Positions 1 to 64,000 of a stretch of DNA of 64,000 nt are shown in pieces. The translations under genes were made by a program, and so were the position numbers. The number at the start of each line of letters is the position of its first letter. Within the stretch, counting starts at the first letter, position 1. Below the pieces are notes generated by a model. It was not told the origin of the DNA. It did not search any database and was given only the letters and a program-made list of their open reading frames with translations. The DNA lies in contig JAJYXQ010000043.1 of the NCBI GenBank assembly GCA_021796385.1, positions 128,202 through 192,201 on the forward strand. Direction: 5' to 3'. The DNA is from Thermoplasmata archaeon (lineage in GTDB: Archaea; Thermoplasmatota; Thermoplasmata; Lutacidiplasmatales; UBA184).

Positions 1-1045
1 CGCATTCCATGGGATCGACTCCACGCTCGATAGGGCGGCCCACTTCGGTCTCCAAGAACTTCTGAACGATGGGCATCCGCGTCGGACCACCCACCGTAAT
101 GATCTTGTCGATATCCGTGAGCTTCAGTTTGGCATCCGAGAGCGCCCGCTCGACCGGTGCCTTGCAACGCTCGATGATAGGACGAACCAGCTCTTCGAGC
201 TTCGCCCGGGAGAGGTTCAGTGTGAGGTGTTTCGGGCCCTCGCTCGTCGCGGTGAGGAACGGCAGGTTGATGGTGGTCTCCATCACACCGGAAAGCTCGA
301 TCTTGGCCTTCTCGGCGGCATCCCGGACCCTCTGCATGGCCATCTTGTCCTTGCGAATGTCGATGCCCGACTCCTTCTGGAACTCCTTGGCCACGTACTC
401 CGTAAGGACATTGTCCATGTCGGTCCCACCCAACTGAGTATCACCGCTCGTGGAATCCACTTCGAAGACACCCTCAGAGAACTCTAGGATCGTGACATCG
501 AGCGTTCCCCCTCCCAAGTCGAAGACGAGGATGCGCTGGCTCTTTTGGGAGGTCTTGTCCAATCCATAAGCGAGAGATGCGGCGGTGGGCTCATTGATGA
601 TCCGGACGACCTCAAGCCCGGCGATCGCTCCGGCATCCTTGGTCGCCTGCCGTTGATTGTCGTTGAAATAGGCGGGGACAGTGATCACGGCCTTCTCGAT
701 CTTCTCGCCGAGGTAGGCCTCCGCATCCCGCTTGATCTTCTGGAGAAGAAAGCCTGAAAGCTGCTGCGGGGTGAATTCCTTACCGGCGACACGGTATTTG
801 AAGTCCGACCCCATCTTGCGCTTGAAGGCATAGACCGTCCCCTCGGGGTTGGTCACTGCCTGACGGCGAGCCGGTTCGCCTACGAGGAGCTGGCCATCCT
901 TGGCAAACGCGACGTACGACGGAAACGCCTTGCCTCCACCGACAGTAGTCCCTTCCGCACTGGGAACGATGACGGGCCGGCCGCCCTCGAGCAGGGCGGC
1001 GGCGGAATTGCTTGTACCTAGGTCGATCCCCAAGATCTTCGACAT
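1..1045 (-). CDS. dnaK: Molecular chaperone DnaK (Hsp70), 5' part only
   Basis: ATP-dependent Hsp70 chaperone of the cytoplasm; normally works with GrpE and DnaJ. The gene starts at ATG 1045 and runs off the left edge, so only about 348 N-terminal residues (the actin-like ATPase domain) are visible. The start [14 protein letters not shown] holds the first phosphate-binding loop; [14 protein letters not shown] is the second and the VGGPTRMP region the adenosine motif. It is a first gene with its own TATA box; no grpE lies upstream, so grpE and dnaJ, if linked, must be downstream beyond the edge. Hsp70 is patchily present in archaea and regarded as bacterial-derived. Identification is certain; the C-terminal half cannot be judged. 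Confidence 0.97.
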
Positions 1046-1130
1046 GTTCTTTCTCCTCCTCCCTTTCTGGAATGGTCCGCTGTTATGTAACTTTGCCTTG
1101 GGTCCTTCCCAGGCTACAAAACTATATTAT

Positions 1131-1150
1131 CGCTACTATATAAGTCTTCG
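1131..1150 (-). promoter_or_regulatory. dnaK promoter (TATA box and BRE)
   Basis: On the minus strand a TTATATAG box occupies 1143-1136, preceded by a purine-rich CGAAGA stretch that fits the archaeal BRE. Transcription would begin near 1112, leaving a leader of about 65 nt before the dnaK ATG at 1045. A second A/T-rich stretch (1118-1130) lies just downstream. Inferred from sequence only. Confidence 0.55.
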
Positions 1151-1319
1151 CATCACAACCTCGGCTGAGTGCATTGCGAGATTCCGAAGCCTCACTCGGG
1201 ACTAGAGGAATGCGAGATTCTACCTATGGTGACATACCGCTCTATCCGACGCTCCACTCGCCCCCCGAGGCCCCAAGTCTCTCGTCAACGGTAGCTTATG
1301 GACCGGTCCTCAGAGCGTG

Positions 1320-1850
1320 TCCGATCGGGGTGCTCGCGTCTCGTATGAGACGCCCGCAGGGACCTCAGGCGCACCCTGATCGAATGGTTCCTCATGCGGA
1401 ACCTTTTCGGCGCCAAAGGCCCGTTCCTTGAAGTAGGCTCTGGCCCGGGGGGGCTTCACACCGCTCATCGCCGCCACGGGTGAGCCGTTCGCACTCCTTG
1501 GCCTCTCCGGCCCCATACTTCGCTCGGCGCTCTCCACCATCGTCCATCGTCACCGTACACCAGGACCTTGGTGCTACTTCGAAACCCCGGCAGGAGGGGC
1601 TCCGCATGATCCGGGACGACACGTTAGGGGCCGTGGTCATCATCGGTCTTTTTGGAATGTTCAGCTATGAAGGCATCGATCTCTTACGGGATGCTCATCG
1701 AGCGCTTCGAGCACGAGCTCTACTTGTCATCGGGGCGCAAACGGCGAGCCACGCGATATTCACAGAGCTCTCACATCCCGGACCGGGGGCTCGTTAGTTC
1801 TTCCGAGACCCGGAACGGTACCATCTCCGTCGCTTCCTAGAGGAGGGCCC
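1320..1850 (+). pseudogene. Decayed SAM-dependent methyltransferase
   Basis: No intact frame exists, but successive frames give a class I methyltransferase in the right order. From 1376 one frame reads LIEWFLMRNLFGAKGP then FLEVGSGPGG, a textbook motif I (SAM-binding glycine loop). A second frame (about 1485-1620) reads LGLSGPILRSA, like the acidic-loop region. A third (about 1605-1740) reads LGAVVIIGLFGMFSYEG followed by IDLLRDAHRALR and LLVIG, matching the motif after the loop. At least three frame changes and several stops separate the pieces, so it cannot make a product. The flanking stretch 1851-2132 holds nothing I recognise. Family membership is solid; substrate unknown. Confidence 0.62.
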
Positions 1851-2132
1851 TCAACCGAAAGATCCCAAACACCTTGCGATTTTCAACTAGAGGTACAGGA
1901 GTCCAGACGAACTGTTGGAGGCGGCGCGTTGTTCTAATTTCTCCCCGGGAGAGCGGATGTCGATAGCACCGACGTTCGGAACCCAAGACATCTCCCACCG
2001 GTCCTTTCGACGAGACCGCACGGTCTGGGCGAATCTTATCCAGACAGCAGAGGAACTAAGCCATCGGCCCAAATGTATTGGTTGCAGCAACGCCCATCTC
2101 CTCTCGGCCCGTCGGGATCGGTGACCGCTTTC

Positions 2133-3077
2133 TCACTTGGGTAGTGTTTCGAGAAGGTTCACGTCCTGGCGAACGGCCTTGGCGCTCTCCCCAAGCAGGC
2201 GCTGCTCCTCTGCCGAAAGAGGGGTCTCCACGATCTTCGCTAGCCCCTCAGACCCCAGGATCGTCGGGACACTGAGGAATATGCCACTCTGGCCGTATTC
2301 GCCTTGGAGTTCGACCGAGGCGGAAAGAAGTTTCCGCTCGTTGCGCGCCATCGCGGTGACCATTTCAAGCTGGGCAGCGGAAGGCGCGAAGTACGCACTG
2401 CCCGACTTGAGGAGATTGACGATCTCGGCTCCGCCGTTCTTGGTGCGCTGGACGATCGCATCGATCTTCTCCTTAGGCATAAGTTCGGTCAGTGGAACGC
2501 CGCGGACGGAACAGTGGCTGATGATGGGGACCATCGTATCGCCGTGGGTACCCATCACGAAAGCGATCACATCGCTGGGGGCTACTTGGAGTTCCCGTGC
2601 GACAAAGAGCCGGAACCGGGCCGAGTCCAGAGCGCCGCTCTCCGCTATGACGTGCTCCCTCGGAAATTCGGTGACCTGCTTCACCAGGTGTGCCATCACA
2701 TCGACCGGATTCGTGACGACCAGCACGATCGATTTTGGGGCAAAACGCTTAATGGCCTCCGCGTGGGCCCGGATGATGCCGGCGTTCTTCCCAAGCAGAT
2801 CCGAACGGCTCATCCCGGGCTTCCGGGCGAACCCGGCTGTGAGCGCGACCAAACTGGCCCCCGCCATATCGGATAGCTCGGTAGACCCGGATACACGCGT
2901 GGTGAATCCGAGCAAGGGAGCGGACTGCTCGATATCCAGGGCCTTGCCCTGGGGCAGCCCTTCGACAATGTCCACGATCACGAGTTCATCGGCAAGGTCA
3001 GCCTCTGCCAGCCGCTGTGCGAGTGACCCGCCAATCGCTCCGGCCCCGACCACTGCAATCTTCGACCACCGTGTCAT
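2133..3077 (-). CDS. mdh: Malate dehydrogenase (LDH/MDH superfamily)
   Basis: NAD-dependent oxidation of malate to oxaloacetate in the cytoplasm. The 314-residue protein opens with MTRWSKIAVVGAGAIGG, the Rossmann nucleotide loop; an aspartate at the end of strand 2 (VIVDI) favours NAD over NADP. The substrate-specificity loop reads ARKPGMSRSDLL, with arginine where lactate dehydrogenases have glutamine, so malate dehydrogenase is preferred. VVTNPVDVM and the catalytic histidine in GTHGDTMVP are present. An in-frame codon 57 nt upstream would add 19 residues, but ATG 3077 directly precedes the Rossmann strand and fits the TATA box at 3111-3118. Divergent from the coiled-coil pair. Confidence 0.93.
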   Translation of the reverse strand: MTRWSKIAVVGAGAIGGSLAQRLAEADLADELVIVDIVEGLPQGKALDIEQSAPLLGFTTRVSGSTELSDMAGASLVALTAGFARKPGMSRSDLLGKNAGIIRAHAEAIKRFAPKSIVLVVTNPVDVMAHLVKQVTEFPREHVIAESGALDSARFRLFVARELQVAPSDVIAFVMGTHGDTMVPIISHCSVRGVPLTELMPKEKIDAIVQRTKNGGAEIVNLLKSGSAYFAPSAAQLEMVTAMARNERKLLSASVELQGEYGQSGIFLSVPTILGSEGLAKIVETPLSAEEQRLLGESAKAVRQDVNLLETLPK

Positions 3078-3110
3078 GCTATCCCTCGTTGAAACCGACC
3101 ACCCGGAGCC

Positions 3111-3118
3111 ATTAATAA
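3111..3118. promoter_or_regulatory. Shared TATA element of a divergent promoter
   Basis: ATTAATAA reads TTATTAAT on the other strand, so the single 67-bp gap between mdh (start 3077) and the coiled-coil gene (start 3144) can serve both directions. Placing transcription starts about 25 bp away gives a leader of roughly 12 nt for mdh and a nearly leaderless message for the rightward gene. Confidence 0.45.
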
Positions 3119-3143
3119 GCTCTCTCTGCCTCACGCGCGGTGC

Positions 3144-3377
3144 ATGGACACGAACTCGATCCTACAGGGTATTGCCGAGCGGGACCGCTGGATCCGCAGG
3201 GTCCAGACCCTGGAGCAGGACCTGCTCCGTATCCGCCGCCGGATTACCGTGATGGAGAAGCGTCGCCGAAAGCTGGACAAGGAACTCACGCGATTGACCG
3301 CGCTCTCATCTGCCATGACCGAGGGGCGCCTTCGCGAGGACAATGAAAGAGCCCCACCCCTCCCTACGCTTAGATAA
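3144..3377 (+). CDS. Small basic coiled-coil protein, unknown function
   Basis: A 77-residue protein, not recognised. Residues about 10-60 form one long amphipathic helix rich in Arg, Lys, Glu and Leu (for example RIRRRITVMEKRRRKL), a probable coiled coil. No signal peptide, membrane segment or cysteine motif. It overlaps the next small coiled-coil gene by 35 nt in another frame, implying coupled translation and perhaps a hetero-oligomer. The start at 3144 sits almost on the predicted transcription start. Real because of its promoter, codon structure and pairing; function cannot be assigned. Confidence 0.6.
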   Translation: MDTNSILQGIAERDRWIRRVQTLEQDLLRIRRRITVMEKRRRKLDKELTRLTALSSAMTEGRLREDNERAPPLPTLR

Positions 3378-3579
3378 CCTCGTCGCGCTCCAGCTCGACA
3401 TCGAAAAGGCGCGGCTTGAGCTCCACGACCTTAGGATCGAGGAACAACGGCTCATGAAACAACTGGGCAAGGCGCGCAAGCAGGTCACCTACTATGAGGA
3501 GTTCCTCGAGAATGCCGCCCGGAGCATGCATGGGAAGCAGAGCCGGCTTGGGACACTCCTTTCGCGGCTCTCGGAGTAA
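3343..3579 (+). CDS. Small coiled-coil protein, partner of the upstream gene
   Basis: A 78-residue protein made mainly of a charged heptad-like helix from about residue 10 to 60 (DIEKARLELHDLRIEEQRLM, continuing through KQLGKARKQ). No known family recognised. It starts inside the previous small gene, overlapping it by 35 nt. Both proteins look like short prefoldin- or tether-like helices, but no sequence signature confirms this. The next gene, panE, starts 88 nt downstream. Confidence 0.6.
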   Translation: MKEPHPSLRLDNLVALQLDIEKARLELHDLRIEEQRLMKQLGKARKQVTYYEEFLENAARSMHGKQSRLGTLLSRLSE

Positions 3580-3667
3580 AGTGCGCCCGACGCCTTCAAA
3601 GCGAGCGCCGCGAGCAGAGCAAAACTCCTTTAGTAACCCTGCGCTCACCCGCTAGCAGTGGTTTAGC

Positions 3668-4582
3668 GTGCGGTTGGTCATCTATGGTGCCGGGGCCATC
3701 GGGAGCTTGCTCGGGGCATTCCTCGCCCGTTCCGGGCACGACATCCTCCTGATCGCGAAGAAGGAACAGGCCGATGCCATCGAACGGGACGGACTTCACG
3801 TCGATGGGCTTACGAACCTTACCGTCCATCCCCGGGTGGCCGAAAACCTACGGAGCGGGGAGCGTTCGGCCATGGTGATCCTCACGGTCAAGAGCTACGA
3901 TACAGAGGAAGCGTGCTTCCGCATCTCCAAGGCGCTCACACCGCGCCCGATCCTTTCGGTTCAGAATGGTCTTTGCAATCTCGAGGCCATGGAACGCGGC
4001 CTTTCCAAGGGGGGATGGTCCAATCCGCGCCTCTACATCGCGCTTTCCGTATTGAGCTGGGGTGCAACGCTGCTGAGCCACGGCCGGGTGCGTCACGCCG
4101 GTACGGGTCCGTTCATCGTGGGGGATTTCGCCGGGGGCCGCGCCGCCAAGCGCTTTGCGTCGCTCTTCGAAGGGGTCGGCATATCCACCCAGTACACACA
4201 CGACATACTTTCTGCGGTGTGGCGCAAGGCCATCATCAACGCGGCCATCAATCCGGTGACTGCGCTCTACAAAGTGCCGAACGGAGAGGTCCTGACGGAG
4301 CCGCTCCGTTCGCAGTCCCTTGCACTCCTTCACGAAGCGCTCGAGGTGGCTCGGGCGGAGGGCTACCGGTTCGCCGAGCACGAGATGGAAGAGGAGTTCT
4401 TCCGGGTCCTCGAGAAGACCTCGACCAACTTCTCGTCGATGTATCAGGACGTGATGCGGCACAAGCGAACCGAGATCGATGCCATTTCCGGGCAGATCCT
4501 GGCCCTCGGAGGAAAGCATGGAATGAAGCTTCCCCGCACCGAGCGCGTAGTCAAGAAGGTGAAGAGCCTTTCATCCTCTTGA
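3668..4582 (+). CDS. panE: 2-dehydropantoate 2-reductase (ketopantoate reductase)
   Basis: Reduces 2-dehydropantoate to pantoate with NAD(P)H for coenzyme A synthesis. The 304-residue protein starts with GTG and reads MRLVIYGAGAIGSLLGAFLA, the GxGxxG dinucleotide loop expected at the extreme N terminus; ATG alternatives would remove it. LTVKSYDTEEA and the catalytic lysine-containing segment AVWRKAIINAAINPVTALY are in family positions, as is the C-terminal EIDAISGQI helix. Length matches ApbA/PanE. The gene is followed 10 nt later by pgk on the same strand and is probably co-transcribed with it. Confidence 0.9.
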   Translation: MRLVIYGAGAIGSLLGAFLARSGHDILLIAKKEQADAIERDGLHVDGLTNLTVHPRVAENLRSGERSAMVILTVKSYDTEEACFRISKALTPRPILSVQNGLCNLEAMERGLSKGGWSNPRLYIALSVLSWGATLLSHGRVRHAGTGPFIVGDFAGGRAAKRFASLFEGVGISTQYTHDILSAVWRKAIINAAINPVTALYKVPNGEVLTEPLRSQSLALLHEALEVARAEGYRFAEHEMEEEFFRVLEKTSTNFSSMYQDVMRHKRTEIDAISGQILALGGKHGMKLPRTERVVKKVKSLSSS

Positions 4583-4592
4583 GCGCCAGACC

Positions 4593-5744
4593 ATGCGGAG
4601 CGTTCGCGACTTGAAAGGGACTGGGCACTGGGCACTCGTTCGGGTGGATTTCAACGTGCCGTTGACGGACGACGGACACGTGGCCGATGCCTTGCGGATC
4701 GAAGAGTTCCTCCCCACGCTTCGCGCGCTGATCGACCAGGGAGCCCGGACGATCCTCATGAGCCATCTCGGACGACCGAAAGGAAAGGACCCGGCTTTAT
4801 CCTTGCGTCCGGTGGCCGAATATCTTTCCCAACGCCTGGGGCGCCCGGTCCGTTTTGCCCCGGATTGCATCGGACCGGAGACCCAGGCGGCGAGCGCGGC
4901 CTTGGACGAAGGGGAGGTCCTTCTGCTAGAGAACCTCCGGTTCCACCCTGAAGAAGAGGCGAACGACCCGGACTTTGCCCGCGCCTTGAGTTCCTTAGGG
5001 GACGTCTTTGTCGAGGATGCCTTCGGAACAGTGCACCGGGCGCACGCCAGCACCGTCGGGGTGCCGAAGGTCCTTCCGGCCTATGCCGGCTTCTTGGTGG
5101 AGCGGGAGGTGGCCGAGCTCAGCAAGCTTACCCAGAACCCCAAGCGGCCGTACGCCGCGGTCATCGGAGGAGCGAAGATCCGAGACAAACTGCCGCTCTT
5201 GAAGAACCTCCTAAGGAAGGTGGATGCCTTGCTCCTCGGCGGGGCCTTGGGTGCGTCGGTCATCACGGATTCTGAGGACCCCTCCAGCTCTCTCTTTGGT
5301 GCCGTTCGAGAGCTCACGGAGCAGGCGCAGAGGTCCACCGGACGGCTTATTCTACCGGAGGATTTCATCCTTCAAGACGGGGCCCTGGGTCCCGCCCGGG
5401 TGAGCGAGGGCACCCGCATCCCGGCAGGTTCCCGGGCCATGGATATTGGCCCCCGGACCTGCGAGCGGTTCCGAGCGGAGCTTGCCAGCGCCCGGACGGT
5501 CTTCGCGAACGGCCCGCTGGGGAAGGCCGAGGAGGAACCGTTTGCGCAAGGTACGCGCGAGGTCCTTGGCCATCTCGGCCTGCCCGGGCAGACCTCGATC
5601 CTTGCCGGCGGGGATACCGCGGGCATCATCCGGAGCATGGGTCTCGCAAGCGCCTTCACGTACATCTCCACCGGAGGCGGTGCCGCCCTCGAGTTCATCG
5701 AGGGACGGGAACTCCCGGGGCTCGCCGTCATTCCCTCGGAGTGA
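4593..5744 (+). CDS. pgk: Phosphoglycerate kinase
   Basis: Transfers phosphate between 1,3-bisphosphoglycerate and ADP in glycolysis or gluconeogenesis. The 383-residue protein has the N-terminal substrate-binding signature LVRVDFNVPLTDDG, the arginine/histidine region ILMSHLGRPKG, LLLENLRFHPEEE, the hinge FVEDAFGTVHRAHAS, and the C-terminal nucleotide loop ILAGGDTAGIIRSMG. It is slightly shorter than the usual 400-residue archaeal enzyme but complete. Lies 10 nt after panE. Its last 17 nt overlap the 3' end of cutA on the opposite strand. Confidence 0.96.
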   Translation: MRSVRDLKGTGHWALVRVDFNVPLTDDGHVADALRIEEFLPTLRALIDQGARTILMSHLGRPKGKDPALSLRPVAEYLSQRLGRPVRFAPDCIGPETQAASAALDEGEVLLLENLRFHPEEEANDPDFARALSSLGDVFVEDAFGTVHRAHASTVGVPKVLPAYAGFLVEREVAELSKLTQNPKRPYAAVIGGAKIRDKLPLLKNLLRKVDALLLGGALGASVITDSEDPSSSLFGAVRELTEQAQRSTGRLILPEDFILQDGALGPARVSEGTRIPAGSRAMDIGPRTCERFRAELASARTVFANGPLGKAEEEPFAQGTREVLGHLGLPGQTSILAGGDTAGIIRSMGLASAFTYISTGGGAALEFIEGRELPGLAVIPSE

Positions 5745-6069
5745 CCTTGCGCCGGGGGCGGGAGGCTTCGGCCCAACGAAGATACTCCGGATTCACGCTT
5801 TCGACGGCGAGTTCCAGGATCTCGGGTACCTCATAGGGGTGCCGACGACCGAGTTCGGCTTTGAGTCGCCGGACACTGCGTGAACCGACCTTGAAGAAGA
5901 CCATTGCTTCTCGGCCGTCCTCCAAAGATCCCTTCCAGAGGTAGACCGAACGCACGGGGACGATGTTGGCGCATGCCGCAAGACCATCGGCCACGATGGC
6001 CCGAGCGACCCGGCCCGCCTCCCGGGTGCTCCGAAACGTGGAGACCACAATCCGAAGGTGCTTCGGCAT
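5728..6069 (-). CDS. cutA: CutA1-family divalent cation tolerance protein
   Basis: A 113-residue ferredoxin-like-fold trimer of the CutA1 family, linked in bacteria to copper tolerance but of uncertain role in archaea. Family landmarks: VVSTFRSTREAGRVARAIV near the start, GLAACANIVPVRSVYLWKG in the centre, MVFFKVG and the HPYEVPEILEL motif near the C terminus. It starts 4 nt after the polB stop on the same strand, so it is probably the second gene of that transcript. Confidence 0.93.
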   Translation of the reverse strand: MPKHLRIVVSTFRSTREAGRVARAIVADGLAACANIVPVRSVYLWKGSLEDGREAMVFFKVGSRSVRRLKAELGRRHPYEVPEILELAVESVNPEYLRWAEASRPRRKVTPRE

Positions 6070-6073
6070 GGGG

Positions 6074-7537
6074 TCACCTCACGGAGAAATCCAGTTGGGT
6101 GGCAGAACTCTTCGCCAGGTCCATGAGAAAGGCCTGCGCGGGTTCTGGCTTGACATTCCGCATCCGTTGGTACTCCGTCTCGGCGATCCACGCGGAGGCA
6201 TTGATGAGCGTGACCCCCTTGTGCCGTTCAATGCCCGCTGTGTGTGTGTGTCCGGTGACAAAGATGTCTGGGAGCGGGTCGATGAGGAGTCCATCGCGCG
6301 GAAGGGGGGCGAGGGGAATCTTCTGCCCGAAGGTCGGGGAGAGGTGGCGCATGTTGAGCATGTGCTTCATCACTTCGGTCGGCGCTTCGTAGCGGGCACC
6401 TGGGATGCTCGGGACGATATTGTCGAAGCCCCGGCCATGGTAAGCCTGGATAAGGACACCATCCAGGCTGAACAAGCTCGGGTTTCCCCCTAAGCGGACG
6501 TTCGTGGGGAGCACCCGGGCGAACACCTCCGGGAGGGGGGGTTGGGGTTCGGCGGGACAGACTGCATCATGGTTTCCTGGAATCAAGACGACGTTCAACC
6601 GCTTCGGGAACTCCGAAAGCAACCGTCCGAGTTCCCGGTACTGTTCCAGGATGTCAAGGACCGCCAGGTCCCGCTCCTGGCCCGGATAGATCCCGATACC
6701 ATCCACGAGGTCCCCGGCGACAACGACATGCCGGATCTGCTCCGCGATGGCCGACTGTTCTGTCCGGCCGTTCAAAAACGCCGTCAACTCTTGCCATTCC
6801 TCACGTAGGAACATCTTCGATCCCACGTGCAGATCCGATAGGAAAAGCACCTTGGATGGAAACGTGGTCTTCCGGGGTTCCTTGGGCACCGGCACTCCGG
6901 GGCGGACGACCTCCTTGACATAGGCGAGGTCTCCATCCTTCGGATGCCAGACCCGGAGACCAAGCACCTCATCGTGGAGGAACGCACCCTTGCCTTGGGG
7001 ATTGTCCTTTCCGATGAGGAAGGTGGCTTCTCCGGTGAGATCGTCGAGGGCAAGCATGAGATGGTGGCTCTTCTCGGTGTGGCGCACCTCGCGGACCATG
7101 CCGATGACGGAGAACTCTTCCCCGCGATGGCGGGGAACATCCCGGATGGGAATCAAGTTCTTGAGCGCCGGCCGCCCCCGTAAGATACGGTGCAGTCGCT
7201 GATAACGGTCCGTGAAGAGCTCACGGTACCCCTGCTCTGGAGTCACCTTCCGAGTGTGCGGCAGGTACCCGTCAGCGACCTTTTCGTAGCCACCAGGGGA
7301 GACGGTCCCGAACGCATCCCGGATGAACCTCGAAACGGTCTGTTCTGTCAGGATAGATCCCGAGAACTTGTCGAGAAGGGCCCGGGAAAGCTCGAGCGGG
7401 GAAGCATTCAGCAAGATCTGGTCGAGAACCCCTGGCTCTAGGGTTCGGTGTCCCGCCTCGAAGAGATGGGTCACAGCCTCCCGAAGGTCGGGCGGGGCCC
7501 GCGGAGCTTCCCCAGAAAGGCCGCCCTGTTCACCCAT
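6074..7537 (-). CDS. polB: DNA polymerase D small subunit (DP1, 3'-5' exonuclease)
   Basis: Proofreading subunit of the euryarchaeal replicative polymerase D, acting with the large subunit DP2 (not in this window). The 487-residue protein has an N-terminal helical region (1-120), an OB-fold-like segment around 140-215 and a calcineurin-like phosphoesterase domain from about 225. Metal ligands are seen as FLSDLHVGS (235-237), GDLVDG (275-280), IPGNHD (319-324), YHGRGFDNI and VTGHTHTAG, so the exonuclease site is intact. A TATA-like element on the minus strand (about 7564-7573) lies some 30 bp ahead of ATG 7537, suggesting a leaderless message. cutA follows. Confidence 0.95.
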   Translation of the reverse strand: MGEQGGLSGEAPRAPPDLREAVTHLFEAGHRTLEPGVLDQILLNASPLELSRALLDKFSGSILTEQTVSRFIRDAFGTVSPGGYEKVADGYLPHTRKVTPEQGYRELFTDRYQRLHRILRGRPALKNLIPIRDVPRHRGEEFSVIGMVREVRHTEKSHHLMLALDDLTGEATFLIGKDNPQGKGAFLHDEVLGLRVWHPKDGDLAYVKEVVRPGVPVPKEPRKTTFPSKVLFLSDLHVGSKMFLREEWQELTAFLNGRTEQSAIAEQIRHVVVAGDLVDGIGIYPGQERDLAVLDILEQYRELGRLLSEFPKRLNVVLIPGNHDAVCPAEPQPPLPEVFARVLPTNVRLGGNPSLFSLDGVLIQAYHGRGFDNIVPSIPGARYEAPTEVMKHMLNMRHLSPTFGQKIPLAPLPRDGLLIDPLPDIFVTGHTHTAGIERHKGVTLINASAWIAETEYQRMRNVKPEPAQAFLMDLAKSSATQLDFSVR

Positions 7538-8081
7538 GACTGGACTCCTTAATCTCGCGCGAAGTACTTATGCATTCTGTACCCGATGGCTTTGGGATTT
7601 TAGGTAGGCATCCTGAATGGAGTGGGGTGGGTTCGTCTCATCCTGCGATAGTTTGCCCCAAGTGGGGATACAAATCACAACTGCCGAAACCTCGTCTCTG
7701 AATTTAGTTTCATCCTGAAACCTAATCCCTAGTCACTTACGTCGAAGATGTATACCCCTGGAGGTCATCTGTCTGCCATGGTCATCTTGGGCTCTAGGAG
7801 AAGAGTGACTCGGTATTCGACTTTTCCCTGTTGTCAGACCTCAACTACTTTACAATGAATGCGCCGCTGCTGTTCCGTTCCAAAGTGCCAAAGTTGGCAC
7901 CTCTATTGAAATTATGATATAGTTACGAGCATCGCAATTGTGACGCATGTAGAGTATCCATGCGCGTCGGCATATCTTAGCAAACCTGTGTGAAGATTAC
8001 GGGCGTGGACTCTGGCCCGATTACCGTCATCCTGGTTCATCGGTCTTTCTTGGTCTCTTTCTCTGCCTTCAAGGCCATTTT
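7538..8081. other. Intergenic region without a recognised gene
   Basis: About 540 bp of lower-GC sequence between polB and the propeller gene. I see no coding frame with family resemblance and no tRNA. It includes the polB promoter near 7564-7573 and a perfect 7-bp inverted repeat at 7885-7900. Confidence 0.5.
7885..7900. repeat. Inverted repeat GTGCCAA-AG-TTGGCAC
   Basis: Two perfect 7-bp arms separated by 2 bp, in an A/T-rich intergenic stretch. It could be an operator or a small hairpin; it is not followed by a T-run and is about 180 bp from the nearest gene end, so a terminator role is not evident. Confidence 0.4.
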
Positions 8082-9548
8082 CTATCTACGTCGTCGCTTC
8101 GCAAGCCGCCATAAGATAACCCCGCTCAAAGTCGCCACCGCCGCGATAAGTACTACCTCTATTGTGAGCGCGCCAATCCAAGGGGATTCACTAAACTCAA
8201 TGTGAATAACAAGCGATGAACCACTTACATTAACGGTGCCATTGGATGATGTGGAGGAATAACCCGTCGGGCCGGCGATCTGAAATTTGAAGCTCCCATT
8301 ACCTGACAAGAAGACATTAGAGCCACTCTTCGAAGATTGACACCTCCATGCATTAGAGTCTCGCAGAATTACGGACCATCCGGTGCCGCTCGGTAACCCG
8401 GCTTCTTCAAAGTCCAACCTATAATGTGGGAAAGCGGAGGGGACGAGAACGGCATAGACGACGTCTTGTCCCGAGTCTGCCACATAGAGTTCATTGTTTA
8501 AAGGGTCAAATGCGAGTCCATTGAGCTCTGCTCCTAGTTGAAGCGAGCCAATGTAGGTGTTGGTTTCCGAATCAACAAAACTCACATAGCTGGGAGAGCA
8601 GTCCGGCGGGAGTAAAGTGCAATTGTCGCCCGCCGTCACCGCCAAAAGTCCATCAAATGGAATGTAAATGATACGACCAAAGCTGCTCCCTGAGGTAGTG
8701 TTGACTTCGGAAGCAATGTTACTTGTAGATGAGTTCACTGACGAGATGCTGTTCGTGCAGAATGTCACCGGCATACAAATCGGAGTATCATAGACCCAAA
8801 GCAATCCATCGCGCGGATCAAGGGTCAGGCCTTCTGGAGACGAAAAAGACGGGAGTCTGATCGATTTCACCACCTGCAGCGTTTGGGCACTTATGACACT
8901 CAGATTGTTGGAAACAAAATTGGCCACATATATGCTGTCGTCCAGATTGTCGAATGCCACACCCATAGGGCGCATTCCCACCGAAAGGGTAGCCACGACC
9001 CGGTTGGTAGCCGTAGAGATGACTGAGAGATTAGCCCCGTACCCATTTCCTGGGTCACCGGAGTCTGTCACAAACACATACCCATTCGATGGGTCCACCG
9101 AAATCCCTTGAGGAAATGAACCCACGTCAACAGTCGCCGCAAGCTGAAAGTTGGAGCCGTTCAACACCATGACAGTGTTCGATCCGAGGTTCGCCACATA
9201 AATATCGCCGTTAGCCGGGTCGTAAGCGAGGCTGTTTGGATAGTCCCCTACATTCACAGACTCAATGACCCTGTTGTCAGAGCTTTGGATAATACTCAGA
9301 TCATCAGAGCCCGCATTGGCGACAATGAGGTCCCGCACCATTGGATCATACAAAATATCCGTAGGGGTGCTTCCTACCGAAATGTTAGCCAGTTCGCAAC
9401 TGGTGCAAAACCGAAGGAAGGGGGAAGTGGCACGCTCCGAGAAGCTGGTCGAGGGTAGAAGGGAGCCATCTGGGGGGAAAGTAGCTGCTCCCGCGAGGAC
9501 TGAACAAAACAAAACCGCCGATACTCCGATGGCAGTGACCGCCCGCAT
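8082..9548 (-). CDS. Secreted YVTN beta-propeller surface protein
   Basis: Predicted surface protein of 488 residues. It opens with a signal peptide (MRAVTAIGVSAVLFCSVLAG) and has repeated propeller units of about 42 residues with VGxxPxxxxxDP and IYVANxxxNxxxV patterns (YNCE/YVTN type). A Thermoplasmata-type domain with the EEAGLPSGTGWSV motif follows, then a C-terminal membrane anchor (WIGALTIEVVLIAAVATL) and a basic tail. A GTG at 9737 would add 63 residues with another hydrophobic stretch; the TATA box at 9773-9782 sits 36 bp before that GTG, so the longer form cannot be excluded. Probably displayed on the outer face; ligand unknown. Confidence 0.82.
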   Translation of the reverse strand: MRAVTAIGVSAVLFCSVLAGAATFPPDGSLLPSTSFSERATSPFLRFCTSCELANISVGSTPTDILYDPMVRDLIVANAGSDDLSIIQSSDNRVIESVNVGDYPNSLAYDPANGDIYVANLGSNTVMVLNGSNFQLAATVDVGSFPQGISVDPSNGYVFVTDSGDPGNGYGANLSVISTATNRVVATLSVGMRPMGVAFDNLDDSIYVANFVSNNLSVISAQTLQVVKSIRLPSFSSPEGLTLDPRDGLLWVYDTPICMPVTFCTNSISSVNSSTSNIASEVNTTSGSSFGRIIYIPFDGLLAVTAGDNCTLLPPDCSPSYVSFVDSETNTYIGSLQLGAELNGLAFDPLNNELYVADSGQDVVYAVLVPSAFPHYRLDFEEAGLPSGTGWSVILRDSNAWRCQSSKSGSNVFLSGNGSFKFQIAGPTGYSSTSSNGTVNVSGSSLVIHIEFSESPWIGALTIEVVLIAAVATLSGVILWRLAKRRRR

Positions 9549-9772
9549 CTGGTTGCGGGGGCAGAGTAACCGTGCGCGGAATGTCCCAATTCGTAGGTGC
9601 GCAACTTTGGAGTACACGGGTAACCTTGGTAACATGCTGAAAAGTATGGCAGACACCATCACAATTGTGGAGGCGGTGAGACTCAGGTGAGGGATATTGT
9701 ATCTGGCCGCAACCGTTTCCTGAAGCGCTAGGTTCACAGGCTTTACCCTTTAATAAACGGAGGCGCCCCCTC

Positions 9773-9782
9773 ATATTTATAT
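9773..9782 (-). promoter_or_regulatory. TATA box of the propeller gene
   Basis: ATATAAATAT on the minus strand. Predicted transcription start near 9753. This gives a leader of about 15 nt to the GTG at 9737 or about 205 nt to ATG 9548. Confidence 0.5.
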
Positions 9783-9944
9783 GTAAAGAGTTGCAGGGCC
9801 ATAGGGTTGTAGGCGAACTTCTCGCAGGCACAAAGGCGAGTTGCTCCCAGCACCTAGGGTTTTGTCTCAGGAGAGAATATAGAGTCACCCCAGTGCGAGT
9901 TTTGTCTCAGAATATAGTCTCAAGCCCAAGCCTTACTCGAATGT

Positions 9945-10970
9945 CTATCTTCGGCTCCGGGGCGAAATCCAGTCCCGAAGTCCATCGGAGATGAGGATGA
10001 CGGAAAGGCCGAAGATGGTGATCCAAACCGCAGGGATGGCCGCTCCCCACCAATACGGTCCGAACGGCGCCCCCGCTTGAGGGGAGATCGCACCGAAGTA
10101 AACTATCCCCGCGCTCAGCGTGCTCCCCCAATCGGGATAGTTGAACGTCGGGACCACCGGAGCCACGGCAGAAACGTTCGTTCGGTACATGCGACACTCA
10201 GTACCGGCCGTCGAGTTCTCGTAGTAGGTAACGAACTGGGAAGCAATGATAAAAGCCAAAATCAGAGCCACTGAGATGGGAATCTGGGCGAGGGCGGGAG
10301 AGAGGCTGTTCGGGAGGATATGCCGGATCATCAGTTGTGGCGTAGAGGCGCCCGACGCCCGGGCGGACTCGACGAACGCCATCTGCCGGTTCCGTAGCGC
10401 TTCTCCCCGCACTACCCGGGCGAAGGGAGCCCACATCACTCCGACCATTGAGACCACAAACACATCAGGCCCCTGCGCCGTTGTCAGATGGGGAAGAACG
10501 ATAACCACGACCAAGATGACGAAGATGAAATAGGGTATGGAAAGCAGCATGTCCGTGATCGACATGAGGATGGAGTCCACCCTGCCACCATACGTTCCCG
10601 CGACGAGGCCGACCCCTAATCCGATGACCGCGGCCGAAAGGGATATCGAGCCGATCAAGAACAGGTCCCAACGAGAACCTGCGATCAACCCTTGCGCTAC
10701 CCCGAACCCAAGATAGGCGGTCTGCCCGAGCGGATGGGGTCCAAGGGAAAAGGGAATCAGAGAAAGGGTGGGGCCCGAAGGCGCGGAACAGTGCGCGATA
10801 AGATTGGGGTCTATGGCCATTGCCGTTAGGTGCTTGGGGTAGAGATAGGGTGCAGCCATGGCTGCCGCGACAAAGCATAAGAGCAAGCCGAAGCCGGCCG
10901 AAAAGGTAGGTTGGGAAAAGAGATCGAGAAGTGATGACAGGAGAACGGACTTCCGTGCCAAATGGTTCAT
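9945..10970 (-). CDS. Peptide/nickel-type ABC transporter permease (DppC-like), copy 2
   Basis: Inner-membrane permease of a dipeptide/oligopeptide-type ABC importer, 341 residues. The cytoplasmic coupling helix (EAA loop) is seen in VESARASGASTPQLMIRHIL, followed by NSLSPALAQIP. An N-terminal membrane segment (GLLLCFVAAAMAAPYLY) precedes the long external loop typical of DppC, then LGTxxxGRDxF-like LIAGSRWDLFLIGSIS. It is the same length as, and clearly paralogous to, the permease at 11131-12156, but separated from it by 160 bp. Neither ATPase nor solute-binding protein is encoded nearby. Confidence 0.9.
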   Translation of the reverse strand: MNHLARKSVLLSSLLDLFSQPTFSAGFGLLLCFVAAAMAAPYLYPKHLTAMAIDPNLIAHCSAPSGPTLSLIPFSLGPHPLGQTAYLGFGVAQGLIAGSRWDLFLIGSISLSAAVIGLGVGLVAGTYGGRVDSILMSITDMLLSIPYFIFVILVVVIVLPHLTTAQGPDVFVVSMVGVMWAPFARVVRGEALRNRQMAFVESARASGASTPQLMIRHILPNSLSPALAQIPISVALILAFIIASQFVTYYENSTAGTECRMYRTNVSAVAPVVPTFNYPDWGSTLSAGIVYFGAISPQAGAPFGPYWWGAAIPAVWITIFGLSVILISDGLRDWISPRSRR

Positions 10971-11130
10971 CGAACACCGTCCTTCATGGACTCACGAGTT
11001 GATTTGAATTCCGTTGGCGCGGGTAAAGTGGTACCTAAACTACGCCTTCCTCGGAAGGTCGATGGGGGCGAGAAGGAAGATCCCCCGCCGGGGAGACCCT
11101 TTCTGGAGGAAAAAGCGTGCATCTTTTCCG

Positions 11131-12156
11131 CTACTTCCTTGCCTTCGGGGAAAGCCAATCCCGGACCCCATCGGAAATGAGGACGATGGAGAGACCGAAC
11201 ATAGCGATCCAGACGCCGGGAAACAGCGCCCCCCACCAATAGACCCCGAACGGATGGTCGGGTTGCGGGAGCCATCCGCCCGTAAAGGCGAGCCCGGCAC
11301 TCAAGATGCCCCCCCACTCCGGGTAATTGAAGCGAGGCACCACGGGAGCCAGGGACGAAAGACCGGAGCCCATCGTAGAGCAGCTCGTTCCTCCGGACGT
11401 GATGATCGCCGTGGTGATGAACTGCGAGGTGATTATAAACGTGAGCGTCAGAGCGACGGTGACCGGTACCTGGGCAAGCGCCGGGGAAGCGCTGTTGGGG
11501 AGGATGTGGTGGAGCAGGATGCGGCCGGAGGAGGCGCCCGAGGCCTTGGCCGACTCCACATAGGTCGTCGTCCGTACGCGACTTGCTTCCCCACGAACGA
11601 CCCGCGTGAAAGGGGCCCACATCACGCCATTCATGGCCCCTATGAAAACGTAAGGCCCCTCGGTCGGGGGAACTCGGGGAAGCGCGATAACGAACACGAG
11701 GATGACGAGAACGAAATAGGGAACCGAAAGGAAAGCGTCCGTGACCATCATCACCACCCTGTCCACCCACCCCCCATATGTCCCCGAAGTGAGTCCGAGA
11801 AAGGTTCCTATCACGGTGGAGGGTACGGTGATGGCCGAGATCAGGAAAAGATCCCACCGGGAACCGGCGATGAGCCCCTGGGCCACTCCGAAACCCATGT
11901 ACTCGGTCTGGCCCAAAGGGTGATCCCCAACGGAGAAAGGGAAAAACTGAAGGGTGGGGCCCTGCGGGGCGGAACAGTGCACTAACAAGGCGGTGTCGAC
12001 CGGGATCGCCGTCAGTGTCCGGGGATATAGAAACGGTGCGACCATCGCCGTTGCCACATAGAAGGAAAGAAGGGTCACTCCGGCCAAAAAGGGCGGCCGG
12101 CGCAGAAGCGACCGCAGCGATTCGGACCAGGCTTGGTAACGAGTAGAGGTGGCCAC
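11131..12156 (-). CDS. Peptide/nickel-type ABC transporter permease (DppC-like), copy 1
   Basis: A 341-residue permease starting at GTG 12156, whose G is shared with the TAG stop of the upstream fusion gene, so the two are translationally coupled. The frame remains open upstream to 13242, but that part is only a shadow of the fusion gene. The EAA loop is VESAKASGASSGRILLHHIL; the segments YMGFGVAQGLIAGSRWDLFL and GTYGGWVDRV match copy 2 almost residue for residue. With the DppB-like module of the neighbouring fusion it would form the usual heterodimeric membrane channel. Substrate not determinable. Confidence 0.9.
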   Translation of the reverse strand: MATSTRYQAWSESLRSLLRRPPFLAGVTLLSFYVATAMVAPFLYPRTLTAIPVDTALLVHCSAPQGPTLQFFPFSVGDHPLGQTEYMGFGVAQGLIAGSRWDLFLISAITVPSTVIGTFLGLTSGTYGGWVDRVVMMVTDAFLSVPYFVLVILVFVIALPRVPPTEGPYVFIGAMNGVMWAPFTRVVRGEASRVRTTTYVESAKASGASSGRILLHHILPNSASPALAQVPVTVALTLTFIITSQFITTAIITSGGTSCSTMGSGLSSLAPVVPRFNYPEWGGILSAGLAFTGGWLPQPDHPFGVYWWGALFPGVWIAMFGLSIVLISDGVRDWLSPKARK

Positions 12157-14861
12157 TACGACCCTCCATCGGAACCCGCCGAGATCCGGGGATCCAGCCA
12201 CCGTACCAAAAGGTCTGCGATGGCATTCGTGAACACCACAGCGATCGTGAAGAGGTACACCAGCGCGGCCAAGGACGACGGGCTGACCGACCCGGTAAGA
12301 GCATCCCACGCTGAGGTGCCCAATCCCACATCGGCAAAGACCACCTGCACCACGGTCAGGGTGATGAGGAAGGCGCCGAACGTCGTGGAGAAAGCGGAGA
12401 CGTAAAGCGGGAGCGAGCGGCGGGCCGCATGCTTCCAGAGCAACGCGCGCTCTGAAACGCCTCGGGAGCGGGCGGCGACCACATCCGGCTGCTCGGCGGA
12501 TTCCGCCGACGACGTCCGAAGATACCGAAGGTAGATCGATGAGTAGATGAGTGCGATGACCGAGGCTTGGAGAAGCGTTCCCGCGGCGATGTACGCCTCG
12601 AGGAACCACGCCCCATGCCAGGCTGCGTCTATGAGGGGAAAACCCGTAGGGGAGGTCGTCATGTAGGGACTGACCCACCTCGGGATCCCTCCCATGTTGG
12701 AATCGTACCAGGAAGCGCTCTGCGGCATCAGGCCAAACACCGAGGAAAAGCTTCCGAACAAACCGATCCAAAGCGCATAGAACCAGCCGACGAAATAGAG
12801 GGAGAGCAGAATCGTGGGCCAAAAGAGACCGAGGGCGGAGTACACGCGGGTCGAGTTGTCGAGGGCATGTCCCCGCTTCCACCCCGAAGCCAGTCCCAAG
12901 GGATACGAAATGAGCACGCTGAGGGCCAGGCTGACCAGTCCGAGCTCCAGTGTAGGAGCGACCAGAGTCACGATGGGCAAGGTAAGGCTCCCCCCGATGG
13001 TGTACGGGAGGGGTTGCTGAAGCCAGGCTCCAGTGAAGAACGTGTAAAGATAACCCCCAAAGCTTGTGAGCTGACCGATGACCGTGACGTTCGTTCCGAT
13101 GGTTGGTACGAGAACCACGAGGACGAAGACGATCCCCACTACCAGAACGAGGCGAGAAAGTGTCTCCAAAGCCACCCGAAGGAGAGGGGTACCGAACCCA
13201 CGCCAGCGATGGAACGAAGGTGAGGACCGGTATTCTTCCCACCGAAGGGATAGCTCCTCCCGGAGCTCGAGGGAGAACCTCCGGATCTCCCTATGCTTTG
13301 CCAATCGGAAGAGCGCGCTCCCAAGCCACCGTGGGAAGGAGACCGCGGTCGGGAAGGAGAAGCCCGAAAGGACGGCCCTACGGTCCTTCCGGCTCCGAAC
13401 GCCCCGATCGACCCAGGCAAATGCACCCAGGGAGAACAGCCCAACAACGATCCAGAGAAGGCCCAGCCACAGCCACGGTATCGGGGGCGGTGGAGACGGA
13501 GCGATCGGGGCAGGGAACACCGCGACCTCCACAGCGTTCGACACTTGGTTACCCTGGGAATCGGTCACGGTCAAGGTGACGGAGAACTGGGTGGAGAGAT
13601 TGACACGGAACGTATGCCGGACGACCGGTCCATAGCCATACCCCTCGGTTGGGCCAAAGCCCCAAGTGTAGTTGTAGGGAGGAAAACCCCCTGAGGGGGA
13701 CGCCGAGAACTCCACGGTCAGCGGCGATGTACCACTAAGGGTGGAGGCTGTGATACTGAACCGTATTCCCCCGGGGGTTCCACCCATGGGAACAAAGAGC
13801 TCCCACGGAACGATGGTCGAATAATGGAAAGGTACTCCTCCGAACAGGATGAACAGGTTCGGACGGATAGAAGGGGTCGGGACCAAGGAGGCTCCTCCGG
13901 TCGGCGGTGGTGTGTCCGCCTTGGGAGTGAATAGCGGAGTCAGGTTCTGCCAGGTACCATTCAGGAAGGTCCAGGTGTCGTTGAGCACACCCTCCTTTCC
14001 GAAGCCACCATAGAGAAGGGGATAACCTCCCGCAGTTGCGCTTGATGCGCTGTCATATCTTGGGGATGGAGCTTGGGCGAGAGGGAGTTGCGACCATGAT
14101 TCGTTCTGGAAGATCCAAGTGTCGTTCCATAGCGTGGTTCCATTGGTGCCCCCGAACAAGTACGCTTGGAATGTTGTCGGGTTGTAGCTGAAGGCCGCAC
14201 CCCAACGAGCGGCCGGGACACGGGGAAGGGTGAGCTCAGACCAGACGCCCCCTTGGAAAACCCAGGTCTCACTGCTGGGCGCTCCCCCCGCCGTCTCTCC
14301 GCCAAACAGGACAAGGCCGTTCACGCTGGAGTCCCACACCATCGATGCAAAGGCAAGGGGCGGCGGGGCATGGGAAATTGGCATCCTCGACCATGCGTCC
14401 AGCGAAGCGTTGTAAAACCAAGTATCGTTGAAGAACGTGACGTTGTTCTTGCCCCCGAAGAGTACGGCACCTCCCAACAAGGGGTCTGTCGCAAGGGCCG
14501 CACCCTCCCGAGCACTGGGACCAATGGTGGGCACCGGAAACCATGTCAGGGCGGATTCTGACTCGGAAAAGACCCAAGTGTCATTACAGAACCCTCCGCA
14601 TCCGATCCCACCAAAAAGGAGCCCCTTGGCAGGGGTCCCACCTAACCAAGTGGTGCTGGCGTTCGAACGGGCGCTCACGTTATAGACCGCCTGTAACGGA
14701 GGCTGGGACCATATCGGTGGAGGACCCGTCGACGGAACGACCGATCGGGAGCTATCCGCAAGGCTGACCCCGGGCAATCCCGCCAAGAGAAAGGCCGCAA
14801 CGATGGCTAGCCAGAACAGGCTGCCGAACGATCGGTTACAAAAACCAATCCGCTTGGCCAT
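12156..14861 (-). CDS. Extracellular kelch/PKD region fused to a DppB-type ABC permease
   Basis: A single uninterrupted 901-residue frame. Residues 1-35 are a signal peptide. Residues about 65-355 hold kelch-type repeats, each with an LFGG turn and a following NDTW/SETW tryptophan (for example LLFGGIGCGGFCNDTW, VLFGGKNNVTFFNDTW). About 366-449 is a PKD-like Ig domain (PLTVEFSASPSGGFPPYNYT, then VTLTVTDSQGN). A membrane helix at about 462-484 leads into a basic cytoplasmic linker, and 565-901 is a DppB-type permease with six membrane segments and the EAA loop DVVAARSRGVSERALLWKHA. The topology is self-consistent: ectodomain outside, linker inside, permease TM1 starting inside. Coupled to a DppC-type permease downstream. 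The ectodomain may capture substrate or bind polysaccharide; that is inference. Confidence 0.88.
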   Translation of the reverse strand: MAKRIGFCNRSFGSLFWLAIVAAFLLAGLPGVSLADSSRSVVPSTGPPPIWSQPPLQAVYNVSARSNASTTWLGGTPAKGLLFGGIGCGGFCNDTWVFSESESALTWFPVPTIGPSAREGAALATDPLLGGAVLFGGKNNVTFFNDTWFYNASLDAWSRMPISHAPPPLAFASMVWDSSVNGLVLFGGETAGGAPSSETWVFQGGVWSELTLPRVPAARWGAAFSYNPTTFQAYLFGGTNGTTLWNDTWIFQNESWSQLPLAQAPSPRYDSASSATAGGYPLLYGGFGKEGVLNDTWTFLNGTWQNLTPLFTPKADTPPPTGGASLVPTPSIRPNLFILFGGVPFHYSTIVPWELFVPMGGTPGGIRFSITASTLSGTSPLTVEFSASPSGGFPPYNYTWGFGPTEGYGYGPVVRHTFRVNLSTQFSVTLTVTDSQGNQVSNAVEVAVFPAPIAPSPPPPIPWLWLGLLWIVVGLFSLGAFAWVDRGVRSRKDRRAVLSGFSFPTAVSFPRWLGSALFRLAKHREIRRFSLELREELSLRWEEYRSSPSFHRWRGFGTPLLRVALETLSRLVLVVGIVFVLVVLVPTIGTNVTVIGQLTSFGGYLYTFFTGAWLQQPLPYTIGGSLTLPIVTLVAPTLELGLVSLALSVLISYPLGLASGWKRGHALDNSTRVYSALGLFWPTILLSLYFVGWFYALWIGLFGSFSSVFGLMPQSASWYDSNMGGIPRWVSPYMTTSPTGFPLIDAAWHGAWFLEAYIAAGTLLQASVIALIYSSIYLRYLRTSSAESAEQPDVVAARSRGVSERALLWKHAARRSLPLYVSAFSTTFGAFLITLTVVQVVFADVGLGTSAWDALTGSVSPSSLAALVYLFTIAVVFTNAIADLLVRWLDPRISAGSDGGS

Positions 14862-14871
14862 CCCGACATCC

Positions 14872-15426
14872 TCAGCGGGGTTGGTTTATCAAGGAGTTTG
14901 CTCGTACCGGTCGACATCGGTACAACCAATCCTCCCGGAAGGCCATGTCCCGGGGCAATCGATGGAACCATCGGACCTCGGATATCTCGTCGGGGACCAG
15001 GGAACGTGGCTTACCCGATCGCCACTGGGCCACGTATTGGAAGATGTCGAAGCGAAGAGGGGAGTCGCCTTGCTTGGGAGAGGTGTACGAGTTCCGGTAG
15101 ACTTTCCACAGGCGCAAACCCTGAACACGGACCCCCGCCTCTTCATGTATCTCTCGGTGGATGGCCCGTTGCGGCGTCTCCCTAGGTTCGACACCACCGC
15201 CCGGTGTCATCCACTGACGGGACCAGCCGTTCTCCCGATGCTGACGGACGAGGAGCACTCGATGGCGGTCGTCTTCCACGCGGGCGGCGACCCCTTGGAC
15301 GATCCCCTGCGCGATACGGACCCTCAGCCGATCATACGCCAACTGGGTCACAGGACATTCCCGAAAGATCTCTCGGGCAGAGAAGGTCTCAGGATTGCTT
15401 AGCTTACCGGGGGATAACTTCGACAT
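14872..15426 (-). CDS. NUDIX hydrolase
   Basis: Hydrolyses a nucleoside diphosphate linked to another group; substrate not predictable. The 184-residue protein carries a complete NUDIX box, GVEPRETPQRAIHREIHEEAGV, split here as G-x5-E-x7-REIHEEAG-V, with all catalytic acids. The preceding strand is HRVLLVRQHRENGWSRQWMTPGG. A TTG codon 12 nt upstream also opens the frame, but ATG 15426 is the better start. It ends 10 nt before the kelch-permease gene on the same strand, so it may be the first gene of that transcript. Confidence 0.92.
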   Translation of the reverse strand: MSKLSPGKLSNPETFSAREIFRECPVTQLAYDRLRVRIAQGIVQGVAARVEDDRHRVLLVRQHRENGWSRQWMTPGGGVEPRETPQRAIHREIHEEAGVRVQGLRLWKVYRNSYTSPKQGDSPLRFDIFQYVAQWRSGKPRSLVPDEISEVRWFHRLPRDMAFREDWLYRCRPVRANSLINQPR

Positions 15427-15516
15427 CCTATCGTTCAAACGGTGGCAACACCGGATTCAAATGTCCCCCAAATATCCGAACGGTTAGGCGACTGGGAATA
15501 CCGGAGCTTAGCATGA

Positions 15517-16059
15517 TTCCGTATCTTTGCCCAGGTTAACGAGGTATATGTACTCACTTCGCAACTTCGGTGCAAATATGCGGTCAACAGTATTGTCCTG
15601 TGCCAGCACCCCGATGGTCTTGTCGTCATCCAGTCGAGTGGGGGAACGTTCGGGAACTATTATGCCTGCTTAATCACCGTCATGATCTATGAGTTCGGGC
15701 ATGAACTTGGCTTAGCTCCCTTAATCGGGGCAGCGGAGAACGAAGACCCGACTCATCCGGGCCATCCGACTGATCCGAACGATGTAATGTACTGGGAGGT
15801 AGACTCGACTGCGTTGGTTGGGCTCTTAGGTGGAGGGGCTTCACCGAACCAGTTCGATGCTACCGAGCTTTCAAACCTCAACACCGTTTGGGCCTGCCCG
15901 ATCTTTCAGGAGATCACCCTGGCGGTCATGTTGAGCCTATTTTGGATGGATTCACCGCACCTCGCTGCGAACTACTGGAGATTCCGGCGGAGGCAGCGCA
16001 AGGGGGATTTCGCCAAGGAGGGACCCCCTCATCCCATGATTTCACAAGGGAAGGATTAG
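15517..16059 (+). pseudogene. Remnant of a secreted zinc metallopeptidase
   Basis: The open frame resembles the C-terminal half of archaeal secreted metallopeptidases: FGNYYACLITVMIYEFGHEL, then GHPTDPNDVMYWEVD, then the QFDATELSNL tail. In such enzymes the zinc site is HExxHxxGxxH and a downstream Met-turn (DPNDVMY) follows. Here the first histidine is Tyr and the third is Pro (YEFGHELGLAP), so only one zinc ligand remains. Stops interrupt the frame upstream of 15517, and no signal peptide or N-terminal half is left. It is best read as a dead gene, not a small new protein. Confidence 0.6.
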
Positions 16060-16120
16060 GCGTGGGATGGACTAGTTGGCGCTCCGAGGCTACTCGATCG
16101 GAGCTGGAAGTGCTAAGTAC

Positions 16121-16702
16121 CTATCGCACGGCCTCGTAATGGAGCAAGAGCTCCCCATCCTCACCATGCTTGAGTTCAAGGAACTTTAGAGTATTCTGAT
16201 CTTTCATGGAACCCCAGTAACGGGGACCCTTTCCATAGACCACGGGCATCACAAAGAACCAATAGTCATCCGCAAGTCTGCGCTTGAGAACCTCTTGGAC
16301 CAGACGGGGACCGCCCTCAAGGATGATGTTGCCTCCCTTTTCTCGTCTCAAGTCAGCCAGTATCTGAGCGAGATCACCCTTCATGATCCTTGAGTTCTCC
16401 CAAGCGGGATCCTTCAGCTTGTGCGAAAGGCAGACCTTGTCGACCCGGTCGAGAAAATGGGAGTAGTCGAACTGAAACTTGGGGTCACCCGGCCTGCGGG
16501 CTTTTCCCGACCACACACGCCGGTGACCGAGGAAGGACCTCCGACCCATGATCACAGTCGAGACGTCGTCATACCGCGATATCCACATGTGCCGAAACAG
16601 TGCATTCGCCTTTGGGGTTGGACGATCAGAACCGGGATACGTTGGGAATGCGCCGCGTCCGTCTAGGGTCATGTACACATTTGCGGTGATCTTGCGCGCC
16701 AT
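16121..16702 (-). CDS. Dihydrofolate-reductase-fold oxidoreductase (RibD C-terminal type)
   Basis: A 193-residue NADPH-dependent reductase of the DHFR/RibD-C superfamily. Seen: MARKITANVYMTLDGRGAFP at the N terminus, STVIMGRRSFLGHRRVW (cofactor phosphate site), LADLRREKGGNIILEGGPRL (the conserved glycine turn) and a C-terminal VMPVVYGKGPRYW. The family includes the archaeal riboflavin-pathway reductase and many uncharacterised members; this one looks closer to the generic group. An upstream in-frame ATG would add five residues, but MARK follows a TATA-like element (about 16727-16734) by 28 bp, suggesting a leaderless message. Confidence 0.82.
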   Translation of the reverse strand: MARKITANVYMTLDGRGAFPTYPGSDRPTPKANALFRHMWISRYDDVSTVIMGRRSFLGHRRVWSGKARRPGDPKFQFDYSHFLDRVDKVCLSHKLKDPAWENSRIMKGDLAQILADLRREKGGNIILEGGPRLVQEVLKRRLADDYWFFVMPVVYGKGPRYWGSMKDQNTLKFLELKHGEDGELLLHYEAVR

Positions 16703-17079
16703 GGTAACGCAGTTCACATGGACACTCCATAAGTACTTTGATTTTACCCAATTGCAATGGGAGACCGTTCCCGCGCCAGATGACTTCCTTGACGAGCCCT
16801 GTCAATGGGCCTCGGTTGAGCAAGCGTGTTCGGCACAGACCTTTGGAAATCAAGTGGTAGTGTACAAAAGCATGGGCTACAAAGGGGAGAAACCGTCCTT
16901 CAAAAGTCTTGAGAAGACGGGAACGAAGCGAGCGTGGTTCCCACCATGAACGCATCTTGAGATCGGACAGGAGGCGCTAATGAGGGCCGAGAAAACTGAC
17001 GTGAATCCCCATCTTCGGGATCTCAATTTGAGCCGGGGCAGTATAAAAGGGGAAGTTATAGTTGTATTACCGGGCGGGA
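16703..17079. other. Intergenic region, no gene recognised
   Basis: About 375 bp between the reductase gene and the initiator tRNA. No coding frame resembles a family. It contains the reductase promoter at its left end and a strong rightward TATA box at 17042-17049. Confidence 0.5.
17042..17049 (+). promoter_or_regulatory. Orphan rightward TATA box
   Basis: TATAAAAG followed by G, a near-ideal archaeal TATA box. A transcript would start near 17070 and run into the initiator tRNA gene antisense; the next rightward gene starts about 250 bp on and has its own TTTAAA element near 17262. Confidence 0.35.
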
Positions 17080-17154
17080 TAGCGGGGCATGGATTTGAAC
17101 CATGGATCTACGGGTTATGAGCCCGTCGGGATGACCTGACTACCCTACCCCGCT
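17080..17154 (-). tRNA. Initiator tRNA-Met (anticodon CAU), intronless
   Basis: A 75-nt cloverleaf: acceptor AGCGGGG/CCCCGCT with discriminator A, anticodon stem ACGGG/CCCGT around loop CTCATAA, T-arm CATGG-TTCAAAT-CCATG. The A1-U72 pair and the run of three G-C pairs under the anticodon loop are marks of initiator tRNA. CCA is not encoded. Its loops are of normal length, in contrast to the two intron-bearing tRNAs of this window. Confidence 0.95.
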
Positions 17155-17177
17155 GCGTGGCGGTGGACTGCGTGAAG

Positions 17178-17185
17178 GTATTTAA
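17178..17185 (-). promoter_or_regulatory. TATA box of initiator tRNA-Met
   Basis: TTAAATAC on the minus strand, centred 27 bp upstream of the mature 5' end at 17154, the expected distance for an archaeal tRNA promoter. Confidence 0.6.
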
Positions 17186-17318
17186 GTTGAAGAGTGTTCC
17201 CACCGCACTTTTGACCACTTTGGTCCCGATTCACTGGACGAACCTCACCCCACCAACGCGGCGTTTAAACCGGCGACCACCACCCTGCTGACCCAAATCG
17301 GCCTTTCTGGACGCTCGC

Positions 17319-20315
17319 ATGGGAGCCCCTACCGAAATAGGTTTTACACTCTTCGTCGTGACCTGCGCCATGTCCCCTTCGCTGCGAGGTTCCTCACTAC
17401 CCCTCCTCGGGCGGAAGGCAGAACTAGCCCGCCTCACCGAAGCCCTCCGAAAGACCGCGTCTGGAGAGGGCAACTTTTGGATCGTTTCAGGTCCAGTGGG
17501 GATTGGGAAGAGTCGCCTCCTAGAGGAGGTTTGCCGCGTCGCAGAAGAACAGGGGTTCCAGGTCCTAAGTGGAACATGCTCCCGCATCCCTCGCTCCGCC
17601 TGTGAACCGCTCGAGGGAGCCTTGGAGGGACTTACCCCGAATGAAACCCCGGCCGGAACGAGGGTTCCAACTCGCGCTTCGCTCCTAATTGCGGAAGGCC
17701 CACCCAGTCCTCGTATTTGGGAGGTTTTCCGAGAATTGGCCCATTCCCGGAAATCCCTTGTGGTAAGTCGAGACTTTTCGCCGGTGCTGAAAGAGCAGCT
17801 GGGGAATCTGGCTAAGTCAGTGTCGGTCCTGCAATTGAGCCGGAAAGAGGCTAAGGACTCCGTTTCTCCGACTTCCCTCGATGCCCTGGGAGAGCGGATC
17901 GATGGGTTCTTGCGTCTCCACTCAGGATCCGTTGTCGCCATTCCCGACCTCGAATACCTCGTCGTACAGAACAGCTTCCTCGCTGTCCTCCGATTGCTCC
18001 AGTTCCTTCGAGAGGTGGCCGATGCGACCCAGGGTCACATCCTCCTTTCCTTCAACCCGAAGAGCTTGGATGCCCGGGAGGCTGCCCTTCTCGAAGGTGA
18101 GGGAGAACCGCTCGTCCGGAAGGATGGTGGCCGAGAACGCCTTAGCCCAGAAGCACCCACCCTTCTCTCCCCGCAGACCCGATTGCAGTCATATTTGGAG
18201 AAGATCGAGAAGGCGGCCCGGAGCGTCCCCTTGCTCTTGGTCTTGGAGGACCTCGGTTGGTCGGACCCTGAAACCCCGTCGGCGCTTTCCTTCCTTGTTC
18301 GCAACACCCGTCATCTCCCGGTGATGGTCCTTGGGGCGATTCGCTCCTCGGATTGGGGAGGTGAAGTGACCGGCAATGTTCCCCTCAATGAAGAGATCGA
18401 TGAACTGGCCCGCCAGGGCCTGCTGTCGCGCATGAACTTGCACGCACTTCCCACGGAGGATATTCAATCCCTCATCCAATCCCACCTCACCCTCCGCTCC
18501 GAGGGGGGAACCGCCTCGGAACCCCGCCTACTAGCTTTACCGCTCGATCACGCCTCCGGCAACCCCCTGGTCGCCCTGGAGCTTGTTCGGGCGCTCGTGC
18601 GAAAAGACCTCCTTCAGTTACGGGAGAACCGGTGGGTGCTCGTCGAGCCCAAGGCATCGCGCTCCGCGAAAAGACCTCGGGAGCAAGTGTTGCTGCACCA
18701 AGGGTTGCGCCATCTCGTGCTTGGCATCCTCGAAGACCTGGAACCGTTAGAGAAGGACATGATCGAGACCGCGGCGGCCATCGGACCCATTTTTCCGAAG
18801 GACGCGCTCGCGGCCATCCTTGATGTCCCGGCGGAACAGGTGCGGGATCTCCTTAGAAAGATGGACCAGGTGCACCAGTTCTTTTCCCCCTCAACCACCG
18901 ACCCTGAGACATGGAGGTTTTCCCACCCCTACTTCCACGAGGTGATCATCGACAATATGGTTCCCGACCGATTGGCCGCGCTCTCAGCAGACCTGGCGGA
19001 GTGGTTCCGCTGGAACCGCCCCCAGGACCTGAGCATGATCGGGCGACTCTTCGTCGAGAGCAAGGAAGGGGTGAAGGGGATCCCCTGGGTATTGAAGGCC
19101 GCCGAAAGTGCCCTGGCCCGAGGTGATGGATATACCGCTCAGATCATGGCGGAGGGAGCCTTGGCCCTCCTCGGCATCCGTCACCCCTCCCGGGAAAGGG
19201 TGCTTGAGACCTTGGTGAGTGTGGCGGAGACGTTGAGCTTGGTACGGGAGCATGCTCGGGCCGAAGTGCTCCTTACCCGTCTCCTCGAATCCCGTCCCCC
19301 GCCTGAGATCTCCTGGCGCACGCGCAGGTTGCTGGTCGACACCTTGCTATCCCAACGGAAGCTGGGAGAAGCCAAGAGCGTGTTGACCCAGCTTTCTCAT
19401 GAACTTGCGGATGAGAATTCTACCGAAGCTCGAAGGACGCTGCTCACCTGCGAAGTGCTGCGCGCCGAGTTCGAGATGCTCGCCGGAGACGCAGAGACCT
19501 CCAGCATGACCACCATGAACGTTCTCAAGAAGCTCGAAGAGGACTCCCGATTGGAGGCGTGGGAATGCCGCGCCCTAGAGCATCAGGGTTGGTCCCTTCT
19601 TGGGAAAGACAACCTGGCAAAGGCCGCTCTCGCGTTTGCCCGGGGAAGGGAGATCGCCCGACGACTGGACCTCGTCCCTTACATCGCCTTTCACGCGAAC
19701 GGCCTGGGACGGGTCGAGACCCTGAAAGGTAACGCGGCCGAGGCCCTCAGGTACTACTCTGAGGCCCAGGAAGCGGAGCGAAGGCTTGGCGATTTTCTCG
19801 CGGCGGCCGAATACCAACGGCTCGCCGCCGAAGTACTGTACCTCTCGGGTCGCCTTGGAGAAGCAGAGGAAGCGGCCATCCAGTCCCTGCAGACATGCGA
19901 GAAGTTCGATGCCTTGGCTACCGCGGGCCGGGCACTCTATCTCCTCGGCAAGGTGAACATTGAGCGACACCGGTGGGAAGATGCCAAGGTGAACCTTTCC
20001 CTGGCCATCAACCGGTTCACTCTGTCGGGAGAGACCGGGGTACTCGATGAGGCCAAGCTCTTTCTGGCCCTGGTCCAAGGAGAGACGGGGAACCCCCGGG
20101 GCGCCTTTGAAGAGGTCGGGCCCATACCCAGCGGGGGGGCCTTTCGTCACCTCATCCTAGGTCGGCTGCGGGAGCTGTTAGGGGACGCGGAGGAGGCCCA
20201 GACCGAGATGCGCGCGGGGGAAGAGGAGGCCCGGACGCTGAGCCCGCTCGAGCAGCACAAGGTGCAGGACCTCCTCCGGGCGTTCGGTGAGCGGAGCTCC
20301 TCGCCAATCGTCTGA
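17319..20315 (+). CDS. STAND/AAA_16-type ATPase with nested DUF835 and C-terminal TPR array
   Basis: A 998-residue signalling ATPase. Walker A is GPVGIGKS (58-65) after PLLGRKAEL. Residues about 117-263 are a DUF835 domain (SVVAIPDLEYLVVQNSFLAV, then DAREAALLEGEGE), inserted before Walker B LLLVLEDLGWSD (305-316). A winged-helix-like region follows, and from about 600 to the end there are TPR-type helical repeats (for example AALAFARGREIARRL). No membrane segment or DNA-binding output domain is evident. An internal ATG at 17370 is an alternative start. A TTTAAA element near 17262 could drive it. The KaiC-like gene follows by 38 bp, suggesting a signalling pair. Trigger and output unknown. Confidence 0.82.
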   Translation: MGAPTEIGFTLFVVTCAMSPSLRGSSLPLLGRKAELARLTEALRKTASGEGNFWIVSGPVGIGKSRLLEEVCRVAEEQGFQVLSGTCSRIPRSACEPLEGALEGLTPNETPAGTRVPTRASLLIAEGPPSPRIWEVFRELAHSRKSLVVSRDFSPVLKEQLGNLAKSVSVLQLSRKEAKDSVSPTSLDALGERIDGFLRLHSGSVVAIPDLEYLVVQNSFLAVLRLLQFLREVADATQGHILLSFNPKSLDAREAALLEGEGEPLVRKDGGRERLSPEAPTLLSPQTRLQSYLEKIEKAARSVPLLLVLEDLGWSDPETPSALSFLVRNTRHLPVMVLGAIRSSDWGGEVTGNVPLNEEIDELARQGLLSRMNLHALPTEDIQSLIQSHLTLRSEGGTASEPRLLALPLDHASGNPLVALELVRALVRKDLLQLRENRWVLVEPKASRSAKRPREQVLLHQGLRHLVLGILEDLEPLEKDMIETAAAIGPIFPKDALAAILDVPAEQVRDLLRKMDQVHQFFSPSTTDPETWRFSHPYFHEVIIDNMVPDRLAALSADLAEWFRWNRPQDLSMIGRLFVESKEGVKGIPWVLKAAESALARGDGYTAQIMAEGALALLGIRHPSRERVLETLVSVAETLSLVREHARAEVLLTRLLESRPPPEISWRTRRLLVDTLLSQRKLGEAKSVLTQLSHELADENSTEARRTLLTCEVLRAEFEMLAGDAETSSMTTMNVLKKLEEDSRLEAWECRALEHQGWSLLGKDNLAKAALAFARGREIARRLDLVPYIAFHANGLGRVETLKGNAAEALRYYSEAQEAERRLGDFLAAAEYQRLAAEVLYLSGRLGEAEEAAIQSLQTCEKFDALATAGRALYLLGKVNIERHRWEDAKVNLSLAINRFTLSGETGVLDEAKLFLALVQGETGNPRGAFEEVGPIPSGGAFRHLILGRLRELLGDAEEAQTEMRAGEEEARTLSPLEQHKVQDLLRAFGERSSSPIV

Positions 20316-20353
20316 AGTTCTGGACGCTACACCCTGGGAGACCGGAAGGCAAC

Positions 20354-21133
20354 GTGCCCCGGTCCGAAGAGTTTAAGGAGTGGAGTAACTTCCCTCCCTC
20401 GAAGCCCATGAAGGGAAAGGATGCTCCAGGGGGTCCGCGGGTCAAGACATACGTGGAAGGCTTAGATGAGAAAATGGAGGGCGGAATCCCGGAAGGCAAC
20501 CTGGTGCTGATGGCCGGAGAGGCCGGGACCATGAAGAGTTCCGTCACCTACCACATGGCCTATCAGAATGCGCTCAAGGAAGGACGCCGCACCCTCTACA
20601 TCACCATGGAGCAATCCCGGCAGAGCCTCATCCGAAACATGGAGGGGCTTGGCATGAAGGCCGACGCCGTGGGAGACAAAGTCTCGATCGTGGACATCGG
20701 TCTCCTTCGGAAGAACCTCGGCAAGGAGCTCCAGACCAACTCTTGGCTCGAGATCGTCAAGATGTATGCCCAGAACATGAAGGACTCGTCCGGGTATGAA
20801 GTGCTCATCCTCGATTCGTTGCCGGTCCTCGAGACCCTTTCGGATTTCAAGAACCCGAGGGTCGACCTGTTCCAGTTCTACGAATGGCTTCGAGAGCTTG
20901 GAGTGACCTCCCTCCTCGTGACCGAGGTCAAAGGGGATGCCGGCTTCGGGACCCGGGGTGAGGACTACTTGGCCGACGGCATCATCCACCTCATGATGGC
21001 GAAGGTGAACGAGGAGACGGTACAGCGCCGGCTCCGTATCGTGAAGATGCGTTCGACGAACCATTCGACCAATCTCTTCTCCCTGATCGTCGACAAGGGG
21101 AACTTCCGGGTGGCCCGGGTCATCAGCACGTAG
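20354..21133 (+). CDS. KaiC-like RecA-superfamily ATPase
   Basis: A 259-residue single-domain KaiC/RadA-type ATPase starting at GTG. Residues 29-50 (RVKTYVEGLDEKMEGGIPEG) are the usual entry; Walker A is GEAGTMKSS (55-63), then TLYITMEQS with the catalytic glutamate, and Walker B YEVLILDSLPV. The C-terminal strand pair (LRIVKMRSTNHS) matches KaiC-like proteins. Such proteins are abundant in euryarchaea and often encoded with DUF835 proteins; here it follows the DUF835-bearing ATPase. Likely an ATP-dependent signalling switch, exact role unknown. Confidence 0.88.
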   Translation: MPRSEEFKEWSNFPPSKPMKGKDAPGGPRVKTYVEGLDEKMEGGIPEGNLVLMAGEAGTMKSSVTYHMAYQNALKEGRRTLYITMEQSRQSLIRNMEGLGMKADAVGDKVSIVDIGLLRKNLGKELQTNSWLEIVKMYAQNMKDSSGYEVLILDSLPVLETLSDFKNPRVDLFQFYEWLRELGVTSLLVTEVKGDAGFGTRGEDYLADGIIHLMMAKVNEETVQRRLRIVKMRSTNHSTNLFSLIVDKGNFRVARVIST

Positions 21134-21240
21134 TTTGGCCGGAGCCAAAGGCCACCGCGTTCTGCGGCACGGCACTGGGACCACCTGTAGGCCAACCCAA
21201 GTACCGAGCGAGCAGATGCTCGCTTGGGGGGGTGCCCGGT

Positions 21241-21894
21241 TCAGAAGCCCAAAGCTTCTCGCACGAGAATGATGAGCGTCCGTCCGGGTACACCCTCTTT
21301 GCGGATGATCAAGATCTTGTTGAGGCTGCTCGGGAGACCATAGGCCTGGTGGGCCCGGACATCCTCCTTAGGGAGCGAATGTTCTTCCAGCCGTTGGAGA
21401 CCCTCCGTGAGGTTCGAGACGATCTTCTGCCCTCCGACCACCCAGATCATCCGGGTGGCGGAATAGGCATAGAGGCCGATCTGGCTCCCGCTCATCGATG
21501 CCACGAGAATTTGACCATCCTGAGTGACCGCGTGTACGGAGCCTACCACCACTTCGGGAGCGGCGAACAGGCGCTTGATCTCCTTCGCATCCTTTGCGGG
21601 GTCCAACTTGAGGCGAGTCACCTGGTCCCGTAACAGTTCGTACCGGCCCGACCCGGCGATGGCGGACAGGAAGCCGATCTCCCGGAGCGTCTCGGAGGTG
21701 GAGGTGAAGACCTCGCTCCCGGCAGGTATCCGGTCGAGAAGCACTTGGAGTGCCTCCGCTCGGGTGCCGACCACCACGACCTCATGCCCGCGCTCCCGGA
21801 GCGCCACAGCGGTCCTTTCGATCGCGGGTTCGGGGGCGACCTTCGCAAAACGTTCGTTTGAGGCGGTCCCGGAGGGCTGGATACTGGCGGACAT
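21241..21894 (-). CDS. LUD-domain protein (LutC/YkgG-like)
   Basis: A 217-residue protein with the LUD fold named for the LutB/LutC lactate-utilisation proteins; archaeal stand-alone members are uncharacterised. Typical segments are VFTSTSETLREIGFL, VVVGSVHAVTQDGQILVAS and MIWVVGGQKIVSNLTEGLQ. No LutA or LutB neighbours, so lactate oxidation is not implied. A TTATAAAG element at 21917-21924 (CTTTATAA on this strand) lies 26 bp ahead of ATG 21894, so the message should be leaderless. Confidence 0.85.
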   Translation of the reverse strand: MSASIQPSGTASNERFAKVAPEPAIERTAVALRERGHEVVVVGTRAEALQVLLDRIPAGSEVFTSTSETLREIGFLSAIAGSGRYELLRDQVTRLKLDPAKDAKEIKRLFAAPEVVVGSVHAVTQDGQILVASMSGSQIGLYAYSATRMIWVVGGQKIVSNLTEGLQRLEEHSLPKEDVRAHQAYGLPSSLNKILIIRKEGVPGRTLIILVREALGF

Positions 21895-22010
21895 ACCTAT
21901 GCTATAGAACCAGTAGTTATAAAGTGTCCCACTCTATAGTGACTACGGAAACAGTATCTTTGTGGAGTAGGCCCATCGCCAAACCCACGAAATTGGGGGT
22001 GAGCCAGGGG

Positions 22011-22439
22011 TCAGGCAACGCTCACGGACACGATGTCGCTGTGCCGGGAAAGGAGGGCCCGAGCGATCTTCAGATGTTTTCCTTCCTTTCCGATGGCGCG
22101 TGCCTTCCATCCTTCCGCCACTTGAACGGTCGCGTGCCGGCCGCCTCCCGGGTGTGGGGTCAGCGTGACTCCCACGGGCGAGAACGGGTAGAAGACGTTC
22201 AACACCAGTTTCTCGGCATCCGAGGAGTCCGCGACCACTTGGATCTCGCGGTGCATCCTCTCCTTGAGCATCACCGCCTTCTCTCCATGCGGTCCCAACG
22301 CCAGACGGACGTACTTTGCGTCGATGAGGATCACAATCTTTCCTTCGGCCACGATACAGTCCACGGGACGTACACCGGTCGCGTCCTCGAAGACGCGCAT
22401 GTACCCCAGGGTCTCGGTATCGAAGGTGAGCGTCGTCAC
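22011..22439 (-). CDS. nusA: NusA-like transcription factor with KH domains
   Basis: A 142-residue archaeal NusA-type protein made of two KH domains without the N-terminal polymerase-binding or S1 domains of bacterial NusA. Seen: GVRPVDCIVAEGKIVILIDA, ALGPHGEKAVMLKERM (first GxxG), and AIGKEGKHLKIARALL (second GxxG). It is the last gene of the RNA polymerase operon, 3 nt after the rpl30e stop. In many archaea rps12 and rps7 follow; here the strand ends and a LUD gene lies next. Confidence 0.9.
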   Translation of the reverse strand: MTTLTFDTETLGYMRVFEDATGVRPVDCIVAEGKIVILIDAKYVRLALGPHGEKAVMLKERMHREIQVVADSSDAEKLVLNVFYPFSPVGVTLTPHPGGGRHATVQVAEGWKARAIGKEGKHLKIARALLSRHSDIVSVSVA

Positions 22440-22442
22440 GCG

Positions 22443-22733
22443 TTAAGGGTTCTCGACGGAGAGGATCGCCGACGAGCCGGGGTCGATGATCGCCAGGGTC
22501 GATATCGGAAAGGGTTTCCCACAGGCCGATCCAAGTTCGGAGGCGGACCCCTCGTAGTGGTACACCGGGGTCTTTCCCCACTTCGCTTCCTTCCGGAGCT
22601 TCTCTTCTGGACAAGTGGACGATACGACAAGGAGCTTCGCCTCCCCCGTTCCGGCACTTGCCAGGGATTCCGTCAAACCGATCTTCACGCGTCCGGTCGA
22701 AAGCGCCAGTTTGAGTGCGTGTGCTACGTCCAT
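22443..22733 (-). CDS. rpl30e: Ribosomal protein L30e (eL30)
   Basis: A 96-residue large-subunit protein of the L7Ae/L30e fold. It opens with MDVAHALKLALSTGRVKIGL and continues with KLLVVSSTCPEEKLRKEA and CGKPFPISTLAIIDPGSSAI, matching archaeal eL30. Its place between rpoA2 and nusA is the classic archaeal order. Spacing to rpoA2 is 5 nt. Confidence 0.95.
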   Translation of the reverse strand: MDVAHALKLALSTGRVKIGLTESLASAGTGEAKLLVVSSTCPEEKLRKEAKWGKTPVYHYEGSASELGSACGKPFPISTLAIIDPGSSAILSVENP

Positions 22734-22738
22734 GGTTC

Positions 22739-23971
22739 TCAGTCTTCCTTCTTATGGGACTGGGGCTGATAGATCGTCTTCACGGCCCCGGTACCGATGG
22801 TGATGGGTTGACCCACGATAATGTTTTCGGCCACCCCTTTGAGCTCATCCACCTCGCCCGTGATTGCGGCCCGGAGCAGGTGAGCAGCGGTGATCTCGAA
22901 TGCGGCCCGGGCGAGCACGCTCGATTTCCGCCCCGATATCCCGTGACGTCCGATCGCTTGGATCGTCCCCTCGTTCGTCATGACGTCCGCGACGAGCATG
23001 ATGTGCCGGATGTCCACGTTCAACCCCTGTTCGGAAAGGGTCCGGTTCGCCTCATCGATGATCGCCCCACGTGCCGCCTCGATGCCGAGCACGCTGTAGA
23101 TCTCGAAGATCGAGTTCGTGGTGGTCCGTTGGCGGTCCACCCCCGGGACCTTCAACACTTCGGCGAGGTTCGACCCTTCGGTGTAGATGACATATTCTCC
23201 GGAGTCCTCCTTCCGGATGAGAGCGCGGGTGATCCCGGTGAGTCCGCTGATCTTCACGCCCCGGAGCTCGTCCGCGGCCTCCATCAGCCGGCGGTACGGG
23301 GTCTCCTCGTTGGCATCCTCCTTGAGGGAGACCTCGATGACGCGTTCCTCGCCGCTTCCGGAACCGTTCGTGACCGAGAACCCCTTCTTCCCTCCGAGAT
23401 GCTCAGTGATCGCCTCGTACAGGACGTCCCGGGTGACCCCTCGGGTCTCCATGAGACCCGAGTCGGGATGTACGATGACCTTCATACGTTCGACCACGCT
23501 CCCGATCGATGCAACGTTGGGGAGGGTCGTTAGCTCGATCTTGAGGGCGATGTCCTGCACCTTGCGCCGGTCCTCTCGGATCCCCTTGTCCACGTATACG
23601 GTCATCGTCGGGGTGGAGGGCGATCTCCGGGCATCCACGATCTCGATGAGCCGAGGCAATCCGAGCGTCACGTTCATCTCGGCGACACCGGCGTAGTGGA
23701 ACGTTCGCAGGGTCATCTGTGTCCCGGGCTCGCCAATGCTCTGGGCTGCGATGATGCCGACGGACTCGTGCGGGTCCACCGTGACCTTCTGGAACCGGGT
23801 GGTAACCTCGTTGACGATCCCGCGGATGTCCTCGTCCGAGAGGCGCATCGTGCGGGTCAGGTCGACGATCTTCCTTGTCACGGACTCGGGTAGTACGATC
23901 CCGGCCTCCTTCGCATGCTTTTGCAGCCGGGCCGTGAGAGGGCTCAGCGGTTTGGATGATGTCTCGCTCAT
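22739..23971 (-). CDS. rpoA2: RNA polymerase subunit A'' (C-terminal part of the largest subunit)
   Basis: A 410-residue subunit carrying the jaw and the trigger-loop end of the bacterial beta' equivalent. Seen: [25 protein letters not shown] (given here in part as [12 protein letters not shown]), the conserved segment of the trigger helices, and [20 protein letters not shown] near the C terminus. The split from A' is the normal archaeal state. Begins 11 nt after the rpoA1 stop. Confidence 0.97.
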
Positions 23972-23982
23972 GGACGTGATGC

Positions 23983-26769
23983 CTATTCCTCCAGGTCGGG
24001 AGACTCCTCCGTCTCCGACCCTTCGTCTTCCTGAAGCTCCTCATCGAGCTCGTCTTCGACCTGGGCCTCGGCCAGCAGGTCCATCTCTCCCTCGTCGAGC
24101 ACTCCCGTGCCTGGCTGGGCTCCTGTGCCTACCGCCTCCCGAACCATGCGGTAACGCTTGCCCAGCACGTGTTCCAGGACATCGTCCACATCGAGGGGCT
24201 GACCCTGGATGGAACGCGCGGGGTCTACCCCATCATCACCGTAGCGGAACTGGAGGATGGACCCGGCGGTGTTCCGCACCGTGCCATCGTCATCGACATG
24301 GACATCCTCCATCGCATTGATCAGCCGCCGCTGCATGTACCCGGATCGGCTCGTACGGACCGCGGTATCCACCAGGGCCTCCCGACCTCCCATGCTGTGG
24401 AAGAAGTACTCGGTGGGGGATAGCCCGGCCTTGTAGCTCGAACTCACGAAACCGCGGGCACCGGCCCCGAGCTCCCCGCGGCGGAAGTGGGGCAGGGTCC
24501 GGTCGTAGTACCCCCGGAGGAGCCGCTCGCCACGCACGGATTGCTGCCCGACGGCACCGGCCATCTGGGTCAGGTTGAGCATTGAACCCCGGGCACCGGA
24601 CTTCGCCAAGATCACGGCCGGATTGTCGAGACCCAACTGCTTGCCTGCGATGTCTCCGGCCTCGTCTCGGCCCTGGCCCAATACCTTCCGGACCATGACC
24701 TCAAGCGTCTCCTCGAGGCTCCGTCCGGGCATCTGCTCGAGCTCGTGCTTTTGGTACTTCTCGACCAGCGCATCCACCTCCACCCGGGACTTCTCAAGGA
24801 CCCGGGAAATGTCCCGCTTGGCGACCTCGGAGATATCCTCGTCGTCGATCCCCGTCGAAAGGCCGAAGAGGGCCATGGTGGTGATCGAAATGCGGCTCAT
24901 CGTATCGAGGAAGGTGCGCGCAATCGCTGGCCCGTAGTCCCGGGTGATGAGGTCGAGCACCATCCCCTTTCCCTGGCCGATAGCCCGGGCATCGATGGTC
25001 CCCCGCAGCAACACCCCGTTCTCGATCTGGACGTAGCAGTCGTCCTCCTCATGCACCTTCGGGTCCCGGCTCTTGTGGGAGCAGATGTTGCTCCGGAGCT
25101 CGATGTTCAGGTCCTTGGGGAGGAGGAGACTGAAGAGCTGTTTTCCCGTCCAGAACGGCTCCTTGTCGCGACCGATACCAGCGGGCTCGGGCAGTTCGAG
25201 ATGGGTCTTCGACAGGAGGAACGTGGCCTCCCTCAGATTGAACTTCGGGTTCTTGTACGTCAGCAGGAAAGAGGCAGTGATATGGTCGTGGATCATGCCG
25301 ATGATCGGACCGCCATATCGGGGGGAGAGGATGTGCTGCTCGACCCGCATGAGGACCTTGGCCTCCGCACGGGCTTCCTGGCTCTGCACTACGTGGAGGT
25401 TCATCTCGTCGCCGTCAAAGTCAGCGTTATAGGGAGTGCAGTCGCACAGGTTGAACCGGAAGGTCTTGTACGGGAGCACGCGCACGAAATGCGCCATCAT
25501 GCTCATCCGGTGCAGGGAGGGCTGCCGGTTGAACAGGACGATGTCCCCGTTCATGAGCTGGCGCTCGACGGTGCACCCGGGCACGACCATCTCGGCCAAG
25601 GACTCGGCGTTCTTTTCCATCACCTTGATCCGGAGCCCGTCCTCCCGGATCACGTAGTTGACCCCCGGGAGGTACGACCCATCCGGTGCCACGGGGTTCT
25701 TCCCCCGCTTCACGAACTCCTTGGCGATCTCGACGTTATAGGGGGTGGCCGTGAGGGGAACGGTGAGGGCCCGGGCCACTTCCCAAGGGATCCCGACCTC
25801 GTTGATCGAAAGGTTCGGGTCGGGGGAAATGACGGTACGGGCCGAGAAGTTCACTCGCTTTCCGGAGAGGTTCGAACGGAACCGTCCGTCCTTGCCTTTA
25901 AGCCGCTGCACCAACGTCTTCAGGGGGCGGCCCGAACGGTGACGGGCCGGCGGGATGCCTGAGGTCTGGTTGTCGAGGTAGGTCGTGACGTGGTACTGCA
26001 AAAGCTCCCAGAGGTCCTCCACGACGAGCTGAGGGGCCCCGAGATCCCGGTTCTCCCGGAGGCGCTGGTTGATCCGAAGGACGTCGACCAGCTTGTGGGT
26101 CAGGTCGTCCTCGCTCCGTTCCCCGCTATCGAGCGTGATCGACGGGCGGACAGAGATCGGGGGGACAGGGAGGACGGTGAGCACCATCCATTCGGGGCGG
26201 CCGGACACCGGGTCCAAGCCCAGCATCGGAAGGTCACTGTCCGGGATCCGCTCCAAGCGGCCGCGGACCTCCTTCGGGGTGATCTTGTGACCACCCTCCC
26301 GGAACGTCGTCGGCTTGTCCAGGGTGATGCGCTGCTGGACCTCGTTGCAATGCGGGCAGTGCTTCTCCTCGGCGGATTTGGAAAAGGAGGTCGGGGTACC
26401 GAACCCGTCCACCATGGCGGGAGCGGTCGCTTGGCCCGAGGTGTCGAGGATCCGGCCACAAGCCCGGCAGGTGGAATGCAAGAGGCGGCGGATCTCCTTG
26501 GCGTATCCGACGTGAATGACGGGCATCGCGAGCTCGATCACACCGAAGTGCCCGGGACAGTCGTTGACCCGGCCCCCACAGGTCTTGCACCGTAGGTTCG
26601 GCTCGATGACCCCGAGGTGCATGTCCATGAGTCCCATCTCGATGGGATACCCATCGTCATCGTAGGTGTCGGCGGTGATCACCTTCACGGCCGACATGCG
26701 GCGGATCTCTTCCGGGGAGAGCAGGGCGAATTGGAGGAGCTTAATCCTCTTCGAGAGTTCGAGCGCCAT
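23983..26769 (-). CDS. rpoA1: RNA polymerase subunit A' (N-terminal part of the largest subunit)
   Basis: A 928-residue catalytic subunit. N-terminal zinc sites are [16 protein letters not shown] and [12 protein letters not shown]; the active-site magnesium motif is [10 protein letters not shown]; the bridge-helix region is [20 protein letters not shown]. The last 40 residues form a highly acidic tail (about half Glu and Asp) that I do not know from typical A' subunits. The start at 26769 lies 7 nt downstream of the rpoB stop. Confidence 0.97.
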
Positions 26770-26776
26770 GGTTACC

Positions 26777-29700
26777 TCAACGGATATCCTCCATATTGAT
26801 TCGCATCACGACTCCCATGCTGATGAGTTCGTTCAGCAGGAGCTTGAACGAGTAGCTGATCTCCACCGGGTAGATGGCCGAGGTGTTGCCGCAGACCGGG
26901 CATCGGAGCGCCCGCGCCCGCGAATCCATGATGGCGATGTGCCCGCAGGAGGGGTTCCCACAGACGTATTGCACCGTCCGGTCGGACTCGTCCAAGAGTC
27001 GGTCCTTGATCACCATGGCGGCTCCGTGCCCGATGAGCGTGTCGCGCTCCATTTCTCCGAACCGGAGACCGCCCTGGCGGCTCCTTCCCTCCGTGGGTTG
27101 TCGGGTGAGGATCTGCACGGGACCTCGGGAGCGCATGTGGAGCTTGTTCGCGACCATGTGATGGAGCTTCTGGTAGAAGATGACCCCCGTGAACACCTCG
27201 CCCTTGAGGCGTTGGCCGGTCACCCCGTCCCACATGACCTCCCGTCCGTTCGAATGGAATCCCATCTCCTTGAGCATGGATCGGATGGCCTCTTCCCGGT
27301 CTCCCGAGAACGCGGTCCCGTCGATAGAGCGCCCGTCGAGGGCTCCCATCTTCCCCCCGATCATCTCGAGGATGTGCGCGACGGTCATCCGGGAAGGGAT
27401 GGCGTGGGGATTCATGATCACATCGGGCTGGACCCCATCCCGGGTGAATGGCATGTTCTCCTGGGGGACGATCAGGCCCACGACCCCCTTCTGTCCGTGG
27501 CGCGAGGCGAACTTGTCTCCCAGCTCGGGGACCCGCTCGTTCCGGACCTTGACCTTGACCAGCTTGGAGAAGTTCTCGCCATCGGTCAATGTGACCGAGT
27601 CCACGAAACCTCCCTCCCCGGCCCGGACGGTTACGGAACTCTCCCGCCGCTTCTGTGGGGTGAGTAAATCCGTCTTTTCCTCCAGGAACCGCGGGGGCGA
27701 GGTCTTCCCGATCAATACCTCCCCTTCGGTGACGGCGAGTTCCGGGTAAATGAGCCCGTCCTCTCCGAGGTGCCGGTACGCCGTATCGACACGGGCGCCG
27801 GCGACATCGGGTCGAGGGATCTCGAAGCGGTCATCGTGGTTCCCCGGGTACTTCCGTTCCTCGGCACGATAGGTCCGGAAGAAAGAGGAGCGTCCCAGCC
27901 CGCGCTCGATGGCGCCCTTGCTGATCACGATGGCGTCCTGCATGTTGTAGCCCTCGAACGAGAGCAAGGCGACCACGAAGTTCTGTCCGGCCGGCCGCTC
28001 CATGAAGTGCGTGTAGCGCTGGGTCTCCGTGGCCACCAAGGGGGCTTGGGGATAGTGCAGCACGTGCCCCCGGGTGTCCGGACGATATCGGTAGTTCACC
28101 GACTCGATCCCGAGCGATTGCTTGGCCATCGCCGCTCCCATCGTGACCCGCGGGGCGGAATTGTGCTCGGCGTACGGGATCAACCCGGCCGCCACACCCA
28201 TGATGAGGTAGGGGTCGATCTCGAGATGGGTCGTCTCCTTTGTGAGGACCATCGGGACCTTGAAGTCATGGTGACAGTACTTGCACGAGAGGTTGGCCTC
28301 GGACTCCTTTGTTCCGACGTTCTCCCAGATCACGTCCTTCTTCGACAGGGTGTGCGAGCATTCTGGGCACCGCTCAGGCGTCTCGTAAGCCTCGACCGCG
28401 ACCAAGGCGTCCTCTTCCTCCTCGGCATCGAGCCATTCGACCTTTCCGGTCCGGATGAGGTCCGAGAAGGACATCGTACCGGCCTGGATGGCCTCGATAT
28501 CCGGGCGGGTCACTCGAGGGACACCTCCCTGGATTACGATGAGGGCGCGTCGCAGACGACCCCGATCGCAGTTGACGATGACCTCGTTCATCGGGCCTTC
28601 GTACCGGACGTTGACCTCACTGCCGCGGTTCATGAGGGCGGGGGAGAGGTTCCCAGAGCGGCGTCGGGATCGGATCTCGCTCACCAGGGTCTCCGGATTC
28701 GGGTGCAGCCCGACCAGGTTCCCGTTCACGAAGACCCGGGCGGCACGCTTGCCACCCCGTCCCGTGCCTTTCTCCAAGGCGAGATGGGCGGAAATCTCTC
28801 GTGTGTCGAGATCGCGCAAAACAAGGGTCACTTCCTCATCGTCGGCACCCTCGCTCACGTCGACCATCAGGGCGTAGTTCTTCACGAGGCCGCAGTTCTG
28901 TCCCTCCGGGGTCTCGTTCGGGCAGAGTCGGCCCCACTGGGTCGGATGCAGGTCCCGGGCCTCGAAGTGGGGTTGGCTGTGCGTCAACTGGCTCGTGACC
29001 CGACGCAGATGGGAGAAGGTCGACACGTAGCTCGTCCGGTCCAGCATTTGCGAAACACCGGCGCGTCCACCGACCCAGTTCCCCGTGCCGAGGGCGTGCA
29101 CCATGCGCTGGGTGAGAAGGTCCGGGCGTATCGCCGAGGAGACCCGGAGGTCCCGCTTCCGGGCGAAGGAGCGCTCCAACTGGTACTTGAGGTCCTTGAG
29201 CAACATCGTGAAGGCCACCCGGAAGAGGTCCTCCATGAGGTCACCGGCGAGCTTCAGGCGCTTGTTGGCGTAGTGGTCCTTGTCGTCTTCCTTGCGCAGG
29301 TTGAGGTTCAGTTCGAGGACGGTCCGCGCGATCCGGCCGAGGTAGAGGGCCTTCTTTAGCCGGTCGGCGGGCAGGTCGCCAAGATGCGGCAGGACGAGAT
29401 GGTCCAGGATACCGGCCACCTTCTTCGTCCGGTACTCCTTGGCCTGGCCCGTAGCGAATTTCTTCTCGAGGAAGAGGAGGGCGTCCTCGGGGGTGGAGAT
29501 CCCCTCGGGGGGATAGGAGAGCGGGTTCGCCACATCCTCGAGGTTCACGTTGAGGATGTGCTTCATGGTCTGGACGAAGGGCTCGTCCAGGAACATGAGC
29601 TCGGCGAGGACGGCCTGTTCGATCTCCTCGTCGTTCGCCATGCCGAGGGCCTTCATCAGAACGACGAGAGGGATCTGCCCTGCGGTCGATGGGATCGAGA

Positions 29701-30466
29701 CCTGAAGGATGCCATCCTTCTTCTTCTCGACCGTGAGCGGGCTGCGGTAGCCCCCCCGCTGGGAAAAGATGCGGGCGCTCTCGACCGGGACGGAGCCGTA
29801 CCGGTCGCTCAGTTCCGCAAAGATGCGGTTGCTGGCCCGGTCCTCGAGCGAAATGATCACCCGTTCCGTGCCGGAGATGATGAAATAGCCGCCGGGATCG
29901 TAGGGGTCCTCGCTGTACTCCATGAGCCGCGCCCGATACTCCTCATCCGAAAGAGGCATCCCACACCCGCGTTCCATGCCGGCCTTGCTCAGGCTGCACA
30001 ACCGGCTCCGGGCCATGATAGGCATGTCACCGATGTGGACGAGCTCGGATTCCCGCTCTACCCCGTTCTCGACCACGGTCACCTTGAGGTAGACCGGGGC
30101 CTGGTAGGTCAGGTTCCTCAGGCGAGCCTCCATCGGTGTAGGGGGGGAAATTGCGGGTTTCGAGTCCACGGGTTGCTTGCCCTGGAGCGGCCCCACGAAA
30201 ATCGTGGGCTCTGCGGTAGGATCGATGGCCCCCGTCCGGGGGTCCCGGCGCCGACCCACGCGGACGTAGATCGAGCTCTTCGTCTTCTCCACATCGAGCT
30301 TGATGATGCCCCGCTCCGTAGAATCCTCGCTGAGCCGGGCCTCGTCGACCACCATCTGCATCCGAGAGAAGGGGTTCTCGGGCGACGGAATGAAATCGTT
30401 GAAGCTGGCGAGGTGGTGGTTGACCGCGGAGCGTTCCTTGAAGAATGCGCTGATGATCTCTCGCAT
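26777..30466 (-). CDS. rpoB: RNA polymerase subunit B (fused B''-B')
   Basis: A 1229-residue second-largest subunit in one frame; some euryarchaea split this into two genes, Thermoplasmata do not. Motifs: [59 protein letters not shown], a zinc ribbon CSHTLSKKD... with [20 protein letters not shown] and a C-terminal [13 protein letters not shown] zinc site followed by [15 protein letters not shown]. Follows rpoH by 23 nt. Confidence 0.97.
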
Positions 30467-30489
30467 GTTCCTTTTCCTCCTAACTGAAC

Positions 30490-30816
30490 CTAATCGAGCC
30501 GTCCTTCAGTGATGATACGATAATGGATCGTGCGGCCTGCGGTCGGGGAGATCCGTCGGATCTCCACGATGCGGCCCACAAGGTTCTCGTTCGCAGCGAT
30601 GGCTGCGCGGTACGTGGGGTCGTTGGCCAGGCCCGGGTCGTAGAGCGTGATCTTGGGCAACCGGTCCGGCGTCGTCGCGAACTGGGCCATGACCTTCATG
30701 CCTTCCTCATGCGTGAGGAGTACATGCTCGGGGACCATGTTGTGGCGGACAAAGTCGGTACCCTGGAGCGCATCCTTCGGATTCGCCCCCTTCTTCTTCG
30801 AGGTTTTCGCTGGCAT
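30490..30816 (-). CDS. rpoH: RNA polymerase subunit H (Rpb5 C-terminal homologue)
   Basis: A 108-residue subunit equivalent to the assembly domain of eukaryotic Rpb5. Seen: [29 protein letters not shown], and [20 protein letters not shown] with the conserved terminal RIITEGRLD. An in-frame upstream codon would add 26 residues that overlap the tRNA-Lys gene, so ATG 30816 is chosen; the N-terminal Lys-rich stretch (PAKTSKKKG) is an extension. The tRNA 3' end is only 32 nt upstream. Confidence 0.93.
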
Positions 30817-30862
30817 CTTTTCAACACTCCTTGGAATGGGAAATGGGGCGGGCCCGCGGGGA

Positions 30863-30896
30863 GTTCCGGAGAGGGAGCCGGTACGGCTCCCCACCT
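30863..30896 (-). other. T-loop intron of tRNA-Lys (34 nt), position 59/60
   Basis: Central helix TTCG/CGGA (one G-U), 5' bulge AAA, 3' bulge ACT, then an intron stem of 11 positions (GGTGGGGAGCC/GGCTCCCTCTC, one mismatch) closed by GTACC. Cutting AA^A and AC^T gives the seven-base loop TTCGAAT between perfectly paired T-stem arms. Confidence 0.8.
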
Positions 30897-30935
30897 TTCG
30901 AACCCCGGACCAACCGGTTAAAAGCCGGATGCTCT

Positions 30936-30966
30936 GTCCCGGGCCAGGGCTGGTGCCCAGCGGCCT
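30936..30966 (-). other. D-loop intron of tRNA-Lys (31 nt)
   Basis: A bulge-helix-bulge can be drawn: central helix CCCG/CGGG, 5' bulge GCA, 3' bulge ACA, flanked inside by GGCC/GGCC and GCTGG/CCAGC pairs with loop GCA. Cutting after the second base of each bulge (GC^A, AC^A) restores AGCCCGGCA-GAGC, the standard archaeal D-arm. A CA repeat makes the border ambiguous by two bases. Confidence 0.75.
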
Positions 30967-30996
30967 GCCGGGCTGAGCTACGGACCCACCCCAACT

Positions 30997-31323
30997 TCAC
31001 GGCAAACTCTCCAGGCGGCTTATCACAGACCAGAGAGACGTACGGCCATGCACGGGAAGGTTCGAATCGTTTGCAAGATCGTCTAGGATGCCGACGGCGC
31101 TGGCCACCCGAACATCGACGGCGACCGTCTCCTTGTTCAGCGCTTCGAGGGCGCCTTGGATGCCCCGACGGAGGTTTCGAGGGAGGGAAGTGTCTTGGGT
31201 GAGCTCGTGCAGGAGGTCAAGCACCCCCTTCATCGACCCGACGGCAGTGGCCGAGGGGGTGTCCGAGGGCTTCCCGATCCCCCCAGCGGGGACCCCTTGG
31301 GCTGGAGTAGATGAAAGATTCAT
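30997..31323 (-). CDS. UPF0147 family protein
   Basis: A 108-residue archaeal protein of unknown function. The conserved helical part is residues about 31-108, from MKGVLDLLHELTQDTSLPRN through LNKETVAVDVRVASAVGILD and LANDSNLPVHGRT. The first 30 residues are a Pro/Gly/Ser-rich tail absent from the core family. ATG 31323 overlaps the TGA stop of the Lrp-like gene (ATGA), supporting that start over the internal methionine. Followed at once by tRNA-Lys. Confidence 0.87.
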   Translation of the reverse strand: MNLSSTPAQGVPAGGIGKPSDTPSATAVGSMKGVLDLLHELTQDTSLPRNLRRGIQGALEALNKETVAVDVRVASAVGILDDLANDSNLPVHGRTSLWSVISRLESLP

Positions 31324-31661
31324 GCCGTGGCCTTCCGTTCCCCGCTCTCCTTGTACGACGTGACCACGAGGAGGGTCTTCGACTCGCGGATACCCCGTAC
31401 GTCGGGAAGGCGATGAAGCACGAACTCCTTGAGGTCTCCGTAATGCGGGAAGCGGACCTTGAGGAAGATATCGATGTCCCCGGTGACCAGATAGACATCC
31501 TCCACCTCGCTGAAACGGGACACTTCGATGGCCACATGGTCGGCCTCGGTGGTCTCCACCTTGAGCCCGATGATGGCGACAACGGTGTCCTCACCCCAGA
31601 CTTTCGTGAACGCCCCTTCGACCGCCGTTCCTACCGGAGACTTGTCCTTGTTGTTCGCCAT
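31320..31661 (-). CDS. Stand-alone Lrp/AsnC ligand-binding (RAM) domain protein
   Basis: A 113-residue protein consisting of the RAM domain without the DNA-binding half: TVVAIIGLKVETTEADHVAI, FSEVEDVYLVTGDIDIFLKV, and VRGIRESKTLLVVTSYKE. Such proteins may bind amino acids and modulate full-length Lrp regulators. It sits at the head of the RNA polymerase operon and is translationally coupled to UPF0147, so it may report amino-acid state to this operon; that link is inference. Confidence 0.88.
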   Translation of the reverse strand: MANNKDKSPVGTAVEGAFTKVWGEDTVVAIIGLKVETTEADHVAIEVSRFSEVEDVYLVTGDIDIFLKVRFPHYGDLKEFVLHRLPDVRGIRESKTLLVVTSYKESGERKATA

Positions 31662-31677
31662 AATCAGAACCGAGGGT

Positions 31678-31851
31678 TCACCGGGGAGGGAGGGATTCCA
31701 CTTCTTCTCGGAGATCGTCGATCACCATGTCGATGAGCGCGGTGGGAGACACGGAGCGGTATTCCCGGCGGCCGTTGGCCTCGGAAGCGACACGGGCGAC
31801 CAAGCCTCCGCTCGTCCGGATGAATTCAACGTTGACTATGAGCTCGTCCAC
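31678..31851 (-). CDS. Small hypothetical protein at the head of the RNA polymerase operon
   Basis: A candidate 57-residue protein starting at GTG 31851 and ending 16 nt before the Lrp-like gene. It has a compact beta-beta-alpha pattern (DELIVNVEFIRTSGGLVARV, then the C-terminal helix SPTALIDMVIDDLREEVESL). No family recognised. A TTAATAGG element near 31896-31903 could be its TATA box. The frame is open further upstream, but that part is antisense to the DoxX gene and its leader. Modest confidence. Confidence 0.42.
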   Translation of the reverse strand: MDELIVNVEFIRTSGGLVARVASEANGRREYRSVSPTALIDMVIDDLREEVESLPPR

Positions 31852-31995
31852 CAATGGGAACCCCCGTACCCGCTCTCTGGGGCACTCATCCTCCCTATTA
31901 AGCCTTTTGGCCGATTCGCGGTCGAAGCTACTCGCGGCGGCCGTGTCCAACTCTGGAAACGGAGAGTTGATAGGCAGGGAACGCTCCACAAACCA

Positions 31996-32580
31996 ATGGC
32001 CTCGATAGTGCATCTCCAGGAGGCCGTGGACTCCTGGTGGGTTCGCCGCACACCGCAGCTGAAAGTGGTCTTCCGCGTGCTGTTCGGTGTCATCTGGGGC
32101 ATCGATGGCTCCCTGAAGTTCACTCCGGGGCTGGTCAGCGCCTTCCCTCAGATGGTCTCGGACGCAGCCCAAGGCCAACCGGCTTGGCTCTCGGGATGGT
32201 TCTCGTTCTGGCAGGCCCAGGTGTCTGCAGATCCTGCCCTTTGGGTCTACTCTACGGGCATCTTCGAGTTGGTTCTCGCCTTGGCCCTCTGTTTGGGTAT
32301 CCTCCGGAAGTTAGCGTACACCGGCGGGATCCTACTTAGCCTCGTCATCTGGGCTGTTCCCGAGGGGTTTGGAGGACCATATGGGCCAGGGTCCACCGAC
32401 ATCGGTACCGGGGTCATTTATGCGATGGTCTTCCTGATGCTCATGGTGATCAGCGCGACTTATGGCCCGAGCACCTGGAGCGTGGACTACTACCTTGAAC
32501 GCCGGTGGCCGTGGTGGGCTCGGCTTTCTGAGATACGGTCACCGCGTCCGAGCCCCGCTGCGAATCCCGACAAAGCATGA
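31996..32580 (+). CDS. DoxX-like integral membrane protein
   Basis: A 194-residue protein with four or five membrane segments: VVFRVLFGVIWGIDGSLKF, FELVLALALCLGILRKLAY, GGILLSLVIWAVPEGFGG and GVIYAMVFLMLMVISATYG. The spacing and the glycine-rich third helix fit the DoxX/DoxD superfamily, whose members act in thiosulphate:quinone oxidation or redox stress. The ATG at 31996 is chosen because upstream in-frame residues look random. Its TGA overlaps the ATG of the next gene. Confidence 0.75.
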   Translation: MASIVHLQEAVDSWWVRRTPQLKVVFRVLFGVIWGIDGSLKFTPGLVSAFPQMVSDAAQGQPAWLSGWFSFWQAQVSADPALWVYSTGIFELVLALALCLGILRKLAYTGGILLSLVIWAVPEGFGGPYGPGSTDIGTGVIYAMVFLMLMVISATYGPSTWSVDYYLERRWPWWARLSEIRSPRPSPAANPDKA

Positions 32581-33116
32581 GTCGAGTTGTCGCCCTTCTC
32601 CGGGCGATCAACGTGGGGGGGAACGTCGTGGCGATGCGGGACATTGCGCGCTCGTTCCTCCGGCATGGCCACAAAGAGGTGGAGACTTGGCTCCGGACCG
32701 GCAACGTGATCTTCTCTCCGTCCCAGGGCCTGACGATCGGCCTCGATGCGACGATCGAGGCTGATCTATTCAAAGACCTTCGGTTGAAGACCACGGTGTT
32801 GGTCCGTTCGGAGAAAGAGTTTCGGAACGTCATGGACTGGAATCCGTTCCCGGCGGAAGCCCAGGAAGACCCGAGCCACCTTGTAGTATACTTCTTGCGC
32901 GAACTCCCTGCGAAAGGCGCTCTCGACATGCTCGCTCGGGCGCACGGAGGACCGGAACGCCTGAGCATGCCCTACGACCATCTTTACGTAGTGTACCCCA
33001 AAGGGATCGCACGATCTAAACTAACGCTGGATAAGATAGAAAAGGCGTTGCAGACTTCGGGAACGGGTCGAAACTGGAACACGGTTTGCAAGCTTAGGCA
33101 GCTTTGCGCCCATTGA
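32577..33116 (+). CDS. DUF1697 family protein
   Basis: A 179-residue protein with the DUF1697 hallmark start VVALLRAINVGGNVVAMRDI and the pattern EVETWLRTGNVIFSPSQG, then LVRSEKEFRNVMDWNPFP and the C-terminal RNWNTVCKL. The function of the family is unknown. It overlaps the DoxX-like stop by 4 nt (ATGA), so the two are translationally coupled. Confidence 0.9.
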   Translation: MSRVVALLRAINVGGNVVAMRDIARSFLRHGHKEVETWLRTGNVIFSPSQGLTIGLDATIEADLFKDLRLKTTVLVRSEKEFRNVMDWNPFPAEAQEDPSHLVVYFLRELPAKGALDMLARAHGGPERLSMPYDHLYVVYPKGIARSKLTLDKIEKALQTSGTGRNWNTVCKLRQLCAH

Positions 33117-33178
33117 CAAGGTACCCATCGTCGCCTCGGCACGCGAAGTGGAAGGGACCTCTTACGATGTCCGCTCTG

Positions 33179-33628
33179 TCATTGGGCAGTGGCCGAGCGT
33201 CGGGCCCCCTTCCGCTGGCGGTCCCCCGAAAGTACCGGGCCGTGGTCGGGTCCGATGAACTCCCACCAGATACCATCCGGGTCGGACACGTACACGAGGC
33301 GCATTCGTCCATCGGGAAGTTCGTAGCGGGTCTTTCCTCCTGCGCGCCGGGCCAGGGCCACCCAGCGAGTCAGGTCCGGAACGGCGATGCCGAAATGATC
33401 GAACTCCGAGCCGGTGCGATACCGTTCGTGGTACGGGGTATGGGCAGGATAGAAATTGAGCTCCAAGCGATGGTGCGAGCCCGGGAACTTCAAATGGACC
33501 CACACTCCGCCATGGTCCATGACACCACGGCGGAAGACCTTGAAGCCGAGCACCCGATAGAATTTCAACGAACGTTCCAGGTTGCGCACCCGGATGCCCG
33601 AGTAAAAGAACCGAGCCTTCGAGACCAT
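33179..33628 (-). CDS. VOC (glyoxalase/dioxygenase-fold) protein
   Basis: A 149-residue protein with the paired beta-alpha-beta-beta-beta modules of the vicinal oxygen chelate fold. Module one is RVRNLERSLKFYRVLGFKVF to HHRLELNFY; module two starts EFDHFGIAVPDLTRWVALAR and ends VYVSDPDGIWWEFIG. Histidines and glutamate in metal positions (HRLELN, DHFGI, WEFIG) are retained, so a metal-dependent lyase or hydrolase is possible. Substrate not inferable from neighbours. Confidence 0.87.
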   Translation of the reverse strand: MVSKARFFYSGIRVRNLERSLKFYRVLGFKVFRRGVMDHGGVWVHLKFPGSHHRLELNFYPAHTPYHERYRTGSEFDHFGIAVPDLTRWVALARRAGGKTRYELPDGRMRLVYVSDPDGIWWEFIGPDHGPVLSGDRQRKGARRSATAQ

Positions 33629-33742
33629 GGATTCGCCATGGGCGGGGAGATGATAAGGGCGGCGGTTCGACGGTCAATGCTCTTTGCACGACCTGGCCGT
33701 CACGAGATCTGTCCAGAGCGCCTCCGGGACGGGCGATCCGAC

Positions 33743-34858
33743 CTACTGGACGTCCATGAAGTCCATCTTGAGGATTGACCGGACCCATCCCAACGAGTCC
33801 CGAAGGAGCGACACGGCGATCTCCAGCCCGAACCAGGCGATGGCTACCACATTGAAGAGTCCCGCCCACATCCTCAACACAGGAAGTCCCTCAAGGTCCG
33901 CATACACCCGGACCGCCAGGGTGGACTCGATGAGTACGAACGGCAGGTAGAATGTCTTCCGGAACCTGACCTCCCGGCGCAGGATGACCCGGAGGATGAC
34001 CATCGAGTGGGCCATGATCATCGAGAAGACGAACCCGAGGAAGATGGAGTGAAGGAAAGCGTCGTAGACAAGGTAGGGCAAGGTCAACCCACCCCATATC
34101 GCGATGACCGCGGCCTCCAGGAGCCAAACATACCCCGACAAGAGACAGAGTGCGACGAACCGTGTTCCCCCGGACTGTCGGACATTCAACCGCGCGATGT
34201 CGAACCGGAGCAGCCAGAGCCCGAGGCCCGCCAGGCCGGCGACGGCGCTCGACACCCCCCAGGCGAAGTCCCAAAGGCTCAGGACGGGCGCTAAGATGAT
34301 GAGCCCCACGGAGAGCGTGAATGTCGCCTGCCGGAAACGCGAAGAAGCGAGCACCCGCGCGAGCTCGAGCCGTTCCGCGGCGACCAGCAGGACCAGGAAG
34401 CCAACCCACCACAGCACCATCCATGGGACCTGGCCACTGACCCACCACGCCACGTTACCCATCAGGAGGAGCACGGCACCGGCCAGCATCACGCCGGAGT
34501 GAAGAGCCGGTTGCCACCGATAGATCATGAGGAATAGACCGGTCAGTCCCGCACCGCTTGCAATCCAGACCGCGCCCGAGAGGAATTCTCCCCTGGGAGC
34601 GAGCAGGAGGAGGGCACCGGCCCCCGAGAGCATCGGCACCACAAGCGCCCAGCGTCGGTGGACCGCCACGGCCCTCTCGAGACCGATGAGCGTGGCGAGG
34701 ACCCCGTTCACCATGATGGGCCCATGCATCTCCTCAAAGCCCGGCAACGGCAACGCCAGGCTCCACCCGATGAGATCCAAGGCGGCCCACAAACCGAGCG
34801 CCACTGCGATGAGCGCCAGCGGGACCGGGAGGAGCCGCAGACGCTCACCCGGCCGCAT
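33743..34858 (-). CDS. Polytopic membrane protein, NnrS-like
   Basis: A 371-residue protein with about 11-12 hydrophobic helices. EEMHGPIMVNGVLATLIGLERAVAV (in part MHGPIMVNGVLATLIGLERA) near residue 45, and YDAFLHSIFLGFVFSMIMAH further on, contain histidines within helices, as in heme/copper-binding NnrS-type proteins. ATG 34858 directly follows the DUF2249 gene (11 nt), while upstream in-frame codons overlap it. The pairing with DUF2249 and a hemerythrin nearby suggests nitric-oxide or oxygen response. Family assignment is tentative. Confidence 0.55.
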   Translation of the reverse strand: MRPGERLRLLPVPLALIAVALGLWAALDLIGWSLALPLPGFEEMHGPIMVNGVLATLIGLERAVAVHRRWALVVPMLSGAGALLLLAPRGEFLSGAVWIASGAGLTGLFLMIYRWQPALHSGVMLAGAVLLLMGNVAWWVSGQVPWMVLWWVGFLVLLVAAERLELARVLASSRFRQATFTLSVGLIILAPVLSLWDFAWGVSSAVAGLAGLGLWLLRFDIARLNVRQSGGTRFVALCLLSGYVWLLEAAVIAIWGGLTLPYLVYDAFLHSIFLGFVFSMIMAHSMVILRVILRREVRFRKTFYLPFVLIESTLAVRVYADLEGLPVLRMWAGLFNVVAIAWFGLEIAVSLLRDSLGWVRSILKMDFMDVQ

Positions 34859-34869
34859 ACCCGGGCCGA

Positions 34870-35154
34870 CTACGGTCGCGAAACCGGCAGCGGAGTGCGT
34901 GGCTCCGGAGAGATCCGCCCGATCCGGACCCTCCAAGTCAAGGGGCCTGTCTCCACATAGGTCCAAGAGAAGGTCCCGTTTCGCTCCGCGAGGAACTGGT
35001 AGTAGAGGGGCTTCGGGTCGTGGTCGTTAACCAAGAGGAAGCTTTGCCCCTCCTTCAGGGCCTCAAAGGCCCCGAAGATCATCGGATGCTTCTGAGGCGC
35101 AGGAACGGGTCGTACGTCGATCACGCGCTCGCTATCTTCTTTGGGTCCGGGCAT
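34870..35154 (-). CDS. DUF2249 protein
   Basis: A 94-residue SirA/TusA-like-fold protein of the DUF2249 family. Conserved features: VIDVRPVPAPQKHPMIFGAF, LKEGQSFLLVNDHDPKPLYY (the NDHDPKPL signature), WTYVETGPLTWRVRIGR. DUF2249 proteins commonly occur beside hemerythrin, NnrS or denitrification genes. Here it is the first gene of a leftward pair with the polytopic protein and is divergent from a second polytopic protein at 35256. Confidence 0.88.
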   Translation of the reverse strand: MPGPKEDSERVIDVRPVPAPQKHPMIFGAFEALKEGQSFLLVNDHDPKPLYYQFLAERNGTFSWTYVETGPLTWRVRIGRISPEPRTPLPVSRP

Positions 35155-35255
35155 GATGATCTATCCTCGGTGGGCCCACACCCGCTTTTAGCTAAGTCCC
35201 GTGTACGAACCCGTTCGGAAGCAAAAGTAACCCGGGCCATTCCGTCAGCTAGCCG

Positions 35256-36482
35256 ATGACGATATCGAAATCCTACCGTCCGTTCCTCGTGGCTGCGCCC
35301 GTGCATCTGATGGCCTGGGGTGCGCTCTGGGACCTTTCCGGGCGCTGGGGCCTTCCGACCGTGTCTTGGGATGCTTTCCTTTGGCTTTTTGTGATCGGTT
35401 TCGTCGGATGTACCATCCTGGGGTTCCTTCTGCATCTTTTCCCCGCCCTCGCCCGAAGGCCTATGGTTCCGCCTCACGACCGCGGTGTTCTCTTCGTACT
35501 GACCGAGGCCGCCGTGGTCCTAGGGACGGTGGGTCTTGACGGGGCACCGTGGGTTTGGATCGCAGGCTCCGCGCTCTGGATGGGAACGGTGCTGCTCTTC
35601 GGGAACCATCTTCGTCTGTTGCTTCGGACCCCCGCCAAGCTCTCGGCTGCGACGACGTACCCGACCGACACTCGAGTCCTGCCGCTCGTGCTGGCCTCCG
35701 TGGCGTTCGCAGCACTGGCTGCGGGCTTCTGGCTCGTGGCAGCGATCGTTCCAGCCCTGGATGCCGAACCCGGGGTAGGTTTGTGGGTGGCGGGGCTCCA
35801 CTTGTACCTCTTGGGACAAGTGGTGTTGCTCATTCTCGGTGTAAGCCTCTTTCTGGTCCCGCGGGCTCTGAGTGCCCCGGTTCCCCTTAGGATCTTTCGG
35901 CCAGTGCCCCCCCTTGCAATAGCCGGTGCTATCCTGGTACCTTTGGGTATGCTCTGGCTTCCAAACTCGGCATTCTACTTGCTAGCGTTGCTCGCGCTCC
36001 CGGAAGCGCTTGCTGCGACACTATACGCTATCGGACTGGGGGTGCTGCTCGCCCGCGCCCGGACCCCCAAACCCCAGGCGACTCTCTTCCTTGTGGCGGC
36101 CCTCTTCCTCCTGCTGGGAGGAGGGATCGGGCTTGCCATGTCCCTTACGGGAGACTTCACATGGATCGGGGCCCATGCGCTCGTCAATCTCTTCGGGTTC
36201 GTGGGGATCATGGTCATGGGAATGGCGTTCAGCATGATCGCTCCGTTCCAGTTCATCACGCATGCCTGGACCATCCGGGCGATGCGCCTGGAACTGGGGG
36301 TACTCGCTGCGATCGCCGGATTGGCTACGGTCGTCCCGCTCGCCTCGGCTGGGCTGGGCGGAATGGCCTCGGAGCTGATCGGGGCCCTTGTGGTCCTTGC
36401 CGGCGGGATCTTTTGGGCCGGGTCCGTCCCGGTTCTCTACTATTCTGGCACGCGCGGAGCGGTCTCCCCAAAGAATCATTAG
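35256..36482 (+). CDS. Second polytopic membrane protein, NnrS/heme-copper-like
   Basis: A 408-residue protein with about 12 membrane helices. LFVIGFVGCTILGFLLHLFP and LVNLFGFVGIMVMGMAFSMI (preceded by IGAHA) place histidines at helix ends, recalling NnrS and the subunit I superfamily, though I cannot trace a full set of heme and copper ligands. Divergent from the DUF2249/NnrS-like pair across about 100 bp and followed 26 nt later by an HTH regulator. Role in oxygen or NO sensing is inference. Confidence 0.5.
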   Translation: MTISKSYRPFLVAAPVHLMAWGALWDLSGRWGLPTVSWDAFLWLFVIGFVGCTILGFLLHLFPALARRPMVPPHDRGVLFVLTEAAVVLGTVGLDGAPWVWIAGSALWMGTVLLFGNHLRLLLRTPAKLSAATTYPTDTRVLPLVLASVAFAALAAGFWLVAAIVPALDAEPGVGLWVAGLHLYLLGQVVLLILGVSLFLVPRALSAPVPLRIFRPVPPLAIAGAILVPLGMLWLPNSAFYLLALLALPEALAATLYAIGLGVLLARARTPKPQATLFLVAALFLLLGGGIGLAMSLTGDFTWIGAHALVNLFGFVGIMVMGMAFSMIAPFQFITHAWTIRAMRLELGVLAAIAGLATVVPLASAGLGGMASELIGALVVLAGGIFWAGSVPVLYYSGTRGAVSPKNH

Positions 36483-36508
36483 ACCACGGGCTATCTTCCC
36501 GCGACTGA

Positions 36509-37180
36509 ATGCCCCGAACCACATCCCCGTCCACCCTGGTCTGCCGGCTTCGGGTTCCCCTGCCCGAAGCCGCTTGGATCTCGAAGTTCTCCATGGCGCA
36601 TCCGGACATCACCGTCGAGATCCTGGGCCATCTCATGAGCGGGAAGGGGGAAGCGACGGTGGGACTCTCCCTCCGCGGTGAGGGGGCAGAGGGTATGCGC
36701 GGACCGATGGCCGCCATTCCAGGGGTCCGCGAGGTGGAAGTAGTGGAAGTACGTTCCGGTTCGACCGAGTACCGTGTGGTCCACACGACACCCAGCCTGC
36801 TTCCGAACTTGGCCGACCTCCACCTCATGCCCCGCTTCCCGTTCCTCATCCGGGAAGGGCAGGCCACCTGGGTGATCGCGGCCTCGGAGGACCGGATACG
36901 CGAGCTCTATGCCCGCCTCAAGGCAAAGGCTCCGGGGGTGGTGATCGAGTCTTTGAGGCACACCCACAGCCAGGGTGACCTCGGGCTCCTCACTCCGCGC
37001 CAGCGTACGGTCTTCGACCGGGCCATGGCGGAGGGGTACTACGAGGTCCCCCGTAGGGTCACCTTGACCGAACTCGCCTCGGGACTTGGCGTTGCCAAGT
37101 CGACCCTATCCGAATCGTTGGCCACGATTGAGCGTAAGATCTTGAAGGAAACGGCCGACCGTGGGAACCGGCTGGCGTGA
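36509..37180 (+). CDS. Bat-type (HTH_10) transcriptional regulator
   Basis: A 223-residue regulator. The C-terminal HTH_10 domain reads LTPRQRTVFDRAMAEGYYEV, then TLTELASGLGVAKSTLSESL, the form seen in haloarchaeal bacterio-opsin activator and DmsR/NarO-like regulators. The N-terminal 150 residues form an alpha/beta ligand-sensing region without recognised cofactor motif. Its position between NnrS-like, hemerythrin and DUF2249 genes suggests that it controls them in response to oxygen or NO; inference from context. Confidence 0.88.
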   Translation: MPRTTSPSTLVCRLRVPLPEAAWISKFSMAHPDITVEILGHLMSGKGEATVGLSLRGEGAEGMRGPMAAIPGVREVEVVEVRSGSTEYRVVHTTPSLLPNLADLHLMPRFPFLIREGQATWVIAASEDRIRELYARLKAKAPGVVIESLRHTHSQGDLGLLTPRQRTVFDRAMAEGYYEVPRRVTLTELASGLGVAKSTLSESLATIERKILKETADRGNRLA

Positions 37181-37228
37181 ACATCCCGTCCGTCTCGCAC
37201 GCGGAATTCGGCAGTCAGTTAGCGGGAC

Positions 37229-37582
37229 CTATCCCTCCAACAACTCCCGCAAAACGCTCGCATTGCAATGTTCGGCATCCTTCGCCGCATAAAGGAGAGT
37301 GACCGTTCCCTTCCGACCTTCTTCCCGCACTCGCGCGATCAGAGCGGGTTTGGCCTGGAGCTCGTCACGGTATCGCTTTCGGAACTCCGGGTAACGTTCG
37401 ATCTTATGGCTGAACCACTCGCGGAGCTCCGCGGATGGTGCGAGGTCCCGGAGCCACTCGTTCACATGGGCGGTGTCCTTTGACACGCCGCGTGGCCAGA
37501 GCCGGTCGATGAGGTACCTTCGGCCATCCTCGGGGGAGAACGGCTCGTATATCCGCTTGGTGCGGATGGCCATGGCCCTCAC
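37229..37582 (-). CDS. DUF488 family protein
   Basis: A 117-residue protein with the DUF488 core: IRTKRIYEPFSPEDGRRYLI, DRLWPRGVSKDTAHVNEWLR, FRKRYRDELQAKP and VTLLYAAKDAEHCNASVL. Biochemical role unknown. Its ATG overlaps the hemerythrin TGA (ATGA at 37579-37582), so it is translated together with hemerythrin. ATG three codons later would also be acceptable. Confidence 0.88.
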   Translation of the reverse strand: MRAMAIRTKRIYEPFSPEDGRRYLIDRLWPRGVSKDTAHVNEWLRDLAPSAELREWFSHKIERYPEFRKRYRDELQAKPALIARVREEGRKGTVTLLYAAKDAEHCNASVLRELLEG

Positions 37583-38067
37583 CTCTTTCCGCAGGAACAG
37601 TGGTGGAGCACGGAACTCGTCAGTTCCTTTCCCTCGGGCGTAGTGGAGAAGATCCGATCGAAAGCTGGATAGTAGAGGCCTTCCTCCCGGGCATTGTGGG
37701 TGCCCAGGGTGTTCCGGAGCTCGGTCTCGTCCGATTCGGAAGGAAGGCGTCCCGAGGCGGCCGCGGCCCGGATGTTCCCCAGTCGCTTGCGGATCTCAAC
37801 ATGCTCCTCCCGCATCATGGTCACGAGATGGCCCACGGTGTCCCCCCGCGTGCGCAAGCTGTAGGGATAGAGGAAATCCTCTTCGATCTCGATGTGCTCA
37901 TCGAGCGCTTCCACGAACGCCAGGTACTTTTTCCGTGCGGCGTCCGGGTCGGTGTCCCGGAGTTGGACCGCCGCTCCCCAGAGCTCGTCGATCTCATCAT
38001 GGTCGTGCGTCAGGATCTCCTCGAGCGTACCGGGCGGCTTCTCTTTCACCATCGTCAACTCTTCCAC
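37579..38067 (-). CDS. Hemerythrin-like HHE-domain protein
   Basis: A 162-residue four-helix di-iron protein that may bind oxygen or nitric oxide or repair iron centres. Iron ligands appear as THDHDEIDELW, DEHIEIEEDFLYPYS, EEHVEIRKRL and THNAREEGLYYPAF, the full HHE set. Start chosen at GTG 38067, which has GAGGTG six nt ahead; GTG 38076 and ATG 38052 are alternatives. The C terminus ends in HHCSCGKR, a short Cys/His tail. Coupled to DUF488. Confidence 0.87.
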   Translation of the reverse strand: MEELTMVKEKPPGTLEEILTHDHDEIDELWGAAVQLRDTDPDAARKKYLAFVEALDEHIEIEEDFLYPYSLRTRGDTVGHLVTMMREEHVEIRKRLGNIRAAAASGRLPSESDETELRNTLGTHNAREEGLYYPAFDRIFSTTPEGKELTSSVLHHCSCGKR

Positions 38068-38267
38068 GGAAAACACCTCAACAAAAGAACATCGCCCGCG
38101 ACACTAAAGGCTTCCTGCCGAAACGGTTCGGTCGAACTTCCTTAAGCTGTCCCGACGTTCCAAGAAGGGATGAGGGGGGGACAGGCGAACATGGGCACCG
38201 ATCAGGGAACGGGTCGATGGGAGCGGGGCGAACGGTATCTGACCGACGAGGTTCCGGAGTAGCGTCT

Positions 38268-38546
38268 ATGGTCGATGTCAAGGTCCAGACCGAGAAATGC
38301 ACCGGTTGCCGGCATTGCTTTGACGTGTGTCCTGTGAGCGTTTTCGTGATGCATCCACGCGCAGAGTTCCCTCAGTTGGTGGATGATTTCGAGGTGGCGG
38401 CCAAGTTCCAGTTCCGGGAAGAAAAGTCGGTAGCCGAGAATGGTTCGGCCTGCATACTGTGCAATGCCTGTCTCTACGAGTGTGAAGGAAGTTGCATCAC
38501 GATATGGGATGTCGAGGGGAACATCTTCCAATCTACGTACAAGTGA
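38268..38546 (+). CDS. Ferredoxin-like 4Fe-4S protein
   Basis: A 92-residue soluble protein with two cysteine clusters: KCTGCRHCFDVCPVSVF near the N terminus and CILCNACLYECEG near the C terminus, enough for two [4Fe-4S] centres. The middle (VDDFEVAAKFQFREEKS) is longer than in small ferredoxins. Probably an electron carrier for a neighbouring redox protein, but no partner enzyme is adjacent. ATG 38268 is chosen because it directly precedes the VDVKVQTEKC strand. Confidence 0.88.
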   Translation: MVDVKVQTEKCTGCRHCFDVCPVSVFVMHPRAEFPQLVDDFEVAAKFQFREEKSVAENGSACILCNACLYECEGSCITIWDVEGNIFQSTYK

Positions 38547-38676
38547 CGCCCGATCGAAACGTTGATGGCCGCGGGGCAATGGGCATGATGAGCGGTCGTC
38601 CCGACAGGTTCCATCCGGATCCCCAAGGTTGGTACCTGCCCCCGAAGGTCCCGCAATTACCGGAGGATGGGAAGCG

Positions 38677-39159
38677 ATGGTGACCCTCGACGAGGTCATC
38701 CTCTTCATCCATATCCTGGGGGCTACCATCTGGGTCGGGGGGACCCTCAGCTTGGGCATTGTGGCGGCAGCCATCGGTCCCATGCTCCGGGACCGGCCTG
38801 CCCTGTATTCCCAGGTCATGAGCCGCGTGGCGCGGTCCCTGGGATGGACGATGTGGTTTGCCCTCATCGTGACGATATTGACCGGGCTTTACAACCTCAC
38901 CTGGTTCCTCCCGGTACTGAGCTGGTCCGCCATCCTCAGCTTCCCATGGCTCGAGGCCAAGATATTCCTCGTCTTCTTCCTCGTCCTCGCAAGCGGTGTC
39001 CACAGCTTCGTTCTGGGTCCATCACTGCGAAAACGGGCCGAGAGCCACCCGCCCGCGGCCGGAATCGCTCGGTGGCGCCGGTGGGACCGGGGGATATCCA
39101 TTCTCTCGCTCGCTTTGACCCTCGGAGTGCTGTTCGCGGCCGTCATGCTCGCCAATTGA
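38677..39159 (+). CDS. CopD-like four-helix membrane protein
   Basis: A 160-residue protein with four membrane segments, starting MVTLDEVILFIHILGATIWV. The histidine in IHILGATIWVGG and one in the last loop (VHSFVLGP) are typical of the CopD/DUF2269 type, thought to bind heme or copper. GGAGG lies 8 nt before ATG 38677, supporting that start over an ATG 48 nt upstream. Context (ferredoxin, hemerythrin, NnrS-like) suggests redox or metal handling. Confidence 0.72.
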   Translation: MVTLDEVILFIHILGATIWVGGTLSLGIVAAAIGPMLRDRPALYSQVMSRVARSLGWTMWFALIVTILTGLYNLTWFLPVLSWSAILSFPWLEAKIFLVFFLVLASGVHSFVLGPSLRKRAESHPPAAGIARWRRWDRGISILSLALTLGVLFAAVMLAN

Positions 39160-39222
39160 CGATCTCAGGGCGACGAGTGCATCATTCCCCTCAGGGGGCT
39201 TCGCACGGCCGAAGCTCTTCCC

Positions 39223-39849
39223 CTATTGCGGGTTCTTCATGGCGGCGTGCACATCCCTGTTCGTCCGTGTCCAGTGTCGGGGCGAGGAGAACGGGCGGTG
39301 AACATGGGCCTGTATCGGTGCCAAGGTACAGGGGATACCCGATTTTCGCAAGGTGGCCCCGAACCAGAGATCCTCGAGGAGGGCCTTCGGGTTGAACGAA
39401 TGGGCTTCGGCGACCCATCGGCGCACGACGATGCAGGGTCCAATGCTCGCTGGCCACAAGTGCAGGTGATTGATCCCGTTGATGAAGACCACCCCGAGAG
39501 CGGAGTACGGGTCCCCGGTGCGGTTGACGTAGCGTGGCACCCAGAAGGCCTCTCGGTCGGGACGGCCGCGGAACCAGTGGAGGTCCCCTTCGATCCGTGT
39601 ATCGTTGTCGACAAAGAGCACCACGTCGCTTCGGTTGCCTGGGGGCAGGGAGGAGAAGCCCACGTTCTTTGCATTGCTCAGCCCCCGTACGGTCGAGATC
39701 ACGACATCGTCCACCCCGCCCTTCCGCAAGGATGCGGATGTCTCCAATGCCCATTCCATCTCCGCTTCTCGAGTCGGGACGACCCCATACATGCGGACGG
39801 CGGACGCGACGGGTGGCGATACCCCGTCATGGGTCGCTACCGCGGGCAT
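39223..39849 (-). CDS. GT2-like glycosyltransferase
   Basis: A 208-residue single-domain glycosyltransferase of GT-A type. VRGLSNAKNVGFSSLPPG is the conserved NxG region, and VVLFVDNDTRIEGDL carries the DND metal-binding triad; the acceptor side is ALLEDLWFGATLRKSG with the ED pair. Shorter than usual GT2 enzymes because the N-terminal strand region is compact; no membrane anchor. Isolated from other glycan genes. Confidence 0.72.
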   Translation of the reverse strand: MPAVATHDGVSPPVASAVRMYGVVPTREAEMEWALETSASLRKGGVDDVVISTVRGLSNAKNVGFSSLPPGNRSDVVLFVDNDTRIEGDLHWFRGRPDREAFWVPRYVNRTGDPYSALGVVFINGINHLHLWPASIGPCIVVRRWVAEAHSFNPKALLEDLWFGATLRKSGIPCTLAPIQAHVHRPFSSPRHWTRTNRDVHAAMKNPQ

Positions 39850-40041
39850 CGACTAGTTCCCGGGGCAGTCCACCGGGACCGCGTCCCGTTCAGTCCAGGG
39901 GCGAAAGGGTCCATGGCTCTCTCGGAAGCTGCGCACCGTGCCTCCCACACGATAGACCGTGCACATCACATCCATATTTCACTCTCGCTATGTTTGGCGT
40001 CCCATGGAGGTCCATGGGCAGTAGCTCCCCCCCAGCTAAAC

Positions 40042-40212
40042 CTACTCGTGTTCCTTGTAAGTGACGAGGTACATCCCGCCCGCGGTCATGGCCGTGAAGG
40101 CCCCTACCGCGGTGAGTGGATTGAGGCTGAAGAAGAGCCCGTCGGCCAGAAGCACAGTGAGGGGAATGCCGACCCCGACCAGTGCGGCCACGATCCTGCC
40201 CTTGGCGCTCAT
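40042..40212 (-). CDS. Small two-helix membrane protein
   Basis: A 56-residue protein with two hydrophobic helices, IVAALVGVGIPLTVLLADG and PLTAVGAFTAMTAGGMYLV, ending in TYKEHE. No known family. A TTTTAAGG element near 40235-40242 lies about 26 bp before ATG 40212, so the message would be leaderless. Real because of the promoter and the clean membrane pattern; function unknown. Confidence 0.55.
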   Translation of the reverse strand: MSAKGRIVAALVGVGIPLTVLLADGLFFSLNPLTAVGAFTAMTAGGMYLVTYKEHE

Positions 40213-40326
40213 GGGTCCCACCAGTAATCATGCCCCTTAAAATAGTTGGGGTTTGGATCTCCGGGTGCGGAGGGGGGTGTCCCGGAGACCCGTCATCGGG
40301 AAAGGTTCAATCGGCGAGAGCCCGTC

Positions 40327-41271
40327 TCATAGTGGCTCCTCCGGTGGGCGAGGGGGGGTCGGACCGCTGGGGAGCGGCTTGGGAAGCCCTCCCGTCGTTC
40401 GCACCGAGTCGGCCTCGAAAAGGAGTTCGACGTCCTGCGGAGCGTCCCGGACCGGCATCTCCATCGGCCGGGGGTTCGCTCGGGCGGTAACACCCTCCCC
40501 CAAGGACGGGGTATCCATGGGAAGGAAGTTCGTGGACGATGATGGTACCCGCGGGATCCCCACCGCCGAACCCAGGACCTGCCCCTCACGGAGCCAGTTC
40601 ACCATCGTTTCCATGGTGCTGATCGAGATGTACTTGCGCACGTGGTCGGAAATCTCGTTGGCGTAGAGATTGACGAGCCCCGAGAAGCTGAGATGAGCGT
40701 TCGAGCGGTACATCTCCTCGTTGTCCAGGACCACGATGTGGGCGCGCCCGGCCTCGTTGAGTTCGGTGAGCCCATCGAGGAACCAGAGGTTCCCCATGGT
40801 TTGGTCAGCGATCCTCCGGCGCTTTTCCTCGGCAGCGAACGGAGCGATGAGATAGAGGGTGAGGTGCGCCAGGTCGTAACTCTGTGTGGCGAGATCGATG
40901 AGGACGGGAAGAATGCCCGAGCCACTGCCGCCGCCCAGGCTGGCAACGATCGTGGTGCAGGTCGCGCCTTGGAAGAGGGAGCGCAGGTCTTCCCGCGCCG
41001 CCAGGGCCCGCAGGGTGCTGTCCTGTACCGTGGTGTCGCCATCCGCGTCGGCATCACCCGGAAGCCCGGGGACAAAGACCTGACGGTCGAAAAGCTTCTC
41101 CTCGTACACCCGACGGTCGCAGTTCACGGCTGCGGACTCGAGGTATTGTATCTTCCGCCGGGCGACCTCGCGCCCGACCCGTATTCCCCCGCCGCCTACC
41201 GCGACCAGCCGGAACCGAACGTCCCGGCCAAGCGCGAGTCTCCGTCCCTCAATCTCTCCCTTCGCCCCCAT
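40327..41271 (-). CDS. Divergent FtsZ/tubulin-superfamily protein without a full C-terminal domain
   Basis: A 314-residue protein. VAVGGGGIRVGREVARR (24-40) corresponds to the T1 loop and SLGGGSGSGILPVLIDL (111-127) to the tubulin signature loop T4, with HIVVLDNEEMYR as the T6-like base-binding segment. After about residue 235, where an H7-like helix would end, the chain is a Pro-rich low-complexity tail; the second FtsZ/tubulin domain appears missing. It overlaps the ribbon-helix-helix gene by 23 nt. Haloarchaeal CdrS-FtsZ2 operons have the same gene order. Could be a cell-division or scaffold GTPase; polymerisation is uncertain. Confidence 0.72.
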   Translation of the reverse strand: MGAKGEIEGRRLALGRDVRFRLVAVGGGGIRVGREVARRKIQYLESAAVNCDRRVYEEKLFDRQVFVPGLPGDADADGDTTVQDSTLRALAAREDLRSLFQGATCTTIVASLGGGSGSGILPVLIDLATQSYDLAHLTLYLIAPFAAEEKRRRIADQTMGNLWFLDGLTELNEAGRAHIVVLDNEEMYRSNAHLSFSGLVNLYANEISDHVRKYISISTMETMVNWLREGQVLGSAVGIPRVPSSSTNFLPMDTPSLGEGVTARANPRPMEMPVRDAPQDVELLFEADSVRTTGGLPKPLPSGPTPPRPPEEPL

Positions 41272-41731
41272 GGTAGTTTCCTCCCCTCTTTGACGGATGC
41301 CGTCCTCGACCCGTGGATTCGTCTGGTGAGAACTCCGGATCGGATTCCCCTGGGGTCACCGGTCGCGTGACCACGGGGGCATCCATCAACCGCTTCTCTC
41401 CTACCCGCACCATCTCGTCGACCCGGAGTGACGCAAGGCCGTAGCGGACGCACTGGGCGATCGCGTCCCCCATCTTGCCTCCGTGCACGCGTTCGGCGAA
41501 CCGGCCCAGGAGATCGGTCTCCTCCGGGGTCAGGTTCGCGATCGGGCCGGCAACCGGCGCGGGTGCGTTAGACATCTCCCGCAGCCTGTCCTCGAGGAAT
41601 TGCTGGATGGCGGTGCGGACGAGCGCCGAGCGGTTCCGGAAATCTCCGGCGAGGACATAGGAGTCCATCGCTTTGAGCTCCTGGGGGGAGCACCGGACCG
41701 CCAGTTTCTCTTCGCCCACCTTCTCACGCAT
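41249..41731 (-). CDS. Ribbon-helix-helix DNA-binding protein (CdrL/CopG-like)
   Basis: A 160-residue regulator. The N-terminal RHH is KLAVRCSPQELKAMDSYVLA then RNRSALVRTAIQQFLEDRL; a second similar helical unit follows (LTPEETDLLGRFAERVHGGK, then MGDAIAQCVRYGLASL), and the C terminus is disordered. ATG 41731 is chosen because in-frame residues upstream run through the promoter. It overlaps the tubulin-like gene by 23 nt and is preceded by a TATA box and two identical palindromes, so it probably regulates its own operon. Confidence 0.85.
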   Translation of the reverse strand: MREKVGEEKLAVRCSPQELKAMDSYVLAGDFRNRSALVRTAIQQFLEDRLREMSNAPAPVAGPIANLTPEETDLLGRFAERVHGGKMGDAIAQCVRYGLASLRVDEMVRVGEKRLMDAPVVTRPVTPGESDPEFSPDESTGRGRHPSKRGGNYHGGEGRD

Positions 41732-41740
41732 TTTCCTATT

Positions 41741-41773
41741 TGTCGGACAAAGCCATGTGGATTTTGTCGGACA
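41741..41773 (-). promoter_or_regulatory. Paired TGTCGGACA palindromes, probable operator
   Basis: TGTCGGACA occurs at 41741-41749 and again at 41765-41773, 24 bp start to start, both followed or preceded by matching T/A bases. Each is a TGTC-N-GACA palindrome. They lie between the TATA box (41799-41808) and the ribbon-helix-helix start codon (41731), just after the predicted transcription start, an ideal place for repression by the encoded protein. Confidence 0.6.
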
Positions 41774-41798
41774 CCCGAAGCACTCAATCGTGCTCCTC

Positions 41799-41808
41799 GT
41801 ATTTAAAC
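41799..41808 (-). promoter_or_regulatory. TATA box of the ribbon-helix-helix/tubulin-like operon
   Basis: GTTTAAATAC on the minus strand, with predicted transcription start near 41778, about 47 nt before ATG 41731. Confidence 0.55.
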
Positions 41809-41838
41809 CATTCGTTCGAGTGGAAGCCGGAGTACGTT

Positions 41839-42708
41839 TCAGCCTACGCTCGTGAGCCGTTCCACGCCATCTTCCTGCAAGAGGAACGTGGCTTCCCACT
41901 GCGACACGAGTCCGCCCGCCACCTCGATGAACACCGGATACGTCTGGACGAATCCTTTCTTCCGAAAGGGCAGCCGATGGAGCGAACGGTCCTTGACCCA
42001 TCGCAGGCAGAAGGGTACCGTGCGGAACTCTTCGAAGAGGGAATGGAACTCCGGTTCCTTCGTCCGGTCTGGCTCGCTCCGGAAACGCAGGATGTTCCCG
42101 AACGGACCGTTCCCAATGGCGCCTTCCCCGTTCGTGGCGAAGGGCTCCACCGCCACCACTTCCCCCACCTCGAGGAACGATTCGGCGATCGTCGCCGAGT
42201 TCGGAACGGACTTTCCCGCATGCAGGGAGTAGCGCTCCACGGTGTGTCCCATCAAGTTGACGACGCTCTTGAACCCCCGACGCTGGATCGCCCCCTCGAT
42301 AGCGGCGGTGACCGCCCGGGTGGACATCCCGCCATGGAGCACGCGCTCGGCCGCCTCGAGGGCCTCTCGGGAAGCGGCCAGCAGGGGGGCCCGGCGGGCC
42401 GAGCCGACCTCCACGGTCTGGGCGTTGTCGGAGATAAAGCCGTCCAAGTGCGCACCGACATCAAGCTTCACCACTTGGCCGGTCTCGAACCGCCGGTCGT
42501 AATCCGGCGGGGGCGTGAAGTGCGCCGCCTCCGTGTCGATCGAGATGTTCACGGGGAACGAGGGCCGACACCCGGCCTTCCGGATGTGGTCCTCGATCTC
42601 TTCGGCCACCTCAAGTATCGATCGTCCCGCCTGGATGAGGGAGGTCCCATGCTGCAGGGCCGATGCCCCTACCCGGCCCGCCGTTCGCCACTTTTCGAGC
42701 TCTTGCAT
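41839..42708 (-). CDS. map: Methionine aminopeptidase, type II
   Basis: Removes the initiator methionine from nascent proteins. The 289-residue protein has all five metal ligands of the pita-bread fold: the aspartates in VVKLDVGAHLDGFISDNAQT, His in VNLMGHTVERY, Glu in VAVEPFATNG and Glu in SQWEATFLL. The roughly 60-residue helical insert between the His and second half (about 170-250) marks type II. No N-terminal extension, as usual in archaea. Confidence 0.95.
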   Translation of the reverse strand: MQELEKWRTAGRVGASALQHGTSLIQAGRSILEVAEEIEDHIRKAGCRPSFPVNISIDTEAAHFTPPPDYDRRFETGQVVKLDVGAHLDGFISDNAQTVEVGSARRAPLLAASREALEAAERVLHGGMSTRAVTAAIEGAIQRRGFKSVVNLMGHTVERYSLHAGKSVPNSATIAESFLEVGEVVAVEPFATNGEGAIGNGPFGNILRFRSEPDRTKEPEFHSLFEEFRTVPFCLRWVKDRSLHRLPFRKKGFVQTYPVFIEVAGGLVSQWEATFLLQEDGVERLTSVG

Positions 42709-42829
42709 TGACGGCGCAGCGCACGACGGCGAATGCTATTAGCCTTCTCCTTCACCGAGGGGCGGATCCGGGACCGTACCGGATCAGACCGATTTCAACG
42801 GCAGCGGATGAACTGAAGCCTCGGGCCCG

Positions 42830-43116
42830 TTAACTCGACCCGGGGGGACGATCGGACCGCACCAAGAGGGTATAGGGCCGGAGAAACAGACGGCGGGACC
42901 CATTGCCATTGGGTGGTTCCCAGAGGCCCATCGGTTCCACCTCCTCCATGGAGGAGAAGAGCACCGACATCGCAAACACCGCCTTCGGTCCCAAGAGCAT
43001 CGGCAGGGAGCGACCGTGGAGTCCGATTCCGCCGGCACTCCGAGACCGAAGAGGATGTCCGTGGGGTAAGCCACGGTCCCGACCGAACCGAGGGAGAGAC
43101 CGCTAGGGACGGGCTC
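42830..43116 (-). pseudogene. Decayed Sua5/YrdC/TsaC-type gene
   Basis: Directly after ndk, one frame reads GLSLGSVGTVAYPTDILFGL, the YrdC hallmark (VAYPTDTxYGLG), up to about residue 35. Then the frame shifts and, without the expected KGR-containing segment, reads GRSLPMLLGPKAVFAMSVLF and continues to RPYTLLVRSDRP before a stop at 42830. About half of a normal 180-200-residue domain is missing. YrdC proteins make the threonylcarbamoyl-AMP for t6A tRNA modification, which is essential, so an intact copy should exist elsewhere. The remaining 42709-42829 holds nothing recognised. Confidence 0.58.
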
Positions 43117-43119
43117 CCG

Positions 43120-43608
43120 TTAGAGGTATTCCTCGTCTGTCCGGTCGTACGGGTGGTAGTCGCTCTCTTGGAAATAGAGGGCCAGTTCCCGTTGTGCGGT
43201 GGGGACGGAGTCCGAGGCATGGACCACATTGGGTGTGAGCGCCAAGGCGAGATCCCCCCGCACGGTGCCCGGGAGGGCCTCCCATGGCTTTGTCGCCCCG
43301 TTGATCGCACGGACGACCTGGACGGCGTTCCTCCCTTCAAGAGCCATGACAAGCACCGGAGAAGAGGTGATGAACCGGACCAGCTCGGGGAAGAAGGGTT
43401 TCTCCTTGTGCTCCTCGTAATGCCGCTTCGCCAGTTCCGGGGAGATGCGCATGAGACGCGCAGCGACCAGTTTGAGCCCCTTGGCCTCGTAGCGGGAAAG
43501 GACTTGCCCGGCCAAGCCCCGTCGCATCCCGTCCGGTTTGATCATGACGAAGGTTCTCTCCTTCCGTGCTGCGTCCTTGGAAGGGACTGGCTGCGTGTTG
43601 TCCGACAT
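43120..43608 (-). CDS. ndk: Nucleoside diphosphate kinase
   Basis: Balances NTP pools by phosphate transfer through a phosphohistidine. The 162-residue protein reads ERTFVMIKPDGMRRGLAGQV, ELVRFITSSPVLVMALEGRN, PGTVRGDLAL and NVVHASDSVPTAQRE, the last holding the catalytic His in the NxxHxSDS motif. It is somewhat longer at both ends than the usual 150 residues. ATG 43608 is preferred; residues further upstream in frame are unlike the family. Confidence 0.95.
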   Translation of the reverse strand: MSDNTQPVPSKDAARKERTFVMIKPDGMRRGLAGQVLSRYEAKGLKLVAARLMRISPELAKRHYEEHKEKPFFPELVRFITSSPVLVMALEGRNAVQVVRAINGATKPWEALPGTVRGDLALALTPNVVHASDSVPTAQRELALYFQESDYHPYDRTDEEYL

Positions 43609-43739
43609 GCTGGCGGGAGAAGCCCGCTCGTTCTTAAAACATTGGGGCACTCGTCCGTCATCGGGGGAGGGCGCCTGAAGCGGCGTCACACAGCTAGGTG
43701 TTATATCCGGTTCTCCCTTCTCACGTATCGGTGAACGCG

Positions 43740-44342
43740 ATGATATCGAAGAAGTTGCCCGAATACACCCTGGAAGCCTACGAGCCGAAGACCGAGACGA
43801 GCAAGAAGATCACGCTGCCGAAGGACATTTCCGGACACTTCGCCCTCATTTTCTTCTACCCGGCGGACTTTACTTTCGTCTGCCCGACGGAACTCGCCGA
43901 CCTCCACCGCCGCAAGGCGGAGTTCGAGAAACTGGACCTCCATATCCTGGTCGGCAGCACCGACACGGTCTACACCCACAAGGCTTGGGTGGAGACCGAG
44001 GAGTTGCTTCGTGGGTTCCAATACCCGATGCTGGCGGACCACAACGGAAGTTTCTCCCGTGCACTAGGCATCTATAACGAGGACACGGGGATCGCCCGGC
44101 GCGCCTCGTTCATCGTGGACCCGGACGGGATCGTCCGGGCCGAGTACCATGTGGAGTCCAACATCGGCCGGAGCGCTGGAGAGCTCCTGCGGTTGGCCAA
44201 GTCCCTCAAGTTCGTCCGGGAGAACCCGGGAGCCGCCTGCCCCGCAAGCTGGGATGAAGGCGAGGCGACCCTCACCCCCGGGCTCAAGATCGTCGGCCAC
44301 GTGGGCGCCGCCCTTCAGAAGGGTGGCAAGACAACGGCCTGA
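43740..44342 (+). CDS. Peroxiredoxin (AhpC/Prx1 type)
   Basis: Thiol peroxidase reducing hydrogen peroxide and organic peroxides. The 200-residue protein has the peroxidatic cysteine in FYPADFTFVCPTEL (Cys 48), the substrate arginine in ARRASFIVDPDGIVRAEYHV, and a resolving cysteine in GAACPASW near the C terminus, so it is a typical 2-Cys enzyme. No AhpF or thioredoxin reductase is adjacent. ATG 43740 is preferred; earlier in-frame codons precede a poorly conserved stretch. Confidence 0.93.
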   Translation: MISKKLPEYTLEAYEPKTETSKKITLPKDISGHFALIFFYPADFTFVCPTELADLHRRKAEFEKLDLHILVGSTDTVYTHKAWVETEELLRGFQYPMLADHNGSFSRALGIYNEDTGIARRASFIVDPDGIVRAEYHVESNIGRSAGELLRLAKSLKFVRENPGAACPASWDEGEATLTPGLKIVGHVGAALQKGGKTTA

Positions 44343-44394
44343 CGTCTTCAGGCCCAGCCTCGCCCACACACGGCGGGGCTCGTGCCCTCCTACT

Positions 44395-45324
44395 CTAAGC
44401 CCCGGGAGGGGGGGACTTCGACACCTGCGAGGCGAGCTCCAGCGCCGCCTCGATGTTGTGTCGGGACACCTCTTCCACGTTCACGCCAAGCGGCACGCGA
44501 ATGTGCTTACGCCGCGTGTAGAGCAGGACTTCGCGATAAAGTCGCATCGCCAACTTGATGGATGAGGATACCGAATCGTCTCCGTCGGACAGCACGGAGG
44601 ATTCGACCGACTCCGGGATGTCGATGCCGAGCCACCTGACGAACTCGAGATCTCCATCATCGTGGATGGGAGCAAAGGAAAGCAGCACGGTCGCCGGCTC
44701 CACCCCATGCGTCCGGCAAAGGGCATCGTAGCGGAAGAGCAGGTTCTTGACCGCCCGTGTGTCGTACAAGATCTGGGTCGTGGCGAAAAACGCCCCGGCC
44801 AGGGTCTTCGCGAACAGCCGTTCTGCCTCACCCTCCCGCGATGGGATGGTCACGCATCCGGAAATGCCCGACTCGATGCCCTTCGAATGGAAGAGGTGCG
44901 AGAGGATCCCCTCGGCCTCGAGGACGTTCGGGCCGGGGTACTTTCGTAAATGGCTCGAACCCCCCACGAGCACGATGTTGTGGACCTCGTACTTCGAGAC
45001 GGTCTCCTTGGCCCAACGTAGGAAGTCTCCATGGGAATGGAGGTGGACCACCACCTTGTTGACGACGGCCTCGATGTCGAGCGACTTTCGGATCATCTGA
45101 GAGAAGACCCGGGGGTCGTAGGTTCGGTAGAAGGGCAAGCCGAGGTGGTTCTCATCCACGATCTCGGGGAGGTTCACCGCGCAGACCCTCGGCAGCCGGG
45201 AAAGTCCCTCCTGCAACCGCTCGATGGAGGCGTAAACGTAGGAGGGGCTGGCCCTCCGCGGGGGGGGCAGGGCTGAAAAGAATATGGGCCCCTTGCGCAG
45301 CCGTTCTTTGAGGACCAAACTCAC
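44395..45324 (-). CDS. Methylenetetrahydrofolate-reductase-like (MetF family) protein
   Basis: A 309-residue TIM-barrel flavoprotein of the MTHFR superfamily. Seen: LPRVCAVNLPEIVDENHLGL, HNIVLVGGSSHLRKYPGPNV (the strand-loop where MetF has GGDP-like residues), FFATTQILYDTRAVKNLL (typical of the F-x-x-TQ motif), and AFAPIHDDGDLEFVRWLG-like segment. Divergent from the MetE pair 97 bp away, it may reduce the C1 carrier feeding methionine synthesis; archaeal members can use other pterins. Cofactor specificity not inferable. Confidence 0.75.
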   Translation of the reverse strand: MSLVLKERLRKGPIFFSALPPPRRASPSYVYASIERLQEGLSRLPRVCAVNLPEIVDENHLGLPFYRTYDPRVFSQMIRKSLDIEAVVNKVVVHLHSHGDFLRWAKETVSKYEVHNIVLVGGSSHLRKYPGPNVLEAEGILSHLFHSKGIESGISGCVTIPSREGEAERLFAKTLAGAFFATTQILYDTRAVKNLLFRYDALCRTHGVEPATVLLSFAPIHDDGDLEFVRWLGIDIPESVESSVLSDGDDSVSSSIKLAMRLYREVLLYTRRKHIRVPLGVNVEEVSRHNIEAALELASQVSKSPPPGA

Positions 45325-45420
45325 GGTAATCTCCCAATACGGAACCGCCCTATCCTTTTAACCTTGTACGGGGGGGCTTGTCGGCTATTTTATTAATGAA
45401 CCCATGTTCGCTTGGCCGAA

Positions 45421-46365
45421 ATGTCGACACGCGCGGCGGTCACCACGTTTCTCCCTCGGTCCGAGGAGGTCATCGCGGCGACCCGGGAGTGGGAACGGGG
45501 ACGCCGGAGCCGGGAGGATGTGGATGCGCTCTATGCTCGGTGGACCCAGACCGTCCTGCAGTTCGAGCGGGAACAAGGGTTTGCCTGGTGCACCGGAGGC
45601 CACCTCGCCTGGCAAGACCTCTTACGCCCTCTGGTGGAATCGTCCGACGGGATTGTGCCGGGGGCCCTTACCCGCTGGTTCGAGACGAACTCCTTCTACC
45701 GCCGGCCTGTGGTGGAGAAGCTCCCTTCACTGGATGCCGGGAAGATCTCTCGGATGGTCCCCTCCGCAGATCCCGATCTCACGGTCATCCTGCCCGGACC
45801 TTGGACCTTCACGGGGCTCTCGGAGAATCGCACGGGTCAGGGAGAGTCCGCGGTGGCGAGGAGCCTAGCCCGATATCTCCGAGAAGCGGTCGATGCTTTG
45901 TCCCGCGCCGGGGTGAAGCGATTCCTCCTCCACGAGCCTCTCCTTGCGTACACGGGGGAGGCCCCGGAGGACGAATTGCGGGAGCTCTACCGGGTCGTCA
46001 CCGGGGGGCGCCCCCCAAGCGAGTTCCTGCTCTGGACATATTTCGGTAATGGCACCTGGCTTCTCCCCGAAGCCCCAAAGCTCGGCGTATCTCTCGTCGG
46101 CGTCGATCTCAGCGAGACTCCGCTCCAAGACCTGACCGGGTCCGCCCTACCGCCCGGTTCCTCCATCGGGCTGGGATGCATCGACCCCCGCACCTCCTTG
46201 ACCGAGGACCCGAAGGACCTCGATCGATTGGTGAAGGACGTGGAAGCGGCACTCCATCCCGGGACCCTCCTTCTCGGTCCCGCGGCGCCGATGGACCTCC
46301 TTCCTTGGGACACCGCCCGGGAGAAACTGGCCGTGTTGCGTCCGTTCGCGGGAGGCACGTCCTGA
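45421..46365 (+). CDS. MetE-family protein, N-terminal-domain-like
   Basis: A 314-residue TIM-barrel protein of the cobalamin-independent methionine synthase superfamily, resembling the N-terminal half of MetE: LTVILPGPWTFTGLSENRTG, LREAVDALSRAGVKRFLLHE, then SIGLGCIDPRTSLTEDPKDL. It lacks the zinc-binding His/Cys set of the catalytic half. The catalytic partner starts 2 nt after its stop. A TTG 9 nt upstream could also initiate; ATG 45421 is chosen. The pair probably works as a split MetE, or this protein may bind the methyl donor. Confidence 0.75.
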   Translation: MSTRAAVTTFLPRSEEVIAATREWERGRRSREDVDALYARWTQTVLQFEREQGFAWCTGGHLAWQDLLRPLVESSDGIVPGALTRWFETNSFYRRPVVEKLPSLDAGKISRMVPSADPDLTVILPGPWTFTGLSENRTGQGESAVARSLARYLREAVDALSRAGVKRFLLHEPLLAYTGEAPEDELRELYRVVTGGRPPSEFLLWTYFGNGTWLLPEAPKLGVSLVGVDLSETPLQDLTGSALPPGSSIGLGCIDPRTSLTEDPKDLDRLVKDVEAALHPGTLLLGPAAPMDLLPWDTAREKLAVLRPFAGGTS

Positions 46366-46367
46366 AC

Positions 46368-47504
46368 ATGCCGACGCTTCCCATCCTCCCGACGCAGGAG
46401 GTCGGTTCCCTCCGAAAGCCCTACTGGATGGTCGAAGGGGCAAGGGGAGGAAAGCTCTCCGAGGGTGCGCTCCGGGAATTGGAGTCTCACCTCCAAAAGG
46501 TCCCGTTCAGTGATGCTTCGAGCCAACCATTTATCGAGCGGTGGAGAAAGGGGTCCGCGGCGGAGGTTTCCCCCGATGTGGTTCGGGAGGTCGGATCGCT
46601 CTTTGGTCTCCGGTTCCTCGAGACCGCGGGGCTCGATCTCGTCTACGACGGCGAGATGCGACGGGTCGAGATGTACGAGTATCCGATCCAACATTCCTCG
46701 GGCTTCCGTTTCTTGGGCCATGTCCGGTCCTTCGACAACAAGTACTACCGGAAGGCCGCCTGCGTGGGCGAGGTTGGGCTGAAGGCCCCGTATCATTTGG
46801 AGGAGTTCAGCTTCGTGAAGGATCACACGCAACGGGTGCCCAAGGTCCCGATCACCGGAGCCTATACCCTCGCGGACTGGTCGTGGAACGAGTATTACCT
46901 GCGCCAACAACCGGGTTGGAAAGGACCCAAGGAGCGCCGGGCCGCCCAGCGTGAGTTCGTGGTGGATATCGCCCGGAAGATCATCCGGCCCACCCTGAAG
47001 GCGCTCGTGGAAAAGGGGGCGAAGGTCCTCCAGATCGACGAGCCCGCCGCCGGAACCCATCCCGAGGAGACCGCCCTCGTCGTCGAGTCGTTCAACGAGT
47101 CCACCGTCGGTATCGATGCGAAGCTCGTGATGCACATCTGCTTCTCGGATTACAACTCCCTCTTCCCAGGCATGCTGGAGGCCAAGAACTGCCGTCAGTT
47201 CCTCCTCGAGTTCGCCAACCGCGACGTCGAGGGGAGGGATGGGTACGAGGACCTCGGGCTCTTTGAGGATGTGAACGACGGCCGGGAGGTCGGGGTCGGT
47301 GTCCTCGACATCCATCGAGACATCATCGAGACCCCGGAGATCGTGAAGGAGCGTATCCTCAAGGCGGTGCATCGGCTCAAGGATCCCGCCCGGGTCTATG
47401 TCAACCCCGACTGCGGTCTGCGCACCCGCTCCCTTGACGTGTCCTGGCAGAAGCTCGTCAACATGGTGAAGGGAACCGAGCTCGCTCGGGAAGCGCTCGC
47501 CTGA
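46368..47504 (+). CDS. metE: Methionine synthase, cobalamin-independent (MetE catalytic core)
   Basis: Methylates homocysteine to methionine. The 378-residue protein corresponds to the catalytic half of MetE. Zinc ligands: His and Cys in KLVMHICFSDYN, Glu in the QFLLEFANRD strand, and Cys in YVNPDCGLRTRS. LPTQEVGSLRKP at the start and KVLQIDEPAA are family motifs. Archaeal core MetE proteins of this length use a corrinoid protein or methyl-pterin as donor. ATG 46368 follows the upstream stop by 2 nt. Confidence 0.9.
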   Translation: MPTLPILPTQEVGSLRKPYWMVEGARGGKLSEGALRELESHLQKVPFSDASSQPFIERWRKGSAAEVSPDVVREVGSLFGLRFLETAGLDLVYDGEMRRVEMYEYPIQHSSGFRFLGHVRSFDNKYYRKAACVGEVGLKAPYHLEEFSFVKDHTQRVPKVPITGAYTLADWSWNEYYLRQQPGWKGPKERRAAQREFVVDIARKIIRPTLKALVEKGAKVLQIDEPAAGTHPEETALVVESFNESTVGIDAKLVMHICFSDYNSLFPGMLEAKNCRQFLLEFANRDVEGRDGYEDLGLFEDVNDGREVGVGVLDIHRDIIETPEIVKERILKAVHRLKDPARVYVNPDCGLRTRSLDVSWQKLVNMVKGTELAREALA

Positions 47505-47587
47505 ACGGGCCGTGAGCAGGTTACAGCCGGACCGCATGCCCGAGTCCGCGCACCTCGGACTGAGGGGCCCAAGAATGGGAGCCACGC

Positions 47588-49612
47588 ATGGGGATTGATC
47601 CCTTCCTGCTAGAGGCCGAGTCCCTTCTCTTCTTCTTGGCTTTCCTCCCTTTGGGGGACCTTGCGATACGCTTCTTAGCTCGCCTCCTTCATCGGACGCT
47701 CCTCCTCACCCCTTTGGAACGAGCCCTTTCGGCCTTCTTTGCCACAGGAGGCATCCTCTATGCCGTGGCATACGTACCCGGCGGGGTCTTCTATCCGGTC
47801 ACCGTCCTCGGACTCCTCACTTTAGGAGGGATCGGGTGGGCCGGGCTGTACGGCCTTCAGGTCTCCCGTGGGGTGCAACGGCTCTGGACGGACGTGGGGT
47901 CGTGGGACCCAAGCACGGTGCGCCTGCTCATCGTGTTCCTGACCACGATCGCCCTGCTCACCTTCGAGTGCTTCCTGTTCGCCTCCCAGGTCGCTCCCAA
48001 CACTTTCGATGGGAGCATGCAGGTCGATTTCCAAATGGTCCTTTTGCACACCCATGCCGCCGCCCACACCCTTGAGCCGTTCGCCCCGATGGGGGTCACA
48101 TACCCCCAGGGTTCCCCCGTGCTCTTCGCCACGGCCTCGATCCTCCTGGGGTGGCCGGTGCTCCTCACTCCGGTGTACCTCATTCCGCTGTACCTTGCGC
48201 TCTTCCTCCCTGCAGCGTATGTCTGGGTCCGGAGGGTCTGGGGAGCGAAGGGAGAGCCCTTCGGCGTCCTCTTCGTGGTGTTCTTGGCCGGCGTTGAGAC
48301 CTGGCCCCGCTTCCTCGTCGGCGGGTCGTATGATTTTCTCATGGCGCTTCCCCTCTTCATCCTTACGTTGGGACTTTCGGAACGCGTGGTCCCACTGCGC
48401 CGGGGTAATGATGCGCTCCTCCTAGGGATCGCGTGCGGGATCATGGCGGCGCTATCGTTGGTCGCCGCGGAGGCCTTCATCGCCACCATCGGACTCTTGA
48501 CGCTCTATCGGTTGCGGACTCGATGGGCAACCGCCGTGTCCGCCATCGGAGGATTGGCACTCTCCGCAGGCATCAGCGGGATCTTCATACTGCCTAGCAT
48601 CCTTGGCACCATTACCTGGTGGAGCTATCCTCAACACGTCCTGACACCCTCGGGCGGCGGCGCGATTCCGACCACCACCGTTCCCGAGTCGCTCGTATCT
48701 CAGATCCCGACCCTGCTCGACCCCTTCCTTTTCCGGCCCGAAGACGTCTGGCTCTCCCCCTTTCCTGCCCTCAAAGCGGTACTGGCCCTGCTCTTGCTCT
48801 TCGGGCTCGTCATCGTGGCGCTCGATCAGTGGCGGGTCGTACCCTGGAGCGCGACGCGCATCTCCCGGGCCTTCTTGGACCAGGTGGCTGCGATTGGCAT
48901 CGCATCGGGAGCCCTGATCTTGGCCGGGGTCGGGGTTGCGGGATTTCTCACCACGGGCTACGTTCCGACGAACCTGACCGAACTCTCCATCATCCTTTTC
49001 GCAGGTTATGGGATCCTCGCCGCGTTCCCAACGTACTGGGCGTGGCGATGGTTGGGCACGTCACGCAAGCGAGACCCACGCGCGCATCCCTTCCTGGCCT
49101 TTCTCGCCGCAACGCTTCTTGCCGTGCCTTTGGCCACCGGGATGGTTGTAACGGCAACCTCAGCGCCCACCTACCTATCGACCCTGCAAGGGGAATTGGC
49201 GAACGTTTCCCCCGCGGACCTGGCCACCCTCCAATGGGCGGGTGCCCACCTCCCCTCCTGCTCGACCGTTCTCGTCGCCCCAGGTTCCGCGGGACAATTC
49301 CTGCCCGCATATGGATCCATTCACTTGGATTTCCCGATGGACCCGGGCCCGAGGAACTCGAGCTACACATTGGCCGTTGACAACCTCGTCAATGGCACGC
49401 TGACGAACGAGACGCTCCGCGCGCTGCAAACGCTCAGCATAACCGAGGTCTTTGTCACCGGGCAGAGCAACGTGCTCTGGAAACCCCTGTTGCCACTTCC
49501 CTTCGAAGAGGACCCTGGGACCTTCCCCCAGGTCTTCCACCCCTCGGGTTCGGATGCCTACATCTTCGAGTACGAACCTGTGGCGACAAGTACCGGCTGC
49601 GTGCCAGCCTGA
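47588..49612 (+). CDS. Large polytopic membrane protein, GT-C-like
   Basis: A 674-residue protein with about 12-13 membrane helices across residues 10-540 and an external C-terminal domain of about 120 residues (PTYLSTLQGELANVSPADLA onward). An external loop after the fourth helix (NTFDGSMQVDFQMVLLHTHA) with acidic residues and a long second loop (TYPQGSPVLFA) recall GT-C glycosyltransferases such as oligosaccharyltransferase-like or DUF6541 proteins. No clear catalytic set. Stand-alone, 83 bp after metE. Confidence 0.5.
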   Translation: MGIDPFLLEAESLLFFLAFLPLGDLAIRFLARLLHRTLLLTPLERALSAFFATGGILYAVAYVPGGVFYPVTVLGLLTLGGIGWAGLYGLQVSRGVQRLWTDVGSWDPSTVRLLIVFLTTIALLTFECFLFASQVAPNTFDGSMQVDFQMVLLHTHAAAHTLEPFAPMGVTYPQGSPVLFATASILLGWPVLLTPVYLIPLYLALFLPAAYVWVRRVWGAKGEPFGVLFVVFLAGVETWPRFLVGGSYDFLMALPLFILTLGLSERVVPLRRGNDALLLGIACGIMAALSLVAAEAFIATIGLLTLYRLRTRWATAVSAIGGLALSAGISGIFILPSILGTITWWSYPQHVLTPSGGGAIPTTTVPESLVSQIPTLLDPFLFRPEDVWLSPFPALKAVLALLLLFGLVIVALDQWRVVPWSATRISRAFLDQVAAIGIASGALILAGVGVAGFLTTGYVPTNLTELSIILFAGYGILAAFPTYWAWRWLGTSRKRDPRAHPFLAFLAATLLAVPLATGMVVTATSAPTYLSTLQGELANVSPADLATLQWAGAHLPSCSTVLVAPGSAGQFLPAYGSIHLDFPMDPGPRNSSYTLAVDNLVNGTLTNETLRALQTLSITEVFVTGQSNVLWKPLLPLPFEEDPGTFPQVFHPSGSDAYIFEYEPVATSTGCVPA

Positions 49613-49645
49613 GCGGGCGACCCCAACGTGGGACGCGGGGTGTGC

Positions 49646-50023
49646 CTATGCGTCCGCTTCGTCCTTGTCGCCCTCGTGGTAGTCGTCGTCCTTCGACTCC
49701 GAACTGGACGTGGACTCGCTCTCGTCATCCTTCGAGGAAGATCCCTCTTCCGCTTCCTCCTCAGAGGTCACGGCGGGACCGCCTTTCCGGCCAAAGAGCA
49801 TGAAGTAGAGCAGGCCAGCCACGATGATCGCGATAACGACCCCAATGATTGCATAGTCCACCACGGGGAGCCCAGTGGTGTTGGTCGGAGTAGTGTACTG
49901 CGTTTGAGCCGGCACGGTGCCGGCGCTCACGGACGTGCCCTCGAAGGAGGCCCAAAGAATGAACACGACCATGGCGATTCCCAAGCCCACACCAATGCTC
50001 TTGCGCAAGTTCGCAGATTGCAT
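49646..50023 (-). CDS. Small membrane protein with acidic Ser/Asp tail
   Basis: A 125-residue protein: N-terminal helix (SIGVGLGIAMVVFILWASFE), a Thr/Gln-rich external stretch, second helix (YAIIGVVIAIIVAGLLYFML), then a cytoplasmic tail made almost only of Ser, Glu, Asp and Lys. No known family. A TTAAATAC element on this strand near 50048-50055 lies about 28 bp from ATG 50023, so it is probably leaderless. Convergent with the large membrane protein gene. Confidence 0.6.
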   Translation of the reverse strand: MQSANLRKSIGVGLGIAMVVFILWASFEGTSVSAGTVPAQTQYTTPTNTTGLPVVDYAIIGVVIAIIVAGLLYFMLFGRKGGPAVTSEEEAEEGSSSKDDESESTSSSESKDDDYHEGDKDEADA

Positions 50024-50612
50024 GATGAGATATGAGCAAAGGATGTATTTAATTCTTCGTGCTCGATTGGCAAGGGCATTCGACAATTTGGACGTTCGCG
50101 GTTAGTCGTCTTGCAACGACTTGAGCTACGGGAGCTTTGAACATGAAGTAATGTCGCAAAGTATTGGATGTATGCACACGAGAACCCACTAATGTCTGGG
50201 CATCTGGATTAGACGGTCCGTTGGAGCGATGTATCCCATAGACGCGAACGGCTAAGGAGCGCACTCTCCCCAAAACCTCGCGATTTACAACATGGCATCA
50301 TGGAGAAAAAAGATGCTGCAGCCCAACCTTTTTGCTAAGATTCCCCGGAATGGAAGGGGAGGGAACCTGCCCAAAAGTTCAATGGATTTATTCTTCAGGA
50401 TCATACTTGCGCCCGTTACTTTGCTACAGAGCCGACCCAATATATCGCCGGAAGAGATGCCAGTCGTCATAATGAAATCACTTAGCCCACTACATTATGA
50501 CGAAATGTAATTTCGTGCGAGACTTTATGTGACGATACGCAATGTTCCGATTGAAGCCATTGCGGAAAGTACCATAAAAGGAGCGAACGATAGGATCGAG
50601 GGAGGACGGGCG
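50024..50612. other. A/T-richer intergenic region before the por operon
   Basis: About 590 bp with lower GC than its surroundings. The short frames in it resemble nothing I know. It ends with a TATA-like CATAAAAGG (about 50573-50581) ahead of porG and contains the inverted repeat at 50500-50516. Confidence 0.45.
50500..50516. repeat. Inverted repeat ACGAAAT-GTA-ATTTCGT
   Basis: Two perfect 7-bp arms with a 3-bp spacer, 57 bp upstream of the por TATA-like element. A candidate operator for the por operon. Confidence 0.4.
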
Positions 50613-51221
50613 ATGGAGAAAGGGTTCGGTGACCATCACCCGCTTCCCGGCGGCCGCGAACGCTACGAAGTGCGGTTCCATGGGCGCGGCGGTCAAGGGA
50701 CTGTCGTCGCCTCGGTGTTGTTGGCCGAGGCGGCTTTCCTCGAGGGGCGAGGAGTACAAGCCTTCCCGTTCTTCGGCGTTGAGCGTAGGGGAGCGCCCGT
50801 AGTAGCCTACACACGTATCGGGGAGGGGCCGGTCCGCTTGGGTGGTTCGATCACCCAACCGGATGCCCTCGTCGTCATGGATACATCCTTGCTGGTGGGA
50901 TTGAAGGACACTTGGCGCCAGGGACTTCGCCCCGGAGGCGTCGTCCTCCTGAACCGTGGCTCGGTCCCTAATAACCTGCGACCGTTGATGGACAGCATAC
51001 ATATCCACCACATCGATGCTGCGACGATCGCTTTGCGTCATCATCTCGGCTCGGCGGCGAACCCGCTCGTCAACACCGTCGTGCTGGGTGCTTTTGCCCG
51101 GGTGACCGGCATCGTCTCGCTTCAAGCCCTCGAAGATGCGGTCCGAACGCGTATCCCGGGACAGCTCGTGGAGAACCTGGATGCCATGCACGAGGCCTGG
51201 GACGAAGTGGAGGAGTCATGA
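50613..51221 (+). CDS. porG: Pyruvate:ferredoxin oxidoreductase, gamma subunit
   Basis: Gamma subunit of the four-subunit POR that converts pyruvate and CoA to acetyl-CoA, CO2 and reduced ferredoxin. The 202-residue protein has YEVRFHGRGGQGTVVASVLL, FFGVERRGAPVVAYTRIG and LVNTVVLGAFARVTGI, the standard gamma signatures. GGAGGA six nt before ATG 50613 supports the start. Its TGA overlaps porD's ATG. Confidence 0.93.
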   Translation: MEKGFGDHHPLPGGRERYEVRFHGRGGQGTVVASVLLAEAAFLEGRGVQAFPFFGVERRGAPVVAYTRIGEGPVRLGGSITQPDALVVMDTSLLVGLKDTWRQGLRPGGVVLLNRGSVPNNLRPLMDSIHIHHIDAATIALRHHLGSAANPLVNTVVLGAFARVTGIVSLQALEDAVRTRIPGQLVENLDAMHEAWDEVEES

Positions 51222-51496
51222 CCGTCAAACTTCACGGCCGGGCCCTCTCAGAGCCGATGGCCTGGACGTCCACAGCGGAGGACTCCACAGCGGGGAGTTG
51301 GCGGAACCAACGACCCCAGCTCATCGAGGCGAAGTGCACGGGATGCAACGTCTGCTGGAAGTTCTGTCCGGAACCGGCGATCGATATCGTGGGAAAGAAG
51401 GTCGCCTTCGACCTGAACGTCTGCAAGGGATGCGGAGTGTGCGCTGAAGTGTGCGCCCCCGGCGCGATCGAGATGGTCCCGGAGGAGAGCGCATGA
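51218..51496 (+). CDS. porD: Pyruvate:ferredoxin oxidoreductase, delta (ferredoxin) subunit
   Basis: A 92-residue subunit with two [4Fe-4S] motifs, KCTGCNVCWKFCPEPAI and VCKGCGVCAEVCAPGAI, carrying electrons to external ferredoxin. Coupled by 4-nt overlaps to porG and porA (ATGA in both). Confidence 0.94.
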   Translation: MTVKLHGRALSEPMAWTSTAEDSTAGSWRNQRPQLIEAKCTGCNVCWKFCPEPAIDIVGKKVAFDLNVCKGCGVCAEVCAPGAIEMVPEESA

Positions 51497-52665
51497 CGAA
51501 AGCGCTCCTTTCGGGCAATGAAGCCGTAGCCGAAGGGGTCCGTTTGGCCCGGGCCCAGGTCGTGGCCGCCTACCCGATCACTCCGCAGACCACGATCGTC
51601 GAGAAGCTTGCGGAGATGATCGGGGAGCGATCGCTATCGGCCGAGTTCATCCCGGTCGAGAGCGAACACTCGGCCATGGCGGCGAGCATCGGTGCGTCTC
51701 TCGCGGGGGCCCGCGCCTTCACCGCGACGTCGAGCCAGGGGCTGGCCCTGATGCACGAGATGCTCCATTGGGCCTCCGGACAAAGGGTCCCCGTGGTGAT
51801 GGCCAACGTCAATCGGGCCCTCGCCCCCCCTTGGAACGTATGGGTGGACCACACAGATTCGATGGCCCAGAGGGACACCGGCTGGATCCAGATCTACGCC
51901 GAGACCAATGAGGAGGTCCTGGCCACGATCCTGCAGGCCTACCGGGTCGCGGAGGATCCGGAAGTGCTCCTCCCGACGATGGTCATGCTGGACGCCTTCG
52001 TTCTCTCGCATACGTACATGCCGGTCGAGATCCCCTCCCAAGAAGCGGTCGATCAGTTCCTGCCCTCGTACCGCCCCGTGGTTCGGGTCGAGCCCGGGAC
52101 GATGCAGCTCTTTGGCTCCTTCTCCCCTCCGGACCTCGCCTACATGGAGTTCCGGCATGACATGGCTTCTGCCATGCAAACCGCCCATAGGAAGCTCATC
52201 CAGGCGGGTAGGGACTACGCCCGGGTGTTGGGTGGTCAACCCCTCGGTCCGATCGATGAGTATCGCACCGAGGATGCCGAGGTGCTCATTGTCGCTCTCG
52301 GCTCGCTCGCGGCCGCGGCCCGGGACACGGTGGACGAGTTCCGCCGTGAAGGGCGCAAGGTCGGCCTGGCGCGCATTCGTGTCTTCCGCCCCTTTCCCGA
52401 GGAGGAGATCCGTGCGCTCGGAAGTCGGGTCCAATCCCTCGTTGTGGTCGAGCGGGCCCACTCGTTTGGCTCGGGGGGCCCGGTCGCGACCGAGGTCCGG
52501 TCCGCCCTTTTGGACATCCCGAGCCGCCCCGCTGTCGCCTCGTACATTGCCGGGCTCGGAGGGCGCGAAGTGACGCCGAGGCATCTGCGAGCCCTGGTGG
52601 AGCGTGCGATCCGAAAGGATGTGCCCCGGGAAGCATGGGTGGGTGTGAAGGAGGTAATTGCGTAG
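51493..52665 (+). CDS. porA: Pyruvate:ferredoxin oxidoreductase, alpha subunit
   Basis: A 390-residue subunit; AYPITPQTTIVEKLAEMIGE is the pyrimidine-side signature and FIPVESEHSAMAASIGASLA holds the glutamate that activates thiamine diphosphate; RAFTATSSQGLALMHEML and SFGSGGPVATEVRSAL follow. Start ATG 51493 overlaps porD. Gene order GDAB fits POR; the related branched-chain enzyme (VOR) cannot be fully excluded by sequence alone. Confidence 0.94.
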   Translation: MTKALLSGNEAVAEGVRLARAQVVAAYPITPQTTIVEKLAEMIGERSLSAEFIPVESEHSAMAASIGASLAGARAFTATSSQGLALMHEMLHWASGQRVPVVMANVNRALAPPWNVWVDHTDSMAQRDTGWIQIYAETNEEVLATILQAYRVAEDPEVLLPTMVMLDAFVLSHTYMPVEIPSQEAVDQFLPSYRPVVRVEPGTMQLFGSFSPPDLAYMEFRHDMASAMQTAHRKLIQAGRDYARVLGGQPLGPIDEYRTEDAEVLIVALGSLAAAARDTVDEFRREGRKVGLARIRVFRPFPEEEIRALGSRVQSLVVVERAHSFGSGGPVATEVRSALLDIPSRPAVASYIAGLGGREVTPRHLRALVERAIRKDVPREAWVGVKEVIA

Positions 52666-53667
52666 ATGGCGAAGCTGACGATCCCTTCCGAGGAATACCA
52701 AGTGGGCGGCCATGCGGCCTGCCCGGGGTGCGGCGCGGCACTGGCCATGAGATACCTACTGAAAGGCTTGGGCCCTCAAGCGGTGGTCGTGATCCCGGCG
52801 TGTTGCTGGGCCGTCATTCCCGGAGCCATGCCCGGAACGTGCCTGCGGGTCTCCACGGTGTTCTCCTCCTTTGAATCGACCGCGGCCATGGCCTCGGGGC
52901 TCAAGGCCGGACTGCGCCAGACGGGGCGGGGGGATGTCCCGGTGGTCGGGTTCGCCGGGGACGGGGGAACCGCGGACATCGGGATCCAAGCCCTCTCTGG
53001 GGCAGCGGAACGCAACGAGGATTTCCTTTACGTCTGCTACGACAACGAAGCCTACATGAACACGGGGATCCAGCGCTCGGGAAGCACGCCCGCGTTCTCC
53101 TGGACGACCACCACGCCCCATGGCCTGGAGAAACACACGCCCAAGAAGGACCTGCCCATGATCCTTGATGCCCATCACATCCCCTACATCGCCACCTTGA
53201 ACCCGTCCTTCCCGGAGGACTTTGTCGCGAAGGCGACCAAGGCTGCCCGCTTCAAGGGCACTCGCTATCTCCACGTGCTTGCCGACTGTCCCACGGGCTG
53301 GAAGCATGATCCGTCCCAGATGGTCGAAGTGGGACGGCTTGCGACCCTCAGCCATTACTGGCCCCTGTACGAGATCGACCAGGGCCGGCTCAAGATCACC
53401 TGGTCCCCGTCCAACCCCATCCCGGTCGAGAAGTACCTTCGAAGCCAGGGGCGGTTCAAGAATGTCACCCCGGAGGAGATCGCCCAGATACAGCAAACGG
53501 TCGACGAACGCTGGCACGCCCTTCAGGAACGGGCATCCCGAGACCAGAAATCGCCCGAACGGATCGAGGTCCAATCCGAGACCCCTGCCTCCTCGGTACC
53601 CCACTCGGTGCATCCCGTGTCCGAGACCGTCATCGTTCACCCAAACGAACCGTTTCCGTCCAGGTAG
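52666..53667 (+). CDS. porB: Pyruvate:ferredoxin oxidoreductase, beta subunit
   Basis: A 333-residue subunit binding thiamine diphosphate: HAACPGCGAALAMRY with cysteines of the proximal cluster, VVGFAGDGGTADIGIQALSG (the GDGx24-NN-type motif) and FLYVCYDNEAYMNTGIQRSG. The last 40 residues (QEAS..VHPVSETVI) form a variable tail. Starts directly after the porA stop. Confidence 0.94.
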   Translation: MAKLTIPSEEYQVGGHAACPGCGAALAMRYLLKGLGPQAVVVIPACCWAVIPGAMPGTCLRVSTVFSSFESTAAMASGLKAGLRQTGRGDVPVVGFAGDGGTADIGIQALSGAAERNEDFLYVCYDNEAYMNTGIQRSGSTPAFSWTTTTPHGLEKHTPKKDLPMILDAHHIPYIATLNPSFPEDFVAKATKAARFKGTRYLHVLADCPTGWKHDPSQMVEVGRLATLSHYWPLYEIDQGRLKITWSPSNPIPVEKYLRSQGRFKNVTPEEIAQIQQTVDERWHALQERASRDQKSPERIEVQSETPASSVPHSVHPVSETVIVHPNEPFPSR

Positions 53668-53872
53668 CAGCGCCGCGTGCAGGGCCTGACTGACCGGGGA
53701 CATGGAATCTAGTCTTAAATAGGCGGCAAGCTTCGGCCCCCTCGATTTGCTCCGAGGACAGAGCCATGATGTTCGCGAACATTCCCCCGCCGTTCCCGGC
53801 CCGCGACCACGCCCCGGACCGTTCCCGGATGGGGGTCCCGCTCCGCCTCGGCCACGAGGTTTGAGGTAGACC

Positions 53873-54211
53873 GTGTCAGCCCAAGGTAGAACTTCCCAGG
53901 ACGCGACGGTCTACATCGGGACGAAACCCGTGATGACGTACGTGTTCGAGGTGATCGGCCAATTCAGCAGCGGACTCACGGAGGTGCGGATCAAGGCACG
54001 CGGGAACTCGATCGCTCACGCCGTCGATGTGGCGGAGGTGGCACGGCGCCACAAGATCGTCGAAGGTAAGATCCAGATCAAGAACGTCGCGATCGGCACC
54101 GAACGTCTCGTCAACCGGGCGGGAAAGGACACGAACGTCTCGACGATCGAGATCACATTGTCTCGGATCGGGGAGTTGGGACTGGATGCGGCCCCGAAAG
54201 GGCCGGCTTAG
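53873..54211 (+). CDS. alba: Alba chromatin protein
   Basis: A 112-residue DNA/RNA-binding chromatin protein: DATVYIGTKPVMTYVFEVIG at the start, EVRIKARGNSIAHAVDVAEV, KIQIKNVAIGTERL and ISTIEITLSRIG-like end. GTG 53873 has GAGGT six nt ahead. A TATA-like CTTAAATA at 53714-53721 predicts a leader of about 130 nt that holds a possible 32-codon frame (53766-53864) whose stop overlaps the ribosome site. Its last 59 nt overlap the opposite-strand RDD gene. Confidence 0.93.
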   Translation: MSAQGRTSQDATVYIGTKPVMTYVFEVIGQFSSGLTEVRIKARGNSIAHAVDVAEVARRHKIVEGKIQIKNVAIGTERLVNRAGKDTNVSTIEITLSRIGELGLDAAPKGPA

Positions 54212-55913
54212 GCGACCCGGTCCCGACCAGCGTTCCCGTAAGAAGGTCGCCCACCCGTCGGCGGAAGGGGTTCGTGGCGATCACCACAAAGGCGACCGCG
54301 GCCGCCATCGCTGCCACGATGATCCCACCAAGGAAGATCGCCACCCCCGCCGCGCTCGAGTCCCACCCTGCATAGAAGAGCGGGACGGCGATCCCGAATC
54401 CATACACGAGGGCGGTCGTCGTCACCAGCTTCGGAATGTTGCGTCCGAGGGACTCCACGAGCCCGGGCCGCGTGAAATCCCGGTTCCATACCTGAAGTCC
54501 CAAGAGCCGCTTGCCCGGAGTCGCACCCCACCACCACTCCGCCACGACGAAGACCACAAAGGGATAGCTCGAGGCGGCGAGCAGGGCGGCTTCATAGTCC
54601 ATGCTGTTGAGGGCCGAAATCACCCCGGTCAACTGCCAGAATCGGTAGACACCCAGCAAGGCCAAACCCGCCGGGACCATCGTCACCACGAGATCGATGA
54701 GGAACGCCTGTACCCGCTGTGCAATCGTGGCGAGCCTCCGCTGCAACAGGAGATCAAGGGCCCCCAGAAGATAGAACCCCGTGGTGAGCGCACGGTAGGC
54801 GCTCTCGCGTTCGGGCGCCGAGCGGCGGGCAGCGACCGAAAGGTTCGCGTAGTCTGCGGCGACGAGGGGATTCGAGGGAATGCCCGCCACTCCGATGTCC
54901 GGACCCCCGATCTGGAGGCCTATCTGGTCGCGTATCCGCGCGGCTCGCGCATCCACGGCCACAAGGGATTGGGAAGCCACTTCGGAGTATCGCAATCGTT
55001 CAAAGCTGTCGATCGCCCGGGCGATGCTCCCCGGTCGGTATCCGTAGGGTTCCGGAGGGTGGGCCCCCCGCATGCGCTCCAAGAGAATGACGAAACCGAA
55101 AGTGATCCCGATGGCGATGAGGCCGGAGAGGTAGACCAGGTCCTCATAGCCCGCACCACCAATCGCTCCCAGTATGGGTGGCACCCCAGGAGCATACAGG
55201 GAGGGTTGATGGACGATGTCGGCGCCGACCAGGTCCCCGAACGTGGCACAGGCGTAAGCTAGGGGCAAAGCAAAGGCCAGCCCTTCCTTTCGCAGGGATT
55301 GGAAGCTGATGGCAAGTACGGCAGCCAGAAATGGAGGAAGGAGATAGTTCGGGAAGTCCGAGACGATCCCCTCCGAAGGGATCACTTGAGTGGTCAAGAA
55401 CGTGGCGATCGTCACGACTGCCAGTATCCCGTACAATCCGACCGCCAACGCCCGAGCATCCGGGCGGTGGAGATCTCGAAAGACGAGAATCGCAGGCAAG
55501 GGTAGCACGTAGCCGATGATGATCCACGGGCTCGGGGCCCGAAAGGCGACGAGGGTGGTCGCGATGACCGTACCGAGAACCCAGAGGCCCAGACCAACCC
55601 CGATCGGGGTTCGGGAACCTTTCGGAACCGTCGCCACAAGGAGAGTCATACCGATGGCAACGGGGACGAGGGCCCCCCCTACGTTGACCGCCATGATGGA
55701 GCCGTGGAAAAAGAAGAAAGGTATGTTCGCGATCGACCCGACGAACCCTCCCACGAGAAGCACCCAAAAGAGCGAGGGATTAAGGGGGATGGCACGGAAC
55801 GTCGCGCTCTCCTTCCACGCCAAGAGATAGAACAGGGCCAAGAAGCACGGCAATACGGCCGTGTACACAACGACCGAACTCACGTCTAGAACTATGGTCG
55901 GCCACGGCACCAT
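54153..55913 (-). CDS. DUF1614-RDD fusion membrane protein
   Basis: A 586-residue protein. Residues 1-290 have about eight helices including the FFFFHGSIMAVNVGGALVPV segment typical of DUF1614 archaeal membrane proteins. After a soluble stretch of about 120 residues, residues from about 435 form an RDD domain: RVQAFLIDLVVTMVPAGLAL with the Arg/Asp pair, then WWWGATPGKRLLGLQVW. ATG 55913 precedes the first helix; upstream in-frame residues overlap the aspartase gene start. RDD proteins often act in transport or stress; role here unknown. Confidence 0.72.
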   Translation of the reverse strand: MVPWPTIVLDVSSVVVYTAVLPCFLALFYLLAWKESATFRAIPLNPSLFWVLLVGGFVGSIANIPFFFFHGSIMAVNVGGALVPVAIGMTLLVATVPKGSRTPIGVGLGLWVLGTVIATTLVAFRAPSPWIIIGYVLPLPAILVFRDLHRPDARALAVGLYGILAVVTIATFLTTQVIPSEGIVSDFPNYLLPPFLAAVLAISFQSLRKEGLAFALPLAYACATFGDLVGADIVHQPSLYAPGVPPILGAIGGAGYEDLVYLSGLIAIGITFGFVILLERMRGAHPPEPYGYRPGSIARAIDSFERLRYSEVASQSLVAVDARAARIRDQIGLQIGGPDIGVAGIPSNPLVAADYANLSVAARRSAPERESAYRALTTGFYLLGALDLLLQRRLATIAQRVQAFLIDLVVTMVPAGLALLGVYRFWQLTGVISALNSMDYEAALLAASSYPFVVFVVAEWWWGATPGKRLLGLQVWNRDFTRPGLVESLGRNIPKLVTTTALVYGFGIAVPLFYAGWDSSAAGVAIFLGGIIVAAMAAAVAFVVIATNPFRRRVGDLLTGTLVGTGSPKPALSGPHPVPTPRSETM

Positions 55914-56031
55914 GGTCCTATGAAACGGCGGGGGGTATTGTCCTTTGCCCCCAGTCCCCTCCTGCCCCCATCGGGGCGCTAGGGCAAGGTTCATGGGCTT
56001 ACGGGAGTACGCGCCCCTGGTGGTCCTGAGC

Positions 56032-57432
56032 ATGAAGGCGGTTCGGGTGGAGCGGGATTCGATCGGAGAACGGGAGATCCCTCAAGAAGCGTACTACGGT
56101 ATCAACTCGCTGCGCGCGCAAGAGAACTTCCCCGTCAGTGGGGTCTTGGTGCCCGGTCCGATCGTCCGGGCCTACGGCTACATCAAGCTCGCCGCAGTGC
56201 GAGCCAACCGGGAACTAGGTGCGCTCGACGGCGAACGATCCAAAGCCATTGAGCAGGCGGCCCAGGAGTTCCTCCAAGGAAAGTTCGACCGGGACATCAT
56301 CGTCGACGCGTTCCAAGCCGGAGCGGGAACCTCCACCAATATGAACGTGAATGAGATCCTGGCGAACCGCGCCCTCGAGCTGAGCGGGAAGCCCCGCGGG
56401 GACTACACTTCCCTGTCCCCCAACGATCACATCAACATGGGCCAATCCACGAACGACACCTATCCGACCGCCTTGAACCTCGGCCTGTTGCTCGCCCTGA
56501 AGGACCTCGAGGTGAGCGTCCGCACCGTCGTCCACAGCCTTCGGGGGAAGGAACAGGAGTTCGCCAGCGTGCCGAAGTCGGGCCGCACACACCTCAAGGA
56601 TGCCATGCCCATCACCCTGGGAGAAGAGTTCGGGGCATATGCTTCCGTCCTAGAGCGGGTGCTGGACGGGCTCCCCCGGGTCCGGGAGGGGCTCTGCGAG
56701 GTCCCGCTCGGCGGGAACGCCGTGGGCACCGGGGTCAACACTCGGTCCGGCTATCGAACCCTCGTGGTGCAACATCTGGCCAGTGCCACGGGGTTCCCTT
56801 TCCGGCCCTCGCGTGATCCCTTCGAGGGGATGCAAAGCCGCTGGGCCGCCCTGGCCACCTCCGGCTTCCTACGCGGCCTCGCCGTCGAACTTTCCCGGAT
56901 CTCGAACGACCTTCGCCTACTCTCCTCCGGCCCCGCCACAGGGCTCGACGAGATCCGGCTACCGGAGGTCCAGGCCGGCTCTTCCATCATGCCGGCCAAG
57001 GTCAATCCCTCGCTCGCCGAGTGCCTGAACCAGATCTGCTTCCACATCATCGGCTCCGACCTGGGGGCGACCTTTGCCGCCGAAGCGGGCCAGCTCGAGA
57101 TCAACGTGATGATGCCCGTGATGAGCTTCGAGATCCTGTTCTCGATGAAACTGCTCACGAACTTCCTCCCCGTCTTCGCTGCGAAGGGCGTGGATGGCAT
57201 CACCGCCAATCCCGAGAAGTGCAACACCTACCTCCTCGCCTCCTCCTCGATCGCCACGATCCTGACGCCCCGACTGGGCTATCTCAAGGTCGCCGAGGCC
57301 ATCAAGAAGTCCGCGGCGGCGGGCATCTCCGTGAAGGCCTACCTCGAAAAGGAGGGGCTCCTCTCACCAGCGGAGACCGAGCAGTTGCTCGGGCGTGAAG
57401 CGCTCCTCAAGATCACACGCCCCGTGGCATAG
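56032..57432 (+). CDS. Aspartate ammonia-lyase-type enzyme (fumarase/aspartase superfamily)
   Basis: Catalyses reversible loss of ammonia from aspartate to fumarate, or water from malate. The 466-residue protein begins RVERDSIGEREIPQEAYYGI; the three family regions are AGAGTSTNMNVNEILANRAL, SGRTHLKDAMPITLGEEFGA and AGSSIMPAKVNPSLAECLNQ. MPAKVNP is the aspartase form (fumarase has MPGKVNP), although TNMNVNEILANRA is fumarase-like. Aspartase is preferred; an assay would decide. ATG 56032 chosen; ATG 55993 possible. Confidence 0.82.
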   Translation: MKAVRVERDSIGEREIPQEAYYGINSLRAQENFPVSGVLVPGPIVRAYGYIKLAAVRANRELGALDGERSKAIEQAAQEFLQGKFDRDIIVDAFQAGAGTSTNMNVNEILANRALELSGKPRGDYTSLSPNDHINMGQSTNDTYPTALNLGLLLALKDLEVSVRTVVHSLRGKEQEFASVPKSGRTHLKDAMPITLGEEFGAYASVLERVLDGLPRVREGLCEVPLGGNAVGTGVNTRSGYRTLVVQHLASATGFPFRPSRDPFEGMQSRWAALATSGFLRGLAVELSRISNDLRLLSSGPATGLDEIRLPEVQAGSSIMPAKVNPSLAECLNQICFHIIGSDLGATFAAEAGQLEINVMMPVMSFEILFSMKLLTNFLPVFAAKGVDGITANPEKCNTYLLASSSIATILTPRLGYLKVAEAIKKSAAAGISVKAYLEKEGLLSPAETEQLLGREALLKITRPVA

Positions 57433-57460
57433 CCCGGTGCCTCGGTAAAGGGAACGCGTT

Positions 57461-58306
57461 TCAACCGAGGGAGACGACCGAGTCCCGGAGATCGTCGATC
57501 TGGGTCACGATGTTCTCCAGCGCAAGTCGTAGTGCCTCGCGGGCGGTCATCGAACCATCCGTCTCGAACCGGAAGATGTACGCGGTCGGATCCGTGTCGA
57601 CCTTGACACTCCCGTGCGTGCACGCGTGCTCGCACTCCTTGCACAAGATGCAAGCATCGGGGTTCGTCGCGTCCAGTGCTCCGTCTTTGTACTGGAACAC
57701 ATGGGTCGGGCAGACGTTGACGACCTTCTTGAGGCAGGCTTCCGTGCAGCCCTCACCCTTGGAAACCTTCACCGTGGGTTGTGCCGTGTAACCGACCGAG
57801 TGGGCCACCTGCCATTTTGCATGCTGGCGTCCGGTCCCCATTACCGCCGTCGCATACGCCAGGATCGCCTGCTTGGCACCGAGCGTTACGATCGGCACAT
57901 CCGGTTCGGCGATGGCGAGCTCGGGGTCCCCGAGCGGGATGAGGTCCCGGGCGTACACGATACCGGGCCCTTTCTTGTCCATCGTGTATACGATCTGGCA
58001 ATGGGCACAGCCTTCGCCCTTGCATGTGCACTTGTCCTTGAACCGGAAGTTCTTCGACCCGGTCGGGATGGGCAGGAGCCCGAGCCGCAGGGCAATGGCC
58101 TCATCGAACAAACTGGTCGAAAGATCGTAATCGGTACTGGTGGCATCGTCATGGACCGTGCCGAGGTGGAATTCGACATCCTCGATGGCCATCTTCGGGA
58201 TATCGGCGATGAGCGAGCGGCGGATCGCGTTGACCGCGGTCGCAGTGGTGTCTGAGAAGCGGATCTGCGCCTTTTTCGGGGACAACTCCTTGATCTCTAT
58301 CTCCAT
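57461..58306 (-). CDS. rpoD: RNA polymerase subunit D (Rpb3/Rpb11-type, with ferredoxin-like insert)
   Basis: Assembly platform subunit, 281 residues. MEIEIKELSPKKAQIRFSDT and TATAVNAIRRSLIADIPKMA are the conserved alpha-like segments. Domain 3 keeps cysteines in GCTEACLKKVVNVCP and CILCKECEHACTHGS, enough for an iron-sulphur cluster, and an extra CTCKGEGCAHC loop lies in domain 2. Many archaeal RpoD proteins have lost these cysteines. ATG 58306 preferred. Last gene of the S13-S4-S11-RpoD operon; 28 nt after rps11. Confidence 0.94.
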   Translation of the reverse strand: MEIEIKELSPKKAQIRFSDTTATAVNAIRRSLIADIPKMAIEDVEFHLGTVHDDATSTDYDLSTSLFDEAIALRLGLLPIPTGSKNFRFKDKCTCKGEGCAHCQIVYTMDKKGPGIVYARDLIPLGDPELAIAEPDVPIVTLGAKQAILAYATAVMGTGRQHAKWQVAHSVGYTAQPTVKVSKGEGCTEACLKKVVNVCPTHVFQYKDGALDATNPDACILCKECEHACTHGSVKVDTDPTAYIFRFETDGSMTAREALRLALENIVTQIDDLRDSVVSLG

Positions 58307-58334
58307 GGTATCTGACCTCGACCGAACGTACGGC

Positions 58335-58718
58335 CTAAACCCGCCGTCCCCGCCGCCCTCCCTTGGGCTTGGTCCCATCGTGGGGTACGGGTGTGACGTC
58401 CTCAATGCGGCCGATCTTCATTCCGGCCCGCGCCAAAGCGCGGATCGCGGCTTGGGCTCCTGGGCCCGGCGAGCGAGGACCGTTCCCTCCGGGGGCTCGG
58501 ACCATGATGTGCAGCGTGTCGTAGCCCTTTTCCTTCAGTACACTGGCCACCGCGTCGGCGGCCTTCATCGCAGCATACGGGCTCGACTCGTCCCGGGCGT
58601 TCTTGACGACCATGCCACCACTGGTGTTGGCCAGGGTCTCGGCACCGGTGATGTCCGTGACGGTGATGTGGATGTTGTTGTACGATGCGAAGACGTGCGC
58701 GATCCCGACCTTGCCCAT
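58335..58718 (-). CDS. rps11: Ribosomal protein S11 (uS11)
   Basis: A 127-residue small-subunit platform protein: [60 protein letters not shown] and the C-terminal basic [16 protein letters not shown]. Spacing to rps4 is 3 nt. Confidence 0.96.
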
Positions 58719-58721
58719 GCT

Positions 58722-59303
58722 TCACCCTGAGGCGGGCGGCGCCGATGGCGCTCCCTTGCCGCTCTCGATCTTTTGTTTGATGGAGACCCGCATCGGGTGG
58801 GCCTCGTCCAGGAACGGACTGTAGGCATTGTAAGCGACCTTCACCTCATCGTCCCGGGTCACCACGAATCCAGGGGACCGCACTTTGTGGTTCCCGACTG
58901 AGATGTGTCCGTGCACGATGAGCTGTCGGGCTCCGGTGAGCGTACTGGCTAGTCCCTTCACGTAGACGATCCACTGCAGGCGGCGCTCAAGCAGGGAGTC
59001 GAGGGTGAGGGAAAGGATGTCGTCGAGGGTGTTGGCACCCACCGGCAGTGCGCCGATACGAACCAAGGATTCAAGGAGAGCCTTTGTCTCCTTTTCGGCC
59101 TGGACCTCCTTCGCTCGGACCCGGGCCTGAAGCTCCCTTGCTTGCCGCCGGTAGTTGCGGAGTCGGAACTGGGCCCTCCATAGCTCTCGCTTGTTCTTGA
59201 GGCCATACTTGGTGAGGAGCTTGTTCTCCTCGGCCATCCGGACCTCTTCCCACGGATGCTTGGGCCGCTCGAAGGTCCTGCGCAGAAATTTTGGATCTCC
59301 CAT
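58722..59303 (-). CDS. rps4: Ribosomal protein S4 (uS4)
   Basis: A 193-residue primary binder of 16S rRNA: MGDPKFLRRTFERPKHPWEE at the start, RRLQWIVYVKGLASTLTGAR and LIVHGHISVGNHKVRSPGFV (the S4 RNA-binding fold). The C terminus is slightly longer than usual (KGAPSAPPASG). Starts 6 nt after rps13. Confidence 0.96.
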   Translation of the reverse strand: MGDPKFLRRTFERPKHPWEEVRMAEENKLLTKYGLKNKRELWRAQFRLRNYRRQARELQARVRAKEVQAEKETKALLESLVRIGALPVGANTLDDILSLTLDSLLERRLQWIVYVKGLASTLTGARQLIVHGHISVGNHKVRSPGFVVTRDDEVKVAYNAYSPFLDEAHPMRVSIKQKIESGKGAPSAPPASG

Positions 59304-59309
59304 GTGCTC

Positions 59310-59942
59310 CTACTTCTCCTTCTTGTCGGTGGACTTGGCGGCCTTCGCGGCCTCTTGCAGGCTCTTCTTCATCACACCGGCGGCCATGCCCGTGCGGCCG
59401 TTGGAACGGGTTCGCTGGCCCCGGACCTTCTGGCCCCGCTCGTGACGGATTCCTCGGTAGCACCGGATCATCCGCATCAGATTGACATCATCCCGGATGA
59501 CGGTATCAAGCTCCGCGGCCACGTAGTGATGGTTCTCTCCCGTGGCCCGGTCCAAACGGTGGTTGACAAGCCAGTTCGGGACCTTGCCGTAAAAGCCGAG
59601 TAGTAGTTCCTCTAAGTTCTCTGTCTCCGGTTCGCTGTAATCGCCAAGCCGCTTGGTGGGATCAAGTCCCGAAAGATGGGCGACCGTCTCGGCCACTCGA
59701 CGACCAACCCCCTTGACGTCTGTGAGGGCCATGAGCATGGGTCGCTTGCCATCGAGGTCGGTGTTGGCAAAGCGCACGATGTGACGGAAGTTCGGGTTCT
59801 CCGGGGCCGGAGCGGCCGCCTTCGCCTCCGGTATCCCACCCTTTCCCTTCTTCTCACCGCCCTTCTTCGGCTTCGGTGTGTTCGAAGCGGACGAAGGGGC
59901 TGCATCGGCGCCGGCTCCTTCCGCTTCCTTCTTTCCTGGCAC
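59310..59942 (-). CDS. rps13: Ribosomal protein S13 (uS13) with low-complexity N-terminal extension
   Basis: A 210-residue protein, of which about 150 residues (from NFRHIVRFANTDLDGKRPML) are normal archaeal uS13, including VGRRVAETVAHLSG and GIRHERGQKVRGQRTRSNGR. The first 55-60 residues are an Ala/Lys/Pro/Gly-rich extension (for example KPKKGGEKKGKGG). A TTAAAAGG-type element (about 59982-59989) lies about 45 bp upstream. First gene of the rps13-rps4-rps11-rpoD operon. Confidence 0.95.
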   Translation of the reverse strand: MPGKKEAEGAGADAAPSSASNTPKPKKGGEKKGKGGIPEAKAAAPAPENPNFRHIVRFANTDLDGKRPMLMALTDVKGVGRRVAETVAHLSGLDPTKRLGDYSEPETENLEELLLGFYGKVPNWLVNHRLDRATGENHHYVAAELDTVIRDDVNLMRMIRCYRGIRHERGQKVRGQRTRSNGRTGMAAGVMKKSLQEAAKAAKSTDKKEK

Positions 59943-60354
59943 TACGATTCCTCCGTTAGAGCGAAGGTCCGAATATCTACTTCCTTTTAAGTTTACCCAT
60001 GTCCGACCGGGCTACGCGGGTTCCTCAGAGAGGGTTGAATCAGAAGACCTAACGTGGTTCACTTCGACGGAGACGTCAGCCGTGCGAACTTCCGCCCGCC
60101 CTTACGGAACTCTTTTGCACGACAACAGAATAGACTCTCGCCGGTGGCACCACGGGCCTTCAGGAGACCCAGATGAAAGGTTGGCTTGACAGACCGAGAA
60201 CTGATCTTCTTCGCGTATGGTTTCCCACCGGGAAGTCGTAAGTGGAGCCCCGGGAGCCGGGCCGTTGCTGTTATCTGTCTGTGGGTCTCCCTCCCCCGCA
60301 AGGTTCCTTTAAGGCACAGACGCGTACCCTCGGCGTGCCCCGGGAACCAAAAAG
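59943..60354. other. Intergenic region between divergent rps13 and zinc-ribbon genes
   Basis: About 410 bp holding the rps13 promoter at its left end and a TTTAAGG element near 60307 that could drive the zinc-ribbon gene. No coding frame resembles a family. Confidence 0.5.
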
Positions 60355-60585
60355 ATGAGCGAACAACCTCCCACGAAGGACAAGAAATCCCCCCCGAACA
60401 CCCCGGCGACGAAGTGCGCGGACTGCGGCAAGCGATTTTCCCCCGACGACACCCGATGGGACGTTCATTTGGAGGGAACGACCTACAAGACGATCTGTAC
60501 AACATGCTTTGAAAAGAACGACCCGGGTTGGTCCAACAAGGACGAGGGCGTCAAGATAAAGGCGTCAAAAAAACACCGAAAGTGA
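60355..60585 (+). CDS. Small zinc-ribbon protein
   Basis: A 76-residue protein with one zinc ribbon, CADCGKRF (CxxC) and CTTCF (CxxC) separated by about 28 residues, flanked by basic tails (KASKKHRK at the C terminus). Not assigned to a named family. The basic tails and ribbon suggest RNA or ribosome binding. Promoter: TTTAAGG element about 45 bp upstream. Confidence 0.65.
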   Translation: MSEQPPTKDKKSPPNTPATKCADCGKRFSPDDTRWDVHLEGTTYKTICTTCFEKNDPGWSNKDEGVKIKASKKHRK

Positions 60586-60747
60586 ACTGCGCTAGCTAAG
60601 ACAGAGTCCCCATCCCGTTCCTGAACCGAGCTGCTCTGAAACCCGTTCCATCCGGCGTTCGACAGCGGGCGACGGAGGTTTCTCGCCGTAAAATCAGGGT
60701 GAGTTCACCCCCCCTTTGGTTATGCTGCGCTTCCCCCGGGCCGGTCC

Positions 60748-61157
60748 CTACCCCTGGAGAGGCTTCCCCGCCTGGTCCATTCCGCTCCACCCCCGTTGTA
60801 AAGACTCAACCTTCACTCCCAACGCCTCCAAGATACGCCGCTGCCCCTCGTTGGGCTCCGTGACCTGGTTCAACCGCACCTCGGTCCCCGCGATCACCTG
60901 CTCGTTCACCCCGATCGACCCCCATGACCTCGAAGGCCCTTCGTTTCAATGGCATCGATACGGACTACGCTTTCAGGAGGTTCCGGGACAGCGGCCGCGA
61001 GATAGTATTTACCATCCCGACCCTTTACAATCTCTCCATCTCGAACGGCGCAGGAGAGATTCCGTGCGGCCGTGGCTCTGGAAACACCGAGAAGATTCTC
61101 TACCATCCGAATTAACTCGGAAAATGCAAGCGCCTTAGACTCCAAAGGCAAACGTTT
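60748..61157 (-). pseudogene. Decayed HTH / transposase-like remnant
   Basis: One frame (61157-60906) gives a helix-turn-helix, FSELIRMVENLLGVSRATAA then DGEIVKGRDGKYYLAAA; the following frame (to a stop at 60748) reads VIAGTEVRLNQVTEPNEGQR then RILEALGVKV, which resembles the C-terminal end of some archaeal transposases. No ATG or GTG start is suitable for the first part and the two parts are in different frames. Identity uncertain. Confidence 0.3.
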
Positions 61158-61549
61158 CTAGAAGGCTGCAGTGGCCAGAGTATCGTGTTCTCCGCTCATG
61201 GTCCCATTTCGTCCGGCCACACTCTCACATCGGGAGCCAAGTGTCCTTGCACCATTTGCATTTCGAGCTCTCTTATGTCGATAAACACCTCAACTTGCTT
61301 ATGGGGTTTGTTACGCGGGTCTTCATTCTTTCGGATTATTGTCGGTCGTCCGCGGAATGAACTTGACCAACATTCCCTTCTTTCAGGAGGAAGGCCTTCC
61401 GAAACGTAGGGAACAGGCAGTGTAGGACGGGGACCCCCAAGTGACGGGATGAAACCTCGTCATTGGAAGTAACGTACAAGGTCCGACTCCAAGGAGGTAA
61501 AATTCGGAAGACTTGAAATACATCACTACATTACATTGATACAGAGACC
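61158..61549. other. Region without recognised gene
   Basis: About 390 bp of A/T-richer sequence between the remnant and the VapBC pair. Short frames on both strands look like fragments and match nothing I can name. A TTGAAATAC element (about 61514-61522) may serve vapB. Confidence 0.45.
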
Positions 61550-61792
61550 ATGAGTGCAAAGACCATCGCACTCGACATGGATGCCTACCTGAGCCTACGC
61601 CAGCACCGACGACCGGGAGAGACCTTCAGTGAGACGATCAAACGCCTGACCGGCCGAAAAAGATCTCTCTTAGATTTTGCGGGGATCTGGAAGGACATGC
61701 CGAAGGAGGATCTCGCCAAAGTCCAGTCCTTCCTTGCGGATGGTCGTCGACGGGATAGAATGCGCATGTCCCGAGTCCTTGAAGGGGCCTGA
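61550..61792 (+). CDS. vapB: VapB-type antitoxin (DUF217)
   Basis: An 80-residue antitoxin. The start MSAKTIALDMDAYLSLRQHR with RPGETFSETIKRLTGRKRSL is the DUF217 VapB pattern common in archaea; the remainder wraps the toxin (WKDMPKEDLAKVQSFLADGR). A GTG-started PIN toxin begins 5 nt downstream. The predicted transcript is nearly leaderless and the antitoxin probably represses it with the toxin. Confidence 0.88.
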   Translation: MSAKTIALDMDAYLSLRQHRRPGETFSETIKRLTGRKRSLLDFAGIWKDMPKEDLAKVQSFLADGRRRDRMRMSRVLEGA

Positions 61793-61797
61793 TCGCT

Positions 61798-62184
61798 GTG
61801 CGCTGCTTCGACACTTCCTTCCTCATCGATTTCGTCAGGGGTGAAGGGGCGGCCGTACGGAAGGTGAGGGAATTCACTGATGAGGGAGAAAGGATGGCCG
61901 CTCCCGCCGTTGCTGTTGCCGAACTTTTGGTGGGGGCCCACTATCGGGGGGGGCGAGAACTTTCAAGGACCCTGGAACTCCTGGAAATCCTCGAGGTTCT
62001 TCCCTTCGACTCCTCGGTGGCGGAAGAGGCAGGCCGGATGGGGGCGGAATCTTTGCGGAGGGGATCACCCCTTTTGGGAGTGGATCTCCTGATCGCGGCC
62101 AGCGCCCGTTTCCACCGAGGGATCCTGATCAGCCGCGACACCATCTTCTCCGGCGTTCCTGGCTTGGCTATCGAGAACTACTGA
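61798..62184 (+). CDS. vapC: VapC-type PIN-domain toxin ribonuclease
   Basis: A 128-residue PIN RNase starting at GTG. Metal-binding acids are in RCFDTSFLIDFVRG (Asp 5), VAVAELLVGAHY (Glu), LLGVDLLIAASA (Asp) and ILISRDTIF (Asp), all intact. VapC toxins cleave tRNA or rRNA when VapB is lost. Neighbouring decayed sequences suggest a mobile-gene spot. Confidence 0.92.
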   Translation: MRCFDTSFLIDFVRGEGAAVRKVREFTDEGERMAAPAVAVAELLVGAHYRGGRELSRTLELLEILEVLPFDSSVAEEAGRMGAESLRRGSPLLGVDLLIAASARFHRGILISRDTIFSGVPGLAIENY

Positions 62185-62430
62185 CCTCTTCCCGGCGTTT
62201 GCGGGCGGTCAATGCAAATTTAGCATGAAGGCACATCTACCCGCCCTTTGCGAATCTCGCACATGCGGGTTTGCAGTAACCGTCAACGGTGAAGGTGATG
62301 GCGCTTGATCGATGGCATAGCGGTACGACCCAGGGTTCGAAACTTGCGCCCAAGCACGGGTGTTCTCCGCTTCTCTAGTGTGTAACCTCACGGTTCGAAG
62401 AAGCTGTGTTGCACGGACCCGGAACCCATT

Positions 62431-63897
62431 TCAGGCGATGTTCACGCTGACGAGCTTGACCTCGGACATCGCTTCGATCGCCCGGTCCACGCCTTCCCGA
62501 CCGATGCCGCTCGCCCGTACGCCCCCAAAGGGGAGGGCATCCCAGCGTAGCGTGGTGGGGTCGTTGATGTGCACCCCACCGACCTGCAGGTCCCGCGCCA
62601 TGCGCAAGGCTCTCGCGAGGTCCTGGGTGTAGACGGCGGCCTGGAGCCCATATCGGGTCGAATTGGCCCGCTCGAGCGCCTCGGCCTCATCCGAGAACGT
62701 GAGGACGGGCACCACGGGGCCGAACGGCTCCTCCTGGACCACCCGGGCATCGTCCGGAACCTCCGTAAGGACCGTGGGCGCGAAAAAATTCGGACCGACC
62801 TCGACCCGGGTCCGGCTCCCGCCCGTGCGTACCTTGGCTCCCTTCTCTAGGGCATCGTTGACCATGGCGGCTACCCGCTCCACGGCGGCGGTCTCGATAA
62901 GAGGACCCACATCGGTGGTCTCCTCTGTCGGGTCCCCGACCCGGAGTCCCTGCACGCGGGCAACGAACTGGTCGAGGAACTCTGAGGCTACGGCGGCATG
63001 CACGAGGATGCGCTTGGTGGCCGTGCATACTTGACCCGAATATCCGAACGCGCCGCGTACGGCGGCTTCCACGGCGGAACCGAGAGGCGCGTCCTCGAAG
63101 ATGACCAAGGCGTCCATCCCCCCCATCTCGAGGAGGACCTTCTTCCCACCAGCCCCGGCCCGTTCGGCCACCTTGCGACCGGTCTCCACCGATCCGGTCA
63201 GGGTCACCATCCGAACGGCAGGATGCGAAGCGAGCGACATGCCGACCTCGGAGCCGCTCCCCAGGACCACGTTGAAGGCACCAGCGGGAAGACCGCTCTC
63301 GAGTGCGATGTCACCGAGGGCAAGACCGATCGCCGAACCTAGGCTCGCCGGTTTGGCGACGACCGTGTTCCCGGCGGCCAAGGCGGGGGCGACCTTGTGG
63401 GCGAGCAGGTTGAGCGGGAAATTGAACGGGGATATCGCCACGATGACCCCCAGCGGCTCCCGGACCGAAAAGAGCATCCGGTGCTCGTTGCCCGGGGGCA
63501 GTGGATACGCGTCCGCGGGATACGTCTCCCCGAGCGGCCTTCGGAGCGCTTCCGCTGCGAAGGTGAACACGGATGCAGCCCGTTCCACCTCGATCCGGGC
63601 ATCCCGAATGGGTTTTCCGACATCAACGGCGATGCGGCGGGACAGGGTATCCTTGGCCGAAAGCAACTTCTCGGAGATCGACAATAGGACCTTCGCCCGT
63701 TCGTGTGCGGGCGTCCCCCGCCACAGGGCCCCGGCGGTCCGAGCCCCCTTCACGGCGAGGTTTGCCTCGACGGGGCCTCCGCGGCTTATCTCCTGGTCGA
63801 CCACTCCTGTGAGCGGGCGGGCGATGGGCAAGGTCTTCCCCGTCTCCGATGGACGGTGAACACCATCGATCAGGTGCGGGAGGACCTCAGGAGGCAT
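62431..63897 (-). CDS. Aldehyde dehydrogenase (NAD(P)-dependent)
   Basis: Oxidises an aldehyde to an acid. The 488-residue protein has the full ALDH set: VIVAISPFNFPLNLLAHKVA, TLTGSVETGRKVAERAG, LLEMGGMDALVIFEDA with catalytic Glu, and GQVCTATKRILVHA with the nucleophilic Cys. The VCTATKR form is like non-phosphorylating glyceraldehyde-3-phosphate, lactaldehyde or glyceraldehyde dehydrogenases. In Thermoplasmata glyceraldehyde dehydrogenase serves the non-phosphorylating Entner-Doudoroff route; assignment here is only a possibility. A partial tRNA lies 26 bp upstream. Confidence 0.88.
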   Translation of the reverse strand: MPPEVLPHLIDGVHRPSETGKTLPIARPLTGVVDQEISRGGPVEANLAVKGARTAGALWRGTPAHERAKVLLSISEKLLSAKDTLSRRIAVDVGKPIRDARIEVERAASVFTFAAEALRRPLGETYPADAYPLPPGNEHRMLFSVREPLGVIVAISPFNFPLNLLAHKVAPALAAGNTVVAKPASLGSAIGLALGDIALESGLPAGAFNVVLGSGSEVGMSLASHPAVRMVTLTGSVETGRKVAERAGAGGKKVLLEMGGMDALVIFEDAPLGSAVEAAVRGAFGYSGQVCTATKRILVHAAVASEFLDQFVARVQGLRVGDPTEETTDVGPLIETAAVERVAAMVNDALEKGAKVRTGGSRTRVEVGPNFFAPTVLTEVPDDARVVQEEPFGPVVPVLTFSDEAEALERANSTRYGLQAAVYTQDLARALRMARDLQVGGVHINDPTTLRWDALPFGGVRASGIGREGVDRAIEAMSEVKLVSVNIA

Positions 63898-63922
63898 GGG
63901 AAGGGTTTCCGGATGGCGGATG

Positions 63923-64000
63923 CGGGCCCGCCGGGAGTTTCGGGTCCTTATCGCTCCTCATGGATGGGTTTCGAGCGACGGACCTTTCGAACCCGGGTTC
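63923..64000 (-). tRNA. tRNA 3' part with a T-loop intron, cut by window edge (isotype unknown)
   Basis: Only the T-arm and the 3' acceptor strand are in the window. T-stem CCGGG/CCCGG pairs perfectly; the spliced loop is TTCGAAT; acceptor strand CGGGCCC with discriminator G follows. Between the two arms 49 nt are inserted (63937-63985). The 5' acceptor, D-arm and anticodon lie beyond 64000, so the amino acid cannot be stated. CCA is not encoded. Confidence 0.75.
63937..63985 (-). other. T-loop intron of the edge tRNA (49 nt), position 59/60
   Basis: A strict bulge-helix-bulge: central helix TTCG/CGAA, 5' bulge AAA, 3' bulge ACT, then GGTCC/GGACC and TCGCTC/GAGCGA inside the intron. Cutting AA^A and AC^T gives TTCGAAT. 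Position and both bulges are identical to those of the T-loop intron of tRNA-Lys. Confidence 0.75.

Follow-up and report, generated by a model that had tools for sequence, protein, structure and literature searches.

A twice-interrupted tRNA-Lys(UUU) gene and recurrent non-canonical tRNA introns in Thermoplasmata, with a predicted α′2-type splicing endonuclease lacking special loops

A soil archaeon of the Ca. Lutacidiplasmatales (class Thermoplasmata; genome G000) carries a tRNA-Lys(UUU) gene that is interrupted in both the D-loop and the T-loop. It is the sole tRNA-Lys(UUU) found in the genome; the search for an intact UUU copy elsewhere in G000, suggested in an earlier note on this DNA, found none. 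We hold with high confidence that this is a single functional gene, whose introns would both be excised at bulge–helix–bulge (BHB) motifs by an α′2-type splicing endonuclease (EndA) and whose exons would be sealed by RtcB. The intron kind is known, its enzymatic and phylogenetic setting is unexpected, and the gene is very probably functional. The case is built on sequence: the anatomy and single copy of the gene, its conservation, covariation, clean intron losses, and the architecture of EndA.

In the prevailing picture, multiple or non-canonical tRNA introns are tied to endonucleases with special loops, and Euryarchaeota have single canonical ones (PMC4090602, PMC4033280, PMC12397907). Few euryarchaeal tRNAs contain introns, with one canonical intron each (PMC4090602). 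The α4 and α2 enzymes of Euryarchaeota cut canonical motifs only, Korarchaeum, whose enzyme has a specific loop, being the sole α2 exception (PMC4033280). α′2 enzymes are described as having a narrow specificity (PMC6379350, PMC4033280), and the absence of a loop could explain strict EndA specificity (PMC12397907). Non-canonical introns have been reported for three thermophilic euryarchaeal methanogens (PMC3218864), and introns, one or two per gene, have been noted in pylT (PMC9071458). The paper on the Ca. Lutacidiplasmatales genomes used tRNAscan-SE in archaeal mode, and the word "intron" is absent from its main text (PMC9287336). We found no description of such introns in Thermoplasmata in the open-access literature.

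Within the window, i.e., the whole 64,000-nt stretch of DNA analyzed, the precursor spans positions 30849–30987 (139 nt) on the minus strand, to which all window coordinates below refer. Exon 1 (30967–30987) supplies the 5′ strands of the acceptor stem and the D-stem and the D-loop up to position 20, where intron 1 (20/21; 30936–30966, 31 nt) is inserted. Exon 2 (30897–30935) runs from position 21 through the 3′ strand of the D-stem, the anticodon arm (UUU), the variable loop, and the 5′ strand of the T-stem to T-loop position 59. It is followed by intron 2 (59/60; 30863–30896, 34 nt) and by exon 3 (30849–30862), which adds position 60, the 3′ strands of the T-stem and acceptor stem, and the discriminator G. 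The rpoH gene (Rpb5 C-terminal domain, PF01191; 30490–30816, minus strand) lies 32 nt downstream and served as the syntenic anchor.

In silico splicing yielded a 74-nt tRNA-Lys, identical at 65 of 74 positions to the uninterrupted tRNA-Lys(UUU) in a Thermoplasma MAG (L140). ARAGORN recognized the spliced form as one tRNA-Lys(ttt) and called no tRNA in the precursor. Rfam and ARAGORN searches of the 64,000-nt window missed the gene, as did the Rfam RF00005 search of the whole G000 genome at E ≤ 10. The anticodon loop is a plain, uninterrupted 7 nt, and both introns lie outside the 37/38 site. No group I or II self-splicing intron family of Rfam was found in the window, and the inserts measure 31 and 34 nt. 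The earlier note had described a tRNA-Lys(UUU) with a 31-nt D-loop intron, a 34-nt T-loop intron, and none at 37/38; its coordinates and lengths proved exact. Its statement that all stems are paired is nearly right, but slightly too strong, as the spliced tRNA has one U–U mismatch at 27–43 and a U–G pair in the acceptor stem.

Inspection of the exon–intron junctions revealed the BHB motifs as previously described, with 3-nt bulges (GCA/ACA and AAA/ACU) and 4-bp central helices. On the D-side, folding and covariation place the 5′ strand of the helix in the exon (CCCG, 30969–30972), followed by bulge GCA (30968–30966), and the 3′ strand in the intron (CGGG, 30938–30941), followed by bulge ACA (30937–30935). 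Two-sided compensatory changes occurred in three of these four pairs. The outer side of this motif is an internal loop, because A14–G15 face the 3′ bulge. On the T-side, comparison of introns pairs exon residues 54–57 (UUCG, 30899–30902; bulge AAA, 30898–30896) with intron residues CGGA (30865–30868; bulge ACU, 30864–30862), the latter strand being mostly CGRR across 81 distinct introns. Both Lys introns are thus 3-4-3 motifs, with the two 3-nt bulges and the 4-bp central helix by which archaeal BHB motifs are defined.

The D-side pairing was strongly supported by the alignment of 39 distinct D-arms of equal intron length. In this set, 92.6% of the cells were paired and 11 of 16 pairs had changed on both sides; none of 500 shuffles equaled the observed pairing or covariation score, and pairing fell to 35–46% when the partners were slid. 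Across 83 distinct D-loop introns (57 of them 31 nt long, as here), the exon–intron central helix was 94% paired, as against a mean of 72% and a maximum of 80% in 5000 permutations. The T-loop central helix was 98.9% paired in the set tested, and its intron side was restricted to CGRR almost everywhere. Two-sided change is rare in this motif since the exon side, T54–G57, is nearly invariant. Family f11, the sole one with C55, has UCCG in the exon opposite CGGA in the intron.

Unconstrained folding of the precursor gave the D-loop motif as the dominant structure (central-helix pair probability 0.94–0.98) and the T-loop motif as a minority state (about 0.05). The assignment of the latter therefore rests on comparative evidence. 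We discarded the other T-arm register, favored by the unconstrained fold, as it needs a local GAAC that is absent from many relatives, and the 81 introns back the BHB motif. The T-loop motifs are not all strict: among 19 T-loop introns examined in two genomes (G000 and the relative G038), 10 had a central helix of only three pairs plus a mismatch.

The locus was present in 99 of the 103 genomes of the family, which cover several genera. The Lys-UUU anticodon-arm pattern was matched in 91 genomes and was single-copy in 90 of them; at every family locus inspected at the sequence level, the anticodon arm belonged to the interrupted gene. The D-loop intron was retained at all inspected loci of the family, always with 31 nt, and the T-loop intron was precisely missing, without a scar, in the congener G001. 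All 30 family loci with flanks have the gene next to rpoH, and so do intact relatives such as Thermoplasma; this shared neighborhood makes the interrupted and the intact versions positional orthologues. Two loci stood apart. Genome G088 contained three tRNA-Lys(UUU) anticodon arms (on C27, C105, and C143) and is probably a mixed bin, and G010 had a second Lys-like tRNA, probably Lys-CUU, with a T-loop intron only (C7:17785–17865).

These data bear on whether the gene is real. That standard tRNA finders do not see it and that G000 is a fragmented draft could suggest an assembly error, a pseudogene, or a chance tRNA-like sequence. We consider this explanation practically negligible, because the same two intron positions recur in genomes of several genera, the D-motif covaries strongly, the exons are well paired, and the gene is the single copy for an essential tRNA. 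The comparison of genomes refutes it. It is likewise very improbable that the inserts are retained in a mature tRNA with expanded D- and T-loops. Their bodies are short stable hairpins, which could in principle protrude; however, they pair with the elbow residues G18 and T54–G57, the exon–intron pairing covaries as a splice motif, and orthologues lack one or both inserts without a scar.

To return to splicing, the precursor would form two independent BHB motifs, one built on the D-stem and the other on the T-stem. D-loop residues 16–18 would pair with the 3′ end of intron 1, and T54–G57 with the 3′ end of intron 2. In each 3-nt bulge, a homodimer of the two-unit α′2-type EndA would cleave between nucleotides 2 and 3, and the exons would then be joined by RtcB. 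As the motifs do not overlap, the introns could leave in either order. Elbow residues G18, U55, and C56 would be held in the central helices until splicing; with G18 and T54–G57 occupied in this way, the elbow could presumably form only after both introns are gone. Cleavage, ligation, and intron release, with EndA alone sufficing, are proposed by analogy with known families.

G000 has one EndA gene, at C79:4620–5780, a single open reading frame with two PF01974 domains, and no second subunit or paralogue was found in this genome. An EndA match was present in 93 of the 103 family genomes, nearly always single, and all 35 genomes sampled across the class had a single EndA locus. Profile alignment with solved structures gave the unit order N-C-N-C, as in α′2 enzymes. 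Neither unit has the CSL: a gap lies opposite the nine-residue CSL stretch of Aeropyrum, and the CSL inserted in the Archaeoglobus chimera (3p1y) was missing. The ASL is absent as well, the ASL residues of the ARMAN-2 enzyme (4fz2) being insertions relative to the profile. The putative catalytic residues Y325, H333, and K364, a triad in the second unit, were invariant in 50 sequences. The AlphaFold2 model of the single chain (pLDDT 92.8) gave TM scores by target length of 0.91 with the Methanopyrus subunit fusion, 0.88 with Archaeoglobus, 0.76 with Thermoplasma, and 0.57 with ARMAN-2. By alignment and model, EndA is predicted to be an α′2-type, two-unit single chain.

This assignment lends no support to the inference in the earlier note that the genome should have an endonuclease that is heteromeric, or broad in specificity for some other reason, and the EndA paralogues (α-, β-, or ε-type) that the note suggested looking for were not found: there is one EndA, of α′2 type by its N-C-N-C order and with neither CSL nor ASL. 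An (αβ)2 heterotetramer was ruled out by the single gene and the absent CSL. An ε2 enzyme (αN-α-βC with ASL) was ruled out too, as 4fz2 (ε2) aligned to EndA in permuted order and the ASL is absent.

The ligase was less straightforward. RtcB was not found in the G000 assembly, a fragmented draft that is 91.9% complete, and was found in the other 37 of 38 genomes tested, congeners included. The gap in G000 is therefore most likely due to incompleteness, and we dropped the idea of a different ligase. In one genome (G264:C26:48059–50770), the RtcB match was split into two pieces about 1.35 kb apart within a 958-aa open frame, which probably reflects an intein.

The Lys introns extend well beyond the family. 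The same two introns were found in the tRNA-Lys(UUU) genes of families f2, f3, f7, f9, f11, f12, f22, f29, f30, f32, and f33; in all, roughly twelve families of Thermoplasmata share them. Single losses also occurred in the class, of the D-loop intron in G108 and G122 and of the T-loop intron in G113 (f14) and G388. A Methanomassiliicoccus MAG (L133) has the gene with both introns; records of Thermoplasma, Cuniculiplasma, and Poseidoniales have it intact. Two further named Thermoplasmata MAGs showed a T-loop intron only (AUK033, L194) and a D-loop intron in tRNA-Lys(UUU) (ETNP2_MAG_1, L159). The earlier note had regarded such introns as not established as a norm for Thermoplasmata. The host indeed belongs to this class, but the extent was underestimated: far from being confined to one odd gene, the arrangement is the usual state in this family and across much of Thermoplasmata.

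Other tRNAs are interrupted at the same sites. A family-wide T-loop intron pattern, which yields chance hits and was therefore controlled with the reversed pattern, typically matched 4–13 times per family genome, as against mostly 0–1 for the control; in families f15, f19, f27, and f31, it stayed near the control level. In G000, we located T-loop introns in six tRNAs (Lys-UUU, Arg-UCU, Asn, Asp, Gln-CUG, and Arg-CCG) and D-loop introns in Lys-UUU and Arg-GCG. The tRNA-Arg(CCG) gene enters the window with its 3′ part (63923–64000, minus strand; the gene runs to 64045) and has a 49-nt intron at 59/60 (63937–63985). The relative G038, listed as 100% complete, has 13 T-loop introns at exactly 59/60 and three D-loop introns (Lys-UUU, Arg-GCG, and initiator Met), i.e., at least 16 non-canonical introns in one genome. 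Glu-CUC, Ser-CGA, Ser-GGA, Ser-GCU, and Arg-UCG are interrupted in G038 and intact in G000, with Arg-CCG the reverse; the spliced tRNA-Glu(CUC) of G038 equals the intact G000 gene at 73 of 73 nt. Some anticodons were not located intact in G000 (e.g., Gly-GCC, Gly-UCC, His, Pro-UGG, and Leu-UAA) and may be unassembled or carry an intron missed by the search. A tRNA-Trp of G000 (C75, near 162906; L070) has a canonical long intron that contains box C/D-like motifs.

This occupancy can be read in terms of origin. The T-loop introns may be portable elements that moved between tRNAs, always into a single site, because the same TTCRA partner sequence and a T-stem are available in every tRNA, with the Lys introns as old residents; such an origin is compatible with splicing by EndA and RtcB. 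The exact 59/60 position in 13 tRNAs of G038 and six of G000, and the different occupancy in these relatives, speak for such a spread, whereas visual comparison of intron bodies from different tRNAs revealed no obvious resemblance. We regard this origin as quite conceivable, though we lean somewhat against it.

A second question is how an enzyme of this type could serve so many introns. As the Lys motifs are 3-4-3, a special EndA loop would be unnecessary for them. More generally, most of the motifs are near-canonical despite their non-canonical positions, so an EndA without CSL or ASL could process them; the 3-bp central helix and mismatch in about half of the T-loop introns make some tolerance of the enzyme likely. 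It may instead be that EndA is truly broad in specificity owing to something besides CSL or ASL, for instance an accessory factor or its fuller first unit, and that non-canonical introns accumulated because of this breadth. In this respect, PF01974 barely or not at all detected the first EndA unit in G114, G124, G189, and G283, which represent f15, f19, f27, and f31, the four lineages in the sample where T-loop introns did not exceed background; the other 31 sampled genomes of the class had both domains. The roughly half of the examined T-loop introns with just a 3-bp central helix would also suit a broad enzyme. However, EndA carries no inserted loop where the CSL or ASL would sit, the best profile match is the Methanopyrus fusion enzyme, described as constrained in specificity (PMC6379350), and the correlation between introns and the first unit comes from few lineages, possibly one clade. 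We treat breadth of this kind as a tentative and rather doubtful explanation.

Our own broader reading is that much of Thermoplasmata has lived with many non-canonical tRNA introns under an α′2-type EndA without CSL or ASL, that the rule requiring a loop fails, and that the T- and D-loop introns are portable, with helices that hold the elbow residues until splicing. We put this forward as a plausible account, a little short of an even call. If an α′2 EndA without these loops does handle many introns, the proposed need of loops for intron diversification fails. The whole Lutacidiplasmatales family and much of Thermoplasmata depart from the picture that links loop enzymes and introns, which makes the idea of EndA–intron co-evolution directly testable with one recombinant enzyme. 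There is also a practical side: as standard finders miss interrupted genes, essential tRNAs look absent. In a 2014 comparison of Methanomassiliicoccales, no tRNA-Lys was found in M. luminyensis, and it was suggested to sit in missing sequence (PMC4153887); a doubly interrupted gene, as in Methanomassiliicoccus MAG L133, could explain this absence.

Among known systems, Thermoproteales and other Crenarchaeota (Pyrobaculum) are alike in having short BHB introns in the D- and T-loops, more than one per tRNA, with 20/21 and 59/60 among the listed positions (PMC4090602). They differ in their (αβ)2 heterotetrameric EndA; the enzyme here is predicted to be of α′2 type without CSL, and the non-canonical introns found lie mainly at 59/60, with a few in the D-loop. 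ARMAN-1 and ARMAN-2, with ε2 EndA, likewise combine multiple tRNA introns with a homodimeric single-chain endonuclease, the homodimer being presumed in our case; their ε chains, however, are αN-α-βC with an ASL, unlike the N-C-N-C order without ASL found here. Korarchaeum, which has an α2 EndA and non-canonical introns, was called the sole such archaeon in 2014 (PMC4033280), but its enzyme reportedly has the specific loop known from (αβ)2 enzymes, which the Lutacidiplasmatales family lacks. Thermoplasma acidophilum and Ferroplasma belong to the same class and have the same two-unit single-chain α′2 type. The T. acidophilum enzyme, with 289 aa, is however shorter and is classed as narrow (PMC6379350), and in Thermoplasma relatives the tRNA-Lys(UUU) gene at this locus is uninterrupted. 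The closest solved structure is that of Methanopyrus kandleri EndA (PDB 5x89, a subunit fusion), which also lacks CSL and ASL and comes from a host with non-canonical introns; it differs in being naturally made of two subunits, (αβ)2, and is described as constrained in specificity.
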